Source of the DNA: Desulfurococcaceae archaeon MEX13E-LK6-19
Lineage (GTDB): Archaea; Thermoproteota; Thermoprotei_A; Sulfolobales; Desulfurococcaceae
DNA length: 64,000 nt
Direction of reading: 5' to 3'
NCBI GenBank assembly: GCA_029637525.1
Contig: CP072660.1
Coordinates: forward strand, 1,203,612-1,267,611
Shown: piece after piece, positions 1-64,000 of the stretch
Position numbering within the stretch: the first letter of the stretch is position 1
Layout of the letters: each line of letters begins with the position of its first letter
Translations under genes and position numbers: made by a program
The notes under the pieces: model-generated
What the model saw: the letters and a program-made list of their open reading frames with translations, nothing else
Told to the model about the DNA's origin: nothing
The model's database searches: none

Positions 1-185
1 AGAAGATTTTGTTGAAAGAGGAAACAATAGAGGGAAAAATTATCTACAATACCGTAATTTGGTGCCTTTCCTTGAGCATATTGATTTAAGTCTATTCTCC
101 TTACAACACCAGCTTAATCTATTGTATTTATCCATGGTATTGCTATAAATTATGCAAAAATCAAAAGAACATAGTCAGGCAGAAT

Positions 186-219
186 AGTATATACTGTACA
201 CTGTAACTACAGTAGGGTG
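186..219 (+). promoter_or_regulatory. TATA box and Shine-Dalgarno for the radical-SAM operon
   Basis: An archaeal TATA-like element TAGTATATACT lies at 186-196. A GGGTGG ribosome-binding stretch lies near 214-219, about ten bases before the ATG at 230. Together they support transcription and start choice for the first complete gene of the window. Seen in sequence; not tested. Confidence 0.45.
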
Positions 220-229
220 GACGCGTTAA

Positions 230-1222
230 ATGCTTGTTAGAGCATCTATTGGCACATTGGCTTTACTTGGTTTTTATAGTACTAGATTAGATGAAAGACC
301 ATTTACAGCCTACTTGCTCCAGTACTCTAGGGATGGTTGTCTTGCCGGTTGTATATTTTGTCCTCAAAGCCGATCTAATCTTCAGGTAGACAAGGAGCTC
401 TTGTCTAGGATTCCTTGGCCTGTTGTTGAGCTCGAGGAAATTGTTGAAAAACTTAGGGAGTCCAGGGTTTTCTCGAGGGTTTGTGTTGAGAGTGTCTTAA
501 AGAAGAAATTTATTGACGAGATGCTGGAGATCGCGAATTATATAGTGTCTAGCGGTATTGATGTACCGTTAAGTATTGCTGTGACTCCTGTCCATAGAAA
601 ATATCTCGTTGAGCTCGAGAAAACCGGTGTCGACAGGCTTGGCATCGGTCTTGATGCCGCTACCCCAAGTGTTTTCGTTGCAGTAAGGAAACCGTATACC
701 TGGAGAACATACATGGAGTTCATAGAGAGTGCACTAGATGTTTTTGGCGAGCATAGAGTTGAGGTTCACTTGATCAGGGGTCTTGGTGAGACCGAGCGCG
801 AGTTCGTTGAGACCATGGCTATGCTCATGGAGATGGGTGTTGATATAGCATTGTTTGCATTAACCCCCGTGAAGGGCACTCTCGTGGAGAAGTATAGGCA
901 GCCAAGCATAGAGTCCTATAGGAGAATACAGCTTATACGCTACCTATTGTCTCGTGGGATGAAGCTGGAGGATATAGTGTTCTTCGCGGGGGACAAGGCT
1001 TGCCTCAAGAAACATGTTGTTGAGGAGGTACTCAGTAATTTCGACGAGTACGCTGGAGCCTTCCTTACATCTGGTTGCCCTGGATGCAATAGACCATTCT
1101 ACAATGAGAGGACTAGAGGGCCATTCTACAACATGCCCTCCCATAGATTCATGCGTAAACACTATGAATTACTGTACAAGGAGGTAGAGAAAGCTCTAAT
1201 GGAGTGTAGCCAAAGTGGCTAA
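230..1222 (+). CDS. Radical SAM protein, biotin-synthase-like; probable subunit of a two-protein archaeal lipoyl synthase
   Basis: A 330-residue radical SAM enzyme. The CxxxCxxC motif for the SAM-binding [4Fe-4S] cluster is C37, C41 and C44 (CLAGCIFC). A C-terminal CPGC pair (C283, C286) could hold an auxiliary cluster. It overlaps the next gene, also radical SAM, by 8 bases, so the two are co-translated. In archaea a pair of proteins long annotated as biotin-synthase-related (COG2516 and COG1856) was shown in Thermococcus kodakarensis to make the lipoyl cofactor together (LipS1/LipS2). The pairing and the extra cysteines fit that, but I assign it by recall of the family, not by alignment. 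No other biotin or lipoate gene is visible in the window. Confidence 0.7.
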   Translation: MLVRASIGTLALLGFYSTRLDERPFTAYLLQYSRDGCLAGCIFCPQSRSNLQVDKELLSRIPWPVVELEEIVEKLRESRVFSRVCVESVLKKKFIDEMLEIANYIVSSGIDVPLSIAVTPVHRKYLVELEKTGVDRLGIGLDAATPSVFVAVRKPYTWRTYMEFIESALDVFGEHRVEVHLIRGLGETEREFVETMAMLMEMGVDIALFALTPVKGTLVEKYRQPSIESYRRIQLIRYLLSRGMKLEDIVFFAGDKACLKKHVVEEVLSNFDEYAGAFLTSGCPGCNRPFYNERTRGPFYNMPSHRFMRKHYELLYKEVEKALMECSQSG

Positions 1223-2075
1223 ACCACAAGCCTTCATCCCGGGGAGAAAATTCCCCGACATAAGTATAACCGGGAGAGCTTGTGCTCTCGGTTGCGACTA
1301 TTGTAGAGGACACTACCTCCATGGCATGGAGTATGCTACCAGCCCGAAAGAACTCTACGACACGATAAGATACCTTGTCAAGAAGGGTGCACGTGGAGTA
1401 CTCGTATCAGGAGGATTCACTCGGGAAGGCAGACTACCAATAGAGCCATTTATTCCAGTACTGAAGCAAGCTAAGAAGGATTTCGACCTAGTCATAAGTG
1501 TTCACACGGGTGTTATCGATAAAGAACTTGCGTCTAGGCTTCGTGAAGCAGGCGTCGATATAGTAGACTACGAGCTCGTACTAGACCCCATTGTCGTCAA
1601 GAAGGTGAAGCACTTGGATAAATCACCCGAAGACTATATCAGAGGGTACGATACGCTTGTTAAACATGGTCCACCATACATAGCACCCCATGTACCCATA
1701 GGATTCAACTACGGTAGAATACTCTATGAGAAACAAGTAATCGATATTCTGAGAGACTACAAGCCATATATTGCAATATTCCTCGTATTCATACCAACAA
1801 AAGGCACCCCAATGGAGAACGTTAAGCCGCCTGAGGTAAACGATATCCTCGACATAATCAAGTACTCTAGGAGGGTTCTTGGAGAAAAAACGATTCTATC
1901 AATGGGATGTATGAGGCCATGGAGTATGAAGTTCTTGCTTGATAAGATGTTGGTTGAACAAGAGCTTGTAGACAGAATAGTCAATCCTCCAGTAAAAATA
2001 ATTGAAATGTATAACCTGGAGAAAATAGAGGCTTGTTGTTCTGTACCAAAAGAGCTGCTTTATAAATTCCTGTAA
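1215..2075 (+). CDS. Radical SAM protein, COG1856-like; probable partner subunit of archaeal lipoyl synthase
   Basis: A 286-residue radical SAM protein with CxxxCxxC at C23, C27 and C30 (CALGCDYC). Further cysteines near the C terminus (a GCM motif and a CC pair in the last 15 residues) could bind a second cluster. The GTG at 1215 lies inside the end of the upstream radical SAM gene, implying translational coupling. The TIM-barrel pattern (SGGFTREG, HTGVIDKE, PHVPIGFNYG) fits the uncharacterised biotin-synthetase-homologue family now linked to lipoyl formation in Thermococcus. The substrate would be an octanoylated carrier protein such as glycine-cleavage H protein; none is encoded here. The radical SAM call is firm; the lipoyl role is inference. 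Confidence 0.7.
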   Translation: MAKPQAFIPGRKFPDISITGRACALGCDYCRGHYLHGMEYATSPKELYDTIRYLVKKGARGVLVSGGFTREGRLPIEPFIPVLKQAKKDFDLVISVHTGVIDKELASRLREAGVDIVDYELVLDPIVVKKVKHLDKSPEDYIRGYDTLVKHGPPYIAPHVPIGFNYGRILYEKQVIDILRDYKPYIAIFLVFIPTKGTPMENVKPPEVNDILDIIKYSRRVLGEKTILSMGCMRPWSMKFLLDKMLVEQELVDRIVNPPVKIIEMYNLEKIEACCSVPKELLYKFL

Positions 2076-2134
2076 GCCATCTGGTTTGGGCGAGGTTTAA
2101 TAGTGTGTAACCTGGCTAGATTGGTTCACGGGAC

Positions 2135-3277
2135 GTGTTCTTGGGTACACGCGATCCTAGAGAGGTTCTCCGTTTACTGGAGGAGCTGAGGCGTAGGGAT
2201 CCCAGTTATGTTGATGGAGAAGTCCTTGGCTCAATGACTACTGAGCCACTTTGGTATAGTGTCGAGGCATTCAAGATCTTTATCAACACTAACTTAAACG
2301 ATCCCGCGTTGTTCAAGGAGACTTATAGGCTTGAAAGAGATGTCGTGGCAAGGATATCAAGTTTATTCCATGGCAATGGCCATGGTGTTGTTACCTATGG
2401 TGGCACCGAGTCCAATATAACAGCACTCTATATTCTCAGGGAGCTCCGTAAAGGAGACATTGTTGTTGCTCCAAAGTCTGCTCACATAAGTATCAAGAAG
2501 GCTTGCAAGCTACTAGGATTGACGCTCATAACAACGAGACTCAAGGAAGACTATACCCCTGATCTAGAGGAGATGTGTAGGGTTATACGCTGGTATAAAG
2601 ACCGTATTGTAGCGGTTGTTTTCACGGCGGGGACAACTGATCTAGGGATCGTGGAGCCTGTCGACAAGCTGGTGGAGATGTGTGGTGACACAGGAGTACC
2701 GATACATGTTGATGCAGCATATGGTGGACTACTAGCTATCTTCCTACAGAAACACCGATCCGGCATACCATTGTTTGACTTCAGGCTAGAGAATGTTTAC
2801 ACCATAACTGTTGATACACACAAGATAGTCTCCCCGATACCCGGCAGCCTACTGCTTGTCAAGAACAAGGAGCTCGAGGAACTAGCTTCTTTCGAAGCAC
2901 CATACATGCCGGAGAGGAAACAAAGAACACTACTTGGCACGAGAACGGGCGGCGTAGTAGCAGCAATATGGTCTATACTAGAAGTCGAGGGATTCGAGGG
3001 ACTGGAGAAACTAGCCCTAGACCTCATGGAGCGAGCAGAGTATCTTGTAGACAAACTAGGCGAGCACGGCTTCAAAGTAGTCAGGAAACCAATGCTACCA
3101 CTGGTAGCAATACGAGTGCCAGACAGGGATCGTGTAGTCGAGGGGCTGTGGAGAAATAGACTCTATGTATACCCATCAACAATACCAGACGTGATACGAG
3201 TAGTCATAGGAAGACACATAACCAGAGAACACATAAACAGGTTCGTCGATACATTGGTTAGAATAGTCAAGAAGTGA
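2135..3277 (+). CDS. mfnA: Pyridoxal-phosphate-dependent decarboxylase, MfnA-type (L-aspartate or L-tyrosine decarboxylase)
   Basis: A 380-residue fold-type I PLP enzyme of the group II amino-acid decarboxylases. It shows a phosphate-binding GGTESN near residue 90, the cofactor-ring Asp in HVDAAYGG near 194, and the Schiff-base lysine at about K230 in VDTHK. The length fits archaeal MfnA (about 370-390). In methanogens MfnA makes tyramine for methanofuran. In Thermococcus the orthologue decarboxylates aspartate to beta-alanine for CoA. With no methanofuran genes in the window, aspartate decarboxylation is the likelier role here (inference). The start is GTG; it lies 59 bases after the radical SAM pair on the same strand. 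Confidence 0.85.
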   Translation: MFLGTRDPREVLRLLEELRRRDPSYVDGEVLGSMTTEPLWYSVEAFKIFINTNLNDPALFKETYRLERDVVARISSLFHGNGHGVVTYGGTESNITALYILRELRKGDIVVAPKSAHISIKKACKLLGLTLITTRLKEDYTPDLEEMCRVIRWYKDRIVAVVFTAGTTDLGIVEPVDKLVEMCGDTGVPIHVDAAYGGLLAIFLQKHRSGIPLFDFRLENVYTITVDTHKIVSPIPGSLLLVKNKELEELASFEAPYMPERKQRTLLGTRTGGVVAAIWSILEVEGFEGLEKLALDLMERAEYLVDKLGEHGFKVVRKPMLPLVAIRVPDRDRVVEGLWRNRLYVYPSTIPDVIRVVIGRHITREHINRFVDTLVRIVKK

Positions 3278-3337
3278 AAATAGGTTTTCTCCATTGTCTT
3301 TGAATCAATAGAAACCGGCCGGTTTCCAATGGCTTTG

Positions 3338-4018
3338 CTACTTCTTCCCCGAGACTATGCTGTAGATTATTGAGGTTAATTCTTTTGTGTCAATGAGGTT
3401 TTCTGGAGGCCTCTTGCCCTTGTATTCTCTTGGTAGTGGGTTGCTGCAGTACATTGCTTCGCTTAGTTCTCCACGTATAATGGCTGGTGGTAGTATGGCT
3501 GCTGCCCGTACTTCTCCCTTCTTGATGTCCTGTATGTTGGTTATGATTGTGTAGAGGAATAGTCCCTCAGCCTTTGTTATATAGAGTTTATCGGCGTTAG
3601 GGTGCTTGTGAACACTAGTTACCTCTACACCTTCTATGTCGACAGCGTACCATGGCTTGTTTTCTTCGCCGAGAGAAAGACGGTACTGGAGCCCATAGAG
3701 TATCCTCAGCACATACCTTACCTCAGCGACGACAAACGGGTCCGGCTTGAATTTCTGGAGCAAATCCTTTTGCAGTAGTTGCGAAGCAAGCTTCTTAGAC
3801 AACTCTTTAAGCTGAGTAAGCTCTGGAGACTTAACGATGTCGGGCCACGGTAGGAAACTGTATTTCAGCCTCAACAGCAACGTCTTGGCTTCCTTGACGA
3901 GATTACTTACTGCACCCCAGTTCAATGGGAGGCTGAGCTTGTGGAGCTTAACAATCTCCTCAAGAGTACTGACAGCCTTCTCGGCAACAAGTATCCTGTA
4001 ATCCCTGCTCGTATCCAT
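3338..4018 (-). CDS. Protein with C-terminal EMAP-II/Csa-type tRNA-binding OB fold
   Basis: About 226 residues. The last hundred residues hold the tRNA-binding OB-fold signature HPNADKLY (near residues 139-146 from this start), shared by MetRS C-terminal domains, PheRS beta N-terminal domains, Trbp111 and CsaA. The first 125 residues are helical and unassigned, perhaps for dimerisation or synthetase docking. I prefer the ATG at 4018 because GGTG lies seven bases upstream; an in-frame TTG at 4030 is the alternative. Convergent with the decarboxylase. Likely binds structured RNA; its target is unknown. Confidence 0.7.
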   Translation of the reverse strand: MDTSRDYRILVAEKAVSTLEEIVKLHKLSLPLNWGAVSNLVKEAKTLLLRLKYSFLPWPDIVKSPELTQLKELSKKLASQLLQKDLLQKFKPDPFVVAEVRYVLRILYGLQYRLSLGEENKPWYAVDIEGVEVTSVHKHPNADKLYITKAEGLFLYTIITNIQDIKKGEVRAAAILPPAIIRGELSEAMYCSNPLPREYKGKRPPENLIDTKELTSIIYSIVSGKK

Positions 4019-4177
4019 AGTTGGCACCAAGCAATAGTATTGGTGGAAGGTATAAGTAGGTAACCGGTTTTACTCTATGTATGTAGCATGATAACATAGT
4101 TTAACAGCCATTGACAGATCGTCTTAACTAGAATTATGCAATGTTTTCAATGAATCAGCGGAGGTCGTATATCTCCA

Positions 4178-5047
4178 GTGGTATCACGAAAGACAAGAGG
4201 ACTTGCAGCACTACTGGTGACTACAATACTATGGGGTTCTTCCTTTCCAGCAATAAAGATCATTATGTACTCAGTCCATGAATATACGTACACTTGGCTA
4301 CGTAGCCTTGTAGCATTAACTGGATTATTCCCCTATGTGTTGTATCGTCTGTCTTCCCAAAGTAGAATAAGTGCTCGCGTTGTTAAGGGAGGGTTGCTTG
4401 CCGGTATAGCTTATGCTCTCGGGCTATGGCTTCAGGGATGGGGGACACGGTATACTACGGCTAGTAACTCTGCCTTCATAACTGGCTTGAATGTTGTCTT
4501 TGTCCACGTATACACGGCGGTTATATTGAGGAAGTATAGTGTCCGGCAAGGTATTGCATTACTGCTCGCTATAACGGGTCTCTACATGTTGACGAAGCCG
4601 AGCACGGGCTTCAATATAGGGGATTTTCTTGTACTCCTTGGTGCTTTCATGTGGGCTCTGCAAGTCATTATTGTAGACAAGTATTCTGTTGGAAGCGATC
4701 CACTTGTATTCACTTTCTTCGAGATGATTCCCGCACTATTATTTATTATACCAGATTATTTCACAGGAGTAACGCTACCTCCTCTAAACAGTTTGCTGCT
4801 CATAATATACCTTGGGCTAGTATGTAGTGATGCAGCATTCACTCTACAAGTATATGGGCAGAAATACATAGTACCATCCTACGCGGCAATAATATACTTG
4901 CTTGAACCAGTATTTGCATCAATATTCGCCTACATAGTTCTTGCGGAAACAATGGTTGCACTACAAGTAGTTGGAGCAGCACTGATACTGTCATCAATGT
5001 TTCTTGCGTCAACAGAAGAAATTATTGTAAAAAACAATACTAGTTAG
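4178..5047 (+). CDS. EamA/DMT-family membrane transporter (RhaT-like)
   Basis: A 289-residue polytopic protein with about ten transmembrane helices arranged as two EamA repeats. The first begins WGSSFPAIKI near residue 19. The second begins near residue 150 (GDFLVLLGAFMWALQ). It ends with the typical L-P-V-A/E-P-V-like segment LLEPVFASIFAYIVLAE. Drug/metabolite transporters of this type export or import amino acids, sugars or other small metabolites; the substrate cannot be read from sequence. The start is GTG at 4178 with a GGAGGT element at 4160-4165. Convergent with the RidA gene. Confidence 0.85.
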   Translation: MVSRKTRGLAALLVTTILWGSSFPAIKIIMYSVHEYTYTWLRSLVALTGLFPYVLYRLSSQSRISARVVKGGLLAGIAYALGLWLQGWGTRYTTASNSAFITGLNVVFVHVYTAVILRKYSVRQGIALLLAITGLYMLTKPSTGFNIGDFLVLLGAFMWALQVIIVDKYSVGSDPLVFTFFEMIPALLFIIPDYFTGVTLPPLNSLLLIIYLGLVCSDAAFTLQVYGQKYIVPSYAAIIYLLEPVFASIFAYIVLAETMVALQVVGAALILSSMFLASTEEIIVKNNTS

Positions 5048-5082
5048 AAACTTCGCCAAGGGATACGGGTTTCTTGTACCAT

Positions 5083-5472
5083 CTAATGCTGATCTATATA
5101 CGCGATAGCCTCTACTTCAAGGTCAGCATTCATAGGGAGGCTAGATACCTCTACTACAACTCTTGCTGGCGGGTTCTCTTTGAAATACTCCTTGTATACT
5201 TCATTGAATTCTTTGAACAACTTTATGTCCCTCAAGTACACAGTTACCTTTACGACATCATCGAGTGTTCCACCAGCAGCTTCAACAATAGCTTTTATGT
5301 TCTCGAGAACCCTCTTTACTTTATCACGGAAACTACCTTCAACAATCTTGCCTGTAGAAGGATCTATAGGTATTTGTCCTGCGATAAAAAGCCATTTGCC
5401 TGCAAGAACACCTTGACTATAGGGGCCAATGGGTTTAGGTGCTTTATCCGTGTACACGATCTTTTTAACCAT
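5083..5472 (-). CDS. ridA: RidA/YjgF/YER057c family reactive-enamine deaminase
   Basis: 129 residues, the normal size for the family. It has the N-terminal APxPxGPYSQ signature at residues 11-20 and the AGQIPIDP segment. The conserved substrate-carboxylate arginine is R104 in PPARVVVEV, and EVEAIAY closes the protein. RidA trimers hydrolyse 2-aminoacrylate and related enamines or imines from PLP enzymes such as threonine dehydratase. Cytoplasmic. The retained arginine argues for an active deaminase rather than a binding-only Rid homologue. Confidence 0.92.
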
Positions 5473-5510
5473 ACACAGGACACCTTCTAGGAAAAGCTTT
5501 TCAACGAAAA

Positions 5511-6779
5511 CTATTTCTTCTTCGTGATACTTTTCAGTTTCTCTAAAACGTGTTTAGCCTCAACGTAAAAACTCCTTATCGTGCCGATTACTACTGTCTT
5601 GAAGTTTTTCCTATGCCGTATCTCGAATAGATAATATGTTATGAAGCTGAGTGCCGCTATGAAGAACAATATTTTCCCTACATCAACGGCTAGCCAAGAG
5701 GTTGTTGTATTGCTTGGTGGACTTGTTTCTCCTGTTTTCTTCAGTAATTGTATATAGTGTTTTGTGATATTGTAGATCGTATAGGGAGTGTACCCAGGGA
5801 TTTCTGCTGTTGCATCGTAGTGTGGCTCGATCATGCTTCTTTCATGGTACTCGTTCCAACTATAAATAGCAATGATTTTTACTTCATTCTTGTGCTCTAT
5901 AACCCACTCCCACTGTTTTATGTAAGCTTGGGCAACATACGTTGGGTCAACAAGCCTATCATCACAGCCTGTTCTATTACTGTATATACAGAATAGTCGG
6001 TCATCGAACCTAGGTGTCAAGGCTACATAGCCGTCTCTCCTTACCCTCAATTCCACGTCTTTAAGTGTAACCCATGGAGCCAAGTAGTCTGGCCACAAGT
6101 CCCAGTCCTGGTACCCTGCGTTATCAACGTCGTTCCCCACGATTCTTATCTCAAATCTATTGTCATTGGGTTTGTAGGTCATCCCTATGGGGTTGAATGC
6201 TAGTACAAGTGGTTTACCATTAAGCCTAAAGTACACGTTAGGATACTTCTCGACATAATTCTCCATGATGTAGTCTAGTGTGATGCTCCAGAAACTCTCA
6301 TTATACCAGTCCGATCTCTCAGTATGGAGATAGGGTTCAACAAGTATAGCAGCTTTAACACTATAGTTCCCGTTACTGATTATACTAAACAGCTTCTGGG
6401 CAGCATGGTCTTCATAGCTTCTAGGGCCCCACCAGGATACAAACAATACATCGATACCAGCATCCTCGATCAATCCCAGCTGCCACTCGATAACACTAGT
6501 ATTCATACTAGAGTAAAAGCCTATGACAGGCATATCACCGAAAAGTACGAGTGTATCATTACTATCACTCCAATGCCTGCCATCACTACCGTACCAAACA
6601 TAGTAATACACAGCAACAACAGGCTCGCTGGATACATCACTATTTACAATACCAACATGCAATACAATGAAACCCAGCAGCATAACCCCAAGAATCCATT
6701 TATGCGTATCCACCACAAGCGACCCCAGTAGGTGAATAAACCTTAAACTATATAGAAGGTTTCTTAAAACAGAACACAA
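5511..6779 (-). CDS. Membrane-anchored GH99-like glycoside hydrolase (endo-alpha-mannosidase / WbsX type)
   Basis: 422 residues. An N-terminal hydrophobic segment (about 28-50) would lead the catalytic domain outside, and a second helix (about 370-390) is followed by a basic cytoplasmic tail ending KSITKKK. Between them are GH99/WbsX landmarks: [36 protein letters not shown] and [12 protein letters not shown] near residue 309. The last matches the WNEWHE-type catalytic region of GH99. Family members cleave alpha-mannosides from N-glycans or polysaccharides. An extracellular archaeal version could trim S-layer glycans or forage for polysaccharides (inference). Substrate unknown. Confidence 0.7.
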
Positions 6780-6842
6780 GGCGTGACTTTTTGATTATTC
6801 TAGTAGTACTATTGTTGATGAAAAGTGCGAAGATTACCTGGA

Positions 6843-7877
6843 TTACTGAGAACTCCAGTCTTCTAGGGTGATGTTCCAGTATTTCCTATACTTGTCGTAC
6901 TCTTTCCCGTCAATAAAGGGTATGGTATAGCGTTTTGCGTCGTAGGAAAGAACTGTGTACCTAGCGATTATGCTGCCTCCCAAGGTCTTAACGACATCAG
7001 ATAAACTCTTCTCTACATCAGTAAGGTATTTTCCAGGCATAGCAAATGTAAGGAGGACACTGCCATCTGCAAGCAGGCTCCCTCCTGCAAACATTGGATA
7101 CTCTAGGAACAAGCCTAACAATAGCCTAGCATCATTTTCCTTTAGGTCGGATACAATGGCTATAAGACCTAGATCGTTTAGTTTATACCATGGCATTCTT
7201 CTAACACACACTCCCTTGAATACTTTATGTGAATAAAAGAAATCGATGGCTTTCTTGACGTCTTTAGGTCTAACACCGAGTTTATTTGCTAGCTCATAGT
7301 GTGGATGGAATGGTTTCAACTCAAGTTCCTTAAGGATCTTCAAGTATAGACTTTTGAGGACAAGCTGTTTTTCTCGAGAGTTCATGTTAGCCGGGATAGG
7401 TGTAGCTGAGTCAAGTCTTTTTAGCAAAAGTCTAGCCCAGACGTTGGGCATAAGATCGCCTTCAACTCTATATACTGTGAATTTAGGCTGAGGATAAACA
7501 TCAATAGATGATACATAAACGTCTCTAAACGACACGTTTATCCTAGAGAGAAACAGAGTATGGTTCAGCCCAAAGGGCATAAAGAAAACCATATATGTTC
7601 CTCTAGGAAGCATTCTTGCCTCAAGCCTTAGGAAAGGTATCCAGTCGTGTGTTATTTCGCTGTCTGAGAAAACAAAGACTTTCCTGAGAAAGATACGGCT
7701 TATATCAATACTCATCCTTAGCCTAAACCCTGCTTCTTCAACCTTCATGAGTCTCCTTTGGAAAACCTTATAGTCTATCCCGAGAATACTGCTTGCACGA
7801 TAACCACATGGATAGTCTATCTTGTATAATGCTTCAAGGAATCTTGCTACACTATATTCGACAAATAAGTTCTGCAT
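6843..7877 (-). CDS. Tandem winged-HTH / Lrp-AsnC-like protein of unknown role
   Basis: 344 residues with no clear single-family match. I see two repeats of the same plan. Residues 8-50 look like an HTH (ASSILGIDYKVFQRRLMKVEEAG) followed by an alpha/beta stretch. Residues 180-225 look like a second HTH (ELANKLGVRPKDVKKAIDFF) followed by a segment resembling a RAM ligand-binding domain (LIAIVSDLKENDARLLLGLF, GGSLLADGSVLLTFAMP). That is the layout expected of a duplicated Lrp/AsnC-type regulator. DNA binding, ligand and targets are unknown. Soluble, no signal peptide. Confidence 0.5.
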   Translation of the reverse strand: MQNLFVEYSVARFLEALYKIDYPCGYRASSILGIDYKVFQRRLMKVEEAGFRLRMSIDISRIFLRKVFVFSDSEITHDWIPFLRLEARMLPRGTYMVFFMPFGLNHTLFLSRINVSFRDVYVSSIDVYPQPKFTVYRVEGDLMPNVWARLLLKRLDSATPIPANMNSREKQLVLKSLYLKILKELELKPFHPHYELANKLGVRPKDVKKAIDFFYSHKVFKGVCVRRMPWYKLNDLGLIAIVSDLKENDARLLLGLFLEYPMFAGGSLLADGSVLLTFAMPGKYLTDVEKSLSDVVKTLGGSIIARYTVLSYDAKRYTIPFIDGKEYDKYRKYWNITLEDWSSQ

Positions 7878-7983
7878 CCTGTGCTACCCACGCTTATTTA
7901 TTTTGTGGGACTTCGCTACCGTTCTTCTTGTACTAGAATAGATAATCTCGTGTTAAAAAAGGAAAAGAAACACGGCGAGTAGA

Positions 7984-8142
7984 ATGCATAAGATCCTTAA
8001 TAGAGTACTCCTTTACTTTTCTGATAAGAGATTAGTCAAGCTTATTATACTCAGCATGCTAGTGGTCCTGAAAATATTTGGTTCAGAAATATCGCCGACA
8101 GGAGATCCCATTCCTGAAGCTGAAGACGGTAGTCTAGTATAG
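7984..8142 (+). CDS. Small single-span membrane protein (52 aa), hypothetical
   Basis: An ATG at 7984 opens a 52-codon frame ending in TAG at 8140-8142, inside a 340-base gap between two minus-strand genes. The product has a basic N terminus (HKILNRV, SDKRLVK), one hydrophobic helix (LVKLIILSMLVVLKIFG, about residues 17-33) and an acidic Pro/Gly-rich tail. That positive-inside pattern supports a real single-span protein. No strong Shine-Dalgarno is visible. No family recognised. The rest of the gap holds nothing I can name. Confidence 0.4.
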   Translation: MHKILNRVLLYFSDKRLVKLIILSMLVVLKIFGSEISPTGDPIPEAEDGSLV

Positions 8143-8217
8143 CTATACTGTAATCTTATTTGCGGACCTACTAAGCTCATGCTACAAAACTTTTTTGAAT
8201 ATAGTTCTCGTGATTGA

Positions 8218-9084
8218 TTACCTGTCTTCCATAAAGAGTTTTCCTAAAGTAATATAGTCTCCTTCACGTACGTTATTTATTGGTTTTCGTGATACTAGTT
8301 TGATGTATTCGCGGGAGAAGTGTATCGAGACTCCGTGGAATACTTGGCCGGTTTCTTTGTCCACCAAAACAGTATCTCTTGTAGGAGCTTCATAGAGAGA
8401 TGCATTGTATAATCCGAGATCAATTTCTCCTTTGTTTTTACCGGGGTTTATCATGGCTATGTATCCGTAGTGAGGATATCCTCCTTCTAGGAAGTATTGT
8501 GTCTTATCGTTTCCTGTGGATAATGGTGTAGGACCATATCCTATTGTCTTGCTTGGCTTTATGAGCACGTAGTACGTGTTTCTATGGGTAACAATGCCTT
8601 CGATACTATTGGTTGTTGGTACTTCCTTCCTTAAAGAAAGGATCTTTAGTCTGTAGGCACCACGTACTCTCAACGGGTCATGTAGGGGCCTTATCTCGAT
8701 ATGCATGTGTTTCTCAGACCACACGTACATGTAGCCCGATACAATTAATCTTCCAAGAGGGTCACCATAATAGATCTTCTCGCCAACACGAACCCTAGGC
8801 TCTACATGAAGGATCTTGGCGACAGTAAATGGGGTCAACTGCACTAGGATGAGAGGCTCCTTGTCAAGAGCATCACTCCTCTTTCTAGGGGCGTTAAACC
8901 ACTTAATGAAGATAACTCTGCCTTCGTCGAAGGGGAATAACGGCTCGTCTTTTGGGTATATGTCTATAGCTGTTGAAAACTTGTGTGCAGGGTAAGGGCT
9001 ATTATAAAAACTGAAGAAAAGTGCTTCGTCGAGAAACATGCTGATAAAATCTTTGTAGCTGGTGTATATGATGTTGGTTTTCAT
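8218..9084 (-). CDS. M23/LytM-like metallo-endopeptidase-fold protein (crenarchaeal, unknown substrate)
   Basis: 288 residues, no signal peptide. The central part resembles an M23 (LytM/lysostaphin) beta-sandwich: H34 and D41 in an HxxxxxxD-I arrangement, a GDPLGRLIVSG turn (107-117), then H126-M-H128 in KHMHIEIRP. These are the spacings expected for two-His-one-Asp zinc ligands, though the first His-Asp spacing is longer than the classic HxxxD. The C-terminal half is unassigned. Crenarchaea lack peptidoglycan, so the natural substrate is unclear; the protein could act on a glycine-rich peptide or be a non-enzymatic fold relative. Confidence 0.5.
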   Translation of the reverse strand: MKTNIIYTSYKDFISMFLDEALFFSFYNSPYPAHKFSTAIDIYPKDEPLFPFDEGRVIFIKWFNAPRKRSDALDKEPLILVQLTPFTVAKILHVEPRVRVGEKIYYGDPLGRLIVSGYMYVWSEKHMHIEIRPLHDPLRVRGAYRLKILSLRKEVPTTNSIEGIVTHRNTYYVLIKPSKTIGYGPTPLSTGNDKTQYFLEGGYPHYGYIAMINPGKNKGEIDLGLYNASLYEAPTRDTVLVDKETGQVFHGVSIHFSREYIKLVSRKPINNVREGDYITLGKLFMEDR

Positions 9085-9187
9085 GGTACATCAGCCGTGG
9101 TTATGGCTAATATTTTGGCATTGCTTTAGTTTATGAAGAAACTATTTATTATTAGTAGCTACAGAATAATTTTATTGTGCCGGTGAT

Positions 9188-9355
9188 TTGCATCGGCTCT
9201 TGTTTTCTCTATTTCTATTAGCGATTTTATTTATATTTCATGGAGGAGAAGTAGCTGTTGGCGATGATGGTGTCAGAATGTTTAAGAAAAAGCAGCTCCC
9301 ACTCTTCTTTAAAGGAAGGTATATTACTTTTGGTGTACAGCAAGATAGGTGCTAA
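9188..9355 (+). CDS. Possible small secreted protein (55 aa)
   Basis: A TTG at 9188, preceded by CCGGTGAT, opens 55 codons ending at TAA 9353-9355. The product begins with a signal-like hydrophobic stretch (LLFSLFLLAILFIFHGGE) followed by a short basic tail ending QQDRC. It overlaps the last 32 bases of the converging MFS transporter gene. Weak evidence: no family, short, non-ATG start. Confidence 0.25.
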   Translation: MHRLLFSLFLLAILFIFHGGEVAVGDDGVRMFKKKQLPLFFKGRYITFGVQQDRC

Positions 9356-10517
9356 CAATTAATCCAATTAACGCTATTATTGTTGTGTACATGAATGCTG
9401 TTTGTACACCTATATTCTCGTATAATAGACCTACAATATAGTATCCTGTTAGTGCTGTGAAACCATGGGTTCCATGCATGTACCCGTAGGCTTTTGCCCG
9501 TAGCTCTCTCGGTACATAGTAGCTTGTCAGTACTCTCATTAGGGTGTCGTTGAAGCCGTGGTATAGGCCGTAGAGTATGAAGTATAGGAGTCCCCAATAG
9601 TAGCTGTTCGTATATACTACTATGAGTGCTCCTAGTGCCTGTATTATGAAGGCCATGGGGTATAGTTTTGGGTGACCTATCTTGTCGCCGAGGAGTCCAA
9701 CGGGATATGCTGTAGCGGCATAGACTATGTTTGCTAGTGTTAGGAGTAGTATGGCGTTCTCCTGGCTCCACCCGATCTCTGTAGCCCTGATCAAGAGGAA
9801 TGCATGAGTATAACCAGCCAAACCTGTTAAGCCTAGTGCTGTGAGGAACATCCAAAACGATCTCGGTATACCTTGTATACTAGTAGCTTCACGTGTTTGC
9901 TTGGGTAATGTCTTTGGCCCTGTTATCTTGGGTTCTCTGACGAACAACCATAGTATGAGTACTGCAAGGAACCCAGGTATAAAACAGAACAAGAACACTC
10001 CCTTGAAACCAACAAGGGGTAGAAGAAGGAAGGCTAGGAAGGGACCTAGCACAGCGCCAACAGTATCCATGCTACGGTGGAACCCAAAGGCACGACCCCT
10101 GGTCTTACTTGATGCACTCATGGATAAGAGTACGTCTCTAGGAGAAGTCCTCACACCCTTCCCAACACGATCAACAGCTTTAACGACGAGTACGTGTAGC
10201 CAGTGGCTCGTAAAAGCAAGCAATGGCTTTGTGATAGTAGATAAACCGTAGCCGATAAGAGCAAGAACCTTGTACTTTCTTATCCTATCAGCAATCCAGC
10301 CGCTAAGAAGCTTAAACAAACTAGCCATAAACTCCCCAACACCCTCAATAAGGCCAAGAACATCCTTACCAAAACCAAGAACGGCAGTAACGTAAAAGGG
10401 GAGCACAGCATAAGCAGACTCGGTAGAAACATCAGTCAGCAAACTAGTAAAACTCATACCAAGAACATTACGGTTAAGATAACCTTTATCATCAATCTCT
10501 TTATTAACGTTCTTCAA
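9324..10517 (-). CDS. Major facilitator superfamily transporter
   Basis: 397 residues with about twelve predicted membrane helices. The MFS loop-2/3 signature is seen as GWIADRIRKYKVLALIGYG (near 73-91), with a second-half counterpart GLLGDKIGHPKLYPM. KAVDRVGKGVRTSPRD, in the loop after helix 4, is typical of one archaeal/bacterial MFS subgroup. The second half restarts with an unrelated linker (EPKITGPKTLPKQTREA). Substrate unknown. The start is TTG at 10517. A TATA-like stretch on the minus strand near 10589-10604 is the likely promoter. Confidence 0.85.
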   Translation of the reverse strand: MKNVNKEIDDKGYLNRNVLGMSFTSLLTDVSTESAYAVLPFYVTAVLGFGKDVLGLIEGVGEFMASLFKLLSGWIADRIRKYKVLALIGYGLSTITKPLLAFTSHWLHVLVVKAVDRVGKGVRTSPRDVLLSMSASSKTRGRAFGFHRSMDTVGAVLGPFLAFLLLPLVGFKGVFLFCFIPGFLAVLILWLFVREPKITGPKTLPKQTREATSIQGIPRSFWMFLTALGLTGLAGYTHAFLLIRATEIGWSQENAILLLTLANIVYAATAYPVGLLGDKIGHPKLYPMAFIIQALGALIVVYTNSYYWGLLYFILYGLYHGFNDTLMRVLTSYYVPRELRAKAYGYMHGTHGFTALTGYYIVGLLYENIGVQTAFMYTTIIALIGLIVSTYLAVHQK

Positions 10518-10622
10518 TCACAACCACCACTTTTCAGCATATACTAAACGCTCAGGACACCACTGTAAATTGCTCAGCTTCAAGAACTGTTTATAAATAA
10601 GTTTACAAAAACAATTATCCAG

Positions 10623-10684
10623 ATGATGAAGCCTGCATCGGCGTAAAGAAGCTAGGGGATGCGCGGAATCTTCCCTGCGGCTGA
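10623..10684 (+). ncRNA. Candidate C/D box guide sRNA
   Basis: In the 235-base gap between two minus-strand genes, an ATGATGA C box (10623-10629) and a CTGA D box (10681-10684) are 62 bases apart end to end, the usual size of archaeal C/D sRNAs. A three-pair terminal stem (G-U, A-U, C-G) can form next to the boxes. The internal C' and D' boxes are degenerate, so this is tentative. The guide upstream of D would be the stretch ending TTCCCTGCGG. Confidence 0.3.
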
Positions 10685-10752
10685 TTGACACTATTTGACA
10701 GTATGGCTGTTGTATATGTACTTATTTTTATGGAGGTAAGAAGAGTTCTTCA

Positions 10753-11757
10753 TTACGTGACTATGTATTTCCTTAAGTTGCCTGGTTCGGGTATTGTTAT
10801 TCCTGCTTTCCTCAAGACACTTACCGTCTTCTTGTGCTCTATGTCTAGAGTGTATCTATAGTTTCTTGTTGATTCTTTGAGTATTTGTACCGGTATACCC
10901 GTTTTTATGGAGTACCATTCCATTGCCTGGTCTGGTCTGCGGATGTATTCCTCGAGGCTCTCGCTATAGGTTTTCTTGACTAGGTCTATGTCTAGTTTTG
11001 TTAGTGTGCTTATTGCTAGTGTACAGCAATGCGGTATATCGAGGTCTTTGAGGCTTATGATCTCTTTGTAGCCCATTTTCTTTAGTTTTGTCGCGAGAGG
11101 CTCCCATATGGCGGCGTATTTTGCCCTACCACTAGCGATCATGTACATGATTTCCTCGCCTGAGCCACCATACATCTTGTTTTCCAGCGGGATCCCTTCC
11201 TCAGATAAAACCAGCGTGATCAATAGATCCATCGTTGAGGCCTTCGACGACACAGCCTTGTCATCTCTAGCCCACGGGTTTTCTATGACACTCGCGCCGC
11301 CAACAGCCCCACCCCCTATTATCCTCAGCCTGTTTGTCATTGAGGCATAGAGGAATTGTGTGACAAGAGGGCTTAAAACAAGATCAATCTTTCCAGTCAC
11401 GGCGTCAAGTGTTGCATCGAGAGCATTAGAGTATACGATAACATCGAGCCAGTATCCTCGTTCCCTCAGTTTCTTAGCGAAATACGTTATAAAGGGGTAT
11501 TCGCTTGACCACACTATACCAAGCTTAACTATATTTTCATGCTTCCCCGTGTGCTGAATAGGGTATACTATCTTTGTGATACCATGTTCTCTTATCTTCT
11601 TCACTATGCCTTTTCTCAAGAGCTCGTTTACTACTTCAGAGACATAACTGCGTGATACACCAAGAGCCCTGGCTATGTCTGCTTGCCGTAACCCCTCCGG
11701 GTGTCCTCTAAGGAGCTCTAGTATCCTGTCTTTTACTTTCTGCTCCCTTGGCGTCAA
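10753..11757 (-). CDS. Transcription regulator: winged HTH fused to a type-2 periplasmic-binding-protein (NMT1/ThiY-like) domain
   Basis: 334 residues. Residues 1-65 are a MarR/wHTH-type DNA-binding domain (GLRQADIARALGVSRSYVSEVVNELLRKG). Residues 72-330 resemble the substrate-binding proteins of nitrate/sulfonate/thiamine-precursor transporters (KLGIVWSSEYPFITYFAKKL, DLVLSPLVTQFL, GSGEEIMYMIASGRAKYAAIWEP). With no signal peptide, this domain is probably an intracellular ligand sensor. The gene is divergent from a small membrane protein and an SSS symporter, with palindromes between, so it likely controls that transporter in response to the imported compound (inference). Ligand unknown. Confidence 0.75.
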   Translation of the reverse strand: MTPREQKVKDRILELLRGHPEGLRQADIARALGVSRSYVSEVVNELLRKGIVKKIREHGITKIVYPIQHTGKHENIVKLGIVWSSEYPFITYFAKKLRERGYWLDVIVYSNALDATLDAVTGKIDLVLSPLVTQFLYASMTNRLRIIGGGAVGGASVIENPWARDDKAVSSKASTMDLLITLVLSEEGIPLENKMYGGSGEEIMYMIASGRAKYAAIWEPLATKLKKMGYKEIISLKDLDIPHCCTLAISTLTKLDIDLVKKTYSESLEEYIRRPDQAMEWYSIKTGIPVQILKESTRNYRYTLDIEHKKTVSVLRKAGITIPEPGNLRKYIVT

Positions 11758-11797
11758 GATGTTTTCCTCACACTCCTCTATAGAATAGTTTTTAAAC

Positions 11798-11821
11798 TAG
11801 CTTATAACTATATAGCTTATA
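11798..11821. repeat. Pair of 9-bp direct repeats upstream of the HTH/PBP regulator
   Basis: TAGCTTATA occurs at 11798-11806 and again at 11813-11821, 15 bases start to start, in the divergent control region between the regulator and the symporter operon. They may be half-sites for the regulator or core promoter elements. Seen directly; function inferred. Confidence 0.4.
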
Positions 11822-11830
11822 GGTAAAAAA

Positions 11831-11855
11831 GTTAGCTAACGAACATATGTTCGTT
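11831..11855. promoter_or_regulatory. Two adjacent perfect palindromes, candidate operator
   Basis: GTTAGCTAAC (11831-11840) is a perfect 10-bp palindrome. Overlapping its end is the perfect 18-bp palindrome AACGAACATATGTTCGTT (11838-11855). They sit just before the small membrane-protein gene and about 75 bases from the start of the divergent regulator, the expected place for an operator controlling both. Confidence 0.55.
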
Positions 11856-11865
11856 GGTGTCTTCT

Positions 11866-12039
11866 ATGGAGAGGAAGCAATACATTCTCCTAAGCCTGTT
11901 AATCATAATGCTGGCATACATTGTACCCTATACAGTCCTTTACGGCGTCGACAATATGGGTCTCTACATGTTCTGGCTTGTACTTGCCTTGCTAGAGATA
12001 GTTCTGTCCATGAAATACCTATACAGCCTAAAGAGGTGA
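11866..12039 (+). CDS. Small two-helix membrane protein partnered with an SSS symporter
   Basis: 57 residues from the ATG at 11866; an in-frame TTG at 11854 would add four residues but would lie inside the palindrome. Two hydrophobic helices (about 6-25 and 32-48) and a basic C-terminal end. It stops eight bases before the SSS symporter gene. Small membrane proteins (YhdT/DUF997 or DUF3311 types) often precede sodium:solute symporters such as PanF and are thought to be accessory subunits. I cannot say which family this belongs to. Probably co-transcribed with the symporter. Confidence 0.65.
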   Translation: MERKQYILLSLLIIMLAYIVPYTVLYGVDNMGLYMFWLVLALLEIVLSMKYLYSLKR

Positions 12040-12046
12040 CCATGAG

Positions 12047-13501
12047 ATGCAGATACTTATCGCTATAGTACTGTCTCTATACTTCCTCGTTGGAACTATT
12101 ATAGCGTGGTATTCGAGGAAAGTAGGGATCAAGACGGCTATAGACTACTATGTTGCTGGGTACAGGCTCGGCGGCTTCTTGGCTGCAATGACTTATGCTG
12201 CAACAACCTATAGTGCGTTCATGATGATAGGTCTTGTTGGCTTTGCTTATGCTACGGGCGTCGGTGCCTTCGGGTTCGAGATACTATACCTCATAGCCAC
12301 GGTATTCCTGCTGACACTATTTTCTCATAGAGTATGGAGGCTTGCCAGGGAAAGAAAATGGGTCAGTCCTGCCGAGATGCTAGGAGACCTTTATGGCTCT
12401 AGGATCTTGGCAATGACTGTATCGATTATCTACCTCGTAGCCTTGATACCCTATGCTGTAGCTCAGCTAGTTGGTTTAGGGAATCTAATGGATGGCGTTG
12501 GACTAGGTTATGTTACAGGGGTAGTCTTCGGTGCGTTAATAGTCTTCTTGTGGACCTATCTAGCAGGTATATGGAGTGTTGCTTCAACAGATACATATCA
12601 AGGACTATGGATGATCGTTGCATCAATGGGCTTCCTTGGATGGCTACTATTATTCATGGTTTCGAATAACCTGACACTAGACAATGCCTTTGCAATGCTT
12701 GGTAGAGAAGGACTTCTTGGGCTCGAGGGAGGGTTCTGGAGTTTCAGTATATTCCTAGCATTTACTCTTCCATGGGTATTCTTCGCTGTAACGAATCCAC
12801 AGGTTGTACAGCGTCTCTACATGCCTCGTGACGAGAAAGCTCTTAGAGCAATGATAATATACTTTAGTGTATTCGGCCTCCTATACACTGTTTTGGTGAC
12901 AATGATAGGATTACTGGCAAGATCGCTATCCATAGCCGGTGTGATACCGGCAATTGATAATAGAGATCTCGTTACACCAACGCTATTACTATATACGAAC
13001 CCATTGCTTGCAGCAATAGTATTCACAAGTATTGTAGCAGCAGCTGTCTCAACCCTCGATTCAATAATACTCACGCTTGCAAGTAGTGCATCAAGAGACA
13101 TTTACAGATATAAGGAATACAAGAAAACTATGACCTACACAATTATAGTATTGCTTGTACTAGTAACAATGACTATAGCATTACTCAAGCCAGGATTCGT
13201 AGTAGAATTATCAGTGCTCTCAAGCCTAATGTTATTACCTCTAGCACCAGTCACTTTAATAGCATGGATTAATCCATGGCTCCCGAAAAGGCTAGGGCTA
13301 GACAGAGTAGCACTACCAGCGATCCTATCAGGATTCATTATAGGATTCATAGCCGCTATAGTGTATGGACCCAAGAAAGCATTCGTGACATCAATACTAG
13401 GGCTACCCATATCGGTATGGGTGCTTATTGTATCAACACTAATTCTCTTTACACCTATCATAAAATCAATATGGTATACACACGTAGCTGGAAAAGCATG
13501 A
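12047..13501 (+). CDS. Sodium:solute symporter (SSS family)
   Basis: 484 residues with about thirteen membrane helices. Family landmarks include the N-terminal YYVAGYRLGGFLAAMTYAATTYSAFM segment (unwound helix 1), RKWVSPAEMLGDLYGSRILA and the STLDSIILTLAS sodium-site helix. PanF, PutP and related carriers import pantothenate, proline or other small organic acids with Na+. The exact solute is unknown, but the divergent sensor with a thiamine-precursor/sulfonate-like binding fold points to a small nitrogen or sulfur metabolite (inference). The ATG at 12047 follows AGAGGTGA. A T6 run at 13525-13530 may end the transcript. Confidence 0.9.
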   Translation: MQILIAIVLSLYFLVGTIIAWYSRKVGIKTAIDYYVAGYRLGGFLAAMTYAATTYSAFMMIGLVGFAYATGVGAFGFEILYLIATVFLLTLFSHRVWRLARERKWVSPAEMLGDLYGSRILAMTVSIIYLVALIPYAVAQLVGLGNLMDGVGLGYVTGVVFGALIVFLWTYLAGIWSVASTDTYQGLWMIVASMGFLGWLLLFMVSNNLTLDNAFAMLGREGLLGLEGGFWSFSIFLAFTLPWVFFAVTNPQVVQRLYMPRDEKALRAMIIYFSVFGLLYTVLVTMIGLLARSLSIAGVIPAIDNRDLVTPTLLLYTNPLLAAIVFTSIVAAAVSTLDSIILTLASSASRDIYRYKEYKKTMTYTIIVLLVLVTMTIALLKPGFVVELSVLSSLMLLPLAPVTLIAWINPWLPKRLGLDRVALPAILSGFIIGFIAAIVYGPKKAFVTSILGLPISVWVLIVSTLILFTPIIKSIWYTHVAGKA

Positions 13502-13555
13502 ATTAGTAATGTGTAATTATAATATTTTTTCAACGTATTAGCTAAATATCTCCTA

Positions 13556-13604
13556 GTGTTTAAACACGTAGGTAAAATTATTAGTTTTGTTCGGCAGAAC
13601 AAAA
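13556..13604. promoter_or_regulatory. Two inverted repeats upstream of the stalk protease promoter
   Basis: GTGTTTAAACAC (13556-13567) is a perfect 12-bp palindrome. TTTTGTTC / GAACAAAA (13585-13592 and 13597-13604, spacer GGCA) is a perfect 8-bp inverted repeat ending seven bases before the TATA element at 13611. Either could be an operator over the BRE/TATA region. The first could instead help terminate the symporter transcript. Confidence 0.4.
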
Positions 13605-13610
13605 TTAAGA

Positions 13611-13620
13611 CTTATATATA
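13611..13620 (+). promoter_or_regulatory. TATA box of the C25 protease gene
   Basis: CTTATATATA at 13611-13620, preceded by a purine-rich TTAAGA. A start of transcription about 25 bases downstream would leave a short leader with GGTG (13667-13670) before the ATG at 13677. The same AAGACTTATATA sequence recurs upstream of the methyltransferase gene at 17430. Confidence 0.55.
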
Positions 13621-13676
13621 CTCCATTTATAAAGTACTACATAAGCTTGGTTGAGTGGGCTAACAGGTGTCCTGTC

Positions 13677-16600
13677 ATGAAGTTGTATAGATATACATCA
13701 TATGCACTTGTATTACTGCTCATAATACCATTGATCTTACCAGCTGTCTCAGTTACTGCAAGTACTGAAGGATACGACAATGTACTCAAGAAAATGGGTA
13801 TTGAAGTACCAAAGGATAGGCTAGCAGGTGAAGTAAGAACATACACGTTGACTGTAGGTAAGATAGAGTTCCAGCCAGCTATCGATGGATACGTTAACGT
13901 TGTTGCCGAGACATCAAGCCCTAGTCATCTACAATACGTGGCTTCTCCCGGAAAACCTATGATACCCTACATTTCATATTACTTCGTAGTCGATGGGTAT
14001 GTTGATAAGGCAGTTGTATCAGTTAAACCATTAAGTGTACGTGAGGTTAGAGTGAATAGCAAGATACTACCAGCACCACAGCCTCTTGCATTCTCACCTG
14101 ATTTCCCCAACAAGATAGTTTATGAGCCTGATAAAGAGGTCTATGGTAAAGACAGTTTCTTCCCAGGAACACTAGCTACAGTAAAGGTATACCATGGTCT
14201 CCTAGGCAAGAGCATTATTGTTATACACGTATACCCCATACAGTACAATCCTGTTGAAGACAAACTAATCGTCATAGACAACCTTAAAGTGAGTATATAC
14301 TATCCACAGCCCAAGCCAATGCAATTCCCACAAAAGAGCCTAGTGATCATAACAACACCTGATCTAGTAGACCTTGTCAACAATACTCTCGCCGAGTTCT
14401 ATAAATCTAAAGGCTTTAACGTAACAATTGTCGACACGGACTATATATACGAGAACTATAGTCCAGTACGCAATATAACAGAATACTCAGGTTTCTACAA
14501 TGTGACATATCATGATAATATTTACGAGTTATTGAAGAGAAGCTACAACCACACACTAGCAAGAAAGATCATAAGATTCCTAAACGAGACCTATGGTAAT
14601 TTCACACACGTACTACTAATCGGTAACGCTGTTGACGTACCGCCAAGCTTCTACTTCCAGTATAGCAGTTACCTCTACTACTACCTAGACCCGTACAACG
14701 CATGGATACCAACAGACCTATTCTACGCTGACCTAGACCGTGACCTCATACCAGACTTGTTTGTAGGCAGAATACCATTTAGCAATATAACCTATGTTAA
14801 CTACACTATACACAAGATCATGGCATGGTATAACACTTCCGCTGCTAGTAGCGACTTGCTATTCATGGCTGGAGGATATCCATTTGGTTACGCTGAAATG
14901 TTTGGTGAGACAGCATTATCAACAATGACATTATTCAACGATACACAAACATTCAATACAAACCTATTGACGAGAACAAGCTACAACTACAACTCAGAGT
15001 CAGTTAAAGCAATACTACAAGGAAACCTGAGTGCCTTATGGTTCTTCCTCATAGCACATGGCTCAGGAGACGCATTTGTAGATCAGCTAGCAACACCTTA
15101 TGGCTTGTACTGGGAGATGCTAGCTAGTACAGGCGATCTATTAACCATGAGGCCTAACCCGTCAGTACCAATAGTCTCAAGTGTTGCCTGTATGAATGGT
15201 GCATGGGACACCAAGCTAGTACCACCTACCGGATGGTTCATGCCGCCAAGCATAGGCGAATCAATACTATTATCACCAGCAGGCGGAGTAGCATACCTAG
15301 GATCAGCTAGAATCGCCTGGGAGCTCCTTGGACCATTCATTTACTACTATGGTGTAGAATACAACTACTTCTACGGTACAACACTTATACACAGAGAGAT
15401 CATATCAGCATATAACACCCATAGATTTATGGGCGACGAAGTAACACTAGGACAAGTCGTAGCAGAAGGTATCATAGGATATCTAGCTGGTACAGGATGG
15501 ATTATGGACTTTGGTCCGGAGTATGCTGACATAATCATGTCAGTGGTAATGATGCTATCACTACTAGGAGACCCAGCTCTAGAACTACCAGTACCTACAG
15601 CTGTTGTCGAGAAGCCTTGGCTTGGACTCGCCTATGGATACAATGCTGTAGACTATGTTGACGCAGACCTAGTGTTCCCAGGAGACTACGGATACATACC
15701 ATTCTTCAAGCCAGCAGAACCAGCAATCATCGCCCTCATGGGCGGAGGCACAACACCAGTAATTGTATATGAGAACAGGATCTATTCATGGTACTACTAC
15801 CTAGACTACCACAGGCTTGTAGGATTTAATGTAACAGGAATACAGGATGGCTATGGAGTATATACAACAGTATTTGATGAAATGAAGAGCGGTAAGGTCC
15901 TCATAAAGTTCGTTGTGCCAGGATGGGGTGAACTAAGATATCAGACATTAGCAGCGGGTGTTGTAGTAAAGCCTGACAGAGTAGTTATTGGAGGACTAAT
16001 AAACATTGAAGGTTATGGCCTTGATGCATTTGGTACTATAGACACTGTAGATATAGTTGTTGCTGGTAGAACTCTTGCCAGTGCTCCAGTGGATACTACG
16101 ACAGGCTACTTCAACTGGTCATTAGCACTACCATACATGGCTCCAGGTGTCTACAAAGTATCAGTAGTAGCGCCAGGACTACCGCCCAGCATAGTTGATC
16201 TATTAAGTGGCTATGTTGCAGTATATAGTGATGAAGCACTAGATATAATTGTCTCAGCACCTGTGGTTGCTGAAGTAGGCGAAGTGGTACCAGTAGCAAT
16301 TGCGACACTCTACAAAGGACAGCCTGTTGACGCGGTACTCCTCGTGAAAGTAACTGATCCTGAGGGTGTTGAGAAAAGCATTGTTGCCGTACCAGTCACC
16401 ACAGGAGTATACACTGTAGAACTAAATGTTACGGAGACAGGTCTCTACAGACTAGAAGTTGTAGCTTCATACATAACGCCGACAACTGAATCCTACGGCT
16501 ACAAGAGTGTTAGCATAACAGCTGTAGACAAGCTCTACACAATCGGGGCATCATTTGATCAAACTATGGAGCTCATAAGACTAGTTAATGCAACACTAAG

Positions 16601-17021
16601 CAGCGGTATAACGGATATAATCAACAGGATTACAGTGCTAGACAACAGGACAGTTATCATTGATACTAAACTAGGTGAGATCAAGGGCATGCTAGTAGAA
16701 ATCAATGACAACGTACTCGCAGTCAATACAACAGCTGGACTAATACTAGTGAAACTAGACGAACTAGAGAATGAGCTAAAGAGCGATATCAGTAATGCTA
16801 AACAAGAAGTACTAAGTGAGATCGATGAGAAAGCACAAGAACTAAAAGACGTAATTACTTCATCTACACAAGAACTAAAGACAAAGATCAACGAGACATC
16901 ACAAGACGTATTAACTGTTGGAAAGAAAGTAGATCAGTTGACAACAATAGTAGAAGCAATGACAGCAATAGCCTACATACTAATCATTGGAGCAGGTATA
17001 GCAGCTGCAAGGAGAGGCTAA
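13677..17021 (+). CDS. Secreted peptidase C25 (gingipain-like) on a coiled-coil stalk with C-terminal membrane anchor
   Basis: 1114 residues from the ATG at 13677. I reject the earlier in-frame TTG at 13587 because it lies upstream of the TATA box. A signal peptide covers residues 1-28. The middle is a C25 cysteine-peptidase fold with the catalytic pair H461 (FLIAHGSGD) and C505 (SSVACMNGAWD), preceded by FYADLDRDLIPDLFVGRIP. Beta-sandwich regions follow (about 700-970), with many N-x-S/T sites. Residues about 975-1085 are a coiled coil broken by N-glycosylation sequons, and a final helix (AIAYILIIGAGIAAARRG) anchors it in the membrane. This is the stalk plan of crenarchaeal S-layer proteins, so the protease probably sits at the cell surface. 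Confidence 0.8.
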   Translation: MKLYRYTSYALVLLLIIPLILPAVSVTASTEGYDNVLKKMGIEVPKDRLAGEVRTYTLTVGKIEFQPAIDGYVNVVAETSSPSHLQYVASPGKPMIPYISYYFVVDGYVDKAVVSVKPLSVREVRVNSKILPAPQPLAFSPDFPNKIVYEPDKEVYGKDSFFPGTLATVKVYHGLLGKSIIVIHVYPIQYNPVEDKLIVIDNLKVSIYYPQPKPMQFPQKSLVIITTPDLVDLVNNTLAEFYKSKGFNVTIVDTDYIYENYSPVRNITEYSGFYNVTYHDNIYELLKRSYNHTLARKIIRFLNETYGNFTHVLLIGNAVDVPPSFYFQYSSYLYYYLDPYNAWIPTDLFYADLDRDLIPDLFVGRIPFSNITYVNYTIHKIMAWYNTSAASSDLLFMAGGYPFGYAEMFGETALSTMTLFNDTQTFNTNLLTRTSYNYNSESVKAILQGNLSALWFFLIAHGSGDAFVDQLATPYGLYWEMLASTGDLLTMRPNPSVPIVSSVACMNGAWDTKLVPPTGWFMPPSIGESILLSPAGGVAYLGSARIAWELLGPFIYYYGVEYNYFYGTTLIHREIISAYNTHRFMGDEVTLGQVVAEGIIGYLAGTGWIMDFGPEYADIIMSVVMMLSLLGDPALELPVPTAVVEKPWLGLAYGYNAVDYVDADLVFPGDYGYIPFFKPAEPAIIALMGGGTTPVIVYENRIYSWYYYLDYHRLVGFNVTGIQDGYGVYTTVFDEMKSGKVLIKFVVPGWGELRYQTLAAGVVVKPDRVVIGGLINIEGYGLDAFGTIDTVDIVVAGRTLASAPVDTTTGYFNWSLALPYMAPGVYKVSVVAPGLPPSIVDLLSGYVAVYSDEALDIIVSAPVVAEVGEVVPVAIATLYKGQPVDAVLLVKVTDPEGVEKSIVAVPVTTGVYTVELNVTETGLYRLEVVASYITPTTESYGYKSVSITAVDKLYTIGASFDQTMELIRLVNATLSSGITDIINRITVLDNRTVIIDTKLGEIKGMLVEINDNVLAVNTTAGLILVKLDELENELKSDISNAKQEVLSEIDEKAQELKDVITSSTQELKTKINETSQDVLTVGKKVDQLTTIVEAMTAIAYILIIGAGIAAARRG

Positions 17022-17055
17022 TCACTAGGAAAAAGTTTTTACTCAATCACAAGTC

Positions 17056-17061
17056 TTTTTT
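17056..17061 (+). terminator. T-rich terminator after the stalk protease
   Basis: A T6 run at 17056-17061, with a T5 run about 20 bases before it, lies 35 bases after the protease stop. Archaeal termination commonly uses such U-tracts without a hairpin. Confidence 0.45.
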
Positions 17062-17192
17062 CCACGATAACATAATTTTCTCTTCTAGATTAGGTTCTAG
17101 ATTAGGCTCCTCTCACTTCCTGTCATGGTTGTTGTGACAAATACGTCATTGTAGCCGGGTACTATGTGCCTGCTATAGCATAGATTGTCCTT

Positions 17193-17384
17193 GTGAGAAA
17201 CATGAGCGTTACAGTCATGGCTAGGAAACTCATGATCATTATGGTAGTACTACTTGGTTTAACTACGGCTATAATGCCAGTTAATTCGTGTTTTGACCCA
17301 GTTATACTGTTTTCATCACTTGTTATCCCATACTGGATTGAAACACTACACTACATAAGAACATTCAAACAATTAATCGACTAG
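17193..17384 (+). CDS. Possible small membrane or secreted protein (63 aa)
   Basis: A GTG at 17193 (or ATG at 17202) opens a frame for a 60-63 residue protein. It has a basic start, a signal-like helix (KLMIIMVVLLGLTTAIMPVNS) and a second hydrophobic stretch (PVILFSSLVIPYWI). It lies in the 446-base gap between the protease and methyltransferase genes, on the same strand as both. No family recognised and no clear Shine-Dalgarno. The rest of the gap shows only a T-run and the next promoter. Confidence 0.35.
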   Translation: MRNMSVTVMARKLMIIMVVLLGLTTAIMPVNSCFDPVILFSSLVIPYWIETLHYIRTFKQLID

Positions 17385-17433
17385 ATGACAATACTTTTAG
17401 TGAAAATTATCGAAAAGACTGAATCCGATAAGA

Positions 17434-17443
17434 CTTATATATA
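17434..17443 (+). promoter_or_regulatory. TATA box giving an apparently leaderless methyltransferase transcript
   Basis: CTTATATATA at 17434-17443 is centred 29 bases before the GTG start at 17468. With archaeal TATA-to-start distances, transcription would begin at or near the start codon, so the mRNA should be leaderless. Confidence 0.55.
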
Positions 17444-17467
17444 AGAATATGTTACTTTTAATGTTCG

Positions 17468-18307
17468 GTGAGCATTATTGGTTATTCGAATGGAATTGAG
17501 TGGGTAAAAGAATTCTTCATCAAGAAGGGGAGACTATTTCTCAAAGTACTGGATTCTAAATGGGAAACAGCCGAGATAGAAGCCGGGCAAGTAGCGAGAC
17601 TTCTCGAGAACATTGGAGTAGACAAGGGGTCTACAATACTTGATCTAGGCTGTGGTAATGGGCGTATAGCAATCAACCTAGCAAAATTAGGATATAGAGT
17701 AGTAGGTGTCGACATATCGCCTGTATTCATAGAGGACGCTAGAAAGAAAGCTAAGGAACATGGTGTCGAAGATAAAGTAGAGTTCCTTACAGGAGATGCC
17801 AGAGAACTCGATAAAGTACTTGGAGACAAGTTATTTGATGCAACAATAATGTATTGGACAACCATACTAGGCTATTATCTTGACAAGAAGACCGACGTAA
17901 TGATCCTTAGGAATATATGGAAGGTTACCAAGCCCGAGGGATACCTCCTCATACTAAACCATGCAGGACTAGAACTGGTATCTTTCAGAAACGGATTCTG
18001 TGGAGCAGCATCCTACATGAGCGAGCTAGATGAAGAAACAGTTATGGTTGAAAAACCAGAACTCGACCCGACCACAGCGACCATAAAGAATACATGGACA
18101 TTCTACAAGAAAGAAGGAAAAGACCTGAAGTACATAGATGAAATAAGCTTTGAACTAAGAGTATATGCCTTCCATGAGATAATAGAGATGGCGAAAGAAG
18201 CTGGATGGAGTTTCCATTCAGCATACCGAGACATAATGACGCTACGTCCATACAGACCGGGGCTAAGCAGTATAAACATAGTACTACAAAAGAAGACTCA
18301 GCAATAA
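17468..18307 (+). CDS. Class I SAM-dependent methyltransferase
   Basis: 279 residues. SAM-binding motif I is ILDLGCGNGRIAI (about residues 57-69), followed by the acidic residue of VVGVDIS, motif II region FLTGDAREL and FDATIMYWTTILGYY. The carboxy half (FELRVYAFHEIIEMAKEAGWSF) resembles small-molecule methyltransferases of the UbiE/Methyltransf_11 type. Substrate unknown. Monocistronic, with its own promoter and a GTG start. Confidence 0.85.
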   Translation: MSIIGYSNGIEWVKEFFIKKGRLFLKVLDSKWETAEIEAGQVARLLENIGVDKGSTILDLGCGNGRIAINLAKLGYRVVGVDISPVFIEDARKKAKEHGVEDKVEFLTGDARELDKVLGDKLFDATIMYWTTILGYYLDKKTDVMILRNIWKVTKPEGYLLILNHAGLELVSFRNGFCGAASYMSELDEETVMVEKPELDPTTATIKNTWTFYKKEGKDLKYIDEISFELRVYAFHEIIEMAKEAGWSFHSAYRDIMTLRPYRPGLSSINIVLQKKTQQ

Positions 18308-18330
18308 CTAGTAGTCTATTGAAGGCTATA

Positions 18331-19071
18331 TCAAGTTATTTCATTTAATATTTTTTCTATTTCACTAAACAACGAATTCGGGCTTGAAACTACTTTCACT
18401 CCGCTAATACTCTTTAGCTTCATTATGTTCTCTACATCAAGTTTCCGAGGTCTCACTTTTATCTCCTCCCAACACTTTATCGCATTGTATTTACAGTATC
18501 TCGTACACTCCATGCAGCCTATACACTTACTCAAATCTATTCTCACAGCACCATCAACTATCTCTAGGGCATTAACAGGACAATGACTTACTGGAGGACA
18601 GTTTTCTTCAATACGATACATACATGTACTTTGGTCTACATAGCATGGTGTATAACTTACAGCATATCCATCAGGGCCCGGAAGATCTGTCGGCAAAATT
18701 ATTACTGGTACATCGCTCTTTGTTGCTTGAGCGAAAACAGCCGTAGGCAATGTATCTGCTATCCCATAGACTATTTTTGCTACCGTATTAGCTGTTGCTG
18801 GTGCAAGCACTAATAGTTTATAACGTTTCATATTAAATCTACCAATATAATAGAAGCCCTTGTCGCCGACAAGAAGTTCTTCATAATATCCTCCAGGCGA
18901 TATCTCCTTGAGTAAATGAAGTACGCCATAGATCCTGGCGACTTCATAACCCCATTTGCTTGCGAAAATTGTTATTTTTAATGAATACTTTTTCTTTAGT
19001 CTAAGAAAACCCTCAGCAAGCTCTCTAATATATGATCCACCGCCAGTAACAGCCCATGCTATATTGGTCAT
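18331..19071 (-). CDS. Archaeoflavoprotein with ferredoxin-like 4Fe-4S domain (AfpA / MJ0208 / DmrX-like)
   Basis: 246 residues from the ATG at 19071. The upstream extension in the same frame overlaps the divergent gene and is not credible. The N-terminal flavoprotein domain starts NIAWAVTGGGSYIRELAEGF and carries VLAPATANTVAKIVYGIADTL, the FMN-site motif. The C-terminal part has a CxxCxxCxxxC cluster motif (CIGCMECTRYC) and four more cysteines upstream (TPC, STC, ENC, SHC), enough for two [4Fe-4S] clusters. Relatives include archaeoflavoprotein and dihydromethanopterin reductases, which reduce H2MPT to H4MPT. The neighbouring pterin genes support that role; it is still inference. Confidence 0.7.
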   Translation of the reverse strand: MTNIAWAVTGGGSYIRELAEGFLRLKKKYSLKITIFASKWGYEVARIYGVLHLLKEISPGGYYEELLVGDKGFYYIGRFNMKRYKLLVLAPATANTVAKIVYGIADTLPTAVFAQATKSDVPVIILPTDLPGPDGYAVSYTPCYVDQSTCMYRIEENCPPVSHCPVNALEIVDGAVRIDLSKCIGCMECTRYCKYNAIKCWEEIKVRPRKLDVENIMKLKSISGVKVVSSPNSLFSEIEKILNEIT

Positions 19072-19145
19072 GCAGTAATCCTCCAGTAAAATGTCTCTTG
19101 GACATGCTTTTATTATTATAGTTGCTAAAATAAGTTTGTTTAACA

Positions 19146-19152
19146 GGAGGTG
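19146..19152 (+). promoter_or_regulatory. Strong Shine-Dalgarno deciding a CTG start
   Basis: GGAGGTG at 19146-19152 is an almost perfect anti-16S match. Its end lies seven bases before CTG at 19160, the codon where homologue-like sequence begins (RILLITGK). No ATG, GTG or TTG occurs in frame at proper spacing; the next TTG is at 19169, sixteen bases away. Confidence 0.5.
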
Positions 19153-19159
19153 GAGTATC

Positions 19160-20737
19160 CTGAGGATCTTGCTTATCACTGGGAAGCAAGCTGAAGAAAT
19201 CGTCCGCAGGATTGTTGCGAGTACTGGTACTAAACACGATGTTGACGTACTCGCCTTACCAGTATCAGTGATAGCTCTCGTCTCAACAGATTTTATTGCC
19301 AAACAACTGGCCAAACAGGGTATTAAGAAAGAGGACTACGACTTAATCATAATCCCCGGGCTTTGTAGGGGTTCGGCAAAAGTAATCGAGGAAATTACTG
19401 GAATAAAAGCCGTCAAGGGTACACTGTATGCAGCTGACCTACCATTAATTCTCTCTATGGAGGATCCCGGTAAGCTTTCCCCAGATAAGCCCGCTGATGA
19501 CATTATAAAAGATCTAGTTGTTGAGAGAAACAAGAATATTCTTAGAGAACTTGAAGAGAAACTGGCTAAGAATCCTGGAAGCCGCATTAAAGTAGGATCC
19601 ATTATGGTGCCTAGAAGCCCGCCTCCAATAAGAGTCATGGCAGAGGTTAGTGATTGCCATTTATTGAGTAAAGAAGAAATTCTCAAGAAGATACAGAAAC
19701 TCGTCAGTAGTGGAGCTGATATTGTCAGTATCGGTTTTGAAGCAGGTAATCCGAGGTCCGACAGAGTTTATGAAGTAGTGAGATTCTTGAAGAAAGAAAT
19801 CAGTACACCAATCGCAATAGACTCCATTATACCATCAGAGATCAAGAGCGCTCTTAAAGCTGGAGTAGATATGGTGCTCAGCATAGAAGCTGGCAATGTA
19901 GATAAAGTAGCTGATTACCTTGGCGAGACACCTTATGTCGCTATACCCTATGATTCGTCTCGAAACTATATACCAGGAGAACCCATGGAGAGAATAAAGC
20001 TTTTAGAATACGTCATAAAGAAAGCACATGAGCACGGTGCTGTTAACACTATAGGAGACTTGATTCTAGACCCACCTATCGTCGGGAAAACACTGGGATC
20101 GCTTGTAGCGTACATGGAGTTTAAGAAGAGACATCCCAGTATACCATTGATGATGGGTATTGGTAATGTCAGTGAACTCATGGACGCCGATACTGTTGGC
20201 GTAAATGCTCTCCTTGTAATGCTTGGGCTGGAAGCAGGGGTTAGCATTATGCTTGTTGTAGAAAAGAGTGTTAAGGCACAAGGATCAACATTAGAGACTA
20301 AAATAGCTTCGCAAATGGCTTCACTAGCATATATGAGGAAATCCCCTCCAAAAGACCTTGGTATAGACCTGCTCATACTTAAGGACAAGAGGAGAATAGA
20401 TATGGCTATAGATACGGCTAATGCAAAGGTTGTTGATGTAGTTGAGGAGAAGAAAGAGTACAAACTAGATCCAATGGGGTTCTTCAAGATAAGAGTGAAC
20501 CATGAGGCGGAGACTATAGAAGCACTCTATACTGGTAGGAAAGGAAAAATACTAATCAGAGGAAAAACAGCTAGAGCAATCAGAGACTATATTCTCGAGC
20601 AAGAACTAGTATCAACATTGAGTCACGCGTTCTACCTTGGTATAGAGCTTGGAAAAGCCGAAGAAGCACTTACAATACACAAGAACTACTACCAGGAAAA
20701 ACCATTGTTCACAAAAAAGAAACCATTAGATATTTGA
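19160..20737 (+). CDS. Dihydropteroate-synthase-like protein (MJ0107/TIGR00284 family), pterin C1-carrier biosynthesis
   Basis: About 525 residues if translation starts at CTG 19160. The 5' extension to ATG 19091 adds an unlikely hydrophobic leader and crowds the divergent promoter. Residues 1-150 form an archaeal N-terminal domain. Residues about 150-400 are a pterin-binding TIM barrel (GADIVSIGFEAGNPRSDRVY, IAIDSIIPSEIKSALKAG, DLILDPPIVGKT, MMGIGNVSELMDAD). The C-terminal part is specific to the archaeal family. Members are thought to join the pterin to the arylamine riboside in methanopterin-type cofactors, replacing bacterial FolP (not biochemically settled). The beta-RFAP synthase, MptA and MptE genes nearby support it. 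Confidence 0.8.
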   Translation: MRILLITGKQAEEIVRRIVASTGTKHDVDVLALPVSVIALVSTDFIAKQLAKQGIKKEDYDLIIIPGLCRGSAKVIEEITGIKAVKGTLYAADLPLILSMEDPGKLSPDKPADDIIKDLVVERNKNILRELEEKLAKNPGSRIKVGSIMVPRSPPPIRVMAEVSDCHLLSKEEILKKIQKLVSSGADIVSIGFEAGNPRSDRVYEVVRFLKKEISTPIAIDSIIPSEIKSALKAGVDMVLSIEAGNVDKVADYLGETPYVAIPYDSSRNYIPGEPMERIKLLEYVIKKAHEHGAVNTIGDLILDPPIVGKTLGSLVAYMEFKKRHPSIPLMMGIGNVSELMDADTVGVNALLVMLGLEAGVSIMLVVEKSVKAQGSTLETKIASQMASLAYMRKSPPKDLGIDLLILKDKRRIDMAIDTANAKVVDVVEEKKEYKLDPMGFFKIRVNHEAETIEALYTGRKGKILIRGKTARAIRDYILEQELVSTLSHAFYLGIELGKAEEALTIHKNYYQEKPLFTKKKPLDI

Positions 20738-20761
20738 TCCATCTCTAAATATAGGCTTTAC

Positions 20762-21946
20762 TCAGACTCTAAAGTTTACACCAAGCTTCTTCAGAGCATC
20801 CTCTTTTATGGACTTCTTGTAAGCTTCGTATATTCTTTTCTGAGCACTTTTTAGTTGTGGGTGATAAACGTAATCGAGGACTGTTCCTTTAGCTTCAAGA
20901 ATCTTCATGTGTTTGATAAGGCTATTGAATACTCCGCCTGCTATACCCTCACCTATTATCGCGTATCCCTGGGCAGCTTCTTTTGATATTTTTGCCCCGG
21001 GCAAGCCCTGGATTTTCGATACGGGAGCTATTTCGCTAAGCCTATTGGTGAGATCCCTGTAGATCTCCTTGTATCGTGTAAGCCTGCCTGATACAAGTAT
21101 TTCACGTGGTTTCTTCACTACATGATTAACTGCCTTGACGTTCTTTACGAGAGACTCCATCATGGACTCATATGCATCACTACAAATACTTTCTTTATCC
21201 TTTTTCTTAAGGAATTCCTCAATACTGTAAGTACCACATATATCTGCCACGCCTCCATGGAAGACATCTGTCCTACTCCATGTTCTCCCGGCTACAGCAA
21301 GCTCAGCATCAATAGGGCCTATGGTGAGGAATCCTGTTGGAGTCAATGTACCCCCTAGACCATCCACTATCCTACCGTTCTCAACACCTATGACGGCATT
21401 GTATCCAAAACCCATTTCAACAAGTATGAAACTAACATCATCATAACTGATCCCAAGTCTCTTGGCTTGATCATAGACTCCTAGGACTGCTATCGCCATT
21501 TTGTCAGCAGTACCCATATCAAGCTTATTGATCTTCCTATGCCTAGGTATTGTAGGTAAAAGTATCACTGACGGTATATAGCATACTTTCCCTCTTGACC
21601 TCCATAAAGCCTCAACCACGTCAGCGAGAGCCTTGTAGACCATCATACCTGGGTCTCCACGTCTAACACCCTCTTCGACATCACTACTAGGTGTAAGCAA
21701 CAGGATCTCTAGAGCAAAAACCCTCGGGTCAACAATATCCTCGTTACAAACAATAGGTGTACCATAACCAGAAGGTCCAGCCACTAAATCATATTCTCCA
21801 GCTTCATTAATAGCCTCAACAAGAACCATAGGATTACGTGCGATCTCACTTGTCTCGATACTTTTCTCCCAAACAACAAGTTCTCCATCGACTAATACGA
21901 GATCAAAACTCTTAGTACCAGGATCGATGCCAAGTGCTCTAGCCAA
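20762..21946 (-). CDS. DUF1464 family ASKHA-fold (sugar-kinase/acetate-kinase-like) protein
   Basis: 394 residues. The N terminus ALGIDPGTKSFDLVLVD is the phosphate-1 loop of the actin/hexokinase/Hsp70 fold. EMGFGYNAVIGVENGRIVDGLGGTL and ILVSGRLTRYKEIY correspond to the second phosphate loop and adenosine motif. DUF1464 is a conserved archaeal family without an assigned substrate. It lies inside the pterin gene group, convergent with the DHPS-like gene, so a kinase step on a cofactor precursor is conceivable (speculative). Confidence 0.7.
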   Translation of the reverse strand: MARALGIDPGTKSFDLVLVDGELVVWEKSIETSEIARNPMVLVEAINEAGEYDLVAGPSGYGTPIVCNEDIVDPRVFALEILLLTPSSDVEEGVRRGDPGMMVYKALADVVEALWRSRGKVCYIPSVILLPTIPRHRKINKLDMGTADKMAIAVLGVYDQAKRLGISYDDVSFILVEMGFGYNAVIGVENGRIVDGLGGTLTPTGFLTIGPIDAELAVAGRTWSRTDVFHGGVADICGTYSIEEFLKKKDKESICSDAYESMMESLVKNVKAVNHVVKKPREILVSGRLTRYKEIYRDLTNRLSEIAPVSKIQGLPGAKISKEAAQGYAIIGEGIAGGVFNSLIKHMKILEAKGTVLDYVYHPQLKSAQKRIYEAYKKSIKEDALKKLGVNFRV

Positions 21947-22059
21947 GATTAATCACCTACTATTCAACAAGTGGTCAAGAAAAAATAAAAATGAAACGAG
22001 TATTGTTGTGTCTTCTAAATTACTCTGTTCAAATTATCTGAATCATATGAAAACAGGGG

Positions 22060-22437
22060 TCAGCACGTCAAATGTATTATTGCAATAATCTTCTTGTTTT
22101 CATCTAGCATCTCATTAACTATATCGAGAATTTTTGGTGTTCTGTCCACATATAATTCTACACCAAGATTACTAATGTATTCCATGGCATCATTCATTAT
22201 CGGGAGATCACCATATTGACCAGTACCAATAATTATTGCTTCAGGTTTTCCACAGCTATCAACAAGATACTCTATTTCTTCACGTGAAAGAGGCGTATGC
22301 CCGAATAGACCCCTGTATTTTCTCGATAATTCCTTGGGTCTCAGCTCTACATTGTTCATACATATGACAATATCTTCATCATACTTCTTGCCATCAATAA
22401 CAATGAAACCGAATCCTGTTCTCTCCAAGTGAACCAA
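22060..22437 (-). CDS. Mth938-like domain protein (DUF498 / NDUFAF3-type fold)
   Basis: 125 residues, the usual size. It has the family's IDGKKYDEDIVI opening, the central IIIGTGQYGDLP (about 71-82) that replaces the GTG motif, and a C terminus that ends IIAIIHLTC. Mth938-like proteins occur in archaea and bacteria and, as NDUFAF3, in mitochondrial complex I assembly; their biochemistry is unknown. Located in the pterin island on the same strand as DUF1464, 113 bases upstream of it. Confidence 0.75.
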   Translation of the reverse strand: MVHLERTGFGFIVIDGKKYDEDIVICMNNVELRPKELSRKYRGLFGHTPLSREEIEYLVDSCGKPEAIIIGTGQYGDLPIMNDAMEYISNLGVELYVDRTPKILDIVNEMLDENKKIIAIIHLTC

Positions 22438-22632
22438 ACCGGGAACCCCGTTATATCATTTTTAAAGCAGGGTCTTTATTAAATTCATTAGATCATGATT
22501 AAGTATTTTCCTCATTGGCTATTAATTTAGCTATGAGATACAATTTATAACTTTCAGTCCAATTTAATTGATGTAGTATATAGTACTGCTTACCTGTATT
22601 CACCTGGCTATCATGCTGATACGGGTGATGCT

Positions 22633-23622
22633 ATGGTATTGGGTGTCCGCGTTGCCTCGTCTGCTCGTTTACACCTTGGTTTCTACAATATTCTTGGAGA
22701 CGATATTGCTTACGGAGGGTTTGGTGTAGCTATAGATAAACCTAGAGTTGTTGTTGAAGCCTATCCAGTAGATAGTCAAGGTGTAATAGTTGAGGCGCCC
22801 TCTGCTGTAAGAGGTGTTGTTGAAAATGTTGCAAAAACTCTTAATGTCGATGGTGTTCGTGTTGTTGTCAAGGAGAGCATCCCTAGGCATGTTGGTCTTG
22901 GTTCTACTACACAGCTAGTCTTGGGCACAGCTGTTGCTTTATCGAGAGTTTTTGGACTTGATTACACGGTTAGAGAGCTTGCTGTAAAGCTTGGCAGAGG
23001 CTTTGTATCAGGTATTGGTATTGCTTGTTTTGAGAAAGGAGGTTTCGTAATGGATAGTGGAAGGAAAGTTGTAAACGGCAGAATAGAGAAGCCAAAAACA
23101 GTAAATGATCTCCCTAAACCTGTTATACAAGTAAGTGTTCCAGATAACTGGTACTTCATTATAGCAATACCTTGGGAGAAAAGAGGGCTTGAGGATAGGG
23201 AAGAAGAACCTCTTCTTTCGGCTCCAGAGAAACCCCCACATGACCTTCAAGAAGAAATCTATAGGAACTTTCTTCTGGGAATTCTTCCAGGTATAATGAA
23301 TAATGACCCTGTTCTCTTTGGTAAAGCATTATCTAGAATACAGGTGCTTGTAGGCAAATATTTCTCTAAACATCAGGGAGGAATATTCTGTTGTAGTGAA
23401 ACAGAACAGATTATAGAAGAGATGAAGAAATTAGGGGTACTAGGTTATGGGCAAAGCAGTTGGGGGCCGGTAGCCTATGGTCTTGTTTATGGGCAGGAGA
23501 AAGCACTTACCATCGCAAACAGTTTAACGAAATATGTTAAAGACACCGGCATAAAAGCAGATGTGGCAGTTGTAAAACCACGGAACCACGGTGCAAAGAT
23601 AGAGTTCATAAACGTGAAGTAG
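22633..23622 (+). CDS. beta-Ribofuranosylaminobenzene 5'-phosphate synthase (beta-RFAP synthase)
   Basis: 329 residues of the GHMP-kinase-like superfamily. ASSARLHLGFYNI at the N terminus and PRHVGLGSTTQL (84-95) are the hallmarks of beta-RFAP synthase. The enzyme condenses 4-hydroxybenzoate or p-aminobenzoate with PRPP, losing CO2 and PPi, the first committed step to the arylamine part of methanopterin. WYFIIAIPWEKRGL, CCSETEQI and the GQSSWGPVAYGLV glycine loop complete the pattern. ATG at 22633 follows GGGTGATGC. Presence of this gene is the best single marker of H4MPT-type cofactor synthesis. Confidence 0.9.
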   Translation: MVLGVRVASSARLHLGFYNILGDDIAYGGFGVAIDKPRVVVEAYPVDSQGVIVEAPSAVRGVVENVAKTLNVDGVRVVVKESIPRHVGLGSTTQLVLGTAVALSRVFGLDYTVRELAVKLGRGFVSGIGIACFEKGGFVMDSGRKVVNGRIEKPKTVNDLPKPVIQVSVPDNWYFIIAIPWEKRGLEDREEEPLLSAPEKPPHDLQEEIYRNFLLGILPGIMNNDPVLFGKALSRIQVLVGKYFSKHQGGIFCCSETEQIIEEMKKLGVLGYGQSSWGPVAYGLVYGQEKALTIANSLTKYVKDTGIKADVAVVKPRNHGAKIEFINVK

Positions 23623-23639
23623 TTTGTAATTTAATTCGT

Positions 23640-24497
23640 TTACTCTTTGTTTTCAAGAAAACGTCTCAGCTCTTTTAATGTATATTTTGTTTCGACAACA
23701 ACATTATGTGGATGAATACTATCATAACTTTCAACATAGACGCCAATAATATCGTCATCTCTGCCTACTTGTGAGAGATATTCATAGAGATTTTTCAACA
23801 CCTTCCTAGCAACATCTTCGGCAAACGAGGGATTGCTTAGTGCTTTCTTTATCATTTTGTACTCAGTTATTCTATCGAGATAACTCTTTAGCTCTACACT
23901 AAAGCTATTATTTAGTAATGATACAAGTTTATTGATGTCTAAATACATGTTGGCTGATTCAATCGAGACTTTTAGTAGTGTTCTCTGCATATGTGTAGGA
24001 GCGTTCTCGAGTGGAATATTCTCTATTGTACCAAACACCGCTTGTGCACATGGACATGCAGTTAATCCCTTTACAATAATAGTAGTCTTATACTTTACAC
24101 CATTATTTCTGTTTATTCTAGCCTCCAGTACTAGCCTTAATGGATTCAGGTTCTCGGTAGTGTAATGTTTTGTCTCTAAAACAACGTCAACATATTGCGT
24201 GTAGGAATGTGTTTCAAGTAGTTTTTGGCCAAGATCGTTGATAAAGTCTTTGAAACAACCATACTTACCTTTATATGAGTCTTCAACTGTTTCATCAATA
24301 ACCCTTATGAGTCTAGATAGATGTGCACCACGTTTACTTTCAGGGAGATGAATATATACTGACAACACTACATCATAATGGTTGTCTCCAATAACTATTC
24401 TCCTTTCAATATTTGAAACACCAACTCTACTAAGAGGTAATGGTATGGGGCTAACGCTATCCTGTATATCCGGGATCTCTTTCTTATCGATCTTCAA
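23640..24497 (-). CDS. mptA: GTP cyclohydrolase MptA (FolE2 family)
   Basis: 285 residues of the FolE2/MptA (GTP cyclohydrolase IB/IV) family. It has the ESKRGAHLSRLIRV segment with H59 and the signature GLTACPCAQ with C148 and C150, which hold or neighbour the catalytic metal. MptA opens GTP to 7,8-dihydroneopterin 2',3'-cyclic phosphate, the first step of archaeal pterin synthesis, and FolE2 enzymes also feed 7-deazaguanine (archaeosine) synthesis. Its start overlaps the PTPS gene stop by four bases. Convergent with beta-RFAP synthase. Confidence 0.93.
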   Translation of the reverse strand: MKIDKKEIPDIQDSVSPIPLPLSRVGVSNIERRIVIGDNHYDVVLSVYIHLPESKRGAHLSRLIRVIDETVEDSYKGKYGCFKDFINDLGQKLLETHSYTQYVDVVLETKHYTTENLNPLRLVLEARINRNNGVKYKTTIIVKGLTACPCAQAVFGTIENIPLENAPTHMQRTLLKVSIESANMYLDINKLVSLLNNSFSVELKSYLDRITEYKMIKKALSNPSFAEDVARKVLKNLYEYLSQVGRDDDIIGVYVESYDSIHPHNVVVETKYTLKELRRFLENKE

Positions 24498-24952
24498 TGT
24501 TCACCACTCCATTCTACTACAACATAGTTTCTTTCTCCCTCAAATAAACGAACTCTTACTGACATACCTAGTTTCTCATAGATTTTCCTAGCTATATCTA
24601 GTGCTATGTACTCTGTTGTAGCCTCCGGGTAGTCTATTGGTTTAATATCCTTGTTAAAGGGGCCTTCTATTACTATCTTTTCAAGATCTCTTTTTGGTAC
24701 TATGATCTTGTGATCGTATTCTTTAATTATTTCTTTAACAACATTCTTTATGACCCCGAAATCAATAACCATTCCTGTCTCTGGATCTATTTCTCCTTCA
24801 ACCTCGACATCAAGTCTAAACGTGTGTCCATGAAGGTTCATACATTTTTTGCTAATACCCTTAGTGTAATGACCTGCATCAAAAGTAAAGCCTTGCACCC
24901 CCACTACAATCTTCTTATTATGATTATTGTTATGGTGCAAGAACGCCACCAT
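24494..24952 (-). CDS. 6-Pyruvoyltetrahydropterin synthase / QueD family protein
   Basis: 152 residues. Zinc ligands are H28 (DAGHY) and H41/H43 in the CxxxHGH motif (C37-MNL-H41-G-H43), and IDFGVIKNVVKEIIKEYDHKI follows. The intact CxxxHGH is the QueD/PTPS-II catalytic form. In archaea PTPS paralogues also convert dihydroneopterin phosphates to 6-hydroxymethyldihydropterin. Sitting between MptA and MptE, translationally coupled to MptA, it probably serves pterin synthesis, archaeosine synthesis or both. The His/Asn-rich N terminus (HHNNNHN) is unusual and may not be translated. Confidence 0.85.
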   Translation of the reverse strand: MVAFLHHNNNHNKKIVVGVQGFTFDAGHYTKGISKKCMNLHGHTFRLDVEVEGEIDPETGMVIDFGVIKNVVKEIIKEYDHKIIVPKRDLEKIVIEGPFNKDIKPIDYPEATTEYIALDIARKIYEKLGMSVRVRLFEGERNYVVVEWSGEH

Positions 24953-24998
24953 TGTTGGTCGTTTATCTAGCTAAGAGGTATCCCATCTACAGGATTGT

Positions 24999-25805
24999 TT
25001 ATTGACTTGTTCTAATAAGCTTGACTAACTCACTGGAGCCAACGTGCTTTATACCTACTGGAGTATTTCGGGATAAACTATAGATCCTAGGATATCTTGA
25101 TGAAGCATATGACAATAGGTTGTATGCTATTTCTAGTTTCTTCTTTTTCATAGTATTTGCCGGGACATTGTCTCTAAGCCAAGGTTTAGAATATTTCCCG
25201 ACAATATTGCCGAGATCCATTCCAGCCAGCACTATCATCCTAGGGGACATTGATGCTGTGATGAAGACAGCGCGGTCGCCATCAGTGAACCCGCCGAAGT
25301 TCAGTACCGGGTATATTGGTTCTACTTGTGTTGTCCCAATGACTCTTCTTGTAATCCTTTTCATCTCAGGTACAATAGACTCTATTTTATCAATATTGTC
25401 TCCATGTCCGTGGGCGAAAACGTAAGCTCCTTTGGAAGCAGCATCAATAAGAACATCATCACCACCATCAAGGTCACTAACGATAATATGGGGTGTGATA
25501 CCGTGTTCTAGAAGAGCTCTGGAAGCTCCGTCAGCAGCTACTAGTACAACGTGTTTAATCGTTAAAACACGTTTTTCCAGAAGCTCTTCTATATGCTGAG
25601 GTAACGAGGGTCCTGCACCGAATATGACTACATTCTTGTTTTTAACAAGGGCTTCAACATAGTTTAGAGATGGGGGGTTGTCTTTAAGTATTGAAGCTAG
25701 TATTACTGTTGCATACTTGTCTTTCTCAGGATCAAACCCCATGGTATCGATAATCGTTCTATACCATTTCATCCACTCAGATAAGCTAATCAAAGGCTTC
25801 ATCAC
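24999..25805 (-). CDS. mptE: 6-Hydroxymethyl-7,8-dihydropterin pyrophosphokinase MptE (DUF115 family)
   Basis: 268 residues. The MptE/DUF115 landmarks are VVIFGAGPSLPQHIEEL, LVAADGASRALLEHGI, IIVSDLDGGDDVLIDAA and FAHGHGDNI, which form the ATP and Mg2+ site resembling thiamine pyrophosphokinase. MptE is the archaeal replacement for bacterial FolK, activating the hydroxymethylpterin for coupling by the DHPS-like enzyme. First gene of a three-gene minus-strand operon mptE-PTPS-mptA, with only 46 bases to PTPS. Divergent from the DUF447 gene. Confidence 0.92.
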   Translation of the reverse strand: MMKPLISLSEWMKWYRTIIDTMGFDPEKDKYATVILASILKDNPPSLNYVEALVKNKNVVIFGAGPSLPQHIEELLEKRVLTIKHVVLVAADGASRALLEHGITPHIIVSDLDGGDDVLIDAASKGAYVFAHGHGDNIDKIESIVPEMKRITRRVIGTTQVEPIYPVLNFGGFTDGDRAVFITASMSPRMIVLAGMDLGNIVGKYSKPWLRDNVPANTMKKKKLEIAYNLLSYASSRYPRIYSLSRNTPVGIKHVGSSELVKLIRTSQ

Positions 25806-25870
25806 AAATCATCCATAGAGTATCCTCATCACGAGTTAATTATGTAGAACACAAATTATATACTCTGATA

Positions 25871-26557
25871 GTGGTAATACTCTTTGGCGATCTGTTGGTT
25901 CTCCCAAACAGTATCGTGGTGGAAAACATGGCGTATAAGAATATATTTGATTTGTTGTATAGGCTCGGCTTTAACTGCGAGACTTTTAGCGAAACAATTG
26001 TTGTTCTTGGCGATGAAAGAGAATACTATATATCGCCCTTGGGTGTGAAACTCCGTGGAGACAAGCTTGTTGCAAGAATTTTCAAGAACACCAAATTACA
26101 TGAAATAATGACATCGCATTGTTGTGAATGCAGTATATGTGTAACAAGTGATCCACTAATGTTCTACAAGGCCGTCTTAGCCAAGAACTCGCTTAGAGTA
26201 ATAGCTTCTAGAAGAGTAGCCGTACCAAGTGTAGATGGCTGCGATGCTTATGTTGAGGGAAGAGTTAGTGAGAAGAAGGATAAGGGGTTGTATACGGAGA
26301 TTAGTATATCGCCTCTTGATGTATATTACGAGGAGAAACCTCCTTCAACGTATAATAGAGCTGGGCCAGCTATAATAGAGGCGCTTGTCTACTTAACGAA
26401 AATTCCTTATTTTGAAAAGAGTGAACAAGAACGCTTTTATACAAAGATCCTTTGGTGCCGTGAAATAGTCTATCATTCAAGTACTAGTGAGTTATTAAGA
26501 AGAATTATTGACGATATTGTGGCAAGGGCGAAGAGCATTATTGGCCGAGAAAAATAG
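25871..26557 (+). CDS. DUF447 family flavin-reductase-like protein, associated with methanopterin pathways
   Basis: 228 residues resembling DUF447 (COG2457), an FMN-binding split-barrel-like family found in archaea and in bacteria that carry H4MPT pathways. Visible landmarks are the N-terminal LPNSIVVENM, a cysteine cluster HCCECSIC at 85-92, YVEGRV and the RAGPAIIEALVYLTKIPYF helix. Function unknown; co-occurrence and its place next to mptE suggest a role in the modified-folate pathway. The start is GTG at 25871, 65 bases from the divergent mptE start. Confidence 0.6.
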   Translation: MVILFGDLLVLPNSIVVENMAYKNIFDLLYRLGFNCETFSETIVVLGDEREYYISPLGVKLRGDKLVARIFKNTKLHEIMTSHCCECSICVTSDPLMFYKAVLAKNSLRVIASRRVAVPSVDGCDAYVEGRVSEKKDKGLYTEISISPLDVYYEEKPPSTYNRAGPAIIEALVYLTKIPYFEKSEQERFYTKILWCREIVYHSSTSELLRRIIDDIVARAKSIIGREK

Positions 26558-26632
26558 CTTAACGGAAAAACTGTGTGTTATTTAAAAAAGATTGGATTTT
26601 CATACATTACTATGGGCAGTATCTTATTATGG

Positions 26633-26785
26633 TTACTCGCTTACTTTCTCAATGACAATTTTGCCTTCTTCTACACGAGCAACTAGTTTCTCGCCAGGGT
26701 TACCTCCAATTGCTACAACAAGTCTCTTGGGTACAACAACGTATCCTCTGCTTGAAATCTTTATTGTTGCCTTTCTTGCGGGCAT
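26633..26785 (-). CDS. AbrB/MazE-type swapped-hairpin DNA-binding protein (50 aa)
   Basis: Minus-strand ATG at 26785 with an in-frame TGA six bases upstream, so the start is fixed; stop at 26633-26635. The 50-residue product reads as a classic archaeal AbrB unit: TIKISSRGYVVVPKRL, then GGNPGEKLVARVEEGKIVIEKV. These are antitoxin-like or global regulators that bind DNA as dimers. No PIN toxin gene adjoins it, so it may be an orphan regulator. Convergent with DUF447. Confidence 0.75.
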   Translation of the reverse strand: MPARKATIKISSRGYVVVPKRLVVAIGGNPGEKLVARVEEGKIVIEKVSE

Positions 26786-26918
26786 ATCTCACACCCCATC
26801 GGGATCCCTTTTTCTCGTATCAATAAGGATCTATTATTGTGTGGCTTATATTTCCAGCGGTGATCACCTATATAGTCTTAGAGATAACAGTCGATACAAA
26901 GTGTATATTATTTTAAAT

Positions 26919-26939
26919 ATTGTCTAAATAATTTAGACA
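26919..26939. promoter_or_regulatory. Perfect inverted repeat between DUF364 and AbrB genes
   Basis: Ten-bp arms TTGTCTAAAT and ATTTAGACAA around a single central A. It lies four bases beyond the DUF364 stop and 134 bases upstream of the AbrB start. It could be an operator or a 3' hairpin of DUF364; no U-tract follows, which favours protein binding. Confidence 0.5.
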
Positions 26940-26943
26940 AAAA

Positions 26944-27732
26944 CTATCTATGGTTGCGTGGATTTGCTATAACGTATTTAGTTGAACATCTCATTATGGA
27001 GTGAGTTCCATGACCTAGTTTGATTAGTTTCATAACCTCGTTTTCATTATCTATTCTTATGGATGCCACGTAGTCTATTCCTTTCTCAAATAATATATCG
27101 GGGATTAATTGTGCCGATGGGCCTACCAATATTTTTACTGGTCTACTCGGCATGATCGATAGGATGTATTCAAGAGTATTTGTAGATAATGAGGCTCCCG
27201 ATATGAAAATATAGTCACTGTCTCTAGCCAATTCCTTAACCATACTATCATGGTATACTCTTTCACCATACAAAACAGGGTTTCTCTCAACAACACGGTA
27301 TTCAACATGCTTCTCTTCAAGCCTACGTGCGATAGGTTTTATGAAGCCGATGAGCAGAGCTATTGAACCAGGTTTGACATCGACTATGTCTATGATATCC
27401 TTGTTAAAGAAAATCCTGTATTGTTTATACATGTTTTTCTTGAATAAGTAGTACTGGCTTAAAGCATTCAATACAGAAATACCAGCTATTCTCTCGGTAA
27501 TATGTAGTGATGAGAGAAATTCTTTGATCTCATGATATTCAGGTATTTTTGAAGGAAATACTCTGTAATTGGCAACTTCGCTGATATTAGTGTAAACAAT
27601 CCCTAGGGAGCGCCCGTAAACTCCTTCCACTAGTGCATAAGTGTATCTGATTCCATAGCACAAGTCTTTGACAATAATCTTGTCTTCATTAAGGGTTTTC
27701 ATGATCCTGTTTAGCGTACTCAATAACACCAT
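26944..27732 (-). CDS. DUF364 family (putative heavy-metal chelation domain) protein
   Basis: 262 residues. The second half has the DUF364 Rossmann-like core: DVKPGSIALLIGFIKPIARRL, DSDYIFISGASLSTNTLEYIL and VKILVGPSAQLIPDILFEKGIDYVAS. The first 100 residues resemble the enolase-like N-terminal DUF4213 domain (DLCYGIRYTYALVEG). Homologues are annotated as possible heavy-metal chelators with predicted roles in metal or pterin cofactors; none is proven. Monocistronic on the minus strand. Confidence 0.75.
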   Translation of the reverse strand: MVLLSTLNRIMKTLNEDKIIVKDLCYGIRYTYALVEGVYGRSLGIVYTNISEVANYRVFPSKIPEYHEIKEFLSSLHITERIAGISVLNALSQYYLFKKNMYKQYRIFFNKDIIDIVDVKPGSIALLIGFIKPIARRLEEKHVEYRVVERNPVLYGERVYHDSMVKELARDSDYIFISGASLSTNTLEYILSIMPSRPVKILVGPSAQLIPDILFEKGIDYVASIRIDNENEVMKLIKLGHGTHSIMRCSTKYVIANPRNHR

Positions 27733-27845
27733 GGCATAACACCTTGCTGAACTGGTTAATTGTCATTTATACAGTTATGTAGACGCTATTAGTTTTTGCA
27801 GGAGAAACTAGTTAAACACCTGGTTAAACATATTTCGCGAAAGAA

Positions 27846-29051
27846 TTATATCATGATGTTTATGAGATAGAAAATACCCCATGCTATGCCTGCTACTGCT
27901 GGGAATGCTATAAAACTCCATGACATTATCTTGGCAAGGGTTCTTATATTCACGCTTTCTATTCCGCGGGCGAATCCTACCCCAGCAACACCACCTACTA
28001 TAGCTATTGTTGACGATACTGGTAAACCTAGTCTAGTGACTATGAGTGTCGCTATAGATCCAGCGAATTGGGCTGTGAAGGCTGTTTCCGTACTTAATGT
28101 CGTTATTTTTTCTCCAATAGTTTCTACAACACGTTGTCCCCACATTAGTATCCCTATCGCTATTCCTGCTGCCGATAATGCAAGTGCTTCAATTGGTATG
28201 GTTATAGTTCCTGATGGAACACCTCCCTTGTAAACAGCATATAAGACTCCTGCAAGGGGACCTGCAGAGTTAGCTACATCATGGGCACCATGGCTAAATG
28301 CCATTGCTGCTGCTGATACCACTAATAGTACCTTGAATACTGTTTTCCTTGCTTGCACGGGTTCTCTAGGAGTTATCTTTGAAACAATAATATGGTAGAG
28401 TACTGTTATGATCATTGATGCAAGTAATGTTATCCCTATAGCCCATAATAGATCGCTTGCTCTTAGAGTCTTAACGCATAGCAGGAATGTTGTAGAGAAT
28501 ACAAGTGTAAACATTAGTATGTCGGATGCTAGAAGTAATTGTTTTCTCTCAAGACTCTCGAATTTCTTGGATAAGTATTTGTGGAGCCCCATGGCTATTC
28601 CGGCGGACATGAATGGTAGGATTAGCCATGCAGTTATAATTGCGGTGATTTTACTCCAGTTAATACCACCTACTCCGAGGGTAGCTAGGCCAAAACCCAT
28701 TACGCCTCCTACTATTGCCTGGCTTATACTCATTGGTATCTTAAACCATGTGGCTACTATAACCCATATTCCTGTTGCCAGCAGAGCAGAGATCATTCCA
28801 TAGACTACTATTGATGGGTCATTAAATACACTTGTATCAACAATACCCTTGAGTAGCGTTACTGACACGAATTTTCCAAACAACATGGCGCCGATGAAGT
28901 CAAAAGTAGCGGCTAAGTAGAGTGCTTTCCTTAGGTCTAGTGCTCGGGATCCAACGGCTGTTCCTATGGCGTTAGCAGCATTGTTAGCCCCGTTAATCCA
29001 TGCTACAAGGAATGCGGCCATACATCCCAGTATAAGCCATGTTATCTCCAT
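27846..29051 (-). CDS. Inorganic phosphate transporter, PiT family
   Basis: 401 residues with about eleven membrane helices in an inverted-repeat layout. Both PiT signatures are present: GANNAANAIGTAVGSRAL near residue 21 and FSHGAHDVANSAGPLAGVL near 254, which form the phosphate/cation site. PiT carriers import phosphate with H+ or Na+. Some family members take sulfate instead, so phosphate is likely, not certain. Own promoter in the 148-base gap upstream. Confidence 0.92.
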   Translation of the reverse strand: MEITWLILGCMAAFLVAWINGANNAANAIGTAVGSRALDLRKALYLAATFDFIGAMLFGKFVSVTLLKGIVDTSVFNDPSIVVYGMISALLATGIWVIVATWFKIPMSISQAIVGGVMGFGLATLGVGGINWSKITAIITAWLILPFMSAGIAMGLHKYLSKKFESLERKQLLLASDILMFTLVFSTTFLLCVKTLRASDLLWAIGITLLASMIITVLYHIIVSKITPREPVQARKTVFKVLLVVSAAAMAFSHGAHDVANSAGPLAGVLYAVYKGGVPSGTITIPIEALALSAAGIAIGILMWGQRVVETIGEKITTLSTETAFTAQFAGSIATLIVTRLGLPVSSTIAIVGGVAGVGFARGIESVNIRTLAKIMSWSFIAFPAVAGIAWGIFYLINIMI

Positions 29052-29199
29052 GTTTACGGTTCATCTCCAACTCGTTATTAGTGTCCTTATAGTGTAACTG
29101 TCATTATTGTATATTCGTGTATGTATTATATGTAGAAGACTATACGTAAAAATGTTTTGAATAAATATAAATGAAAAACTCAAAGATCTGTTGTTAAAG

Positions 29200-30417
29200 T
29201 CAATTGGTATCTAGTTTAAGTCTTGCTAAGTGTGCAAAGAACTTGGCTTCATTTTTGATGTCTTCGGGTACAACAATATAGTGGTTACCCATTGGATCAT
29301 CAAGTATTTTACGGGAGTTACTGGTTTTCACGACAACTTGTGTTCTACAGAGCATTCTACTAATCGGCTCGCCTGTAATCAAGTCTCCTACTATAACTCT
29401 TAGTCTGTCAAGTTTTGGAGAAATCTTGATTAAACTCACTCTTTTAGTCTTCACATATCCTTCGACGCCAACGCTTTTGTTTGTCTCAAAGTGTGTATCG
29501 AGAGAATAGTTTTCCACGAGGTTAAACGCTATTGTACAGTGGGCTAGCTGTATTTCGTCATCGAGGATCCAGGCTACGTTAGCTAGGAAACCTGTGTATC
29601 CTGTTAGTAGCTGTGATATAAGCATCGTTATAGCGGCTGGGACATCGCCTTCGCAACCAGCAATAATTCCTTCACTATTAAGCATGGCTAGTGCTAGGCA
29701 TGCTGATACATTATGTCTAAGTATGAGATCAAAGCATTTTATAGTGAATCCAGCTAAATTATATTCTTCAACGAGTTTCTTGAGAGCAATATATACCTTA
29801 ACCGCCTTTACAACACTTTCCCGTGGAACACGAACATCGATAGCATTGTTAATAATCTTATCTACATACTGTGATGTTTCTTCATCGCTTATACTGTTAA
29901 TTAATTCAATGAGTTTATCCAAAGGTATCTCGACAAGCTCTATGCCAAGTTTTTTCAGAGAATCTCTTTCAACCCTACTATAGACAAGCCAATGCGATAC
30001 ACCGCCAATAACACCTATTCGTGCACCACGTAGTTTCATCCAAGCTTTAACAGCCTTAACGAAAGACTTGACATCGTAGACAGGGTCTTCTAGAGAGGCG
30101 ATCCATACGAGCTTGTTTTCTTCCCGAAGCTTTGAGTAGGCTTCAAGTGTTGCTGGTAGACTATTCATTCTGTCATGGGCTATGAGTAACACGGGTTTGT
30201 CCTCGTTGGCTATCTCCAGTGCTATGTGTTCGCTGCCACCAGTAACAACAAGAACGACGTATGCATCAAAACCTCTTGGTACATCCTGTGGTCTAGTTAC
30301 GAGATCGAATACCTCGTCTACATAGGGTTCTATTTTATCTCTATACCTTCTGACAACCAGATCAACTGCTCTCTTGTCGTGTATAGGTGAAGCTATGGGT
30401 ACAAATAATATCTTCAT
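29200..30417 (-). CDS. L-fucose/L-arabinose isomerase-like protein (COG2407)
   Basis: 405 residues with a fucose-isomerase fold. The N-terminal Rossmann-like domain (MKILFVPIASPIHDKRAVDL, GGSEHIALEIAN) is followed by the C-terminal active-site region FTIKCFDLI, LAMLNSEGIIAGCEGDVPAAITM, with C and E residues typical of the family's metal site. Archaeal members are generally uncharacterised sugar isomerases. It is divergent from the GH1 beta-glycosidase gene, which may supply monosaccharides (inference). Confidence 0.8.
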   Translation of the reverse strand: MKILFVPIASPIHDKRAVDLVVRRYRDKIEPYVDEVFDLVTRPQDVPRGFDAYVVLVVTGGSEHIALEIANEDKPVLLIAHDRMNSLPATLEAYSKLREENKLVWIASLEDPVYDVKSFVKAVKAWMKLRGARIGVIGGVSHWLVYSRVERDSLKKLGIELVEIPLDKLIELINSISDEETSQYVDKIINNAIDVRVPRESVVKAVKVYIALKKLVEEYNLAGFTIKCFDLILRHNVSACLALAMLNSEGIIAGCEGDVPAAITMLISQLLTGYTGFLANVAWILDDEIQLAHCTIAFNLVENYSLDTHFETNKSVGVEGYVKTKRVSLIKISPKLDRLRVIVGDLITGEPISRMLCRTQVVVKTSNSRKILDDPMGNHYIVVPEDIKNEAKFFAHLARLKLDTN

Positions 30418-30570
30418 GAATAAAACACCACACTATACGAGAGTATACAAAACATGTCATCTCATAATCATCTTGTTCCAGAGTATATGCTTAGTTTTTA
30501 TTGTAGCTTAGTACAATATATTTCTTGTTGAGCAATACGTTATAATTCAAATAGAACAGAGGGAGTAGTC

Positions 30571-31839
30571 TTGCCTCTCATGTTTCCCGAGTACTTCCTG
30601 TTTGGTACAGCAACCTCTTCTCATCAGATCGAGGGAGATAACATCTATAATGACTGGTGGGATTGGGAGCAAAAAGGGAAAGTAAGGCATAAGTCTGGTA
30701 AGGCATGTAATCACTGGGAGCTATACCGTGAAGACATAGAGCTTATGGCTAAACTAGGGTTTAACGCCTATAGGTTCTCTATTGAGTGGAGCCGTATCTT
30801 TCCACGTAAAAACGAAGAGAACCCGGATGCTCTGGAGAGGTACAAGGAGATTGTTAGACTGCTTAGAGAAAAGAATATCGAGCCAATGGTTACTCTCCAC
30901 CATTTTACAAACCCTAGGTGGTTTATTGAAGAAGGTGGGTGGCTTAAGAAAGATAACATCAGATATTTTCTTGACTACGTAGAGCTTGTTGTCAATGAGC
31001 TTAAAGACGTTGATTTATGGGTGACATTCAATGAACCCATAGTCTATGTGCTCATGGGTTATGTGTGGGGTAAATGGCCCCCGGGTATAAAATCTATGGG
31101 TAAAGCAGGGGTAGTAGAAGTAAACATCTATAGAGCTCATGCAGAAGCCGTGAAGATCATTAGAGAACATGGTAGGAAAGCTGGTATTGTAAAGAATCTT
31201 GTTGCATTTAAACCATATTCTGAGAAGAAACGCGATATGGCTGCCTACAAGAGAGCCGAGCACATCTACAATTGGGCTTTCCTAGATGCCATGGAGACTG
31301 GTGTGCTGAGACTATTACGTGGAGTAGCCAAAGTACCCCAAGTAAAAATAGATTTCATAGGAGTCAACTACTACACTGGATACATTGTAAAACACTCTTG
31401 GAACCCCTTCAAGATGTTCATGGATACAAGACCTCTTGACACTGGAGAATGGACTACAATGGGCTATTGCGTATACCCTAAGGGATTGTATGAGGTACTC
31501 AAGAAGACTCATGAACGGTACAATAAGACAATTTATGTGACCGAGAATGGAGTAGCTACAGAAGACGATGAGTTTAGAATACGGGCGATAATAAGACACC
31601 TCCAGTACCTACATAAAGCACTAAATGAGGGAGTAGATGTCAAAGGGTACTTCTACTGGAGTCTTCTAGACAACTTTGAGTGGGCTGAAGGCTATACACA
31701 GAAATTCGGTATAGTAGAAGTAGACTTCACTACATTCGAGAGAAAACCAAGAAGAAGCGCATACATATACGGCGAAATAGCTCGCTGTAAGAAAATAAGC
31801 GATGAACTTTTAGAAAAATATGGAGTAAAAGAAAACTAA
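30571..31839 (+). CDS. Glycoside hydrolase family 1 beta-glycosidase
   Basis: 422 residues. N-terminal FLFGTATSSHQIEGD is the GH1 signature. The acid/base is E155 in WVTFNEP and the nucleophile is E325 in YVTENG. WSLLDNFEWAEGY near the C terminus supplies the aglycone-site tryptophan. Length matches the short archaeal beta-glycosidases (about 420) rather than the 480-residue Sulfolobus LacS type. No signal peptide, so it acts on imported oligosaccharides. TTG at 30571 is backed by GAGGGAG ten bases upstream; ATG at 30580 is the alternative. Confidence 0.95.
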   Translation: MPLMFPEYFLFGTATSSHQIEGDNIYNDWWDWEQKGKVRHKSGKACNHWELYREDIELMAKLGFNAYRFSIEWSRIFPRKNEENPDALERYKEIVRLLREKNIEPMVTLHHFTNPRWFIEEGGWLKKDNIRYFLDYVELVVNELKDVDLWVTFNEPIVYVLMGYVWGKWPPGIKSMGKAGVVEVNIYRAHAEAVKIIREHGRKAGIVKNLVAFKPYSEKKRDMAAYKRAEHIYNWAFLDAMETGVLRLLRGVAKVPQVKIDFIGVNYYTGYIVKHSWNPFKMFMDTRPLDTGEWTTMGYCVYPKGLYEVLKKTHERYNKTIYVTENGVATEDDEFRIRAIIRHLQYLHKALNEGVDVKGYFYWSLLDNFEWAEGYTQKFGIVEVDFTTFERKPRRSAYIYGEIARCKKISDELLEKYGVKEN

Positions 31840-31877
31840 GTGCTAGAAAGAGAAACACCGGTAACGGCGTATTACGC

Positions 31878-32558
31878 TTAAGGTATTCTGCTATGTATTT
31901 CCCTGTATAGTTCGAGAAGGTCTTGCTTGAATCTCTCTGGGTATGTTAGGTATGCAGGGTGCTCCGCATCCTCATATATTATGAGTTTGGATCTCTCAAA
32001 ATGTGATGCCAGTTTCTTCATCTCCTCCAACTCTACGATCTTATCTTTTGTACCATAGATTATGTAGACAGGCACCTTGAGGTTCTTGTAGTTCTTCACC
32101 AGATTAGGATCAAGCCCATGGACTGGTGCTATAAGCATTAATCCAAGAACAGGATTCTCCACACTATACTTTAGAGCTATGTATCCTCCAAGACTAGCGC
32201 CAACAAGAACAGGATGTATACCACCGCCAAATATCCCGTGAATAGCTTCTCTAACCACCATGACATTCTCATCTGGATCCCTTGACTTCGGGTTACACTT
32301 ACTCTTCAAGCCATAAGGCATATCTAGAGCCAGGAACGGGATATTGTTTTCCTCAAGAACCTTCAGCACGTTTATATCATTCCATACATCACTAGTAAAC
32401 ATATATCCGTGAAGGAATACTATCGGTGCACCAGGCACATTATTTATAAAAGCTCTACATCTAAAACGACCAAGACTGAGAATATCCCTTAACAGACTCT
32501 CCACCTCAGGTAAATTCTTAGTTAAAAAATAAATTATGCGTTTTTGTTCTTTAAGCAA
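31878..32558 (-). CDS. Alpha/beta-hydrolase (esterase/lipase-like)
   Basis: 226 residues with the hydrolase core only. The oxyanion loop is FLHGYMFTSDVW. The nucleophile is S122 in the elbow GASLGG, with D172 in IYGTKDKIVE and H200 in EDAEHPAYL completing the triad. No signal peptide. Substrate unknown; small acyl esters are typical. Confidence 0.85.
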   Translation of the reverse strand: MLKEQKRIIYFLTKNLPEVESLLRDILSLGRFRCRAFINNVPGAPIVFLHGYMFTSDVWNDINVLKVLEENNIPFLALDMPYGLKSKCNPKSRDPDENVMVVREAIHGIFGGGIHPVLVGASLGGYIALKYSVENPVLGLMLIAPVHGLDPNLVKNYKNLKVPVYIIYGTKDKIVELEEMKKLASHFERSKLIIYEDAEHPAYLTYPERFKQDLLELYREIHSRIP

Positions 32559-32699
32559 TGTTTAAATGGAGAACTTATTCATGAACAAAGCATTGGATAA
32601 ATAGTAAAACAAGTCAATAACATTAGTTTTTCCTATAGATTTTCCATATGTTATCTTCAAGGTTTTATAAATGGAAAAGGATTACCTTGAGTTGACGGG

Positions 32700-33104
32700 T
32701 TAATATATCCATAGTCTTTTCACATGGGTTTTATCAAAGTCTTTGTCTTCGCTGGCTATTGCCTGTAATCCATTTACTTCTATTGTAGCTAAGTGTATTG
32801 CATCAGATGGTTTTAGCCCGTATTTGGTCATGTATTCTCTAGCTTTCAGGTATTCGTCGAGACCTATGGGTAGTATTTCTATATAGGGCACTACGGCTCT
32901 GTCAATAAACTCTATTGTCTCGGTTACTGGTACATCGTACTTTTTCTTGGAGATATATATTGTCTCATCGAGAACAAGGATATTGGTATATATGTCATGG
33001 TTTAATAGAAGGTCAAGCCAGAACTGTTCCACTAGTCTTGCTTCGTTTTCTGGTAATTTGACGTTTAAGTATATGAGTAGGCTTGCATCAACAAATATCT
33101 TCAT
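32700..33104 (-). CDS. vapC: VapC-type PIN-domain toxin (ribonuclease)
   Basis: 134 residues with the four acidic PIN residues: D6 (FVDASLL), the glutamate of LDETIYIS, D in KPSDAIHLAT and D in ASEDKDFD. It overlaps the upstream antitoxin gene by four bases, the usual VapBC arrangement. PIN toxins cleave tRNA, rRNA or mRNA under stress and are held inactive by VapB. Confidence 0.9.
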   Translation of the reverse strand: MKIFVDASLLIYLNVKLPENEARLVEQFWLDLLLNHDIYTNILVLDETIYISKKKYDVPVTETIEFIDRAVVPYIEILPIGLDEYLKAREYMTKYGLKPSDAIHLATIEVNGLQAIASEDKDFDKTHVKRLWIY

Positions 33105-33364
33105 GAATCAAACTCCTCTTCAAGATCTATTTTAGCTAGGTCGCCAAGTCTCGCTTCTTTACCCTGTAGTTTTCTTCTCCTCTCTCTTATCCACTTGATT
33201 ACTTGACTGGGGTCCTCAACACCACGTATTATTAAGCCATTTTCCGTGGGCTCAATTATTGCATAACCTCCTTCTTTTATTCTATAGGCTTCCCTGAAAA
33301 CTTTTGGGATAACTATTTGGCCCTTGGGACCAACTTTAACCCTTAGTTTAACCACAGGTATCAC
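33101..33364 (-). CDS. vapB: VapB-type antitoxin with AbrB swapped-hairpin domain
   Basis: 87 residues. Residues 1-48 are an AbrB/SpoVT hairpin (KVGPKGQIVIPKVFREAYRIKEGGYAIIEPTENGLIIRG). The tail (about 49-87) is charged and would wrap the PIN toxin. Overlaps vapC by four bases and probably autoregulates the pair. Confidence 0.9.
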   Translation of the reverse strand: MIPVVKLRVKVGPKGQIVIPKVFREAYRIKEGGYAIIEPTENGLIIRGVEDPSQVIKWIRERRRKLQGKEARLGDLAKIDLEEEFDS

Positions 33365-33433
33365 CTTGTATAACTACTGGTTATACACTATTATAAGTAA
33401 CTCCAAACTTAAACAGGATTCTCTCCAAAATAC

Positions 33434-33829
33434 CTAGTCTCCTGTAATCCATAGGTGTATTGTTCTCTTATGATTGTATACAGGCCTTGTTTCTAGGAAG
33501 AATACATTGTATTCCTTCGGGATCATTAGCTTGCGGTTTTTAAACACAATGGGTTTTACTGTTGATAGGACTGTTGATCTGAGGTGTGCATAAGCGTTAC
33601 CATGTCTCCAGCCGTAGACTGGTATGTTTTCTCTAAGCCATTTATCGATCAAGTCTAAATCATTATCTCTCGCTATTATTATCGCTGGCGTAGCTCCTTT
33701 AGCGTGAATCCATACTACACCATTGCTGAGACCATGTTTCTCTATGGCTTCTTCTATTTTGTCTCTCAGAGGAAAGTAGCTCATTGGACCATGTGTCCTA
33801 ATTTCTATCTTCTCTAAAACTGCCTTCAA
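33434..33829 (-). CDS. YjbQ/UPF0047 family protein, second of a tandem pair (retains the His cluster)
   Basis: 131 residues, TTG start. It aligns by eye with YjbQ: the N-terminal strand KAVLEKIEIRTHG, VVWIHAKGATPAIIIA, then WRHGNAYAHLRSTVLS with the conserved histidines and the C-terminal ETRPVYNHKRTIHLWI. Compared with the family consensus the later glycine-rich sheet (LGPSLTIPV...GTWQ) is degenerate. YjbQ proteins have weak thiamine-phosphate-synthase activity and uncertain physiology. It overlaps the neighbouring paralogue by 32 bases, implying coupled synthesis. Confidence 0.7.
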   Translation of the reverse strand: MKAVLEKIEIRTHGPMSYFPLRDKIEEAIEKHGLSNGVVWIHAKGATPAIIIARDNDLDLIDKWLRENIPVYGWRHGNAYAHLRSTVLSTVKPIVFKNRKLMIPKEYNVFFLETRPVYNHKRTIHLWITGD

Positions 33830-34184
33830 GAACGAACACCACCCTCTTTTCTCCTTTAACCCTACTTAAGTCGATGAACACGATGTGTTTGAAGACGCCC
33901 TGACTAAGCTCTCCATTCTCTACTGGTATAGCTACTGATTTACCCAGCAACGCCTCGGCTACAGCTGGGCTTTCTAGCTTCTCTATGAAATCCTCGAGAT
34001 CCTTTAGTAGCTCTGGTTCATACTCGATCATAGTCACAATTGTTCTTGACTCGGGTGCATGGGCCAATATTATTCCATCCACTAGACCATAAGACCCAAC
34101 GACCTCTACTACAATGGGGGTTAAATCAATAGCTGTATAGCCAGGTGAATCAATCTTTTTCTCAACAATCAACTGCTTGATCAA
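33798..34184 (-). CDS. YjbQ/UPF0047 family protein, first of a tandem pair (lacks the His cluster)
   Basis: 128 residues. It keeps the parts its downstream neighbour lost: EYEPELLKDLEDFIEKL and LLGKSVAIPVENGELSQGVFKHIVFIDL, close to the family consensus. The Y-x-H...NAxAHLK catalytic segment is replaced by SPAVAEA. The two genes look like complementary halves of the usual homo-oligomer and may form a hetero-oligomer. Role unknown. Divergent from the TrpB2 gene. Confidence 0.65.
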   Translation of the reverse strand: MIKQLIVEKKIDSPGYTAIDLTPIVVEVVGSYGLVDGIILAHAPESRTIVTMIEYEPELLKDLEDFIEKLESPAVAEALLGKSVAIPVENGELSQGVFKHIVFIDLSRVKGEKRVVFVLEGSFREDRN

Positions 34185-34292
34185 TTCATAGCACCCAGAG
34201 TGTGTTTACACACTGGTATTGTTTTGAATACAGTGTCCTAGCCGGTATATAAGGTAGTTTAAACCCGATATGACATAGTCCTGTTCGAAAGA

Positions 34293-34302
34293 TTTATATA
34301 TT
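34293..34302 (+). promoter_or_regulatory. TATA box of trpB2, leaderless start
   Basis: TTTATATATT at 34293-34302 is centred 26 bases before a GTG at 34323. This places transcription start at that GTG and argues against the TTG at 34305, which would be only a few bases from the TATA box. Confidence 0.55.
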
Positions 34303-34322
34303 ATTTGGTGGGTGTAAAGTGG

Positions 34323-35675
34323 GTGAGGTGGTTTTATGCAGCGCCAATGGCTTTAATTCCATCTAGACTCCGTGAGGAAATACTCCCTTCTAAATGGTAT
34401 AATATCCTTCCTAGACTACCAGAGAAGCTACCACCCTACATAAAACCCGATGGCAGCGCAGTCAAGCCTAGTGAACTACAGCGCGTATTCGCTAGAGAGC
34501 TTGTTAGGCAAGAGTTCTCAGATCAAGTATACATTGATATCCCTAGCGATGTTCGTGAAGCATATCTCGAGATCGGTAGGCCCACGCCTTTACTCAGGGC
34601 ACGGAGACTAGAAGAATACCTTGATACGAAGACAAGGATCTACTTCAAGTACGAGGGAGCAACACCCACGGGAAGCCATAAGGTGAATACTGCTCTCGCC
34701 CAAGCATACTACAATATGATCGATGGCATCGAGAGACTCGTGACAGAGACTGGTGCAGGACAATGGGGTAGTGCACTGGCTTTTGCGGGCAGGTTCTTTG
34801 GCTTGAAAGTAAGGGTCTACATGGTTCGTGTCAGCTATATGCAGAAACCGTATCGCAGGACAGTTATGGAGATCTATGGAGCCGAAGTATATCCGAGTCC
34901 AAGCACGGTAACCGAGATCGGTAGGAAGATTCTCGAGGAAGAACCAGATCACCCCGGTAGCCTCGGTATAGCCATTAGTGAAGCAATATGGGACGTCCTT
35001 AACGACGAGAAAGCACGTTACTGCCTAGGCAGCGTCTTGAACCATGTTCTAATGCACCAGACAATAATAGGTCTTGAAGCCAAGAAGCAGATGGAGCTAC
35101 TATACGGTGAATACCCCGACATTATCATCGGGTGTGTCGGCGGCGGAAGTAATTTTGCTGGCCTAGCCTACCCGTTCCTAGATGACAGACTGTCGGGGAA
35201 GACAGACACTGAATTCATAGCAGTAGAACCTAGGGCAGCTCCAAGTCTTACACGAGGCGTCTACAAGTACGATTATGGTGATACAGCCGGTTTAACGCCG
35301 TTACTCAAGATGTTCACGCTAGGACACAAATATAGAGTACCACCAATACATGCTGGAGGCCTAAGATATCATGGTATGGCTCCAACAATAAGTCTACTAT
35401 ACAAACTAGGGTACATTAAGGCGGTAGCCTATCACCAAACAGAAGTACTGGAGGCAGCAAAGTTATTCGCCCAATTAGAGGGAATAATACCAGCACCAGA
35501 GTCAGCTCATGCAATAAAAGCTGTTATTGACATTGCTAGGAAGTACAGGAATGAAAGGAAGACGATATTATTCAACTTAAGTGGCCACGGTCTATTAGAT
35601 CTAATGGCGTATAGGCAGTTGCTCGATGGGAAACTAGAGGACTACGAGCCAACTGAAATAAAAATAGAGTACTAA
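34323..35675 (+). CDS. trpB: Tryptophan synthase beta chain, TrpB2 type
   Basis: 450 residues from GTG 34323 (six more if TTG 34305 is used). [16 protein letters not shown] and the PLP lysine in [14 protein letters not shown] (numbered near K123) mark TrpB. The extended length, the internal [21 protein letters not shown] and the missing typical TrpA-contact region fit TrpB2. The [12 protein letters not shown] phosphate-binding loop is intact. TrpB2 makes tryptophan from indole and serine, or salvages indole; no other trp gene is next to it, also typical of TrpB2. Confidence 0.93.
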
Positions 35676-35760
35676 GACAAGAACAGGCTTCTTTTTTAAC
35701 TCATCATTACAAAGCATTGTTATCAAAGAGCTTTTATTATGGATAACGGGAAGTAGTTCT

Positions 35761-37881
35761 ATGGTTTTTGGAGGTGTCTCTTTGGTTATCACTGATTTTA
35801 TTGCTAAGGCATGCCGGCATGGCTGGAGAGCCCTTGTTGTATCCATTGGTTCTATTAACGATCTCGCTATGATGCTTAAGGAAGAGGATCTACGCATAGG
35901 TCTTTGTATTAGTAGGCAAGAAAAGAGTATCGAGCAATGCGGGAACGTTGTGGGGTTCCGGGAGGCACACCGGCTTATTGGCGGGGAATACGAGAGTGTT
36001 GCTTTGTTTCTTGAGGGTGTTCGTGGTTGGCCTGGTAATTTGTTGGCTGCTGTCACAGAGCTTGTTTCGTCTCATGGTTTCTTCTTGGTGCAAGTACCAC
36101 GAGAACTGGCTTCAACAAGGTTTGGGAGATACTTTATTGATTGTGCGAGATCTTCTAGAAACGTGCTCGTTATAGATAATGGAAGAGTGATTTATAGGAG
36201 CATAGTTGAAGACAAACCTGTTTACCCTGCGAAGCCAAGGCCTGTTAGCAAGGATAGGTTTGTCAGGAGACTCGAGGAACTCGCTGTTAACGAGGAGCAA
36301 GCTAGGGTCATAAGGATTTACCCTAGGTTTCTCTATGGTAGCGAGAAGCTATTTCTTATCCACGGCGATCGTGGTAGGGGTAAGAGTAGTATAATGGGGC
36401 TTCTAGCTGCCTATACTATGGTGAGGAAACCCGGCAGGTACATCGTGACGAGCCATAGCCTTGTCTCGGTACAGAGTTTCTTCAGGATGCTGGTCAAGGG
36501 CTTAGAGAAGCTATCGGTGAAACCTCTCGTGTATAAGAAGAAGGATCTTATACAGGGAGTGTCCACAGGGTCTTCATCAATAAAATATGTTGAGCCATGG
36601 CTTGTACGGGAAGACAGCGGTAAACCATTGTTTGTCGATGAAGCAGCTGGGGTTGGTGTTGCACGTGTTAGACGATGGTATAGGAGGGTAGGGAAGCTTG
36701 TTGCATCATCTACCATCCATGGATACGAGGGTAGTGGCAGGGTTTTGTTGAAACTTCTGAACGAATACTTCCGCAGATCAATTGTTATGAAACTAGTGTA
36801 TCCAGTAAGGTATCCTCCACAGGATCCTCTTGAAGAATTTCTCTACAAGGTATTCCATCTTGATGCAGAACCTCCTGAAATAAGAGAAGTAGCTGAACCA
36901 CTAAACTACAAGACTATAAGGCAACAAGAACTAGCGTCAAACTATGATCTCTTGAGAAAAGTCTATGGACTACTTGTGACAGCACACTATAGGAACGAGC
37001 CTGACGATCTTGTTCTTCTACTCGATACAGACTATTTCGATCTAAGGGTAGTAATTGACTCTATGGGTAACGTTGTTGCCGTAGCACAGTTGAGAGTTGA
37101 AGAAGCACTACCTGGCACGGAGCCATCGAAACTAGCTGACCTAGGGTACAGGATTGTCGACAAACTTGACAGGTATGGTATATATGAACGGGTTACCGGC
37201 ACGAGGATCTGGAGGATCGTACGTATAGCAGTTACTCCACCACTACAACGCAAGGGCATAGGCTCGAGGCTACTCAACTACATCGAGAATGAAGCATCTG
37301 AGAAAAACATTAGCGCTATTGCAGCAATATTCTCTGGATTCAACATCATAAGGTTTTGGCTGAAAAACAACTATACACCAATATACATTAGCCCAAGATA
37401 CAATAGGATCACGGGAGAGAAGAACATTATTGTACTAAAGCCTCTTGACGGTAAGTGGAAGAATATAGAGGAAGTATTAGGCAAAATAATGTTCAGTACA
37501 ATACATTATGCAGGACACATCCTCTTCAGGGATCTCTCGGCAGAGAAGACAAGCACAATAATGCGCTACCTTATGGAGAAAGGTCTTGCTAGAGAAATAG
37601 GTATTGAAGTAACTTGTAAAAGACTAGAAAAATACCTTGAAGGAAATCTCTATCATGAGTCAATAGTAGACATCCTCTATAATTATATAAAAGGTATTAA
37701 TATAGAAGACGTTAATGACCAAGAACTCCTCCTTATTACAGCCCGGCTTATACAGGGAAAAACGATCTCTGATATAGCGAAAATTCTCGGTAAGCAATTG
37801 AAGCAAACAGAGGAACTAGTCGAGAAGACTATGAGGAAATTAGCACAACAACTACACAGCACACTTTGTCATAGACAATAG
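35761..37881 (+). CDS. tmcA: tRNA(Met) cytidine acetyltransferase TmcA
   Basis: 706 residues. Order: N-terminal DUF1726 domain, a P-loop helicase-like ATPase (Walker A HGDRGRGKSS near residues 198-207; Walker B-like LFVDEAAG near 295), then a GNAT acetyltransferase (RIAVTPPLQRKGIGSRLLNYIE near 490) and a C-terminal tRNA-binding tail. TmcA uses ATP and acetyl-CoA to make N4-acetylcytidine in tRNA; archaeal enzymes can modify many rRNA/tRNA CCG sites, which aids growth at high temperature. Own promoter; ATG at 35761. Confidence 0.95.
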   Translation: MVFGGVSLVITDFIAKACRHGWRALVVSIGSINDLAMMLKEEDLRIGLCISRQEKSIEQCGNVVGFREAHRLIGGEYESVALFLEGVRGWPGNLLAAVTELVSSHGFFLVQVPRELASTRFGRYFIDCARSSRNVLVIDNGRVIYRSIVEDKPVYPAKPRPVSKDRFVRRLEELAVNEEQARVIRIYPRFLYGSEKLFLIHGDRGRGKSSIMGLLAAYTMVRKPGRYIVTSHSLVSVQSFFRMLVKGLEKLSVKPLVYKKKDLIQGVSTGSSSIKYVEPWLVREDSGKPLFVDEAAGVGVARVRRWYRRVGKLVASSTIHGYEGSGRVLLKLLNEYFRRSIVMKLVYPVRYPPQDPLEEFLYKVFHLDAEPPEIREVAEPLNYKTIRQQELASNYDLLRKVYGLLVTAHYRNEPDDLVLLLDTDYFDLRVVIDSMGNVVAVAQLRVEEALPGTEPSKLADLGYRIVDKLDRYGIYERVTGTRIWRIVRIAVTPPLQRKGIGSRLLNYIENEASEKNISAIAAIFSGFNIIRFWLKNNYTPIYISPRYNRITGEKNIIVLKPLDGKWKNIEEVLGKIMFSTIHYAGHILFRDLSAEKTSTIMRYLMEKGLAREIGIEVTCKRLEKYLEGNLYHESIVDILYNYIKGINIEDVNDQELLLITARLIQGKTISDIAKILGKQLKQTEELVEKTMRKLAQQLHSTLCHRQ

Positions 37882-37935
37882 TATTGGTTTAGGTGTATTC
37901 AGCTACATCATGCCACTATTGTATGTTGAAGAATA

Positions 37936-38244
37936 CTATAACCCAAATCTCTTTAGTATCTTGCCTGCTTTGAATATCATTCTCAGTATAAGCAGTAGTA
38001 TACCAATAACTATTATGAGTAACAGTATTACAAAGAACGCCAATAAGCCTCCTAGGGCTCCCACGAATCCACCCATGTATGGTGACAGCAGGTACCCGAC
38101 AACTATGCCGAGGAGAAAGAATAGTAGACCGCCAAGGCTTATCCCTACATGTAATCCCTTGGTATTCTTTGTTAGAACCCGGTCTACAATAACACCAGCA
38201 ATAAAACATATGGTTCCTATTAACGTGATAAATAGCCAGTCCAA
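37936..38244 (-). CDS. Small three-helix membrane protein, hypothetical
   Basis: 102 residues with three hydrophobic helices (about 3-22, 32-52, 55-88), glycine-rich in the middle (GISLGGLLFF, GGFVGALGGLLAFF), and a basic C-terminal end (KAGKILKRFGL). No family recognised. Convergent with tmcA and 63 bases from the end of the MFS gene on its own strand. Confidence 0.6.
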   Translation of the reverse strand: MDWLFITLIGTICFIAGVIVDRVLTKNTKGLHVGISLGGLLFFLLGIVVGYLLSPYMGGFVGALGGLLAFFVILLLIIVIGILLLILRMIFKAGKILKRFGL

Positions 38245-38306
38245 CTAGCCATAACCTCCAGGTCTAGATCTATGGTTAGCATGTGATAAAACATTTTCTC
38301 CTCATA

Positions 38307-39509
38307 CTAGCTTAGTGTTTTTCTCTCGCTAAACATGCTGAGCGAGAGTATTAGTGTGGCAAATATTGTGTAGACAAGTATCCCCGGGCTCAATAGTACT
38401 GGTATGTATAGTATTGTATCTATCGATGTAATAATGAGTGGTATGAATGCTGCACTAATGTTTGATAGAAAGTTTATCGCTGTTGTCGCGAGCTCTGGGT
38501 CACTTGTAGTTTTTGCGGCGTAACCTCTTATTATTGGCTTGAAGACAGTGTTGCTTACACGAGGCAGTATTGTAAGCATATAGAGTATTTCTGGCAGTAG
38601 CTTCAGTGAGAGTATTGCTAGTGATGCTATCACTATGTAGCCTATAGCCAGGGGTATTGACCTGGATGGATGCTTGTCCATGATATAGGACACGATATAG
38701 CTCACAACAAGTGCTGCATACCCCGTATAGCTCCACAGTATTCTGGCAAGGATACTTGTGTAACCGCTGACGTTCTTTGCATAAGCCATTATGTAGTCTA
38801 GTGAAAGACCCGTCATCCCGCCAACTATGACTACCAATGGGATCACGCTTGAGAGTTCGCGGAAAACCCTCATATACGACATTCTTATCTTCTTGATAGA
38901 CTTCTCTCTCCTCGACACATGGGTTGGCGCTATCAACGTGTACGGGATCACTGCGGCAAGCAAAAGTGTTATTGAGAACACGAACAATACCGTCTGACCC
39001 AGGTACTCCTCGATAAAACCGCCAGCCCATATGCCAGCATTATACGCTATAGAGCCAGCTATGAAGTAAAGACTCATAGCACGAGACCTATACTCCATGG
39101 GCACAGAAGCCATTACAAGACTCTGCATGAGAGGCCAGAGTAGCCCGGCAGAAAACCCCTCCAAAACCCTTACAATAGGGTAGAACTGCCAGGGAACAAT
39201 AGTATAGAGCATTATTGATAAACACCATAGAAACAATGCCAGCGCTCCAGAAAGCCTATACCCACGCTCCTTGATCAAAAAACCAGTACACAAACTAGCA
39301 AACCCACGGCTAACCATAAAACCAGTAGTCAGCAAAGCAACATAAAACAACCCTTGTTCCTCGAGAACACTGAAAACGATAAGAGGACGAATAAACCCGG
39401 CAACAACCATGCCAACCACAACAACATAAAGAGCAGTAACATAACCACGAGACAAAAGAGACCTGGCTAACCAGTCAATACGAGCAATCAACTTCACTCC
39501 CAACACCAT
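38307..39509 (-). CDS. Major facilitator superfamily transporter
   Basis: 400 residues, about eleven to twelve membrane helices. The signature FLIKERGYRLSGALALFLW follows helix 2 and RVLEGFSAGLLWPLMQSL follows helix 4. A basic loop (SRREKSIKKIRMSYMR) separates the halves. Substrate unknown; the sequence is distinct from the MFS protein at 9.3 kb. Confidence 0.85.
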   Translation of the reverse strand: MVLGVKLIARIDWLARSLLSRGYVTALYVVVVGMVVAGFIRPLIVFSVLEEQGLFYVALLTTGFMVSRGFASLCTGFLIKERGYRLSGALALFLWCLSIMLYTIVPWQFYPIVRVLEGFSAGLLWPLMQSLVMASVPMEYRSRAMSLYFIAGSIAYNAGIWAGGFIEEYLGQTVLFVFSITLLLAAVIPYTLIAPTHVSRREKSIKKIRMSYMRVFRELSSVIPLVVIVGGMTGLSLDYIMAYAKNVSGYTSILARILWSYTGYAALVVSYIVSYIMDKHPSRSIPLAIGYIVIASLAILSLKLLPEILYMLTILPRVSNTVFKPIIRGYAAKTTSDPELATTAINFLSNISAAFIPLIITSIDTILYIPVLLSPGILVYTIFATLILSLSMFSERKTLS

Positions 39510-39597
39510 ACAAGAAAATCATAGGAAACTAGTTCTCTAATACATTTCAACCAATAATTAAAACCTTGTTTACCTTTTCAACTATATAACACCTAAG

Positions 39598-39672
39598 ATG
39601 GTTGTTTACATGATACTCTTCATTATTGCTTTGGCTATGTACTTGTATACGCTGAAGCTATTACACCAATAA
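39598..39672 (+). CDS. Possible 24-residue membrane peptide upstream of nikR
   Basis: ATG at 39598 opens 24 codons to TAA 39670. The product is a single hydrophobic helix (VYMILFIIALAMYLYTLKLL) with a basic end. It follows an AT-rich TATA-like stretch (ACTATATAAC near 39580-39589) and precedes nikR by 92 bases. Such short frames are common by chance in AT-rich gaps; listed because composition and placement fit a leader or small membrane peptide. Confidence 0.25.
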   Translation: MVVYMILFIIALAMYLYTLKLLHQ

Positions 39673-39727
39673 ATTCTTGTGGCGAACACAATGTGTAAAA
39701 CAGGAGTGGTGCAACATATTTGTCTTC

Positions 39728-39740
39728 TAGTATGTTACTA
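39728..39740. promoter_or_regulatory. TAGTA-TGT-TACTA inverted repeat before nikR
   Basis: A perfect 5-3-5 inverted repeat ends 24 bases before the GTG of nikR, just upstream of its GGTGGAGGTG ribosome site. It is a possible autoregulatory site. A GGTGCA half-site like those in the chelatase regulon lies at 39708-39713. Confidence 0.3.
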
Positions 39741-39764
39741 TTCTTGTGGTGGAGGTGCTGATTT

Positions 39765-40163
39765 GTGCCTAAGAGATTTGGTGTGTATATCCCTGAGGAC
39801 CTCGAGAAAGATGTGGAGCTCTGTATGAAAGCCTTGGGTCTTAAGAGTAAATCTCGCCTCATCCAGGAGGCGTTGCGGTCTTTTATAGTTGAGCATAAGT
39901 GGAGACTAAAAGGTAATGTAGCCGGGATTATTGGAGTGATATATAATCATGATGTAGGGGATGTTGATGAGAAGCTAACTGATGTACAACACGAGTACCT
40001 GGATATAATTAATAGTACTGTACATGTACACTTGGATAAAGAGAAATGTATGCTAGTTATAATAGTACGTGGCCCAACGAGCAGGATCAAGGAGTTGATA
40101 AATAAGATCATGGCGTTGAAGGGCGTATTGGTGGCAAGACCGATGCTTCTTGCGGCTGAGTAA
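39765..40163 (+). CDS. nikR: NikR-type nickel-responsive ribbon-helix-helix regulator
   Basis: 132 residues. Residues 1-45 are a ribbon-helix-helix domain (KRFGVYIPEDLEKDVELC, SKSRLIQEALRSF). The rest is an ACT-like metal-sensing domain in which H76, H87, H89 and C95 are all present at the same numbers as the square-planar Ni site of E. coli NikR. It should therefore bind nickel and then DNA as a tetramer. The GTG start follows GGTGGAGGTG by seven bases. Candidate targets are the importer/chelatase genes 2-11 kb downstream, which share a two-turn inverted repeat (inference). Confidence 0.9.
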   Translation: MPKRFGVYIPEDLEKDVELCMKALGLKSKSRLIQEALRSFIVEHKWRLKGNVAGIIGVIYNHDVGDVDEKLTDVQHEYLDIINSTVHVHLDKEKCMLVIIVRGPTSRIKELINKIMALKGVLVARPMLLAAE

Positions 40164-40238
40164 AGAATGAAATAATTGATAAGCCATCACTACTCCAGGA
40201 TCTTTAGACCCTCTCTGTTTGAATATATTGAGAAAAAT

Positions 40239-41135
40239 CTATATGGTTATTATTTTGCCTGTATGTAGTTTCTCAAAGTTGTTCCCGTATTCCTCGAGGA
40301 ATAATGCTTCAGCTCTAAGGCCTGTGCAGTGTCCTGTGTAGATCTTTTTGATATCTAGTTCTTTGAGTTTCCCTATGGTTTGCATAATTCTTTGTTTTGA
40401 AGCATTGATTAAATGAAAGCCCCCGATGACAGCATATACATTCTCGATGTTGGTTAAGGTAACTGCCTTGTTTACAATACTTGCGACGCCGGGGTGCGAA
40501 CAACCAGTTATTACAACAAGTCCCTTCCTTGTATTAATAGCCAGGCTTATTTCATCATTGACTGTATCAGGTACTATTCTCTCGCCATCAATCTTGTAGA
40601 GGTTGGTTGATTGTTTCTCAAAGTCGTATCTCTCGTCAGGGCTTATCTCTCCTAGCACAATTACTCCGGGAGCCAGTCTGACAGGATCTCTTGTTAAGAT
40701 TAGTATACCGCCTTGTCTTTCAATGCTTTCCTTTGTTCCTCCACGGAGAGGGGGAATACCAGCGTATATGAACTCTGGTTCCATGGCAAAGCTTTTCTTA
40801 AAGATCTCTGGGTGAGCAATAATTGGTATCTCCTTGTTTACCTCCTTGATTATGCCCATTAGTCCTCCTGTGTGGTCGAAATGACTGTGTGATAAGATAA
40901 TTATGTCAATACGCCGCGGATCTAGATCGAGTAATTTCATGTTGTATAGTATGGGTTCAGCATAAGAACCTGTATCAAAGAGCAACCACTTCTTTTTGCC
41001 ATTATATTTGACCTCGATAAGGTAGGAAACACCATGTTGAGCCCAGAAGATACTATTGTAACCAGCATAATCATCAGCTAGAACGTAGAGTTTAAACTCA
41101 TCAACTACGTCAAGCTTGTTCATTTGATTTTTCAC
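40239..41135 (-). CDS. Metallo-beta-lactamase-fold hydrolase, COG1237 (MJ0301-like)
   Basis: 298 residues with the dinuclear metal motif HSHFDH (H83, H85, D87, H88), preceded by LLFDTGSYAEPILYNM and followed by VVITGCSHPG and KKIYTGHCTG. This is the COG1237 pattern; MJ0301 of Methanocaldococcus, a member, has been annotated as a dihydropterin-ribofuranosylaminobenzene phosphate synthase in the methanopterin pathway, though that activity is not firmly placed. Given the pterin island 14 kb away, a link is possible but unproven. Ends 75 bases from nikR. Confidence 0.75.
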   Translation of the reverse strand: MKNQMNKLDVVDEFKLYVLADDYAGYNSIFWAQHGVSYLIEVKYNGKKKWLLFDTGSYAEPILYNMKLLDLDPRRIDIIILSHSHFDHTGGLMGIIKEVNKEIPIIAHPEIFKKSFAMEPEFIYAGIPPLRGGTKESIERQGGILILTRDPVRLAPGVIVLGEISPDERYDFEKQSTNLYKIDGERIVPDTVNDEISLAINTRKGLVVITGCSHPGVASIVNKAVTLTNIENVYAVIGGFHLINASKQRIMQTIGKLKELDIKKIYTGHCTGLRAEALFLEEYGNNFEKLHTGKIITI

Positions 41136-41184
41136 CTGTATATTTAAACAATTTTTCTCAAGTATACAGTATAGTTCTAGGGTT

Positions 41185-42240
41185 TTAGAATATTCTTACT
41201 TTTTGATTACTTAACGGGCGTATTTTTATCTTGGTTTTACGTATAATGATACGTAACAGTGTAGTTAGGACAGCTATCGTTAGAAGTATTGCTATCAGGA
41301 AGCTCCTAAAGTATAGTATGGTGGCACCGAGTAGTAGCACATGTGCATAGCTCGGTATCTTTGGAGGCAACGTGTATTGCTCTAGTCTTTTACACATTTC
41401 AACCCAGCTATCATCATCAACTTTTCTCCACTCGGGAAAAATTTCAACATAGTCTTCAACACTCTTGATCCCATGCAGTATCGACTTATACAATGTAGTG
41501 CGATCCGTAAAGTGGACTAAATACAAGCCAACCAGAGTTAAAGGCTTAACTAGGAAACCATGGTCTCTTCCGATAACCAAGTCGAGTCCACGCATATTAA
41601 CGATTATATTGGGGCTTTGTTCCTTGACTTCTCTAACAAGCTGTGCTGCCCATAGAGCCGTTGCAGCGATCTCTATTCTAGTGTGTTCATCTGTTATGTT
41701 TAGCTTATCGAGTATATCCTCTACAGTTTCTACAATCCATGGCTCCATGTAGAATATGTTGAATACTCTTCCAGCCATAGACTCTTCTACATAAGCTCCT
41801 TCAGTTCCAACCATTATATCCAAGTGATTGTGGGCACTACTCCATTCTCCACTAAACACACTATACGCTTCCAGATGATATGTAGCATTATACTCATTGA
41901 AGAGCTTCGGTGGAAACACTACAACATAGACGGTGGAGTCATGCTTTATGTCTACAGTAATCGTGATTTTCTTGGAGAACAAACCATAACTATACACGAT
42001 TTTTTCTACACAGTCTATCGGCAACTCCAACACTCTATCATCACATATATTACGGTAGTTTTTCGCCTCGCCATTTCTATAGAGTATCCTAATGTCTATA
42101 CATTCCTTGGGCAAATTAACTATGACAAGCTTCTTGTCTGGAGTAATAGAATACGTTATAGCATCCAGTAGTAGTGACGTAATAAAGTACACTAGTATTA
42201 ACAGTACAAGAATTCCCAGCAAAGATTGGTGTCTCGGCAA
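41185..42240 (-). CDS. Membrane-anchored extracellular protein of unknown function
   Basis: 351 residues. One helix at about 7-31 precedes a large domain (32-300) that should face outside, rich in beta strands and with N-x-T sites (YNATYHLEA, LNITDEH). Two further helices lie near 300-335, ending in a strongly basic tail (IIRKTKIKIRP). No recognised family. A minus-strand TATA-like element near 42310 suggests its own promoter, separate from the ABC importer operon just upstream. Confidence 0.6.
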   Translation of the reverse strand: MPRHQSLLGILVLLILVYFITSLLLDAITYSITPDKKLVIVNLPKECIDIRILYRNGEAKNYRNICDDRVLELPIDCVEKIVYSYGLFSKKITITVDIKHDSTVYVVVFPPKLFNEYNATYHLEAYSVFSGEWSSAHNHLDIMVGTEGAYVEESMAGRVFNIFYMEPWIVETVEDILDKLNITDEHTRIEIAATALWAAQLVREVKEQSPNIIVNMRGLDLVIGRDHGFLVKPLTLVGLYLVHFTDRTTLYKSILHGIKSVEDYVEIFPEWRKVDDDSWVEMCKRLEQYTLPPKIPSYAHVLLLGATILYFRSFLIAILLTIAVLTTLLRIIIRKTKIKIRPLSNQKVRIF

Positions 42241-42341
42241 TATTCTTCACCATGAAGTACTAGATTTAATTAAGAGATAATAGCGTGTTTATAGAAGACA
42301 CGTAATAAATTATATAAACAATACTTACACTAGATTGTTCT

Positions 42342-43142
42342 TCATAAATTAATGGCAGGGATCTTTGGTAGAACTATTGTGCGTTCATCCTTTGCTATAG
42401 TCTCGAACTCTACACCATATACCATGTTGAGGTTTCTTGGAGTTAATACTGTTGAAGGAGAACCATAGGCTACTACCTTGCCCTTATTAAGGAGTACTAT
42501 TTTGTCGCTGAAAAGAGAAGCCATTAATGGGTCGTGGAGAGTCATTATGGCAGCTTCAACTTTTCTATTCTTTACAAGACTCTTAATGATGCTCAATACT
42601 TTAAGTTCATTCGCTATATCGAGATGGGCTGTAGGCTCATCGAGTAATAGGATCTTTGCTTCCTGGACTAGTGCTCTAGCTATCAATACTAGTTGGAGCT
42701 GTCCTCCACTAACTTCGGCAATAGTCCTATCAGCCAGGTCTCTTATGCCTAGTTCCTCTAGGATCTCTAGTGCTCTCTCATACTCTCTCCTTGATGGGAG
42801 CGAGAACATTGAGTGATGTGGAGCCCTACCCATCAACACGAAGTCTATTACCTTGTATGCGAAGACGCTATGGTGTCTCTGGGGAACATAACCTATTATC
42901 TTGGCGAGTTCTCTACTAGTAATCTTGTTTACTTCCTTGCCGTTAATATAGATTGCTCCACGGGGTTTGAGTACTCTAAGAATACATTTGAGTATAGTGG
43001 TCTTACCAGCTCCATTAGGGCCTAGTATAGTTGTTACCTCGCCTCTAAGAATAGTGAATGAAACGTCTTCAAGAACCTTATGGACACCGTCATAAGAGTA
43101 GTTTAGGTTCTCGACACGAAGTATTATATTGCTTATCTCCAT
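42342..43142 (-). CDS. ABC transporter ATPase, BtuD/FecE/FhuC type
   Basis: 266 residues with Walker A GPNGAGKTT (about 39-47), Q-loop YVPQRHHSV, signature VSGGQLQLVLIARAL, Walker B KILLLDEPTAHLD and the H-loop TLHDP. The sequence matches ATPases of vitamin B12, haem and iron-chelate importers. Overlaps the permease gene by ten bases; third gene of the importer operon. Confidence 0.93.
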   Translation of the reverse strand: MEISNIILRVENLNYSYDGVHKVLEDVSFTILRGEVTTILGPNGAGKTTILKCILRVLKPRGAIYINGKEVNKITSRELAKIIGYVPQRHHSVFAYKVIDFVLMGRAPHHSMFSLPSRREYERALEILEELGIRDLADRTIAEVSGGQLQLVLIARALVQEAKILLLDEPTAHLDIANELKVLSIIKSLVKNRKVEAAIMTLHDPLMASLFSDKIVLLNKGKVVAYGSPSTVLTPRNLNMVYGVEFETIAKDERTIVLPKIPAINL

Positions 43143-44161
43143 ACTCTTCCAGCCCTCCTAAGTAAGTATATGAACAATGGGGCGCCCATCAGTGTAGTGA
43201 GTATTCCTATAGGGATTACTTCAGTCGTAAGGCATCTGGCTAGATCATCTGCCAAAACCATGTATGTTCCCCCAAGGAATACCGTGTAGAATATGACGTC
43301 ACGGTTGTCGGAGCCAATAGCTAGCCTGATGATGTGTGGCACTAGTAAGCCAACCCATCCTATGATCCCAGCGTAGGATACGGCTGTAGCAGCCATTAAC
43401 GCACATAGTACCGCACAGAACCCTCTCTCGAGGACAGGGTTTACGCCTAGTGCACGTGCTTCCTCGTCGCCAAGCGATAATATGTTGAGCCGCCACCTCA
43501 TTAGCACAAGCACTATAGTACATGGTATGATCACGATAGCCATTCTCTCTACATCACTCCACTTGGCAGCCTGCCCAATATCCCCCATGAGCCAGAAAGT
43601 TATGGATGCAAGTCTATGTGGATCTGGTGTAAGGAACTTCACCAACGATAATGCTGCTGAAAACAATGCATTAACTATAACACCTGACAAAACAAGAGAA
43701 ACTATAGACCCCCGCCCCCAGCCCCATGCTATAGCGAACACTATTATGAATGCCAGTAAGGCGAAAACAAGAGCTACCAGTTCTATAGGTATGTACCATG
43801 GTAGCAGAGCTATTGCAAGAGCCGCTCCGAATGCTGCACCAGCTGTTATCCCGAGTATATGAGTGCTTACAAGAGGGTTCCGGAGCATAGCTTGTAATGA
43901 GGCACCAGATGTAGCAAGAGCTATCCCTACTAATGCGGCTGCTAGTACGCGTGGAAGCCTGTACAGCAATACTATTCTCTCCACTGTCTCGGGAGGACTA
44001 TGGACAAGCCCTGGAGCCAATGCAGACAATATTGCCTCCAGGACATCAATAGGGCTTGTAGGATACCGTCCGAGAAACGAAGAGAAGATTATGGACAATG
44101 GTAGTGAAAAAACAATCAATATCTTTGCCACAGTTTTTCTCTCCATAACATTACTCACCAA
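43133..44161 (-). CDS. ABC transporter permease, BtuC/FecCD family
   Basis: 342 residues, about ten membrane helices. FecCD landmarks: LPRVLAAALVGIALATSGASLQAMLRNPL, GVIVNALFSAALSL and SYAGIIGWVGLLVPHIIRL, the last being the coupling-helix region that contacts the ATPase. This class imports cobalamin, haem, siderophores and other metal chelates. Overlaps the ATPase gene by ten bases and the binding-protein gene by eleven. Confidence 0.93.
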   Translation of the reverse strand: MVSNVMERKTVAKILIVFSLPLSIIFSSFLGRYPTSPIDVLEAILSALAPGLVHSPPETVERIVLLYRLPRVLAAALVGIALATSGASLQAMLRNPLVSTHILGITAGAAFGAALAIALLPWYIPIELVALVFALLAFIIVFAIAWGWGRGSIVSLVLSGVIVNALFSAALSLVKFLTPDPHRLASITFWLMGDIGQAAKWSDVERMAIVIIPCTIVLVLMRWRLNILSLGDEEARALGVNPVLERGFCAVLCALMAATAVSYAGIIGWVGLLVPHIIRLAIGSDNRDVIFYTVFLGGTYMVLADDLARCLTTEVIPIGILTTLMGAPLFIYLLRRAGRVWR

Positions 44162-46232
44162 CTACATCGCTATAAGATACACCATACCACTTCATGTAGT
44201 ATTCGTTCGCTATCTCCATGAAGTCTATGTCGCTGAACTTCTCCGGGTACATCTTCTGCGCAAGCCATAGTATAAACAATGATGCATCCATGTTCCAGTG
44301 CTCATAGTATGGCTCTTTATACACCCTACCTTCTTCAACAGCTTTTATCGCCGCCCACGCGGGGTCATTTAGGATTGTTGATTCATTGTATCTAGCGTGA
44401 TACCATATAATTATTATGTCGGGGTTCCAGGAGACTATGGTCTCGAAGTCGACTAGAACATATGTTTTATCCGGTAGATCCTTTGCCGCGACATTGACTC
44501 CTCCTGCAAGCACTATGAAGTCGTTTACTGTCCCCTTACCTCCCTGTACTTTTGTTGGTTTACTCCACAAGTATAGAACACGTAGTTTCTCGTCGTCCGG
44601 TATGTCCTTGACACGTTCTTGTACCAGGCTAACTATGTGATCCATGTCATTGACTAGCTCTTCAGCACGATCCCTCTTATCGAATATAGTTCCTATAAGC
44701 CATAACAGCCTCTTTATATCCTCGTAGCTGTACAGCTGGATCTTTACTACAGGAATACCCATGGTCTCTATCTGCTCTATTACATCGGGTTTATAAGGCC
44801 ATATTATGACTAAATCGGGGTCAAGTGCTGTAAGGTTCTCAATGTTTACTGAGAAACTACTGCCAGGGCTAGGTATCTCTGTTATGTTGGGATAAGCTGT
44901 TTTGACTAAGACGTTTGTGTAAGCGTATTTCGATACACCAACGAGTTTATCCATGACGCCAAAAGCTATGAGTGTCTCGTAGGTTATGAAGTCTACTACT
45001 CTCTCAACTTTCCTAGGTATCTTTACTGTGGTGTTAGTCATGTCTATTACTTCTTTCCACACAATATTGTATGCTGCAAATGCTTGTTTTGGTATAAAGA
45101 CTCCGTAGAAGTTCCTGAGCAAGTACTCCATGTCAGCCCTCCAGTCTACATCACTATATACATCGGGGTAGAGTATCTTGGCAAGATACTCGCGGCCAAT
45201 AATATCCCTAGGCCCCCAGTCAAGTACTCCGCCTATAGAGCTCCAGCATGGTATAACAAAGATCTTGTTGTTCTTGTACGCTTTGAGAGTCTCCCATTTA
45301 GGGTCATTTGCTATTTTATCTAGCACGGTTTGTATCTTGGAGACAGATGATATAATCACGATTACATCAGGATCCCATGACGCGAGCGTCTCGAAGTCTA
45401 TCTTAGGCCATTCCTCATTGGGGAACTCTTTGAGAGCTATATTAATTGCGCCAACATCCTCTACTGCTCTACCCCAAGAAGTGTTTGCGTAGACACTCAA
45501 CTGTCCTTCCTTGAGTATACTTGTCCCGGATATCATGACTACTCGTAGCCTCTGTTCATCAGGTATGGTAGATGCTTTCTCTAGTAGTGTCTGGTAACGT
45601 GTGATTATGAACTCCTTTAGCTCCTCGGCCTTATCTTCAGCACCCACTATCTTGCCCAGTATTTCTAGTGCCTTTACTTCGTCGTTGATTGATCTTATGA
45701 ACAAGCCTACTACGGGTATGCCGAGATTCTCTATTTGCTCAGCAATCTCATCGGCTTTACTGTACCCACAATCCATGATAACTACATCAGGATCCAGTGC
45801 AGCAACCTCCTCTATATTCACTCCCTTGAACACGCTTCCAACAACAGTCTTGTTCCTTATACTAGCAGGTAAATAGTGATCATAGGGTACATAACTACCT
45901 ATACCAACTATCTTGTCTCCAGCACCTAATGCCAAGAGGATCTCGGCCCAATATGATGACAAAACAACTATTCTTTCAGCAGGTTTCTCTAATGTTACAG
46001 TCTTGCCCCTGAAGTCCGTGACTGTAATAACTGTAGGCGGGACTGTTGTGGTTGTAGTAGTTGTAGTGGTGGTAGTCGTAGTTGTTGTGGTAATGGTTGT
46101 TGTGATAGTTGTTTCTTGTTGAGGAGCTAGAAACCATGGATATAGTGTTATGGTGCCTGCTGCAATAGCGATAGCGATCAAGATGATTACTATTGCGATA
46201 GATGTTTTTGTAAGAGCACTTCTATATCTCAT
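44151..46232 (-). CDS. Membrane-tethered substrate-binding protein with two tandem BtuF/FepB-type domains
   Basis: 693 residues from ATG 46232; the TTG at 46253 is less likely because it splits an inverted repeat. An N-terminal anchor helix (about 10-33) is followed by a threonine-only linker, a typical O-glycosylated spacer. Two PF01497-like domains then follow: one from VTDFRGKTVTLEKPAERIVVL to about residue 360, a second from VDMTNTTVKIPRKVERVV-like sequence to the end. Each has NIEEVAALDPDVVI / NIENLTALDPDLVI. The normal protein has one such domain, so this is a duplication-fusion. First gene of the importer operon. Confidence 0.88.
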   Translation of the reverse strand: MRYRSALTKTSIAIVIILIAIAIAAGTITLYPWFLAPQQETTITTTITTTTTTTTTTTTTTTTVPPTVITVTDFRGKTVTLEKPAERIVVLSSYWAEILLALGAGDKIVGIGSYVPYDHYLPASIRNKTVVGSVFKGVNIEEVAALDPDVVIMDCGYSKADEIAEQIENLGIPVVGLFIRSINDEVKALEILGKIVGAEDKAEELKEFIITRYQTLLEKASTIPDEQRLRVVMISGTSILKEGQLSVYANTSWGRAVEDVGAINIALKEFPNEEWPKIDFETLASWDPDVIVIISSVSKIQTVLDKIANDPKWETLKAYKNNKIFVIPCWSSIGGVLDWGPRDIIGREYLAKILYPDVYSDVDWRADMEYLLRNFYGVFIPKQAFAAYNIVWKEVIDMTNTTVKIPRKVERVVDFITYETLIAFGVMDKLVGVSKYAYTNVLVKTAYPNITEIPSPGSSFSVNIENLTALDPDLVIIWPYKPDVIEQIETMGIPVVKIQLYSYEDIKRLLWLIGTIFDKRDRAEELVNDMDHIVSLVQERVKDIPDDEKLRVLYLWSKPTKVQGGKGTVNDFIVLAGGVNVAAKDLPDKTYVLVDFETIVSWNPDIIIIWYHARYNESTILNDPAWAAIKAVEEGRVYKEPYYEHWNMDASLFILWLAQKMYPEKFSDIDFMEIANEYYMKWYGVSYSDVVGE
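46044..46113. repeat. Low-complexity GTN/ACN tract coding a poly-threonine linker
   Basis: About 70 bases of near-perfect trinucleotide repeats (read as ACN on the minus strand) encode a run of threonines broken by two isoleucines. It joins the membrane anchor to the first ligand-binding domain. Codon third positions vary, so the run is selected at protein level rather than a recent slippage tract. Confidence 0.8.
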
Positions 46233-46236
46233 ATGG

Positions 46237-46262
46237 TACACCCTGTAATTCAAGCTGGTGTA
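46237..46262. promoter_or_regulatory. Operator copy 1: TACACC-N14-GGTGTA before the binding-protein gene
   Basis: A perfect inverted repeat; the arms extend to eight bases (GGTACACC at 46235-46242 and GGTGTACC at 46257-46264) with a 14-base spacer. It lies five bases upstream of the preferred ATG of the importer operon, downstream of a shared AT-rich promoter near 46290-46299. Confidence 0.65.
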
Positions 46263-46304
46263 CCTAGAGGGTTTTTAGACAGGGGCTAAGGTTAATAAAT
46301 CTGG

Positions 46305-46330
46305 TGCATCATCGACTATAGATAGGTGCA
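46305..46330. promoter_or_regulatory. Operator copy 2: TGCATC-N14-GGTGCA before the CobN-like gene
   Basis: An inverted repeat with one mismatch and the same 14-base spacer as copy 1. It overlaps the expected transcription start and the AGGTG ribosome site of the chelatase gene (TTG at 46336). Confidence 0.55.
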
Positions 46331-46335
46331 CTTAA

Positions 46336-48726
46336 TTGAGTTTAACGCTAGGGTTCACCATAGGCTACGGCGCAGCTATGGCACCAGTCCTCATTAATGT
46401 TCTCGAGAAACTTAGTAGTAGACACGGATTCAACTATACCGTCATCACACCGTATAGATACTCACGTGAAGACCTAGAGGCTCTAAAGAAGGCCAATGTT
46501 GTCCTAGTATACTCCTCTCCCATGAGCCAGGAGATAGAAGATATCTTGAAGGGCTTGCGTGATAAGGGAGCAAAGATCATAGCTGTTGACGAGAACCATG
46601 CAGAACTCTCAAATGTGAACCCGAGAGTTGTCTCGCAGGCAGCGGCGTACTTGAAGATTGGTGGTAGAGAGAATATTGAATCGCTAGTGCTACTCATGCT
46701 AAAGGAGGCTGGTTTACCTGTTTCTGTACCTGAGCCAGAGAATATTCCATGGCATGGAATATATCATCCGAGGTACGGTGTTTTCACTGAGCTTAACGAG
46801 TACCTTAAGACGTATCATTTCTCCTCAAGACCCCTTGTAGGCATATTGTTTTATAGGAGTGACTGGCTTTACGGGAGGACTGTTGTTGTAGACAAGCTTG
46901 TAGAGAAGCTTGAGTCTCTTGGCCTGGGTGTTGTACCTGTCTTCACATATAGTTTCCGCGACGACAAACTCGGTATTCCTGGGTCAGAGGATAGTATAAG
47001 AGAGTTCTTCTTCAAGGACAATAAGCCAGTTATTGACGTGCTCATCAAGCTTACATCATTCTTCCTTCTAGACCATGGTAGAAGCAGTGAATGGCCTACC
47101 AAGGGATTCAGTGTCGCTGGAATAGAGCTTCTTAAAAAGCTTGGCGTACCCATTATCCAATGCATTATAACCTACTATAAATCCCCTGAGGAGTGGCTTA
47201 GAGACGAGCATGGAGTAGGCTATATGACTATAGTCTACCGTGTTGCTATGCCGGAAGTCGACGGTGTTATAGAGCCTATTGTCGTGGCCGGCACTAAAGT
47301 AGGTGGTTACGGGGAGAAAAAGATCATATCTATTGACGAGCATATAGACTACATTGCGAGGAGGGTCAAGAAATGGATTGTACTGCGGAGGAAAAAGCCT
47401 TGTGAGAGAAGAATAGCTATAGTATTGATTAACCCGCCATGTAAGGGAGTTGAAGCAAATATTGGCGTCGGCCTGGGACTCGATGTTCCCGAGAGTGTTG
47501 TCAGGTTTCTCAAGAAGCTGAAGGAAGAAGGCTATAATGTCGGTGACAAGATCCCTGAGACGGGTGAAGAGCTCATCAAGATGTTTATGGAGAAGAAGGC
47601 TTTCAGCGAGTTTAGGTGGACTCCTGTTGAAGAGATCGTGGCACGTGGCGGTGCACTAGGCTTCGTTGGTAGAGAAGAATACTTGAAGTGGTTTAATGAG
47701 CTGCCGGAGACTGTTAGAAAGAAAATGATCGAGACATGGGGTAGTCCTGATGACGTGCTTATGGGCCGTACGGATAAGGTGTTGGCTGGGATGGTTTACG
47801 AGGGTAAATTCGTTGTCCCCGGGCTAAGGTTTGGCAACATTATTGTTTTGCCACAGCCCAAACGTGGTTGTGCAGGACCTCGTTGTGATGGCAGAGTCTG
47901 TAAGATACTTCATGACCCAACTATTCCTCCACCACACCAATGGCTAGCTGTGTATAGGTGGATTACGAGAGTATTCAAAGCCGATGTAGTCATACATTTT
48001 GGTACACATGGTTACCTAGAGTTCCTGCCCGGCAAGGGAGTAGGGTTATCTTGGATGTGCTGGCCAGAGATCTCTATAGATGATGTACCACACCTATACG
48101 TGTATGTAGTATCTAACCCTATGGAGGGTGTTGTCGCTAAAAGGAGGGGTTATGCAGTCATAGTTGACCACTTGTACCCACCGATGAAGCATGCTGATGT
48201 ACTAAGTGATCTAGAGTCCTTGTTGGCACAATACAGTCATGCCAAGACAATGGGCGACAATGCTAGAGCATCCATAACCTATAAGCAGTTGCTTGAGAAA
48301 GCAAGAGAACATAATATCAAGCTGCCTAGTGGGGCTAGTGAAGAAGAGGTTGTAGAGTATCTACACAGGTACATCCATATGGTGAAGAACACCCAGGTGA
48401 ACAAGGGTCTACACATCTTGGGTCATCCACCAGTTGATGCTAGAGAGCTAGCAGAGTATGTAGCTACTATAATGAGTTTCGATACCTACAGGACTCCTTC
48501 GATAAAGAGGGTTCTGGCAGAGTATCTTGGTCTTGATTATGATGAGCTCCGGAGGAAGCCTATGGAGTTAAACAAGGTGTATGGTATCAGGAATAGCGAG
48601 CTTCTAGACAGGCTCCATTTGATTGCTGTGTCTGTTCTCGAGAAACTCATTGAGAGGGAAGACATGGGGGAGGAAGAGATCATTAGGGTTGTTGAAGAAG
48701 AGGCTAGAAGGTGGCTTCAAAAGTGA
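46336..48726 (+). CDS. cobN: CobN/BchH-like metallo-chelatase large subunit, N-terminal part (split gene)
   Basis: 796 residues covering roughly the first 60 percent of a CobN/ChlH-type subunit (usually 1200-1300 residues in one chain). Landmarks: PEVDGVIEPIVVAGT, RRIAIVLINPPCKGVEANIGVGLGLDVPES, PPPHQWLAVYRWI, HFGTHGYLEFLPGK (H near 558) and AKRRGYAVIVDHLYPPM. CobN inserts Co2+ into hydrogenobyrinate diamide with ATP; related subunits insert Mg2+, and the Bacteroides relative HmuS removes iron from haem. The metal and ring here are unknown. Start TTG at 46336; stop overlaps the next start as TGATG. Confidence 0.85.
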   Translation: MSLTLGFTIGYGAAMAPVLINVLEKLSSRHGFNYTVITPYRYSREDLEALKKANVVLVYSSPMSQEIEDILKGLRDKGAKIIAVDENHAELSNVNPRVVSQAAAYLKIGGRENIESLVLLMLKEAGLPVSVPEPENIPWHGIYHPRYGVFTELNEYLKTYHFSSRPLVGILFYRSDWLYGRTVVVDKLVEKLESLGLGVVPVFTYSFRDDKLGIPGSEDSIREFFFKDNKPVIDVLIKLTSFFLLDHGRSSEWPTKGFSVAGIELLKKLGVPIIQCIITYYKSPEEWLRDEHGVGYMTIVYRVAMPEVDGVIEPIVVAGTKVGGYGEKKIISIDEHIDYIARRVKKWIVLRRKKPCERRIAIVLINPPCKGVEANIGVGLGLDVPESVVRFLKKLKEEGYNVGDKIPETGEELIKMFMEKKAFSEFRWTPVEEIVARGGALGFVGREEYLKWFNELPETVRKKMIETWGSPDDVLMGRTDKVLAGMVYEGKFVVPGLRFGNIIVLPQPKRGCAGPRCDGRVCKILHDPTIPPPHQWLAVYRWITRVFKADVVIHFGTHGYLEFLPGKGVGLSWMCWPEISIDDVPHLYVYVVSNPMEGVVAKRRGYAVIVDHLYPPMKHADVLSDLESLLAQYSHAKTMGDNARASITYKQLLEKAREHNIKLPSGASEEEVVEYLHRYIHMVKNTQVNKGLHILGHPPVDARELAEYVATIMSFDTYRTPSIKRVLAEYLGLDYDELRRKPMELNKVYGIRNSELLDRLHLIAVSVLEKLIEREDMGEEEIIRVVEEEARRWLQK

Positions 48727-50243
48727 TGGCTCCCCGTAGAGAGAAGGCAGACAAGGTTATTGAAGTGCTCAAGTACGCTGTCCAGGTAGCAAGACTCATT
48801 AGGGAATGTAGACGGGAGACAACGAGTTTGATCGATGGATTAGCGGGATCTTATATAGAACCCGGTGCCTCTGGCGCGCTTACACGCGGTAAAATAGAGG
48901 TTCTTCCCACAGGGAGAAACTTCTATCTCATAGACCCACGTACACTCCCTACAAAAGCTGCATGGATTGTTGGCAGGGACTCTGCCGAGAAGCTCTTGAG
49001 ACATTATCTAGAGAAGCATGGTAGGTATCCTGAGAGTGTCGGCGAGGTACTATGGAGTATTGATGCCTACAAGGCTGATGGCGAACAATTAGCGCAGATA
49101 CTATACCTCATAGGTGTTGAGCCCGTCTGGGATGGTAATGGTGTTGTCAGGGATCTCAGGGTTATACCATTGGAGGAGCTTGGGAGACCACGCATAGATG
49201 TTGTCGTCAGGATAAGTGGTATTGTCCGTGATACATTACCGAACTACATAGAGCTTATAGACAAAGCGGTGGCCAAAGTTATCGCTCTGGATGAACCTCT
49301 TGACAAGAACTATGTTAAGAAACATTATCTTGAGAACATGAAGAAGCTTGTTGAACTAGGTGTTGAGCCTAGGAGAGCCGAGAAAATGGCTCGTTACCGT
49401 GTCTATGGTGCTCCACCGGGCGCTTATGGTGCTGGTGTTAACCTTGCTGTTGAGGCATCTGCCTGGAAGACTGATATGGATCTCGCTAAAATATGGATAC
49501 AGTGGAGCGGCTACGCCTACGGTATCGACTCCTATGGAGAACCGGCTCATGAAGCGCTTGTACTCAGTCTAGAACGTGTTGATGTTGTTAACAGGAATCA
49601 CGTGAGCGATGAACATGACATATTTGGTTGTTGCTGCTACTTCGCTTACCATGGAGGATTCTACAATGCAGTCAAGGCTTTGACCAAGAGGAGCGATATC
49701 GAGATAGTTACTGTTGACACACGTGATATCTCCAGTGTTGAAGTAAGAGACATGGATCTCGAGATCGAGAGGATTACTAGAGCAAAGCTACTCAATAGAG
49801 AATGGATAAACGAGATGAAGAAACACGGGTACCGTGGCGCCAACGAGTTCCAGAGAAAGATACTACACCTCTACGGATGGGCTTCCACAACAAGAATGGT
49901 TCCCGACTGGGTTTTCCAGGAGATAGCCGAGACCTATGTACTTGATGAAGAGATGAAGAAGTGGTTTATGGAGCACAACGTCTGGGCGCTTGAGGAGATC
50001 ACTAGGAGGCTTATCGAGGCAGCTTTGAGAGGGTTATGGAAGCCTAGTAGGGAACTACTAGACAAGCTTAGGAAAACACATACAGAGATCGAAGGCTTCC
50101 TAGAGGAAGACATAACCACTCCCGGTGAAGTACAAGGAGGCTATATAGACGTAGTCATGCCAGACCAAGTAAGCTCGTGGAGTAAATCGATCGAGAGAAT
50201 AGAGACTATTATAAAGAGGTTTAAGGAAATTACTGGGAAATAA
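48726..50243 (+). CDS. cobN: CobN/BchH-like metallo-chelatase large subunit, C-terminal part (split gene)
   Basis: 505 residues from the ATG at 48726, which overlaps the stop of the N-terminal half as TGATG, with GAAGGTGG upstream; a GTG at 48711 is the alternative. It carries the rest of the CobN consensus: VLPTGRNFYLIDPRTLPTKAAW, HGRYPESVGEVLW, LGRPRIDVVVRISGIVRDTLPNYI and YGAPPGAYGAGVNLAVEASAW. The two products add up to one normal CobN chain, so they probably assemble into one subunit. No sign of decay in either half. Confidence 0.85.
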   Translation: MAPRREKADKVIEVLKYAVQVARLIRECRRETTSLIDGLAGSYIEPGASGALTRGKIEVLPTGRNFYLIDPRTLPTKAAWIVGRDSAEKLLRHYLEKHGRYPESVGEVLWSIDAYKADGEQLAQILYLIGVEPVWDGNGVVRDLRVIPLEELGRPRIDVVVRISGIVRDTLPNYIELIDKAVAKVIALDEPLDKNYVKKHYLENMKKLVELGVEPRRAEKMARYRVYGAPPGAYGAGVNLAVEASAWKTDMDLAKIWIQWSGYAYGIDSYGEPAHEALVLSLERVDVVNRNHVSDEHDIFGCCCYFAYHGGFYNAVKALTKRSDIEIVTVDTRDISSVEVRDMDLEIERITRAKLLNREWINEMKKHGYRGANEFQRKILHLYGWASTTRMVPDWVFQEIAETYVLDEEMKKWFMEHNVWALEEITRRLIEAALRGLWKPSRELLDKLRKTHTEIEGFLEEDITTPGEVQGGYIDVVMPDQVSSWSKSIERIETIIKRFKEITGK

Positions 50244-50279
50244 GTTTATCAATAAGCTTGTTCTTCTTTATTAACCTGG

Positions 50280-50305
50280 TGCACTCTCCTATTGAGGATA
50301 GTGCA
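50280..50305. promoter_or_regulatory. Operator copy 3: TGCACT-N14-AGTGCA before the ChlI-ChlD gene
   Basis: A perfect six-base inverted repeat with a 14-base spacer, 17 bases before the preferred ATG at 50323 and just after a TATA-like AAGTTTATCAATAA stretch. Same geometry as the two copies near 46.3 kb. Confidence 0.6.
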
Positions 50306-50322
50306 TATTGCAGTGTGGGATC

Positions 50323-52305
50323 ATGAATACAAGCGAGGTTGAGCGCAGGTTAGTGTTCCCATTCACAGCTATTGTAGGCATGGAGAAAGCCAAGCTAGCA
50401 CTGCTTGCCGTGGCTGTGAACCCGTTGATTGGAGGAGTACTGCTTAGAGGAGACAAGGGCACCGGTAAAACAACGCTTGTTCGTGCGCTAGCCAACGTAT
50501 TGCCGGAGATCGAGGTTGTAGCTAACTGCCCATTTAACTGTAATCCCAGGAATCCTATGGAGATGTGTGATAATTGTTACAAGAAATGGTTGAATGGTGA
50601 AGAGCTCCCTGTTGTAAAAAAGAAAATGACTGTCATAGACCTTCCGCTTAGTATTACTCCTGATAGACTTATTGGTACTATTGATTTTGAGAAAGCATTA
50701 CGTGAAGGCATAAGGGCTCTTAAACCTGGTATACTAGCTGAAGCCAATAGGAATATTCTCTACATAGATGAAGTGAATCTCCTGGACGACTACATAGCTG
50801 ACCTTATACTCGATGCCGCTGCCTATGGCTGGAATATTATTGAGAGAGAACACATCTCCTTCAAGCACCCAGCTAGATTCATACTTGTAGGAAGCATGAA
50901 TCCCGAGGAAGGAGAGCTTAGACCACAGCTCCTCGATAGATTCGGGCTCGTAGTAAATATCGAGGCCCCACAGGATCCCGAGACACGTGCTGAGATCGTT
51001 AGGAGGGTTGAAGAGTTCTCCAGAGACCCCGTTTCATTCTACAAGAAGTATGCTGGGAAAGAAAGAGAGCTTACTTCAAAGATTGCTAGAGCACGTGAGC
51101 TGCTTCAACATGTAGAAATAGATGATGATCTCTTGAAAATGCTGGCTAAGACACTTGTCGAGATGAAGGTGAGGACCTGTAGAGCGGAGATAGTCGTTGT
51201 CAGGACAGCGAAGGCCATAGCAGCACTCGATGGCAGGACAAGGGTCTCACTCGAAGATATTGAGAAAGCAATGGAGCTAGCGTTACCACATAGGCTATCT
51301 CTTAAGCCTCTTCAAAACACCTACATGGATAAAAAGCCAAGGCTCCTCGATATAAAAACAAATACGGAGGGAAAACACGGTAAAACAAGAGATGATGTTG
51401 CAGGAAAAGAGAAAAACAAGTCTATCAATCAAAGACTAGAACAAGCTCCGAGAGATGGTAATGGGGATAAAACAAGTTCTCCCGGTGAGTCATCAATAGT
51501 TATACCACCTGATAGAAACAACGAGTATAGAGTATCCCTTGGAGAAACAAGTCTATGGAAAAAAGATCGCGGAGATCTAAACAATGTAATTGGGTCGAGA
51601 TACAAGTATACAACTATTATAAACAAGCCTCTTGGCATACCAATATCGTATCTCTACCCTTACCCGAATCCTAGAGACATAGATATTGTTGGTACTATAA
51701 CTAACGTCCTATCCAACGGTATCAAGTATATAAACGAAGTTCCCGTCGATATACTGAATGATCTTATAGCTGTTCGTGTCAGAAGGAACCGGCTACCTGT
51801 TTTGACTATGATTATTCTCGACACAAGCGGCAGCATGAATGTGTCCAAAAGAATAGCTGTGGCTAAAGCTATTGCCCAAAAAATTATTGAAGACACGTAC
51901 ACAAAGAGGACATGGCTCTCCCTAATAACGTTCAGGAGTTATGGAGTAGACAAGTTCATACCGCCAACGAAGAACTATACAATGGTTTACAACGAGATAG
52001 CCAGAACGCCCACAGGCGGAAGAACACCATTGCCGGCGGCACTACAGAAAATAGTTCATGTAGCAAAGACTTTCAAGACAAAACATAAGAACGCGTATAT
52101 CAAGGCAATACTGATCACTGATGGCAAGGCGAATAAGCCCCTGGTAGATAATGTAGAGAAAGAAATCAAGGAGCTATCCAGTATCATTAGAATGGAGGGC
52201 ATCGACATGGATATTTATGATACACGTGGAAACACTCTAGACCCTGGAGTCTCATATGTTGAGATGATAGCTGATATTACAAGAGGAAGGCTTTACAGGA
52301 TCTAG
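50323..52305 (+). CDS. Fused ChlI-ChlD chelatase motor: AAA+ ATPase plus VWA domain
   Basis: 660 residues from ATG 50323. The AAA+ domain has [16 protein letters not shown], Walker [10 protein letters not shown] (43-51), a cysteine pair region NCPFNCNP / MCDNC, and Walker [13 protein letters not shown] polar linker (about 345-410) leads to the VWA domain with the MIDAS motif DTSGSM from D500. In cobalt and magnesium chelatases this motor drives the large subunit with ATP. Fusion of I and D subunits is known in archaea and some bacteria. Together with the split CobN this gives a complete chelatase. Its own operator and promoter precede it. Confidence 0.88.
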
Positions 52306-52424
52306 TATTTTATAAATTAAATGAGATTAGTTGAGAAAGCCATCTTTATGTCATGATTGTGCTGATGATTTTTATATTTAGCTTGATAAAATAGATTAAC
52401 ATGGTTGAAACAAGGTGATATTTC

Positions 52425-52985
52425 ATGGCAGCTTCTAGACCCATGACTGTGGATGCGTTAATCTCTGCTTTTGGAGGAGAATCAATGGCTCATATGAGGT
52501 ATCTTGTTTTCGCCGAAATAGCTGAGAAAGAAGGATTCCCTAATGTAGCACGTTTATTTAGAGCAATAGCGTTCTCAGAACAAGTCCATGCAAGAAACCA
52601 TTATGACAAGCTTAGGAACCTAGATACTGATGCTAAAGTAGTGGCAGGAGCACCATTTGGGCCAGGGAATACTTCAAAGAATCTAGCTATGGCTATTCGT
52701 GGCGAGGAATTTGAGGTAAATGAAATGTATCCAGTATACATAAAAATAGCTGAGTTCCAGGGAGAAAAACAAGCTGAAATAAGCTTCAAATGGGCTCTTG
52801 AAGCAGAGAAAATACATGCCGAGCTATTCAAGAAAGCTAAAGAGCATGTTGATAAGGGAGAGGATATACCTCTTGACGGGCACATATGGGTGTGTCCTAT
52901 TTGTGGACATACTTATATAGGTAAAGAGCCACCAGAAAGATGCCCTATTTGTGGATCTCCAGGAGAGAAATACGTTAAATTCTAG
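52425..52985 (+). CDS. Rubrerythrin
   Basis: 186 residues. The four-helix diiron domain has the repeated E-x-x-H ligands (SEQVHARNHY, EAEKIHAELF) and E residues in AFGGESMAHMRYLVFAEIAEKEG. A C-terminal rubredoxin-like [Fe(SCys)4] domain reads CPICGHTY...CPICGSPGEKYV. Reduces hydrogen peroxide in anaerobes with electrons from rubredoxin or NAD(P)H enzymes. ATG at 52425 after AAGGTGAT. Confidence 0.95.
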   Translation: MAASRPMTVDALISAFGGESMAHMRYLVFAEIAEKEGFPNVARLFRAIAFSEQVHARNHYDKLRNLDTDAKVVAGAPFGPGNTSKNLAMAIRGEEFEVNEMYPVYIKIAEFQGEKQAEISFKWALEAEKIHAELFKKAKEHVDKGEDIPLDGHIWVCPICGHTYIGKEPPERCPICGSPGEKYVKF

Positions 52986-53014
52986 AGTATAGTGTTTAAA
53001 GACTATTTAACACT

Positions 53015-53989
53015 TCAACATTTTTTAAATCTTTCATCAAGCCATACATATCCTCTTTCGTGATAACCTAGAGCTTCCCAGAAACCATCTCTATACTCCT
53101 TAGTGAACTCTATTACAGAAACCCACTTGGCACTCTTCCACCCATAAAGATGAGGTATTAGTATCCTCGCCGGGAATCCTTGTTCAGGCGTTAAAGGTTT
53201 TTTGTTCATTTTCAAGGCCAGTATAGCGTTTTCATCCATGAAATCCTCTATGGGTACAATAGTTGTGTAGCCATCAAGACACTTGATAAATACCCATCTG
53301 GCTTTCTCGGAGACGCCGGCTTTCTCGGCTAAGTAATGTAATGGAACACCCTCCCATTCGATATTTCTTACAGACCATCCTGTGACGCAATGGAAGTCAG
53401 TGGTTATTTTCTTCATCGGCATTTTTAGTATATCGTTATAAGTTAGGTCGAGTTCTCTGCTAACTAGACCTGTTATTTTGAGACTCCAGTCATCAATATG
53501 TATATGTGGCTGTCCAAGAATACGGTATATTATGAAGTTTGGAATAATCTTCTGACCAGCAGGTATATGGTTTTTCATACCTGTCTCATTAATGGATGTT
53601 TTACTGTAGCTTCCTAGACTAGGAGAAAGAGGGGGAGACATTGTGTTTAGTATTTTTATTCCACTTAACGTACAAACTATGAGAATAACTTTTTGTAGAT
53701 AAGTAACTATACGGCAACTACAATATCCTGTTCTAGTGTCTTGTAAGTGTAAACGATACTTGTATATGATGTAGTCACTCCCTATTGGTTCATTCTCTGT
53801 AAATTCATAGGACTTGAAGTTGATACCAGTTTTTCTGGACAAAATATTCATCAGGTATTCGATAACACGATTTAGGTCATGGAGCGATCTATAGGTAATA
53901 TTGTTTGGACAGCAGGATATTATCCATTCCACACCTTTTTGTTTAAGTGATTGAGGAGCTGATAACGGCTCATAACAGATAATATCCAC
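53015..53989 (-). CDS. Molybdopterin-dependent oxidoreductase (sulfite-oxidase/YedY fold) with extra N-terminal domain
   Basis: 324 residues. Residues about 145-320 form the molybdopterin-binding domain: DDWSLKITGLVSRELDLTYNDILKMP, DFHCVTGWSVRNIEWEGV with the Mo-ligand C201, and GFPARILIPHLYGWKSAKWV. There is no Tat or Sec signal, so it is cytoplasmic, unlike YedY. Residues 1-140 are unassigned and cysteine-bearing (C5, C26-C27, C90, C92). Substrate unknown; an oxo-transfer or sulfite-type reaction is plausible. Same operon as the 95-residue protein upstream. Confidence 0.8.
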   Translation of the reverse strand: MDIICYEPLSAPQSLKQKGVEWIISCCPNNITYRSLHDLNRVIEYLMNILSRKTGINFKSYEFTENEPIGSDYIIYKYRLHLQDTRTGYCSCRIVTYLQKVILIVCTLSGIKILNTMSPPLSPSLGSYSKTSINETGMKNHIPAGQKIIPNFIIYRILGQPHIHIDDWSLKITGLVSRELDLTYNDILKMPMKKITTDFHCVTGWSVRNIEWEGVPLHYLAEKAGVSEKARWVFIKCLDGYTTIVPIEDFMDENAILALKMNKKPLTPEQGFPARILIPHLYGWKSAKWVSVIEFTKEYRDGFWEALGYHERGYVWLDERFKKC

Positions 53990-54015
53990 TGCCTTACACC
54001 GAAATAGTATTTGGC

Positions 54016-54303
54016 CTAAATGTATTTCTTAAAAGATTTCCTCAATACTTCAGATAATTTATCTACGTCTATCCTTGGGTAATACTCATCTAATAACATG
54101 ACTTCTCTAACCATTATTGCTAATGTTCCCGAGCAATGTTTATCATTAAGACACTCACATAGCGTTTCACCGAGATATTGATACGACTCAGCTGTCACTA
54201 CGAGGTATTTATGAAGCATGGGAGCATCAAAGTCAAGAAATCTACAGAAAAGCCATACCTTCTTCTTGCACAGATCTTCCAGGACTTCTTTAAAATTATA
54301 CAT
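54016..54303 (-). CDS. Hypothetical 95-residue protein upstream of the molybdopterin oxidoreductase
   Basis: 95 residues, helical, with cysteines at C12, C20, C50 and C57 (LCKKKVWLFC, CECLNDKHC). No recognised family. It ends 26 bases before the molybdopterin enzyme on the same strand, so it may be a partner or chaperone of that enzyme. The 290-base divergent gap before it is AT-rich and holds TATA-like elements only. Confidence 0.5.
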   Translation of the reverse strand: MYNFKEVLEDLCKKKVWLFCRFLDFDAPMLHKYLVVTAESYQYLGETLCECLNDKHCSGTLAIMVREVMLLDEYYPRIDVDKLSEVLRKSFKKYI

Positions 54304-54593
54304 GCCTACTTTACCTACTATTCATGCACCCCTGTTCCACGAGGGGGTTGAGTACAGTATGCTTGCACCGATATTTAACTTTATAGTATTCATGTTATTG
54401 TCTTTAAGAAAAATTTATGATGCGTTGTTGAAAAGGAATCTTTATATAATACTTCATATAATATACCGTTTAAGCAGCTACCCTCTCCATAAAACCTATG
54501 CAAAACAATTGAAAATATTGCAATGGAAATTGCTATGGAGCATAAATACTAAAGCAAAACATCCAATATAATACTTATAGAGGTATGCATATA

Positions 54594-55967
54594 ATGAGCT
54601 CTATATCGAGATCGCCTCTAGGAATAGATTCTTTTGACGCAATAATAGAAGGGGGGTTTCCTCGGGGTAGTTTAGTGCTCGTTGCTGGTCATCCTGGCGC
54701 TGGTAAAACGATATTTGCTGCCACTTATCTATTTAATGGCGCTGTGAAATATGGTGAGAAAGGACTGTACATAAGTTTTGTAGAAGATAAAAAGAGTTTC
54801 ACTATGTATATGAAAAAGCTGGGTCTTGATTTTAGTGAGCTTGAGGAGAAGGGGCTATTCTACTTTATGAGCATACCTCATGCTGATATCGAGACAAACA
54901 TGGAGTCTGTTGTAGCGAGGATCATGAAGGTCATAAAGGATAATGATATTAAGCGCGTTGTCTTGGACAGTATTACAGCGATTCTTCAGACACTAGATAG
55001 CCCTTCTACCATCAGGGCTTTCCTGAGAAACACGCTGATATATGGAACTAGGGTGCTTGACGATGTTACAACTCTTGTCATCGCAGATCTACCATACGGT
55101 ATAGAGGTTATAGGTTATGGTGTTGAGGAGTTTGTTGTTGATGGAGTACTTGTACTGAAAGCAGAGTACACTAAAGGAACGTATTTCCGATGGATTGAAA
55201 TAAGGAAAATGCGTGGAACAGCTGTTCGTTCAACAGTCATACCATACACCATAGGGGAAAAAGGTTTTGCACCAATAGTGTACTCTGCCAAAATCCCGAG
55301 GAGACAAGAAAGAACTAAAAAAGGATTAAAACCTTTGACTAGAAACTTAAGCAAAATATTCTCACTAATACCGCCAGGATCAATAACACTAATAACAGGA
55401 TCCCATGGATCAGGGAAAAGTGTGCTCGCCTTAGAGTACGCCTTGAATGCTGTCTTGCAGGGAGAAAAAGCTCTCTACATAAGTTATAATGAATACATTG
55501 ATTCTCTCAACGAGAAAATAAATTATCTATTAAAACGTGTTTGCGAACCCGGGAGAGAACCTAACTTAGATTTATTGACAATGAAGTACATTGATCCTTT
55601 CACGTCAGAAATATCAAAGACGATGAAGAAAATACAGGAGCTTATTATGGACCTTGATCCTGGTTTGATAGTTTTTGATGGAGTAGAGGTATACTCAGGG
55701 CTTATACCACATCACATCTACAGGTTTATAAATAGAGACCTTTCAGCATATATTAAAGATACCAACAAGATATTAGTGCAAACCCTACTAGCAAACCTAG
55801 AATCATGCTGTGCCACGGAGTACCAAGTATTTCAAGAACTAGGCAATATATCTGATACAATAATAAACCTAAAACATGATCCAAAGGAACCCAGTAATAG
55901 AATATTAACAGTAATAAAAAGCAGGAGTGGGTATACAAAACAACTAAGAGAGAGGTTAACTTTGTGA
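54594..55967 (+). CDS. KaiC-like ATPase with two RecA-type domains
   Basis: 457 residues from ATG 54594, chosen because AGAGGT at 54579-54584 is nine bases upstream; ATG 54585 abuts that site. Domain 1 begins GIDSFDAIIEGGFPRGSLVLVAG with P-loop GHPGAGKT, then VVLDSITAIL as Walker B. Domain 2 has P-loop GSHGSGKS (about 269-276) and LIVFDGVEVYSG. Both P-loops look intact. Archaeal KaiC-family proteins are ATP-dependent signalling or regulatory hubs that often pair with small adjacent genes. Its stop overlaps the start of a 118-residue gene. Confidence 0.85.
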   Translation: MSSISRSPLGIDSFDAIIEGGFPRGSLVLVAGHPGAGKTIFAATYLFNGAVKYGEKGLYISFVEDKKSFTMYMKKLGLDFSELEEKGLFYFMSIPHADIETNMESVVARIMKVIKDNDIKRVVLDSITAILQTLDSPSTIRAFLRNTLIYGTRVLDDVTTLVIADLPYGIEVIGYGVEEFVVDGVLVLKAEYTKGTYFRWIEIRKMRGTAVRSTVIPYTIGEKGFAPIVYSAKIPRRQERTKKGLKPLTRNLSKIFSLIPPGSITLITGSHGSGKSVLALEYALNAVLQGEKALYISYNEYIDSLNEKINYLLKRVCEPGREPNLDLLTMKYIDPFTSEISKTMKKIQELIMDLDPGLIVFDGVEVYSGLIPHHIYRFINRDLSAYIKDTNKILVQTLLANLESCCATEYQVFQELGNISDTIINLKHDPKEPSNRILTVIKSRSGYTKQLRERLTL

Positions 55968-56320
55968 TGAACCACTATAAGATTTCATTTTGGAAAATGA
56001 TAAAGGTGGTCTTGCAACGCAGAAGACATTATTTTATAGTAGTGCCATTTGTAACATACGTAGAGGCGATCAAAAAAGTTGATGTAGACAAGATCTTAAC
56101 GGAGAATCCGGCTGAGTTTTACAATATAGTCTTAGACTATTTCCGCGGCGATAGGGAGGCAGCATACTTTTTCATAGACTATATAATATCGTGTCTCATA
56201 CCCGGAGAAATAGAGCTAAAAGAAGAACTAATTACGTATATGAGAACAGGTAATAACGAGAAAGCAAAGAGCATAATGGCTACTATACTTGAAAAAGCAA
56301 GAAAAAGACTGAGGTTATAA
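55964..56320 (+). CDS. Hypothetical 118-residue protein coupled to the KaiC-like gene
   Basis: 118 residues, GTG start overlapping the KaiC-like gene's stop by four bases (an ATG follows directly). Predicted mostly helical with a strongly basic N terminus (LQRRRHY) and C terminus (EKARKRLRL). No family recognised. The coupling suggests it works with the KaiC-like ATPase. Confidence 0.6.
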   Translation: MMNHYKISFWKMIKVVLQRRRHYFIVVPFVTYVEAIKKVDVDKILTENPAEFYNIVLDYFRGDREAAYFFIDYIISCLIPGEIELKEELITYMRTGNNEKAKSIMATILEKARKRLRL

Positions 56321-56325
56321 CAAGC

Positions 56326-56331
56326 TTTTTT
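56326..56331 (+). terminator. T6 terminator after the KaiC-like operon
   Basis: T6 run at 56326-56331, six bases after the last stop codon, in the 28-base space before the converging flavoprotein gene. Confidence 0.4.
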
Positions 56332-56348
56332 GATAGCAAAAATAACTA

Positions 56349-57449
56349 TTAGCTAGAACAATCTTTTCTTCTCCATTCTTTTGTTGTCAAGAATTCTTCT
56401 ATACACTTGGCGGCTTCAATACCGCTTTTCAAAGCAGGCCCTATGAGTGATGGACCGTGTTTTACGTCGCCTGCAGCAAATACCTTGTATTTTGTAGTAC
56501 GATATTTTTCATCAACATTTATTGTGCCATCATCATTCAGTTTTACTCCAAGACACTCTCTCCTAAAGGGTGGCGATGGTTTTTCTCCCACTGCTATCAA
56601 AACGGTATCAACTTTTAGCTTGAACTCTGTACCTGGTATTGGTACTGGTTTTGTTTTCCCATCGCCTACAGGAACAAGCATTACATGCTGTAGGACAGCT
56701 TCTTTCACATGGAGCAACCCGTTGAACTTTATAGGTACTGTTAATTCCAGTGATTTTATACCGTATTCCTTGATTAGTTTCTCAAACCTGTTCTTCCCCA
56801 TAGGTGCTTCATATCGTGTTCTACGGTAAGACAAGTAAACCTCCTTTACTTCATCCCTAAGGTACCTCAAAGGCGTTTCCACGGCGTCTACAGCCGTGAG
56901 CCCTCCACCTATAACAAGTACTCTTCCTTTCACACGTGGTACTTTCTTCATCTTCTTATACCCTAGTCTAGCTAGATTGAAATCAACAAGCCACTCTAGA
57001 GCATAGTATACTCCTTTCAGATCCTCACCGGGTATACCCAGTCTACGTGAACGCCATGCACCAGTAGCTATTAAAACAGCATCGTATTCCTCAACAAGAT
57101 CCTCAAGACACTTTCTTGACTTAATTATCTTCTTCAGAATCTTATCAAAATGATTCCTTACTTCATGTTCTCTACAACAGATGACTTTTGTAGAAGTATG
57201 GAATACGACACCAGCGTCAACAAGCTCCTTTACTCCTTTTCTAACAGGCTCTTTTGGTATATGATGCTCAGGTGCACCAAAAATAAGCAATCCACCGGGC
57301 TCAGGAAGCATATCATAGACATGAACTTCATATCCCTTACATATAAGGTATCCAGCTGCTCCAAGGCCAGCGGGCCCAGAACCTATTATAGCTACTCTTC
57401 CATGTTTCTTGGGAGGCACATCCTCTAACTTACATTGAAGGAACTTCAA
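56349..57449 (-). CDS. GltD/NfnB-like NAD(P)H-dependent flavoprotein oxidoreductase
   Basis: 366 residues from the TTG at 57449, which has GGAGGG seven bases upstream; an in-frame TTG at 57464 is the alternative. FAD-binding GSGPAGLGAAGYL and the GGLLIFGAPEHHIPKE loop are followed by an NAD(P)H-binding GGGLTAVD near residue 185 and the C-terminal FAD loop KVFAAGDVKHGPSLIGPALKSG. This is the glutamate-synthase small-subunit / ferredoxin-NADP oxidoreductase alpha layout without the usual N-terminal [4Fe-4S] domain. Its electron partner is not in the window. Confidence 0.85.
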   Translation of the reverse strand: MKFLQCKLEDVPPKKHGRVAIIGSGPAGLGAAGYLICKGYEVHVYDMLPEPGGLLIFGAPEHHIPKEPVRKGVKELVDAGVVFHTSTKVICCREHEVRNHFDKILKKIIKSRKCLEDLVEEYDAVLIATGAWRSRRLGIPGEDLKGVYYALEWLVDFNLARLGYKKMKKVPRVKGRVLVIGGGLTAVDAVETPLRYLRDEVKEVYLSYRRTRYEAPMGKNRFEKLIKEYGIKSLELTVPIKFNGLLHVKEAVLQHVMLVPVGDGKTKPVPIPGTEFKLKVDTVLIAVGEKPSPPFRRECLGVKLNDDGTINVDEKYRTTKYKVFAAGDVKHGPSLIGPALKSGIEAAKCIEEFLTTKEWRRKDCSS

Positions 57450-57592
57450 TGTTATTCCCTCCAAAGACCGGAGGGGAGCTATAATGGGGGCAGAATTATG
57501 GTTATGAATAGTGGTGCAGTAGTGGGTCTATTTTATAAAAACACGTATTATAATATAAAAGAGTTGTTGCTACAAATCATATCAGACTAATA

Positions 57593-58921
57593 TTATGTTT
57601 CGTGTTTAACTAAGTCCTCTATAACCATGGTGTATATTCTTGGTAACTTCTTTAAGGAGCTAATAACTACGTATTCATTGTCGCCATGAATATTACCGCC
57701 ACGTGGGCCAAAATCAACAGCCTCGACGCCAAGTATTGTGAAGTATCTTGAGTCAGAAGCACCGGCACCCTCCATTACTTCAGAAGGCTCCTTGGCGGTT
57801 CTTAAGGCGTTTAGGAATGATTTGACTAGTAGTGAATTCCTTGATGTATAAAGGTATCCTCCGGAACCGCTTCGTACACTATACTCTATCTCCGGGAAAA
57901 GCTCTTCCTTGAGTCTCTCAAGCTCTTTTTCAATAGCATTTTTGTCGGTAAGCATGGCTCTGATATCGAGATAGAGACTGTGCTTGCCATCTGCAATAGT
58001 ATACACGTTTGGCGTAATGCTTACTCCATATTCACTAGGTTTTTCTGTTGGTATAGGCATTCGTGTTAATGGTACTATCATTTTTAGCAGTAGAGTTAAA
58101 CCTTCATCATACTCTACTTCATCTCCCTTGTCATCGGGTGCAATGTATTCAAGAACTATTTCTGGCGGTATAACATTTGACTTCAAAAATACTCCATCGA
58201 TACTCTTTACCAGTACATTTGTTTCCCTAACAAAAATTGATGCAGACACTAGTGGGTGAGTGTCAACACCAGGAATAAAGTAGGCTGCATGGGAGTGCTG
58301 CGCCACAGGGTATTCTGCCTTAAACGTTTTTCTACATACTTTGCCGCGTGTTTTCTTCTTCAAAACAGGTACTTTAATTACTGCTCCAAAAGCTTTTCTT
58401 CTACGAATAATTACTTTCATCCCAACTCCATCAGCATTGATCATATACTTCGGAATGGACCCATTGCTTCTGAGTTTCTCGGCTATAACGGCAGCACCGT
58501 TGACTCCGCCTATTTCCTCATCGCCTGTGAAAGCATAGTATATTTTGTACCCCAGTTTCTTCCTAGACAACTCCCTAACTGTGAGCATTAGTGCCGCGAC
58601 ATTAGATTTGTCATCAAGAGCTCCCCTGCCATAACCCTTGTCGCCAACTATAGTTAATTTAAAGGGATCGTAATCCCATCTACTCGGATCAACAGGAACA
58701 GTATCAAAATGAGCCATCAAGAGCACAAGAGGTCTGCCATCCCCTATGCTCCCGAATACACTGTAGTAGCCACTGGACTCAATGATCTCGGGTTCAAGAC
58801 CCCAGTCAACAAGAGTGTCATGAATATACTTTGCAGCTTCTTTACCGGGCTTCACTCCTTTAATAGGGTCGTTAACGGTTTTTATTTCAACAAGTTCCCT
58901 TAAGAGATCTACTATATCCAT
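57593..58921 (-). CDS. M20 family metallopeptidase (ArgE/DapE/CPG2 type)
   Basis: 442 residues from the ATG at 58921; nine upstream in-frame residues are unlikely. Zinc-site residues are H71 and D73 (MAHFDTVP), D103 (RGALDDKS), catalytic E135 with E136 (FTGDEEIGG), and a late His in GGNIHGDNEYV. A central lid/dimerisation domain lies between. Members release amino or acyl groups from small peptides or acylated amino acids; the exact substrate is unknown. Cytoplasmic. Confidence 0.88.
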   Translation of the reverse strand: MDIVDLLRELVEIKTVNDPIKGVKPGKEAAKYIHDTLVDWGLEPEIIESSGYYSVFGSIGDGRPLVLLMAHFDTVPVDPSRWDYDPFKLTIVGDKGYGRGALDDKSNVAALMLTVRELSRKKLGYKIYYAFTGDEEIGGVNGAAVIAEKLRSNGSIPKYMINADGVGMKVIIRRRKAFGAVIKVPVLKKKTRGKVCRKTFKAEYPVAQHSHAAYFIPGVDTHPLVSASIFVRETNVLVKSIDGVFLKSNVIPPEIVLEYIAPDDKGDEVEYDEGLTLLLKMIVPLTRMPIPTEKPSEYGVSITPNVYTIADGKHSLYLDIRAMLTDKNAIEKELERLKEELFPEIEYSVRSGSGGYLYTSRNSLLVKSFLNALRTAKEPSEVMEGAGASDSRYFTILGVEAVDFGPRGGNIHGDNEYVVISSLKKLPRIYTMVIEDLVKHET

Positions 58922-58981
58922 TATTCTACACCACAAACTAAAATACAAAATAACCTAGCTATATAATGGTGATCCGGGAAA

Positions 58982-59266
58982 CTAAAACCTTAGCCCAAGA
59001 GCTTCAAGGAGCTTCTTTGTCTTCTCGAGCTCCTCAAGTGTTTCGAGGCCACGACTTGTTATCCTGTAGTAAGTCTTATCATCTACGTTTACCTCCTCAA
59101 TGAGATTTTTCTCGAGAAGCTTTATGAGGATTGGTTTCAAACGGTCATAGGGTAGGCGTGCGTAGCATGATATTCTTGTTGCAGTAAGTTCTCCCTCGTC
59201 ACGAAGTGCTTTGAGTATATCATAGACGATCCCTGCTTGGCTCCGGTATGTTTTCTTCTTCGGCAT
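58982..59266 (-). CDS. Small winged-helix DNA-binding protein (Sso10a-like)
   Basis: 94 residues: wHTH QAGIVYDILKALRDEGELTATRISCYARLPYDRLKPILIKLLEKNLI, a wing YYRITSRG and a C-terminal helix for antiparallel coiled-coil dimerisation (LETLEELEKTKKLLEAL). This matches Sso10a/HTH_45 archaeal proteins. It ends a two-gene minus-strand unit nine bases after the membrane protein stop, so it may regulate that unit and the divergent His-rich gene. Confidence 0.75.
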   Translation of the reverse strand: MPKKKTYRSQAGIVYDILKALRDEGELTATRISCYARLPYDRLKPILIKLLEKNLIEEVNVDDKTYYRITSRGLETLEELEKTKKLLEALGLRF

Positions 59267-59275
59267 GACTCGTCA

Positions 59276-59998
59276 TCACCTTTTCAGGCACAATGCAATA
59301 AAGTATAATCCTATTGGACGAAGAGTCTCTGCCATAGCGAACAGTATAGGATTCTGCATTAGTATAGCAGCTAGTCTAACAACATGCGATACCAGTAATA
59401 CTCCATAGCCGAGTCTTCCCTCAATAGATCCCTTATGAATTATCACGATCAAAGCAGTCAAGATCGCTGAAACAGCGTCTCCAAAGAATAGTATGTATCC
59501 AAACACTCCTATGAGCGGGCTATGTACTGCAACTTGGTAAAATTTATTCTCCCCGGCATCACTATCGGTTATTTCCTCTCGTGATATCAGTAAACTTACT
59601 AGCATCAAAGTATACGCTAGAGAATACATCATACCCGATAACCCGTAGACAAGCCACGACCAGAAGCCTATGTGTCCAGCTAAAGCCTCTCCAGGACCAC
59701 TCCATTTATGTTCTTTATACTCTACCGTGTGGAAGTGCTGGTGGTATACAGGCTCTGTAGTTATAGTTATCTTATGGAAAAACGTGGCAAACCCTGCTAT
59801 ACACGATAACATGAGCCCTACAAGGAATACAGTATACCCTGCTGTCAATAATACAAGACTTGTTATACCTATCATTCTCTGGAGTCTATACAATCTAGTA
59901 AGGATCAACACCACTATTGCAATCGCTATAATGTTCATGATTGATGATACTATAAACAATACTATAGAATCCAAAACATCAACACCATACTCTAGCAT
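59276..59998 (-). CDS. Multi-span membrane protein with a His-rich external loop
   Basis: 240 residues with about six to seven helices. Between helices 2 and 3 is a loop rich in histidine (YHQHFHTVEYKEHKW, about 85-99), also with H75, likely metal-binding. No recognised family. It is nine bases upstream of a wHTH gene and divergent from a secreted His/Cys-rich protein, so a role in metal handling at the cell surface is a reasonable guess. Confidence 0.6.
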   Translation of the reverse strand: MLEYGVDVLDSIVLFIVSSIMNIIAIAIVVLILTRLYRLQRMIGITSLVLLTAGYTVFLVGLMLSCIAGFATFFHKITITTEPVYHQHFHTVEYKEHKWSGPGEALAGHIGFWSWLVYGLSGMMYSLAYTLMLVSLLISREEITDSDAGENKFYQVAVHSPLIGVFGYILFFGDAVSAILTALIVIIHKGSIEGRLGYGVLLVSHVVRLAAILMQNPILFAMAETLRPIGLYFIALCLKR

Positions 59999-60087
59999 GT
60001 AGCCAGCTTATTGTTTAATACTACTCACAATTTGTGAGCCAGCCCTATAAATACTAAAAGACAATACTGAGCCCAGGTGAGACCAAG

Positions 60088-60648
60088 ATGGCAGCCCTAA
60101 ACACAGGAGCACTAATAATACTATCCCTCATCGCATCATCGCTAATAGGTGGACTAGCATATGCTGTATCAAGCGGCTATATCCAATCAACAAACATCAA
60201 CATACCAGGTCTAATGCAGGCAGAGGATCACACATCTGGGGCCACTATGCATAGAAACTGCCATGGCGAACACGCTGAAGAACATGCAAAAACGAAGGAT
60301 CACTGTGGCGAGTGCCTACAAATACATGAGCGAGAACATGAACACCAGTGGGTCCACGATGAGGCAGAGCACGAGGTAATACAAGTAGAGGGCATAGTAG
60401 TTGAAACTAATCCTGAAGAAGGCTACATAGTAGTCAATGCAGCGAATACAACATACACTGTAAGAATAAAGGGTATGTGGCTCGATGAATCAACCAACAC
60501 AACAGTATGGTACACAGAGATCATAAAGTCAATAGAAACCGGTAGCCAAATAGTGGTAACTGGCTACGCATGCGAGCACAACAACGGAATAGGCGCCCAG
60601 TCAATAATAATCGGTGGCTCTGAATACGTGAAACCCCATATGGGTTAA
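60088..60648 (+). CDS. Secreted His/Cys-rich protein with C-terminal OB-like domain
   Basis: 186 residues. A signal peptide or anchor covers 1-29 (ALIILSLIASSLIGGLAYAVSSG). Residues 48-95 hold eleven histidines and three cysteines (C58, C73, C76), including CGEC and HEREHEH, a pattern typical of Cu, Zn or Ni binding. Residues about 97-180 (VIQVEGIVVETNPEEGYIVV, YTVRIKGMWL) look like a small beta-barrel. No family known to me. Divergent from the His-loop membrane protein; AGGTGAGACC precedes the ATG. Confidence 0.65.
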   Translation: MAALNTGALIILSLIASSLIGGLAYAVSSGYIQSTNINIPGLMQAEDHTSGATMHRNCHGEHAEEHAKTKDHCGECLQIHEREHEHQWVHDEAEHEVIQVEGIVVETNPEEGYIVVNAANTTYTVRIKGMWLDESTNTTVWYTEIIKSIETGSQIVVTGYACEHNNGIGAQSIIIGGSEYVKPHMG

Positions 60649-60662
60649 TGTATACTCAATGC

Positions 60663-60668
60663 TTTTTT
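60663..60668 (+). terminator. T6 terminator after the His-rich gene
   Basis: T6 at 60663-60668, fifteen bases after the stop, followed by more T-rich sequence up to the converging protease gene. Confidence 0.4.
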
Positions 60669-60731
60669 CCTCTTTATTTTCTGAAAAAGAGTCTGGGAAA
60701 AAAGATTGTGTTTTTGTTTATTTACTTCTGT

Positions 60732-62045
60732 TTAACCTGTTGAAAGAGCTTGTTCAACAGCTTTATCCGCTCTAATGATGCCGTAGCCATATAGACTATC
60801 GTATCCATCGTTGTTTACGTCATCAGCTGTTGTATGCAGTATCCCTCTGATAGTGGTTGTTGATATATCGTTTTCAGTGCCGGGTGGCAACAGTGGGAGT
60901 CCTTGTGCTAGTCTAGCGGCCTGTATTAATGCTACTGTACCGGATACATGAGGTGTCGCCATTGATGTACCACTTAAAGTGGCATAGGTATCGTCTGGAT
61001 ACGTGCTCAGTATGTCAACACCCGGTGCAGCTACCTCTGGGTTCCTATTACTCCAATCTGGTACGAGATCATTGCTATCAGTGGCGCCAACAGCTATTAC
61101 CTCAGGGTATGCTGCAGGATACGATGGTGTGTCAGCGCCTTCGTTTCCAGCTGCGGCAACTATGGTGACGTTGTAGCTGTAGGCGACACAGATTATGTCA
61201 TGGAGCGCGTCGGGCGGAGATGATCCTCCTAAGCTCATAGAGATTACTTCTGGTGCATCATCCTCCGGGTCGCCGACTATGACTCCATCGCCATCACTGT
61301 CAAGAACGCCATCGGGTCCCTTGAGAGCTACTTCTATAGCTAGTATTAGGTCGCTCCAGCTTCCTGTACCACCGTTGCCTAGGGCCTTGATCATGTAGAT
61401 CTCTACATCTGGTGCTACACCAACAACACCAATATCATTATCTATTGCTGCAACAGTACCGGTGACATGTGTTCCATGACCATTCTTATCACTCCAGAAT
61501 ACCTCCTTGGTCCTAATGACGCCGTTTACTACACTAACACCCCATTTGATGTTCTTGTATAGATCAGGATGGTCGTAGTCGACACCTGTATCGATTATAG
61601 CTACCTCTATTTCAGAGTCGCCATCACCATTAATGTCCACGAAGCCTGTGGTTATGTTCCAGACGAGAGGTGCTTTGATCCTATCGATACCCCATGGAAT
61701 AGTTTCAGGGGGCTGTGTGTTCCGTGATCTCCCGGGCGGGTCTATGGGTGGAGCATATGCTCTTACTTCGCCGTCTCGTTCAACTCTAAGGACGCCCGGT
61801 GTCTTCTCAAGAGCCTTAATAGCTGGTGCAGGAAGATCGACTATGACAACTGGTATGAGATCGAGTTTTGTTACAACTTTTCCTCCCAAAGCCTCGACAA
61901 CGCCTGGATTAAACGTTTTCTTGTCAATAGTCACAATAACTCGGACATTCTCTGTACCTGTAGCATTAGTTACAATTACTACGCAGACAGTACCCAATAC
62001 AAGGGCCAATATTAGAAACAATATTGGGATTCTATTTACACTCAT
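60732..62045 (-). CDS. Secreted subtilisin-like serine protease (S8 family)
   Basis: 437 residues from ATG 62045, with AGGTGAT upstream; GTG 62054 is the alternative. A signal peptide (about 1-28) and an inhibitor-I9-type propeptide (about 34-95) precede the catalytic domain. The triad is D152 (IIDTGVDYDHPDL), H190 (NGHGTHVTGT) and S361 (SGTSMATPHVSG), with the oxyanion Asn in AAAGNEG. Calcium-site-like DGDGDSEIE and DSDGDGV stretches are present. No membrane anchor, so it is probably released and used to digest peptides outside the cell. Confidence 0.95.
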   Translation of the reverse strand: MSVNRIPILFLILALVLGTVCVVIVTNATGTENVRVIVTIDKKTFNPGVVEALGGKVVTKLDLIPVVIVDLPAPAIKALEKTPGVLRVERDGEVRAYAPPIDPPGRSRNTQPPETIPWGIDRIKAPLVWNITTGFVDINGDGDSEIEVAIIDTGVDYDHPDLYKNIKWGVSVVNGVIRTKEVFWSDKNGHGTHVTGTVAAIDNDIGVVGVAPDVEIYMIKALGNGGTGSWSDLILAIEVALKGPDGVLDSDGDGVIVGDPEDDAPEVISMSLGGSSPPDALHDIICVAYSYNVTIVAAAGNEGADTPSYPAAYPEVIAVGATDSNDLVPDWSNRNPEVAAPGVDILSTYPDDTYATLSGTSMATPHVSGTVALIQAARLAQGLPLLPPGTENDISTTTIRGILHTTADDVNNDGYDSLYGYGIIRADKAVEQALSTG

Positions 62046-62217
62046 TGATATCACCTAACCTGTGTAAAAACATCAAAGAATCATATATAAAGTTTGCACC
62101 AAGATTAAGCTAGTATATATAAAGACTATATGAAAATAACTAGCTAACCAGTAAACTAATGAATCAATAAGATGAACTGCTAACTAAAGACAATACCTAT
62201 TCCATGTAACAAAGACT

Positions 62218-62370
62218 CTATTTGAGAACAAATTCGTGTCCGCAATAGGGACACTTAACATATGCACATGAGCTCCTTAGTGCTAGTACGGAACATCCTT
62301 TGCATGAATAGGCTCTAGCATACATTATATCGAATTCCCCGCCACACTTGGGACACTTAACGAGGCCCAT
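62218..62370 (-). CDS. Small zinc-ribbon protein
   Basis: 50 residues from ATG 62370; fourteen upstream in-frame residues lack ribbon character. Cysteine pairs CPKCGGEF, SCKGCS and CPYCGHEF give six to seven ligands, enough for one or two zinc knuckles. It lies 95 bases from the divergent PEP carboxylase start. Function unknown; may bind nucleic acid or act as an accessory factor. Confidence 0.7.
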   Translation of the reverse strand: MGLVKCPKCGGEFDIMYARAYSCKGCSVLALRSSCAYVKCPYCGHEFVLK

Positions 62371-62464
62371 GTGCACCGCCCCGTCTTCAGCGAAGGCTTC
62401 TCTATGTAACAAAAACTTGTTGTCTTGCTAACAAATTTTTCTCTCCCCAAAGGCTCCCACCGAC

Positions 62465-63955
62465 ATGGGATTAAATATATTTACGGATGCCAGCAATTAT
62501 ACTCGTCTTAGGGCTTCGATAATGATACCGCGACTAATGGCTACACAACACCCGGACTCCACGAGACATGTTGGTGTTTACGACGAGATTGGCGAGGCTA
62601 TTGAAGCGTATACGAAGTATATGTGCGATGAAGTAATGATTGATTATGAAGGAAAGCTCACGCCATATCATCAAGTAGAGTGGATTATCGAGAAAGCTTT
62701 CGAGCGCGATGTAAAGGTTGGTGAGAAACTCCTCTTAACCCCACGTGTCCCAAACGATAGTCTTGAAGACTTTAGTAGACACACAATGGCTGTTATGGAG
62801 GCTGTTCTAGCCAATGTCAAGGCCCAACGTCTGGGTTTCAAGCAGCCCGTAAAATACGTTATAATACCTATGACAGAGAACGTGAGGGATTCCATACGTA
62901 TACAGCGTAGACTCTATAAGATCGAGAAAGTTATGTCTGAAGAATGTGGACTTGATCCAACATGGTTTCTCCTCGTAGTCCCACTGATCGAGACAGCGGA
63001 TAAACAAGTACACTCTGACATGATAGCAGAGGCTTTCCACAGAGCCTTACTAAAAGAAGTATCGTTGTTCGTGAACGAGATAAGAGTATTCCTCGGTAAA
63101 AGCGACAGTGCATTACTCTACGGGCATGTCGCCAGCTCTGTAGCATTAAAAATAGGGTTGAGTAGACTCCATAGGTGGGGTGAAGAGAGGCTTATAAGCG
63201 TTAAGCCTATTCTTGGAATGGGTAAACCACCATTTAGAGGACATCTTACCCCAGAGAACATTGATACATGGACTAACGTGTGGAAGGGATATTCTACAGT
63301 AACAATTCAGTCAGCGCTACGCTATAACACGAGCTACGATAAGTACTTGCACGTAGTCGAAAAACTTAAGCAGGCGTCCAATATCAAGAAGCCCGCTATA
63401 ATAGATGAAGATGTTGAGGCAAAGATACTAAGGATAGTGCCCAAGCTGTCTTTCAGTTATCGTAGATACGTTGTTGAAACAGTTGAGAACCTCTATAGTG
63501 TATTTGACGTGATCCCATCGACTAGGGAGAGAATGCAGTACACCAAGTATCATAGGATCATAGATGGCGTAAAGATTCCTAGGGCAATAAAATTCGTTGC
63601 AGGATACTATACAATAGGCTTGCCCCCAACATTACTGGATATACCTGGTCTAGCTAGTCTAGATGATAAGGAAGTAGAGCTGTTGCTTGAAGTATATCCG
63701 TCTATAAAGCTTGATTTAGAACATGACCTGAAGTACTATAGCCCACTAATAGCAGCCAATTATATTCAAAAGCAATTAATCGAGGAGATCTCTGGTAAAC
63801 TTAAAGTAGTTGCAGACAAGCTGGCACTTGATATACCAGAAGCTGATCCCAGTTATCATAAGCTATTGGGAGAACTTGTTGAAAAGAGAGGCAATCCTGA
63901 GGAATCAAGGAAAATAGTTGTAAAATTAGCTGAATACAGAGGATTCCTTGGATAA
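62465..63955 (+). CDS. ppcA: Phosphoenolpyruvate carboxylase, archaeal type (PpcA)
   Basis: 496 residues. PRLMATQHPDSTRHVG, CDEVMIDYEGKLTPYHQ, ILGMGKPPFRGHLTPENI and the C-terminal KVVADKLALDIPEADPSYH are hallmarks of the short archaeal PEPC (about 480-510 residues), unrelated in length to the 900-residue bacterial enzyme. Adds bicarbonate to PEP to give oxaloacetate, replenishing C4 acids. Homologues often start near IPRLMATQHP, so the ATG at 62522 is a possible true start, 19 residues in; neither site has a clear Shine-Dalgarno. Confidence 0.95.
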   Translation: MGLNIFTDASNYTRLRASIMIPRLMATQHPDSTRHVGVYDEIGEAIEAYTKYMCDEVMIDYEGKLTPYHQVEWIIEKAFERDVKVGEKLLLTPRVPNDSLEDFSRHTMAVMEAVLANVKAQRLGFKQPVKYVIIPMTENVRDSIRIQRRLYKIEKVMSEECGLDPTWFLLVVPLIETADKQVHSDMIAEAFHRALLKEVSLFVNEIRVFLGKSDSALLYGHVASSVALKIGLSRLHRWGEERLISVKPILGMGKPPFRGHLTPENIDTWTNVWKGYSTVTIQSALRYNTSYDKYLHVVEKLKQASNIKKPAIIDEDVEAKILRIVPKLSFSYRRYVVETVENLYSVFDVIPSTRERMQYTKYHRIIDGVKIPRAIKFVAGYYTIGLPPTLLDIPGLASLDDKEVELLLEVYPSIKLDLEHDLKYYSPLIAANYIQKQLIEEISGKLKVVADKLALDIPEADPSYHKLLGELVEKRGNPEESRKIVVKLAEYRGFLG

Positions 63956-64000
63956 CCTGTTCTCCTATGTTATATAAAATTATTTATCTAATCTCTAGGA

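Follow-up and report, generated by a model that had tools for sequence, protein, structure and literature searches.

NikR is a repressor of nickel import that acts in its nickel-loaded form. A comparative study of 2006 reportedly dealt with nickel and cobalt transporters. NikR signals have been described as GTATGAT-N13/14-ATCATAC in enterobacteria and as GTGTTAC-N13/14-GTAACAC in delta-proteobacteria (PMC545781). NiuBDE of Helicobacter pylori is a FecCD-related nickel/cobalt importer, and the niuDE promoter appeared as a possible NikR target in ChIP-Seq (PMC5140060). According to a passage of PMC12350162, a CobN homologue (CobN1) and NikR1 are found at high level in methanogens only under nickel limitation.

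The window, the whole stretch of 64,000 nucleotides that was analyzed here, carries by Pfam all parts of a FecCD-type importer (permease, ATPase and a binding protein with Peripla_BP_2 domains), together with the CobN and ChlID subunits of a chelatase, whose matches fall under the NCBIfam equivalog cut-offs (Table 1). The two parts of the split cobN gene overlap in different frames, and the two parts in related clusters likewise match separately. Three inverted repeats had been pointed out in this region in the initial annotation, and all of them were recovered at the same positions with the same symmetry: TACACC-N14-GGTGTA (46237-46262), TGCATC-N14-GGTGCA (46305-46330) and TGCACT-N14-AGTGCA (50280-50305). 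The repeat is perfect in copies 1 and 3 and carries a single mismatch in copy 2; the arms of copy 1 extend to eight bases (GGTACACC/GGTGTACC). Each of the three sites lies in a promoter, with a TATA-like box on one side and a start codon on the other. We consider it highly likely that these repeats are NikR-type nickel operators placed over an importer and chelatase cluster for nickel scavenging.

Table 1. Features of the importer and chelatase locus, with positions counted from the first nucleotide of the window.
Feature	Position	Strand	Remarks
Operator 1, GTACACC-N14-GGTGTAC	46236..46263	-	Perfect; promoter of the binding-protein gene; kept in G113, G101 and G140
Operator 1, 8-base arms	46235-46242/46257-46264	-	3-5 bp upstream of the binding-protein ATG (46230-46232)
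TATA-like box CTAAAAAC, binding-protein promoter	46271..46278	-	Directly upstream of operator 1; predicted from the sequence
Operator 2, GTGCATC-N14-GGTGCAC	46304..46331	+	cobN promoter; kept in G113, G101 and G140
TATA-like box TTAATAAA, cobN promoter	46292..46299	+	Just upstream of operator 2; predicted from the sequence
Operator 3, GTGCACT-N14-AGTGCAT	50279..50306	+	chlI-chlD promoter; kept in G113, G101 and G140
TATA-like box TTTATTAA, chlID promoter	50267..50274	+	Predicted from the sequence
Periplasmic-type binding protein, two-domain	44151..46232	-	Two Peripla_BP_2 domains
FecCD-type ABC permease	43133..44161	-	PF01032, 1.1e-82
Importer ABC ATPase	42342..43142	-	PF00005
CobN-like chelatase large subunit, N-terminal part (split gene)	46336..48726	+	PF02514, profile positions 2-663
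CobN-like chelatase large subunit, C-terminal part	48711..50243	+	PF02514, profile positions 676-1088
ChlI-ChlD fusion, AAA+/VWA chelatase subunit	50308..52305	+	TIGR02442 family, below its cut-off
NikR, presumed regulator	39765..40163	+	Ribbon-helix-helix strand RFGVYIP; complete Ni site QH...HxHx5C; NF002169 above cut-off

Shuffling of the window gave an expectation of 0.40 matches to TRCAYY-N14-RRTGYA, compared with the three matches present, and at least three were reached in 3 of 100 shuffles; taken alone, this enrichment is modest. Over the whole genome (1.91 Mb), the pattern search returned nine matches and six with the reversed control, so the pattern is weakly specific. Three of the nine nevertheless fall inside 4.1 kb (p ~0.001 by simulation). 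The remaining six, like 15 matches one base shorter, all lie within open reading frames, although two of these frames may be spurious, being short (67 aa and about 119 aa).

Decisive support came from the comparison of genomes. The same cluster, with the binding protein-FecCD-ATPase genes facing away from a split cobN and chlID, also occurs in another genus of the family, g7 (G113, G101 and G140), and all three sites are kept there at the corresponding three promoters. In the alignments with these genomes, the half-sites stand out against poorly conserved flanks. Such retention of position in another genus argues that the three repeats are not a product of chance. Cob operons of family f3 have an N15 form of the operator at the operon head (L035 6908, L037 14344), and N16 forms are found in the cob genomes of family f8 (L036, L038, L040, L048). 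Outside Sulfolobaceae, the operator is present in 11 of 12 cob clusters, the twelfth (G110) having a weak site, whereas none of the six Sulfolobaceae clusters carries it (Fisher p = 4e-4, relatedness ignored). The latter family (f11) is probably Sulfolobaceae, judging from its gene content, and its six clusters can be taken as B12 clusters because CbiC lies close by. A scan of genome contigs for relatives gave three only, all fragmentary.

The consensus originally proposed, TRCAYY-N14-RGTGYA, does recur in other genomes, but the element is better written as GTGCACY-N13/14-RGTGCAC, with the core GTGCAC-N15/16-GTGCAC. Each half-site is a palindrome in its own right, and 21-22 bp separate the centres of the two. 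The sites of the window, with 10-11 of the 12 core bases, are weaker than the best sites of the order. Searches in 147 genomes of the order gave 64 sites for GTRCAYY-N14-RRTGYAC against 33 in the control, and the exact core was found 55 times against 17 in the control in the class-wide set of 147 genomes. Spacing was highly constrained in the window's own family (40 genomes), where 26 of 32 GTGCAC pairs with spacings of 8-24 were at 15 or 16 (binomial p about 3e-19, relatedness ignored). Some spare matches to the pattern, for example in G106, G116 and G130, were taken as chance, being inside genes or beside unrelated genes.

The genes downstream of the element were then considered. For 39 of the nikM genes identified by Pfam profile, we inspected the 160 bp ahead of the gene, leaving start-codon overlaps aside. 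At least 10 of the 12 core bases were present upstream of 22 of the 39, at 2-26 bp before the ATG, and the nikM genes with an operator span seven families (f1, f2, f3, f4, f5, f8 and f10). When spacings from 6 to 30 were scanned, N15 was found at 16 genes and N16 at 12 genes, with mostly 0-3 elsewhere. About 10 of the 39, including all those of f9, had no good site within the 160 bp upstream. Matches at nikM in f7 and in some f8 genomes were discarded as artefacts, the GTGCAC there being the start codon and His codon of MHIPDG; the N25/26 matches of the spacing scan probably reflect the same start-codon artefact (ATGCAC). The operator also precedes the NiCoT (NicO) permease gene of G056, [NiFe]-hydrogenase small subunit genes, hypB followed by hypA, and FmdE-binding protein-FecCD operons and other FecCD-type importers. 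In G167, from another order of the class, it lies before a radical SAM gene and before two operons, one for a binding protein with FecCD and the other for a binding protein with FmdE and an ATPase. The enrichment upstream of orthologous genes on which the initial annotation had made its proposal depend was thus found at FecCD-type importers, cobN clusters, nikM, NiCoT, hydrogenase and hypB. Between a putative TATA box and the start codon, GTGCAC-N15/16-GTGCAC is therefore shared by nickel-uptake and nickel-enzyme genes of the order and by the three transcription units of the cluster, and we regard the repeats as very probably the genuine operator of a nickel regulon.

Genes without a known nickel role, namely a small membrane protein pair and a radical SAM gene, are also preceded by the operator, which counts against the reading as a nickel regulon. 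The pair consists of a protein with MACFITP...EHxWHGEVVPWPPFLTAM and a partner with WGAxIMFxVD. In many genomes this pair has the operator, and the two genes often diverge from a single site (L165:6029-6672; L109, L110, L117, L119, L149, L155, L158, L164, L167, L262, L264, L266, L267, L268). The MACFITP protein had zero matches in Pfam or NCBIfam, and its partner only negligible ones; the pair is a candidate for a new nickel-responsive membrane system. The radical SAM enzyme, repeatedly found behind the operator (L113, L118, L131, L154, L166, L258, L261, L263), has its closest match in the heme-degrading HutW/ChuW family, though below cut-off. Operators of f8 were also located before genes of a presumed redox enzyme, comprising a ferredoxin-like protein and a 578-aa secreted-looking protein (L123, L134).

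The regulator that would bind these sites is probably encoded close by. The nikR gene noted near the cluster is indeed intact: its product has the ribbon-helix-helix domain, NikR_C and all nickel ligands (QH, HxHx5C), and it aligns end to end with the NikR proteins of Pyrococcus horikoshii and E. coli. The NikR-like geometry also held, since 27-28 bp with N13/14 between 7-base arms are the dimensions of published NikR signals, and only the spacings 15 and 16 of the core are enriched. The GTGCAC half-site differs from the described NikR half-sites GTATGA and GTGTTAC, a difference that was not treated as excluding NikR because known half-sites vary between lineages. In E. coli NikR, three strand residues (R, T, T) contact DNA bases; the same positions are R, G and Y (R/K-G-Y) in the window-type NikR, which would fit a new half-site. 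Moreover, nikR adjoins or shares a cluster with an operator-bearing nikM (nikMNQO) in G145, G156, G065 and G010 (L112, L152, L161, L142), and in G012 it lies beside an operator-bearing radical SAM gene. The motif had been expected upstream of FecCD-type transporters, cobN and nikR. It is present at FecCD importers and cobN but was not found upstream of nikR itself, so that nikR would not be autoregulated through this operator; this, like the situation in family f8 described below, speaks against the NikR reading. The proposal that the three repeats are NikR operators is well supported by these sequence comparisons. In G020, which also lacks nikM and an exact operator, the nikR homologue (G020:C1:763019-763360) has an in-frame TAA, while the sister genome G065 has all three; this is an apparent joint loss of the nickel regulon.

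Binding by the window-type NikR is quite probable in this genome, and the main competitor for that role is a paralogue, either G000:C1:537119 (RFGIS strand, HxHx4C; L169) or 602085. Such a paralogue of the RFGIS type does exist in G000, and family f8 has the operator without a window-type NikR, its paralogues having the strands RFGVS and KTGVA and some of them no Ni ligands; a paralogue must therefore serve in f8. For the window's genome we nonetheless judge this improbable. In ten genomes of its own family with exact operators (G030, G041, G049, G071, G077, G083, G089, G095, G118, G124), just one NikR homologue was found (E <= 1e-5); it is of the window type with a full Ni site, and the nikR adjoining an operator-bearing nikM is always of this type. 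The N15/16 site is missing from G135, whose only NikR homologue is weak and distant (E 1.7e-11). Paralogues with HxHx4C rather than HxHx5C and an RFGVS or RFGIS strand are widespread in the order (L169, L171, L173, L176, L187). An f8 NikR-like gene, in which the strand is KTG(V/I)A and the nickel ligands are eroded, is located near [NiFe]-hydrogenase operons (L122, L126, L132, L172, L174), and is possibly a NikR descendant with a new signal.

Genome content gave further clues regarding the metal. Both the RICGIC and the DPCIPC motif are present in the [NiFe] hydrogenase large subunit encoded by the window's genome (L239), and the organism therefore needs nickel. NikM/CbiM and NicO were not found in this genome; NikABCDE was outside the search, as family alone cannot separate it from peptide importers. 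CbiC and HemB were both not found in this genome, and HemB was absent from all sampled genomes of its family. The chelatase would therefore have no home-made tetrapyrrole to work on, and together with the nickel-regulon operator this makes nickel acquisition the simplest account of the cluster. We thus consider nickel the likely metal. It has to be weighed against a regulon answering to iron, cobalt or heme, in which the FecCD importer, CobN/ChlID and the HutW-like radical SAM enzyme would form a set for heme or cobalamin uptake and processing. The nearest curated models for the importers and the binding protein do concern heme, B12 and siderophores, the radical SAM family has the heme-degrading relatives mentioned above, and NiuBDE, an importer of the same type, carries cobalt too. 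The occurrence of the same operator before nikM, NicO, [NiFe] hydrogenase and hypB-hypA, and the fact that corrin synthesis (CbiC) was not found in genomes with operator-bearing cobN-chlID-FecCD clusters, make this alternative rather unlikely. An ordinary B12 cobaltochelatase with ordinary cobalt-responsive sites is very improbable: Pfam and NCBIfam names read cobaltochelatase or Mg chelatase, but CbiC and HemB are missing and the true B12 clusters of Sulfolobaceae lack the operator. That the repeats are chance, or functionless relics of shared ancestry, is hardly credible. Three matches do arise in 3% of the in-window shuffles and the loose pattern is weakly enriched genome-wide, yet position is conserved in another genus, and motif, spacing and target genes are conserved across families.

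The NikR-type nickel operators would then work as follows. A Ni(II)-loaded NikR tetramer would sit on both half-sites, each occupied by one of its ribbon-helix-helix dimers at a distance of two helical turns. Because the sites span from just past the TATA box to the start codon, the bound tetramer should block RNA polymerase; it would cover the transcription start and repress when nickel is sufficient. When nickel is scarce, NikR would be released, and the importer, CobN and ChlID would be made together. Less certainly, the FecCD-type importer could bring in a nickel chelate on whose ligand the CobN/ChlID chelatase would act, for example by taking nickel out of an imported tetrapyrrole. Such action of the chelatase on an imported chelate, be it a nickel tetrapyrrole or another, is a tentative suggestion. 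To our knowledge, metal removal is not known for class I chelatases, which counts against the dechelatase step. A broader scheme seems less likely still: Desulfurococcales and relatives lacking tetrapyrrole synthesis could scavenge nickel from nickel tetrapyrroles, such as F430 shed by methanogens, by FecCD uptake, an ATP-driven CobN/ChlID dechelatase and, in relatives, ring opening by the HutW-like radical SAM enzyme, all under NikR control.

The initial annotation knew of no described operator with this sequence, and a literature search on NikR and GTGCAC likewise yielded no paper, within the freely searchable literature, so an earlier mention is possible. NikR operators with lineage-specific half-sites are of a known kind; the surprise is a putative nickel operator over a CobN/ChlID chelatase in organisms that produce no tetrapyrroles. 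A readable nickel operator for an order of hyperthermophilic archaea would allow nickel genes to be read off. A group of FecCD-type importers, which annotation otherwise labels by default as systems for iron, heme or B12, would thereby be given a metal, as would a CobN/ChlID chelatase whose host cells make no tetrapyrrole and to which the usual B12 explanation cannot apply. Should the chelatase indeed free nickel from an imported ring, class I chelatases would gain a new direction of action, and hot anoxic habitats a novel way of recycling nickel. The methanogen data agree independently in that a CobN homologue rises with NikR under nickel starvation (PMC12350162).

Among known systems, the locus is close to the enterobacterial NikR operator of nikABCDE, GTATGA-N16-TCATAC. 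Both have half-sites of 6-7 bases with centres 22 bp apart and a total of 27-28 bp, both cover an importer promoter (the importer here being a putative nickel importer), and the NikR proteins have identical Ni ligands. They differ in the half-site (GTATGA, here GTGCAC), in the strand (R-T-T, here R/K-G-Y) and in the target, which is nikABCDE there and a FecCD-type importer with a chelatase here. The predicted delta-proteobacterial signal GTGTTAC-N13/14-GTAACAC shares the length, both spacings and the nikMQO and hydrogenase targets, but not the half-site sequence, and a chelatase or FecCD target is not described there (PMC545781). NiuBDE is likewise a Fec-type importer serving nickel and linked to NikR, although it belongs to a bacterium, has another operator and comes without CobN or ChlID. 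The CobN clusters of Sulfolobaceae encode homologous subunits, an aerobic-type cobaltochelatase CobN with ChlID-like subunits for B12 synthesis, but they stand beside CbiC and without the operator, whereas the window's genome has neither corrin genes nor HemB. Methanogens share the co-expression of a CobN homologue with a NikR homologue under nickel scarcity; they differ in making tetrapyrroles (F430, B12), and the passage of PMC12350162 concerned describes no operator.
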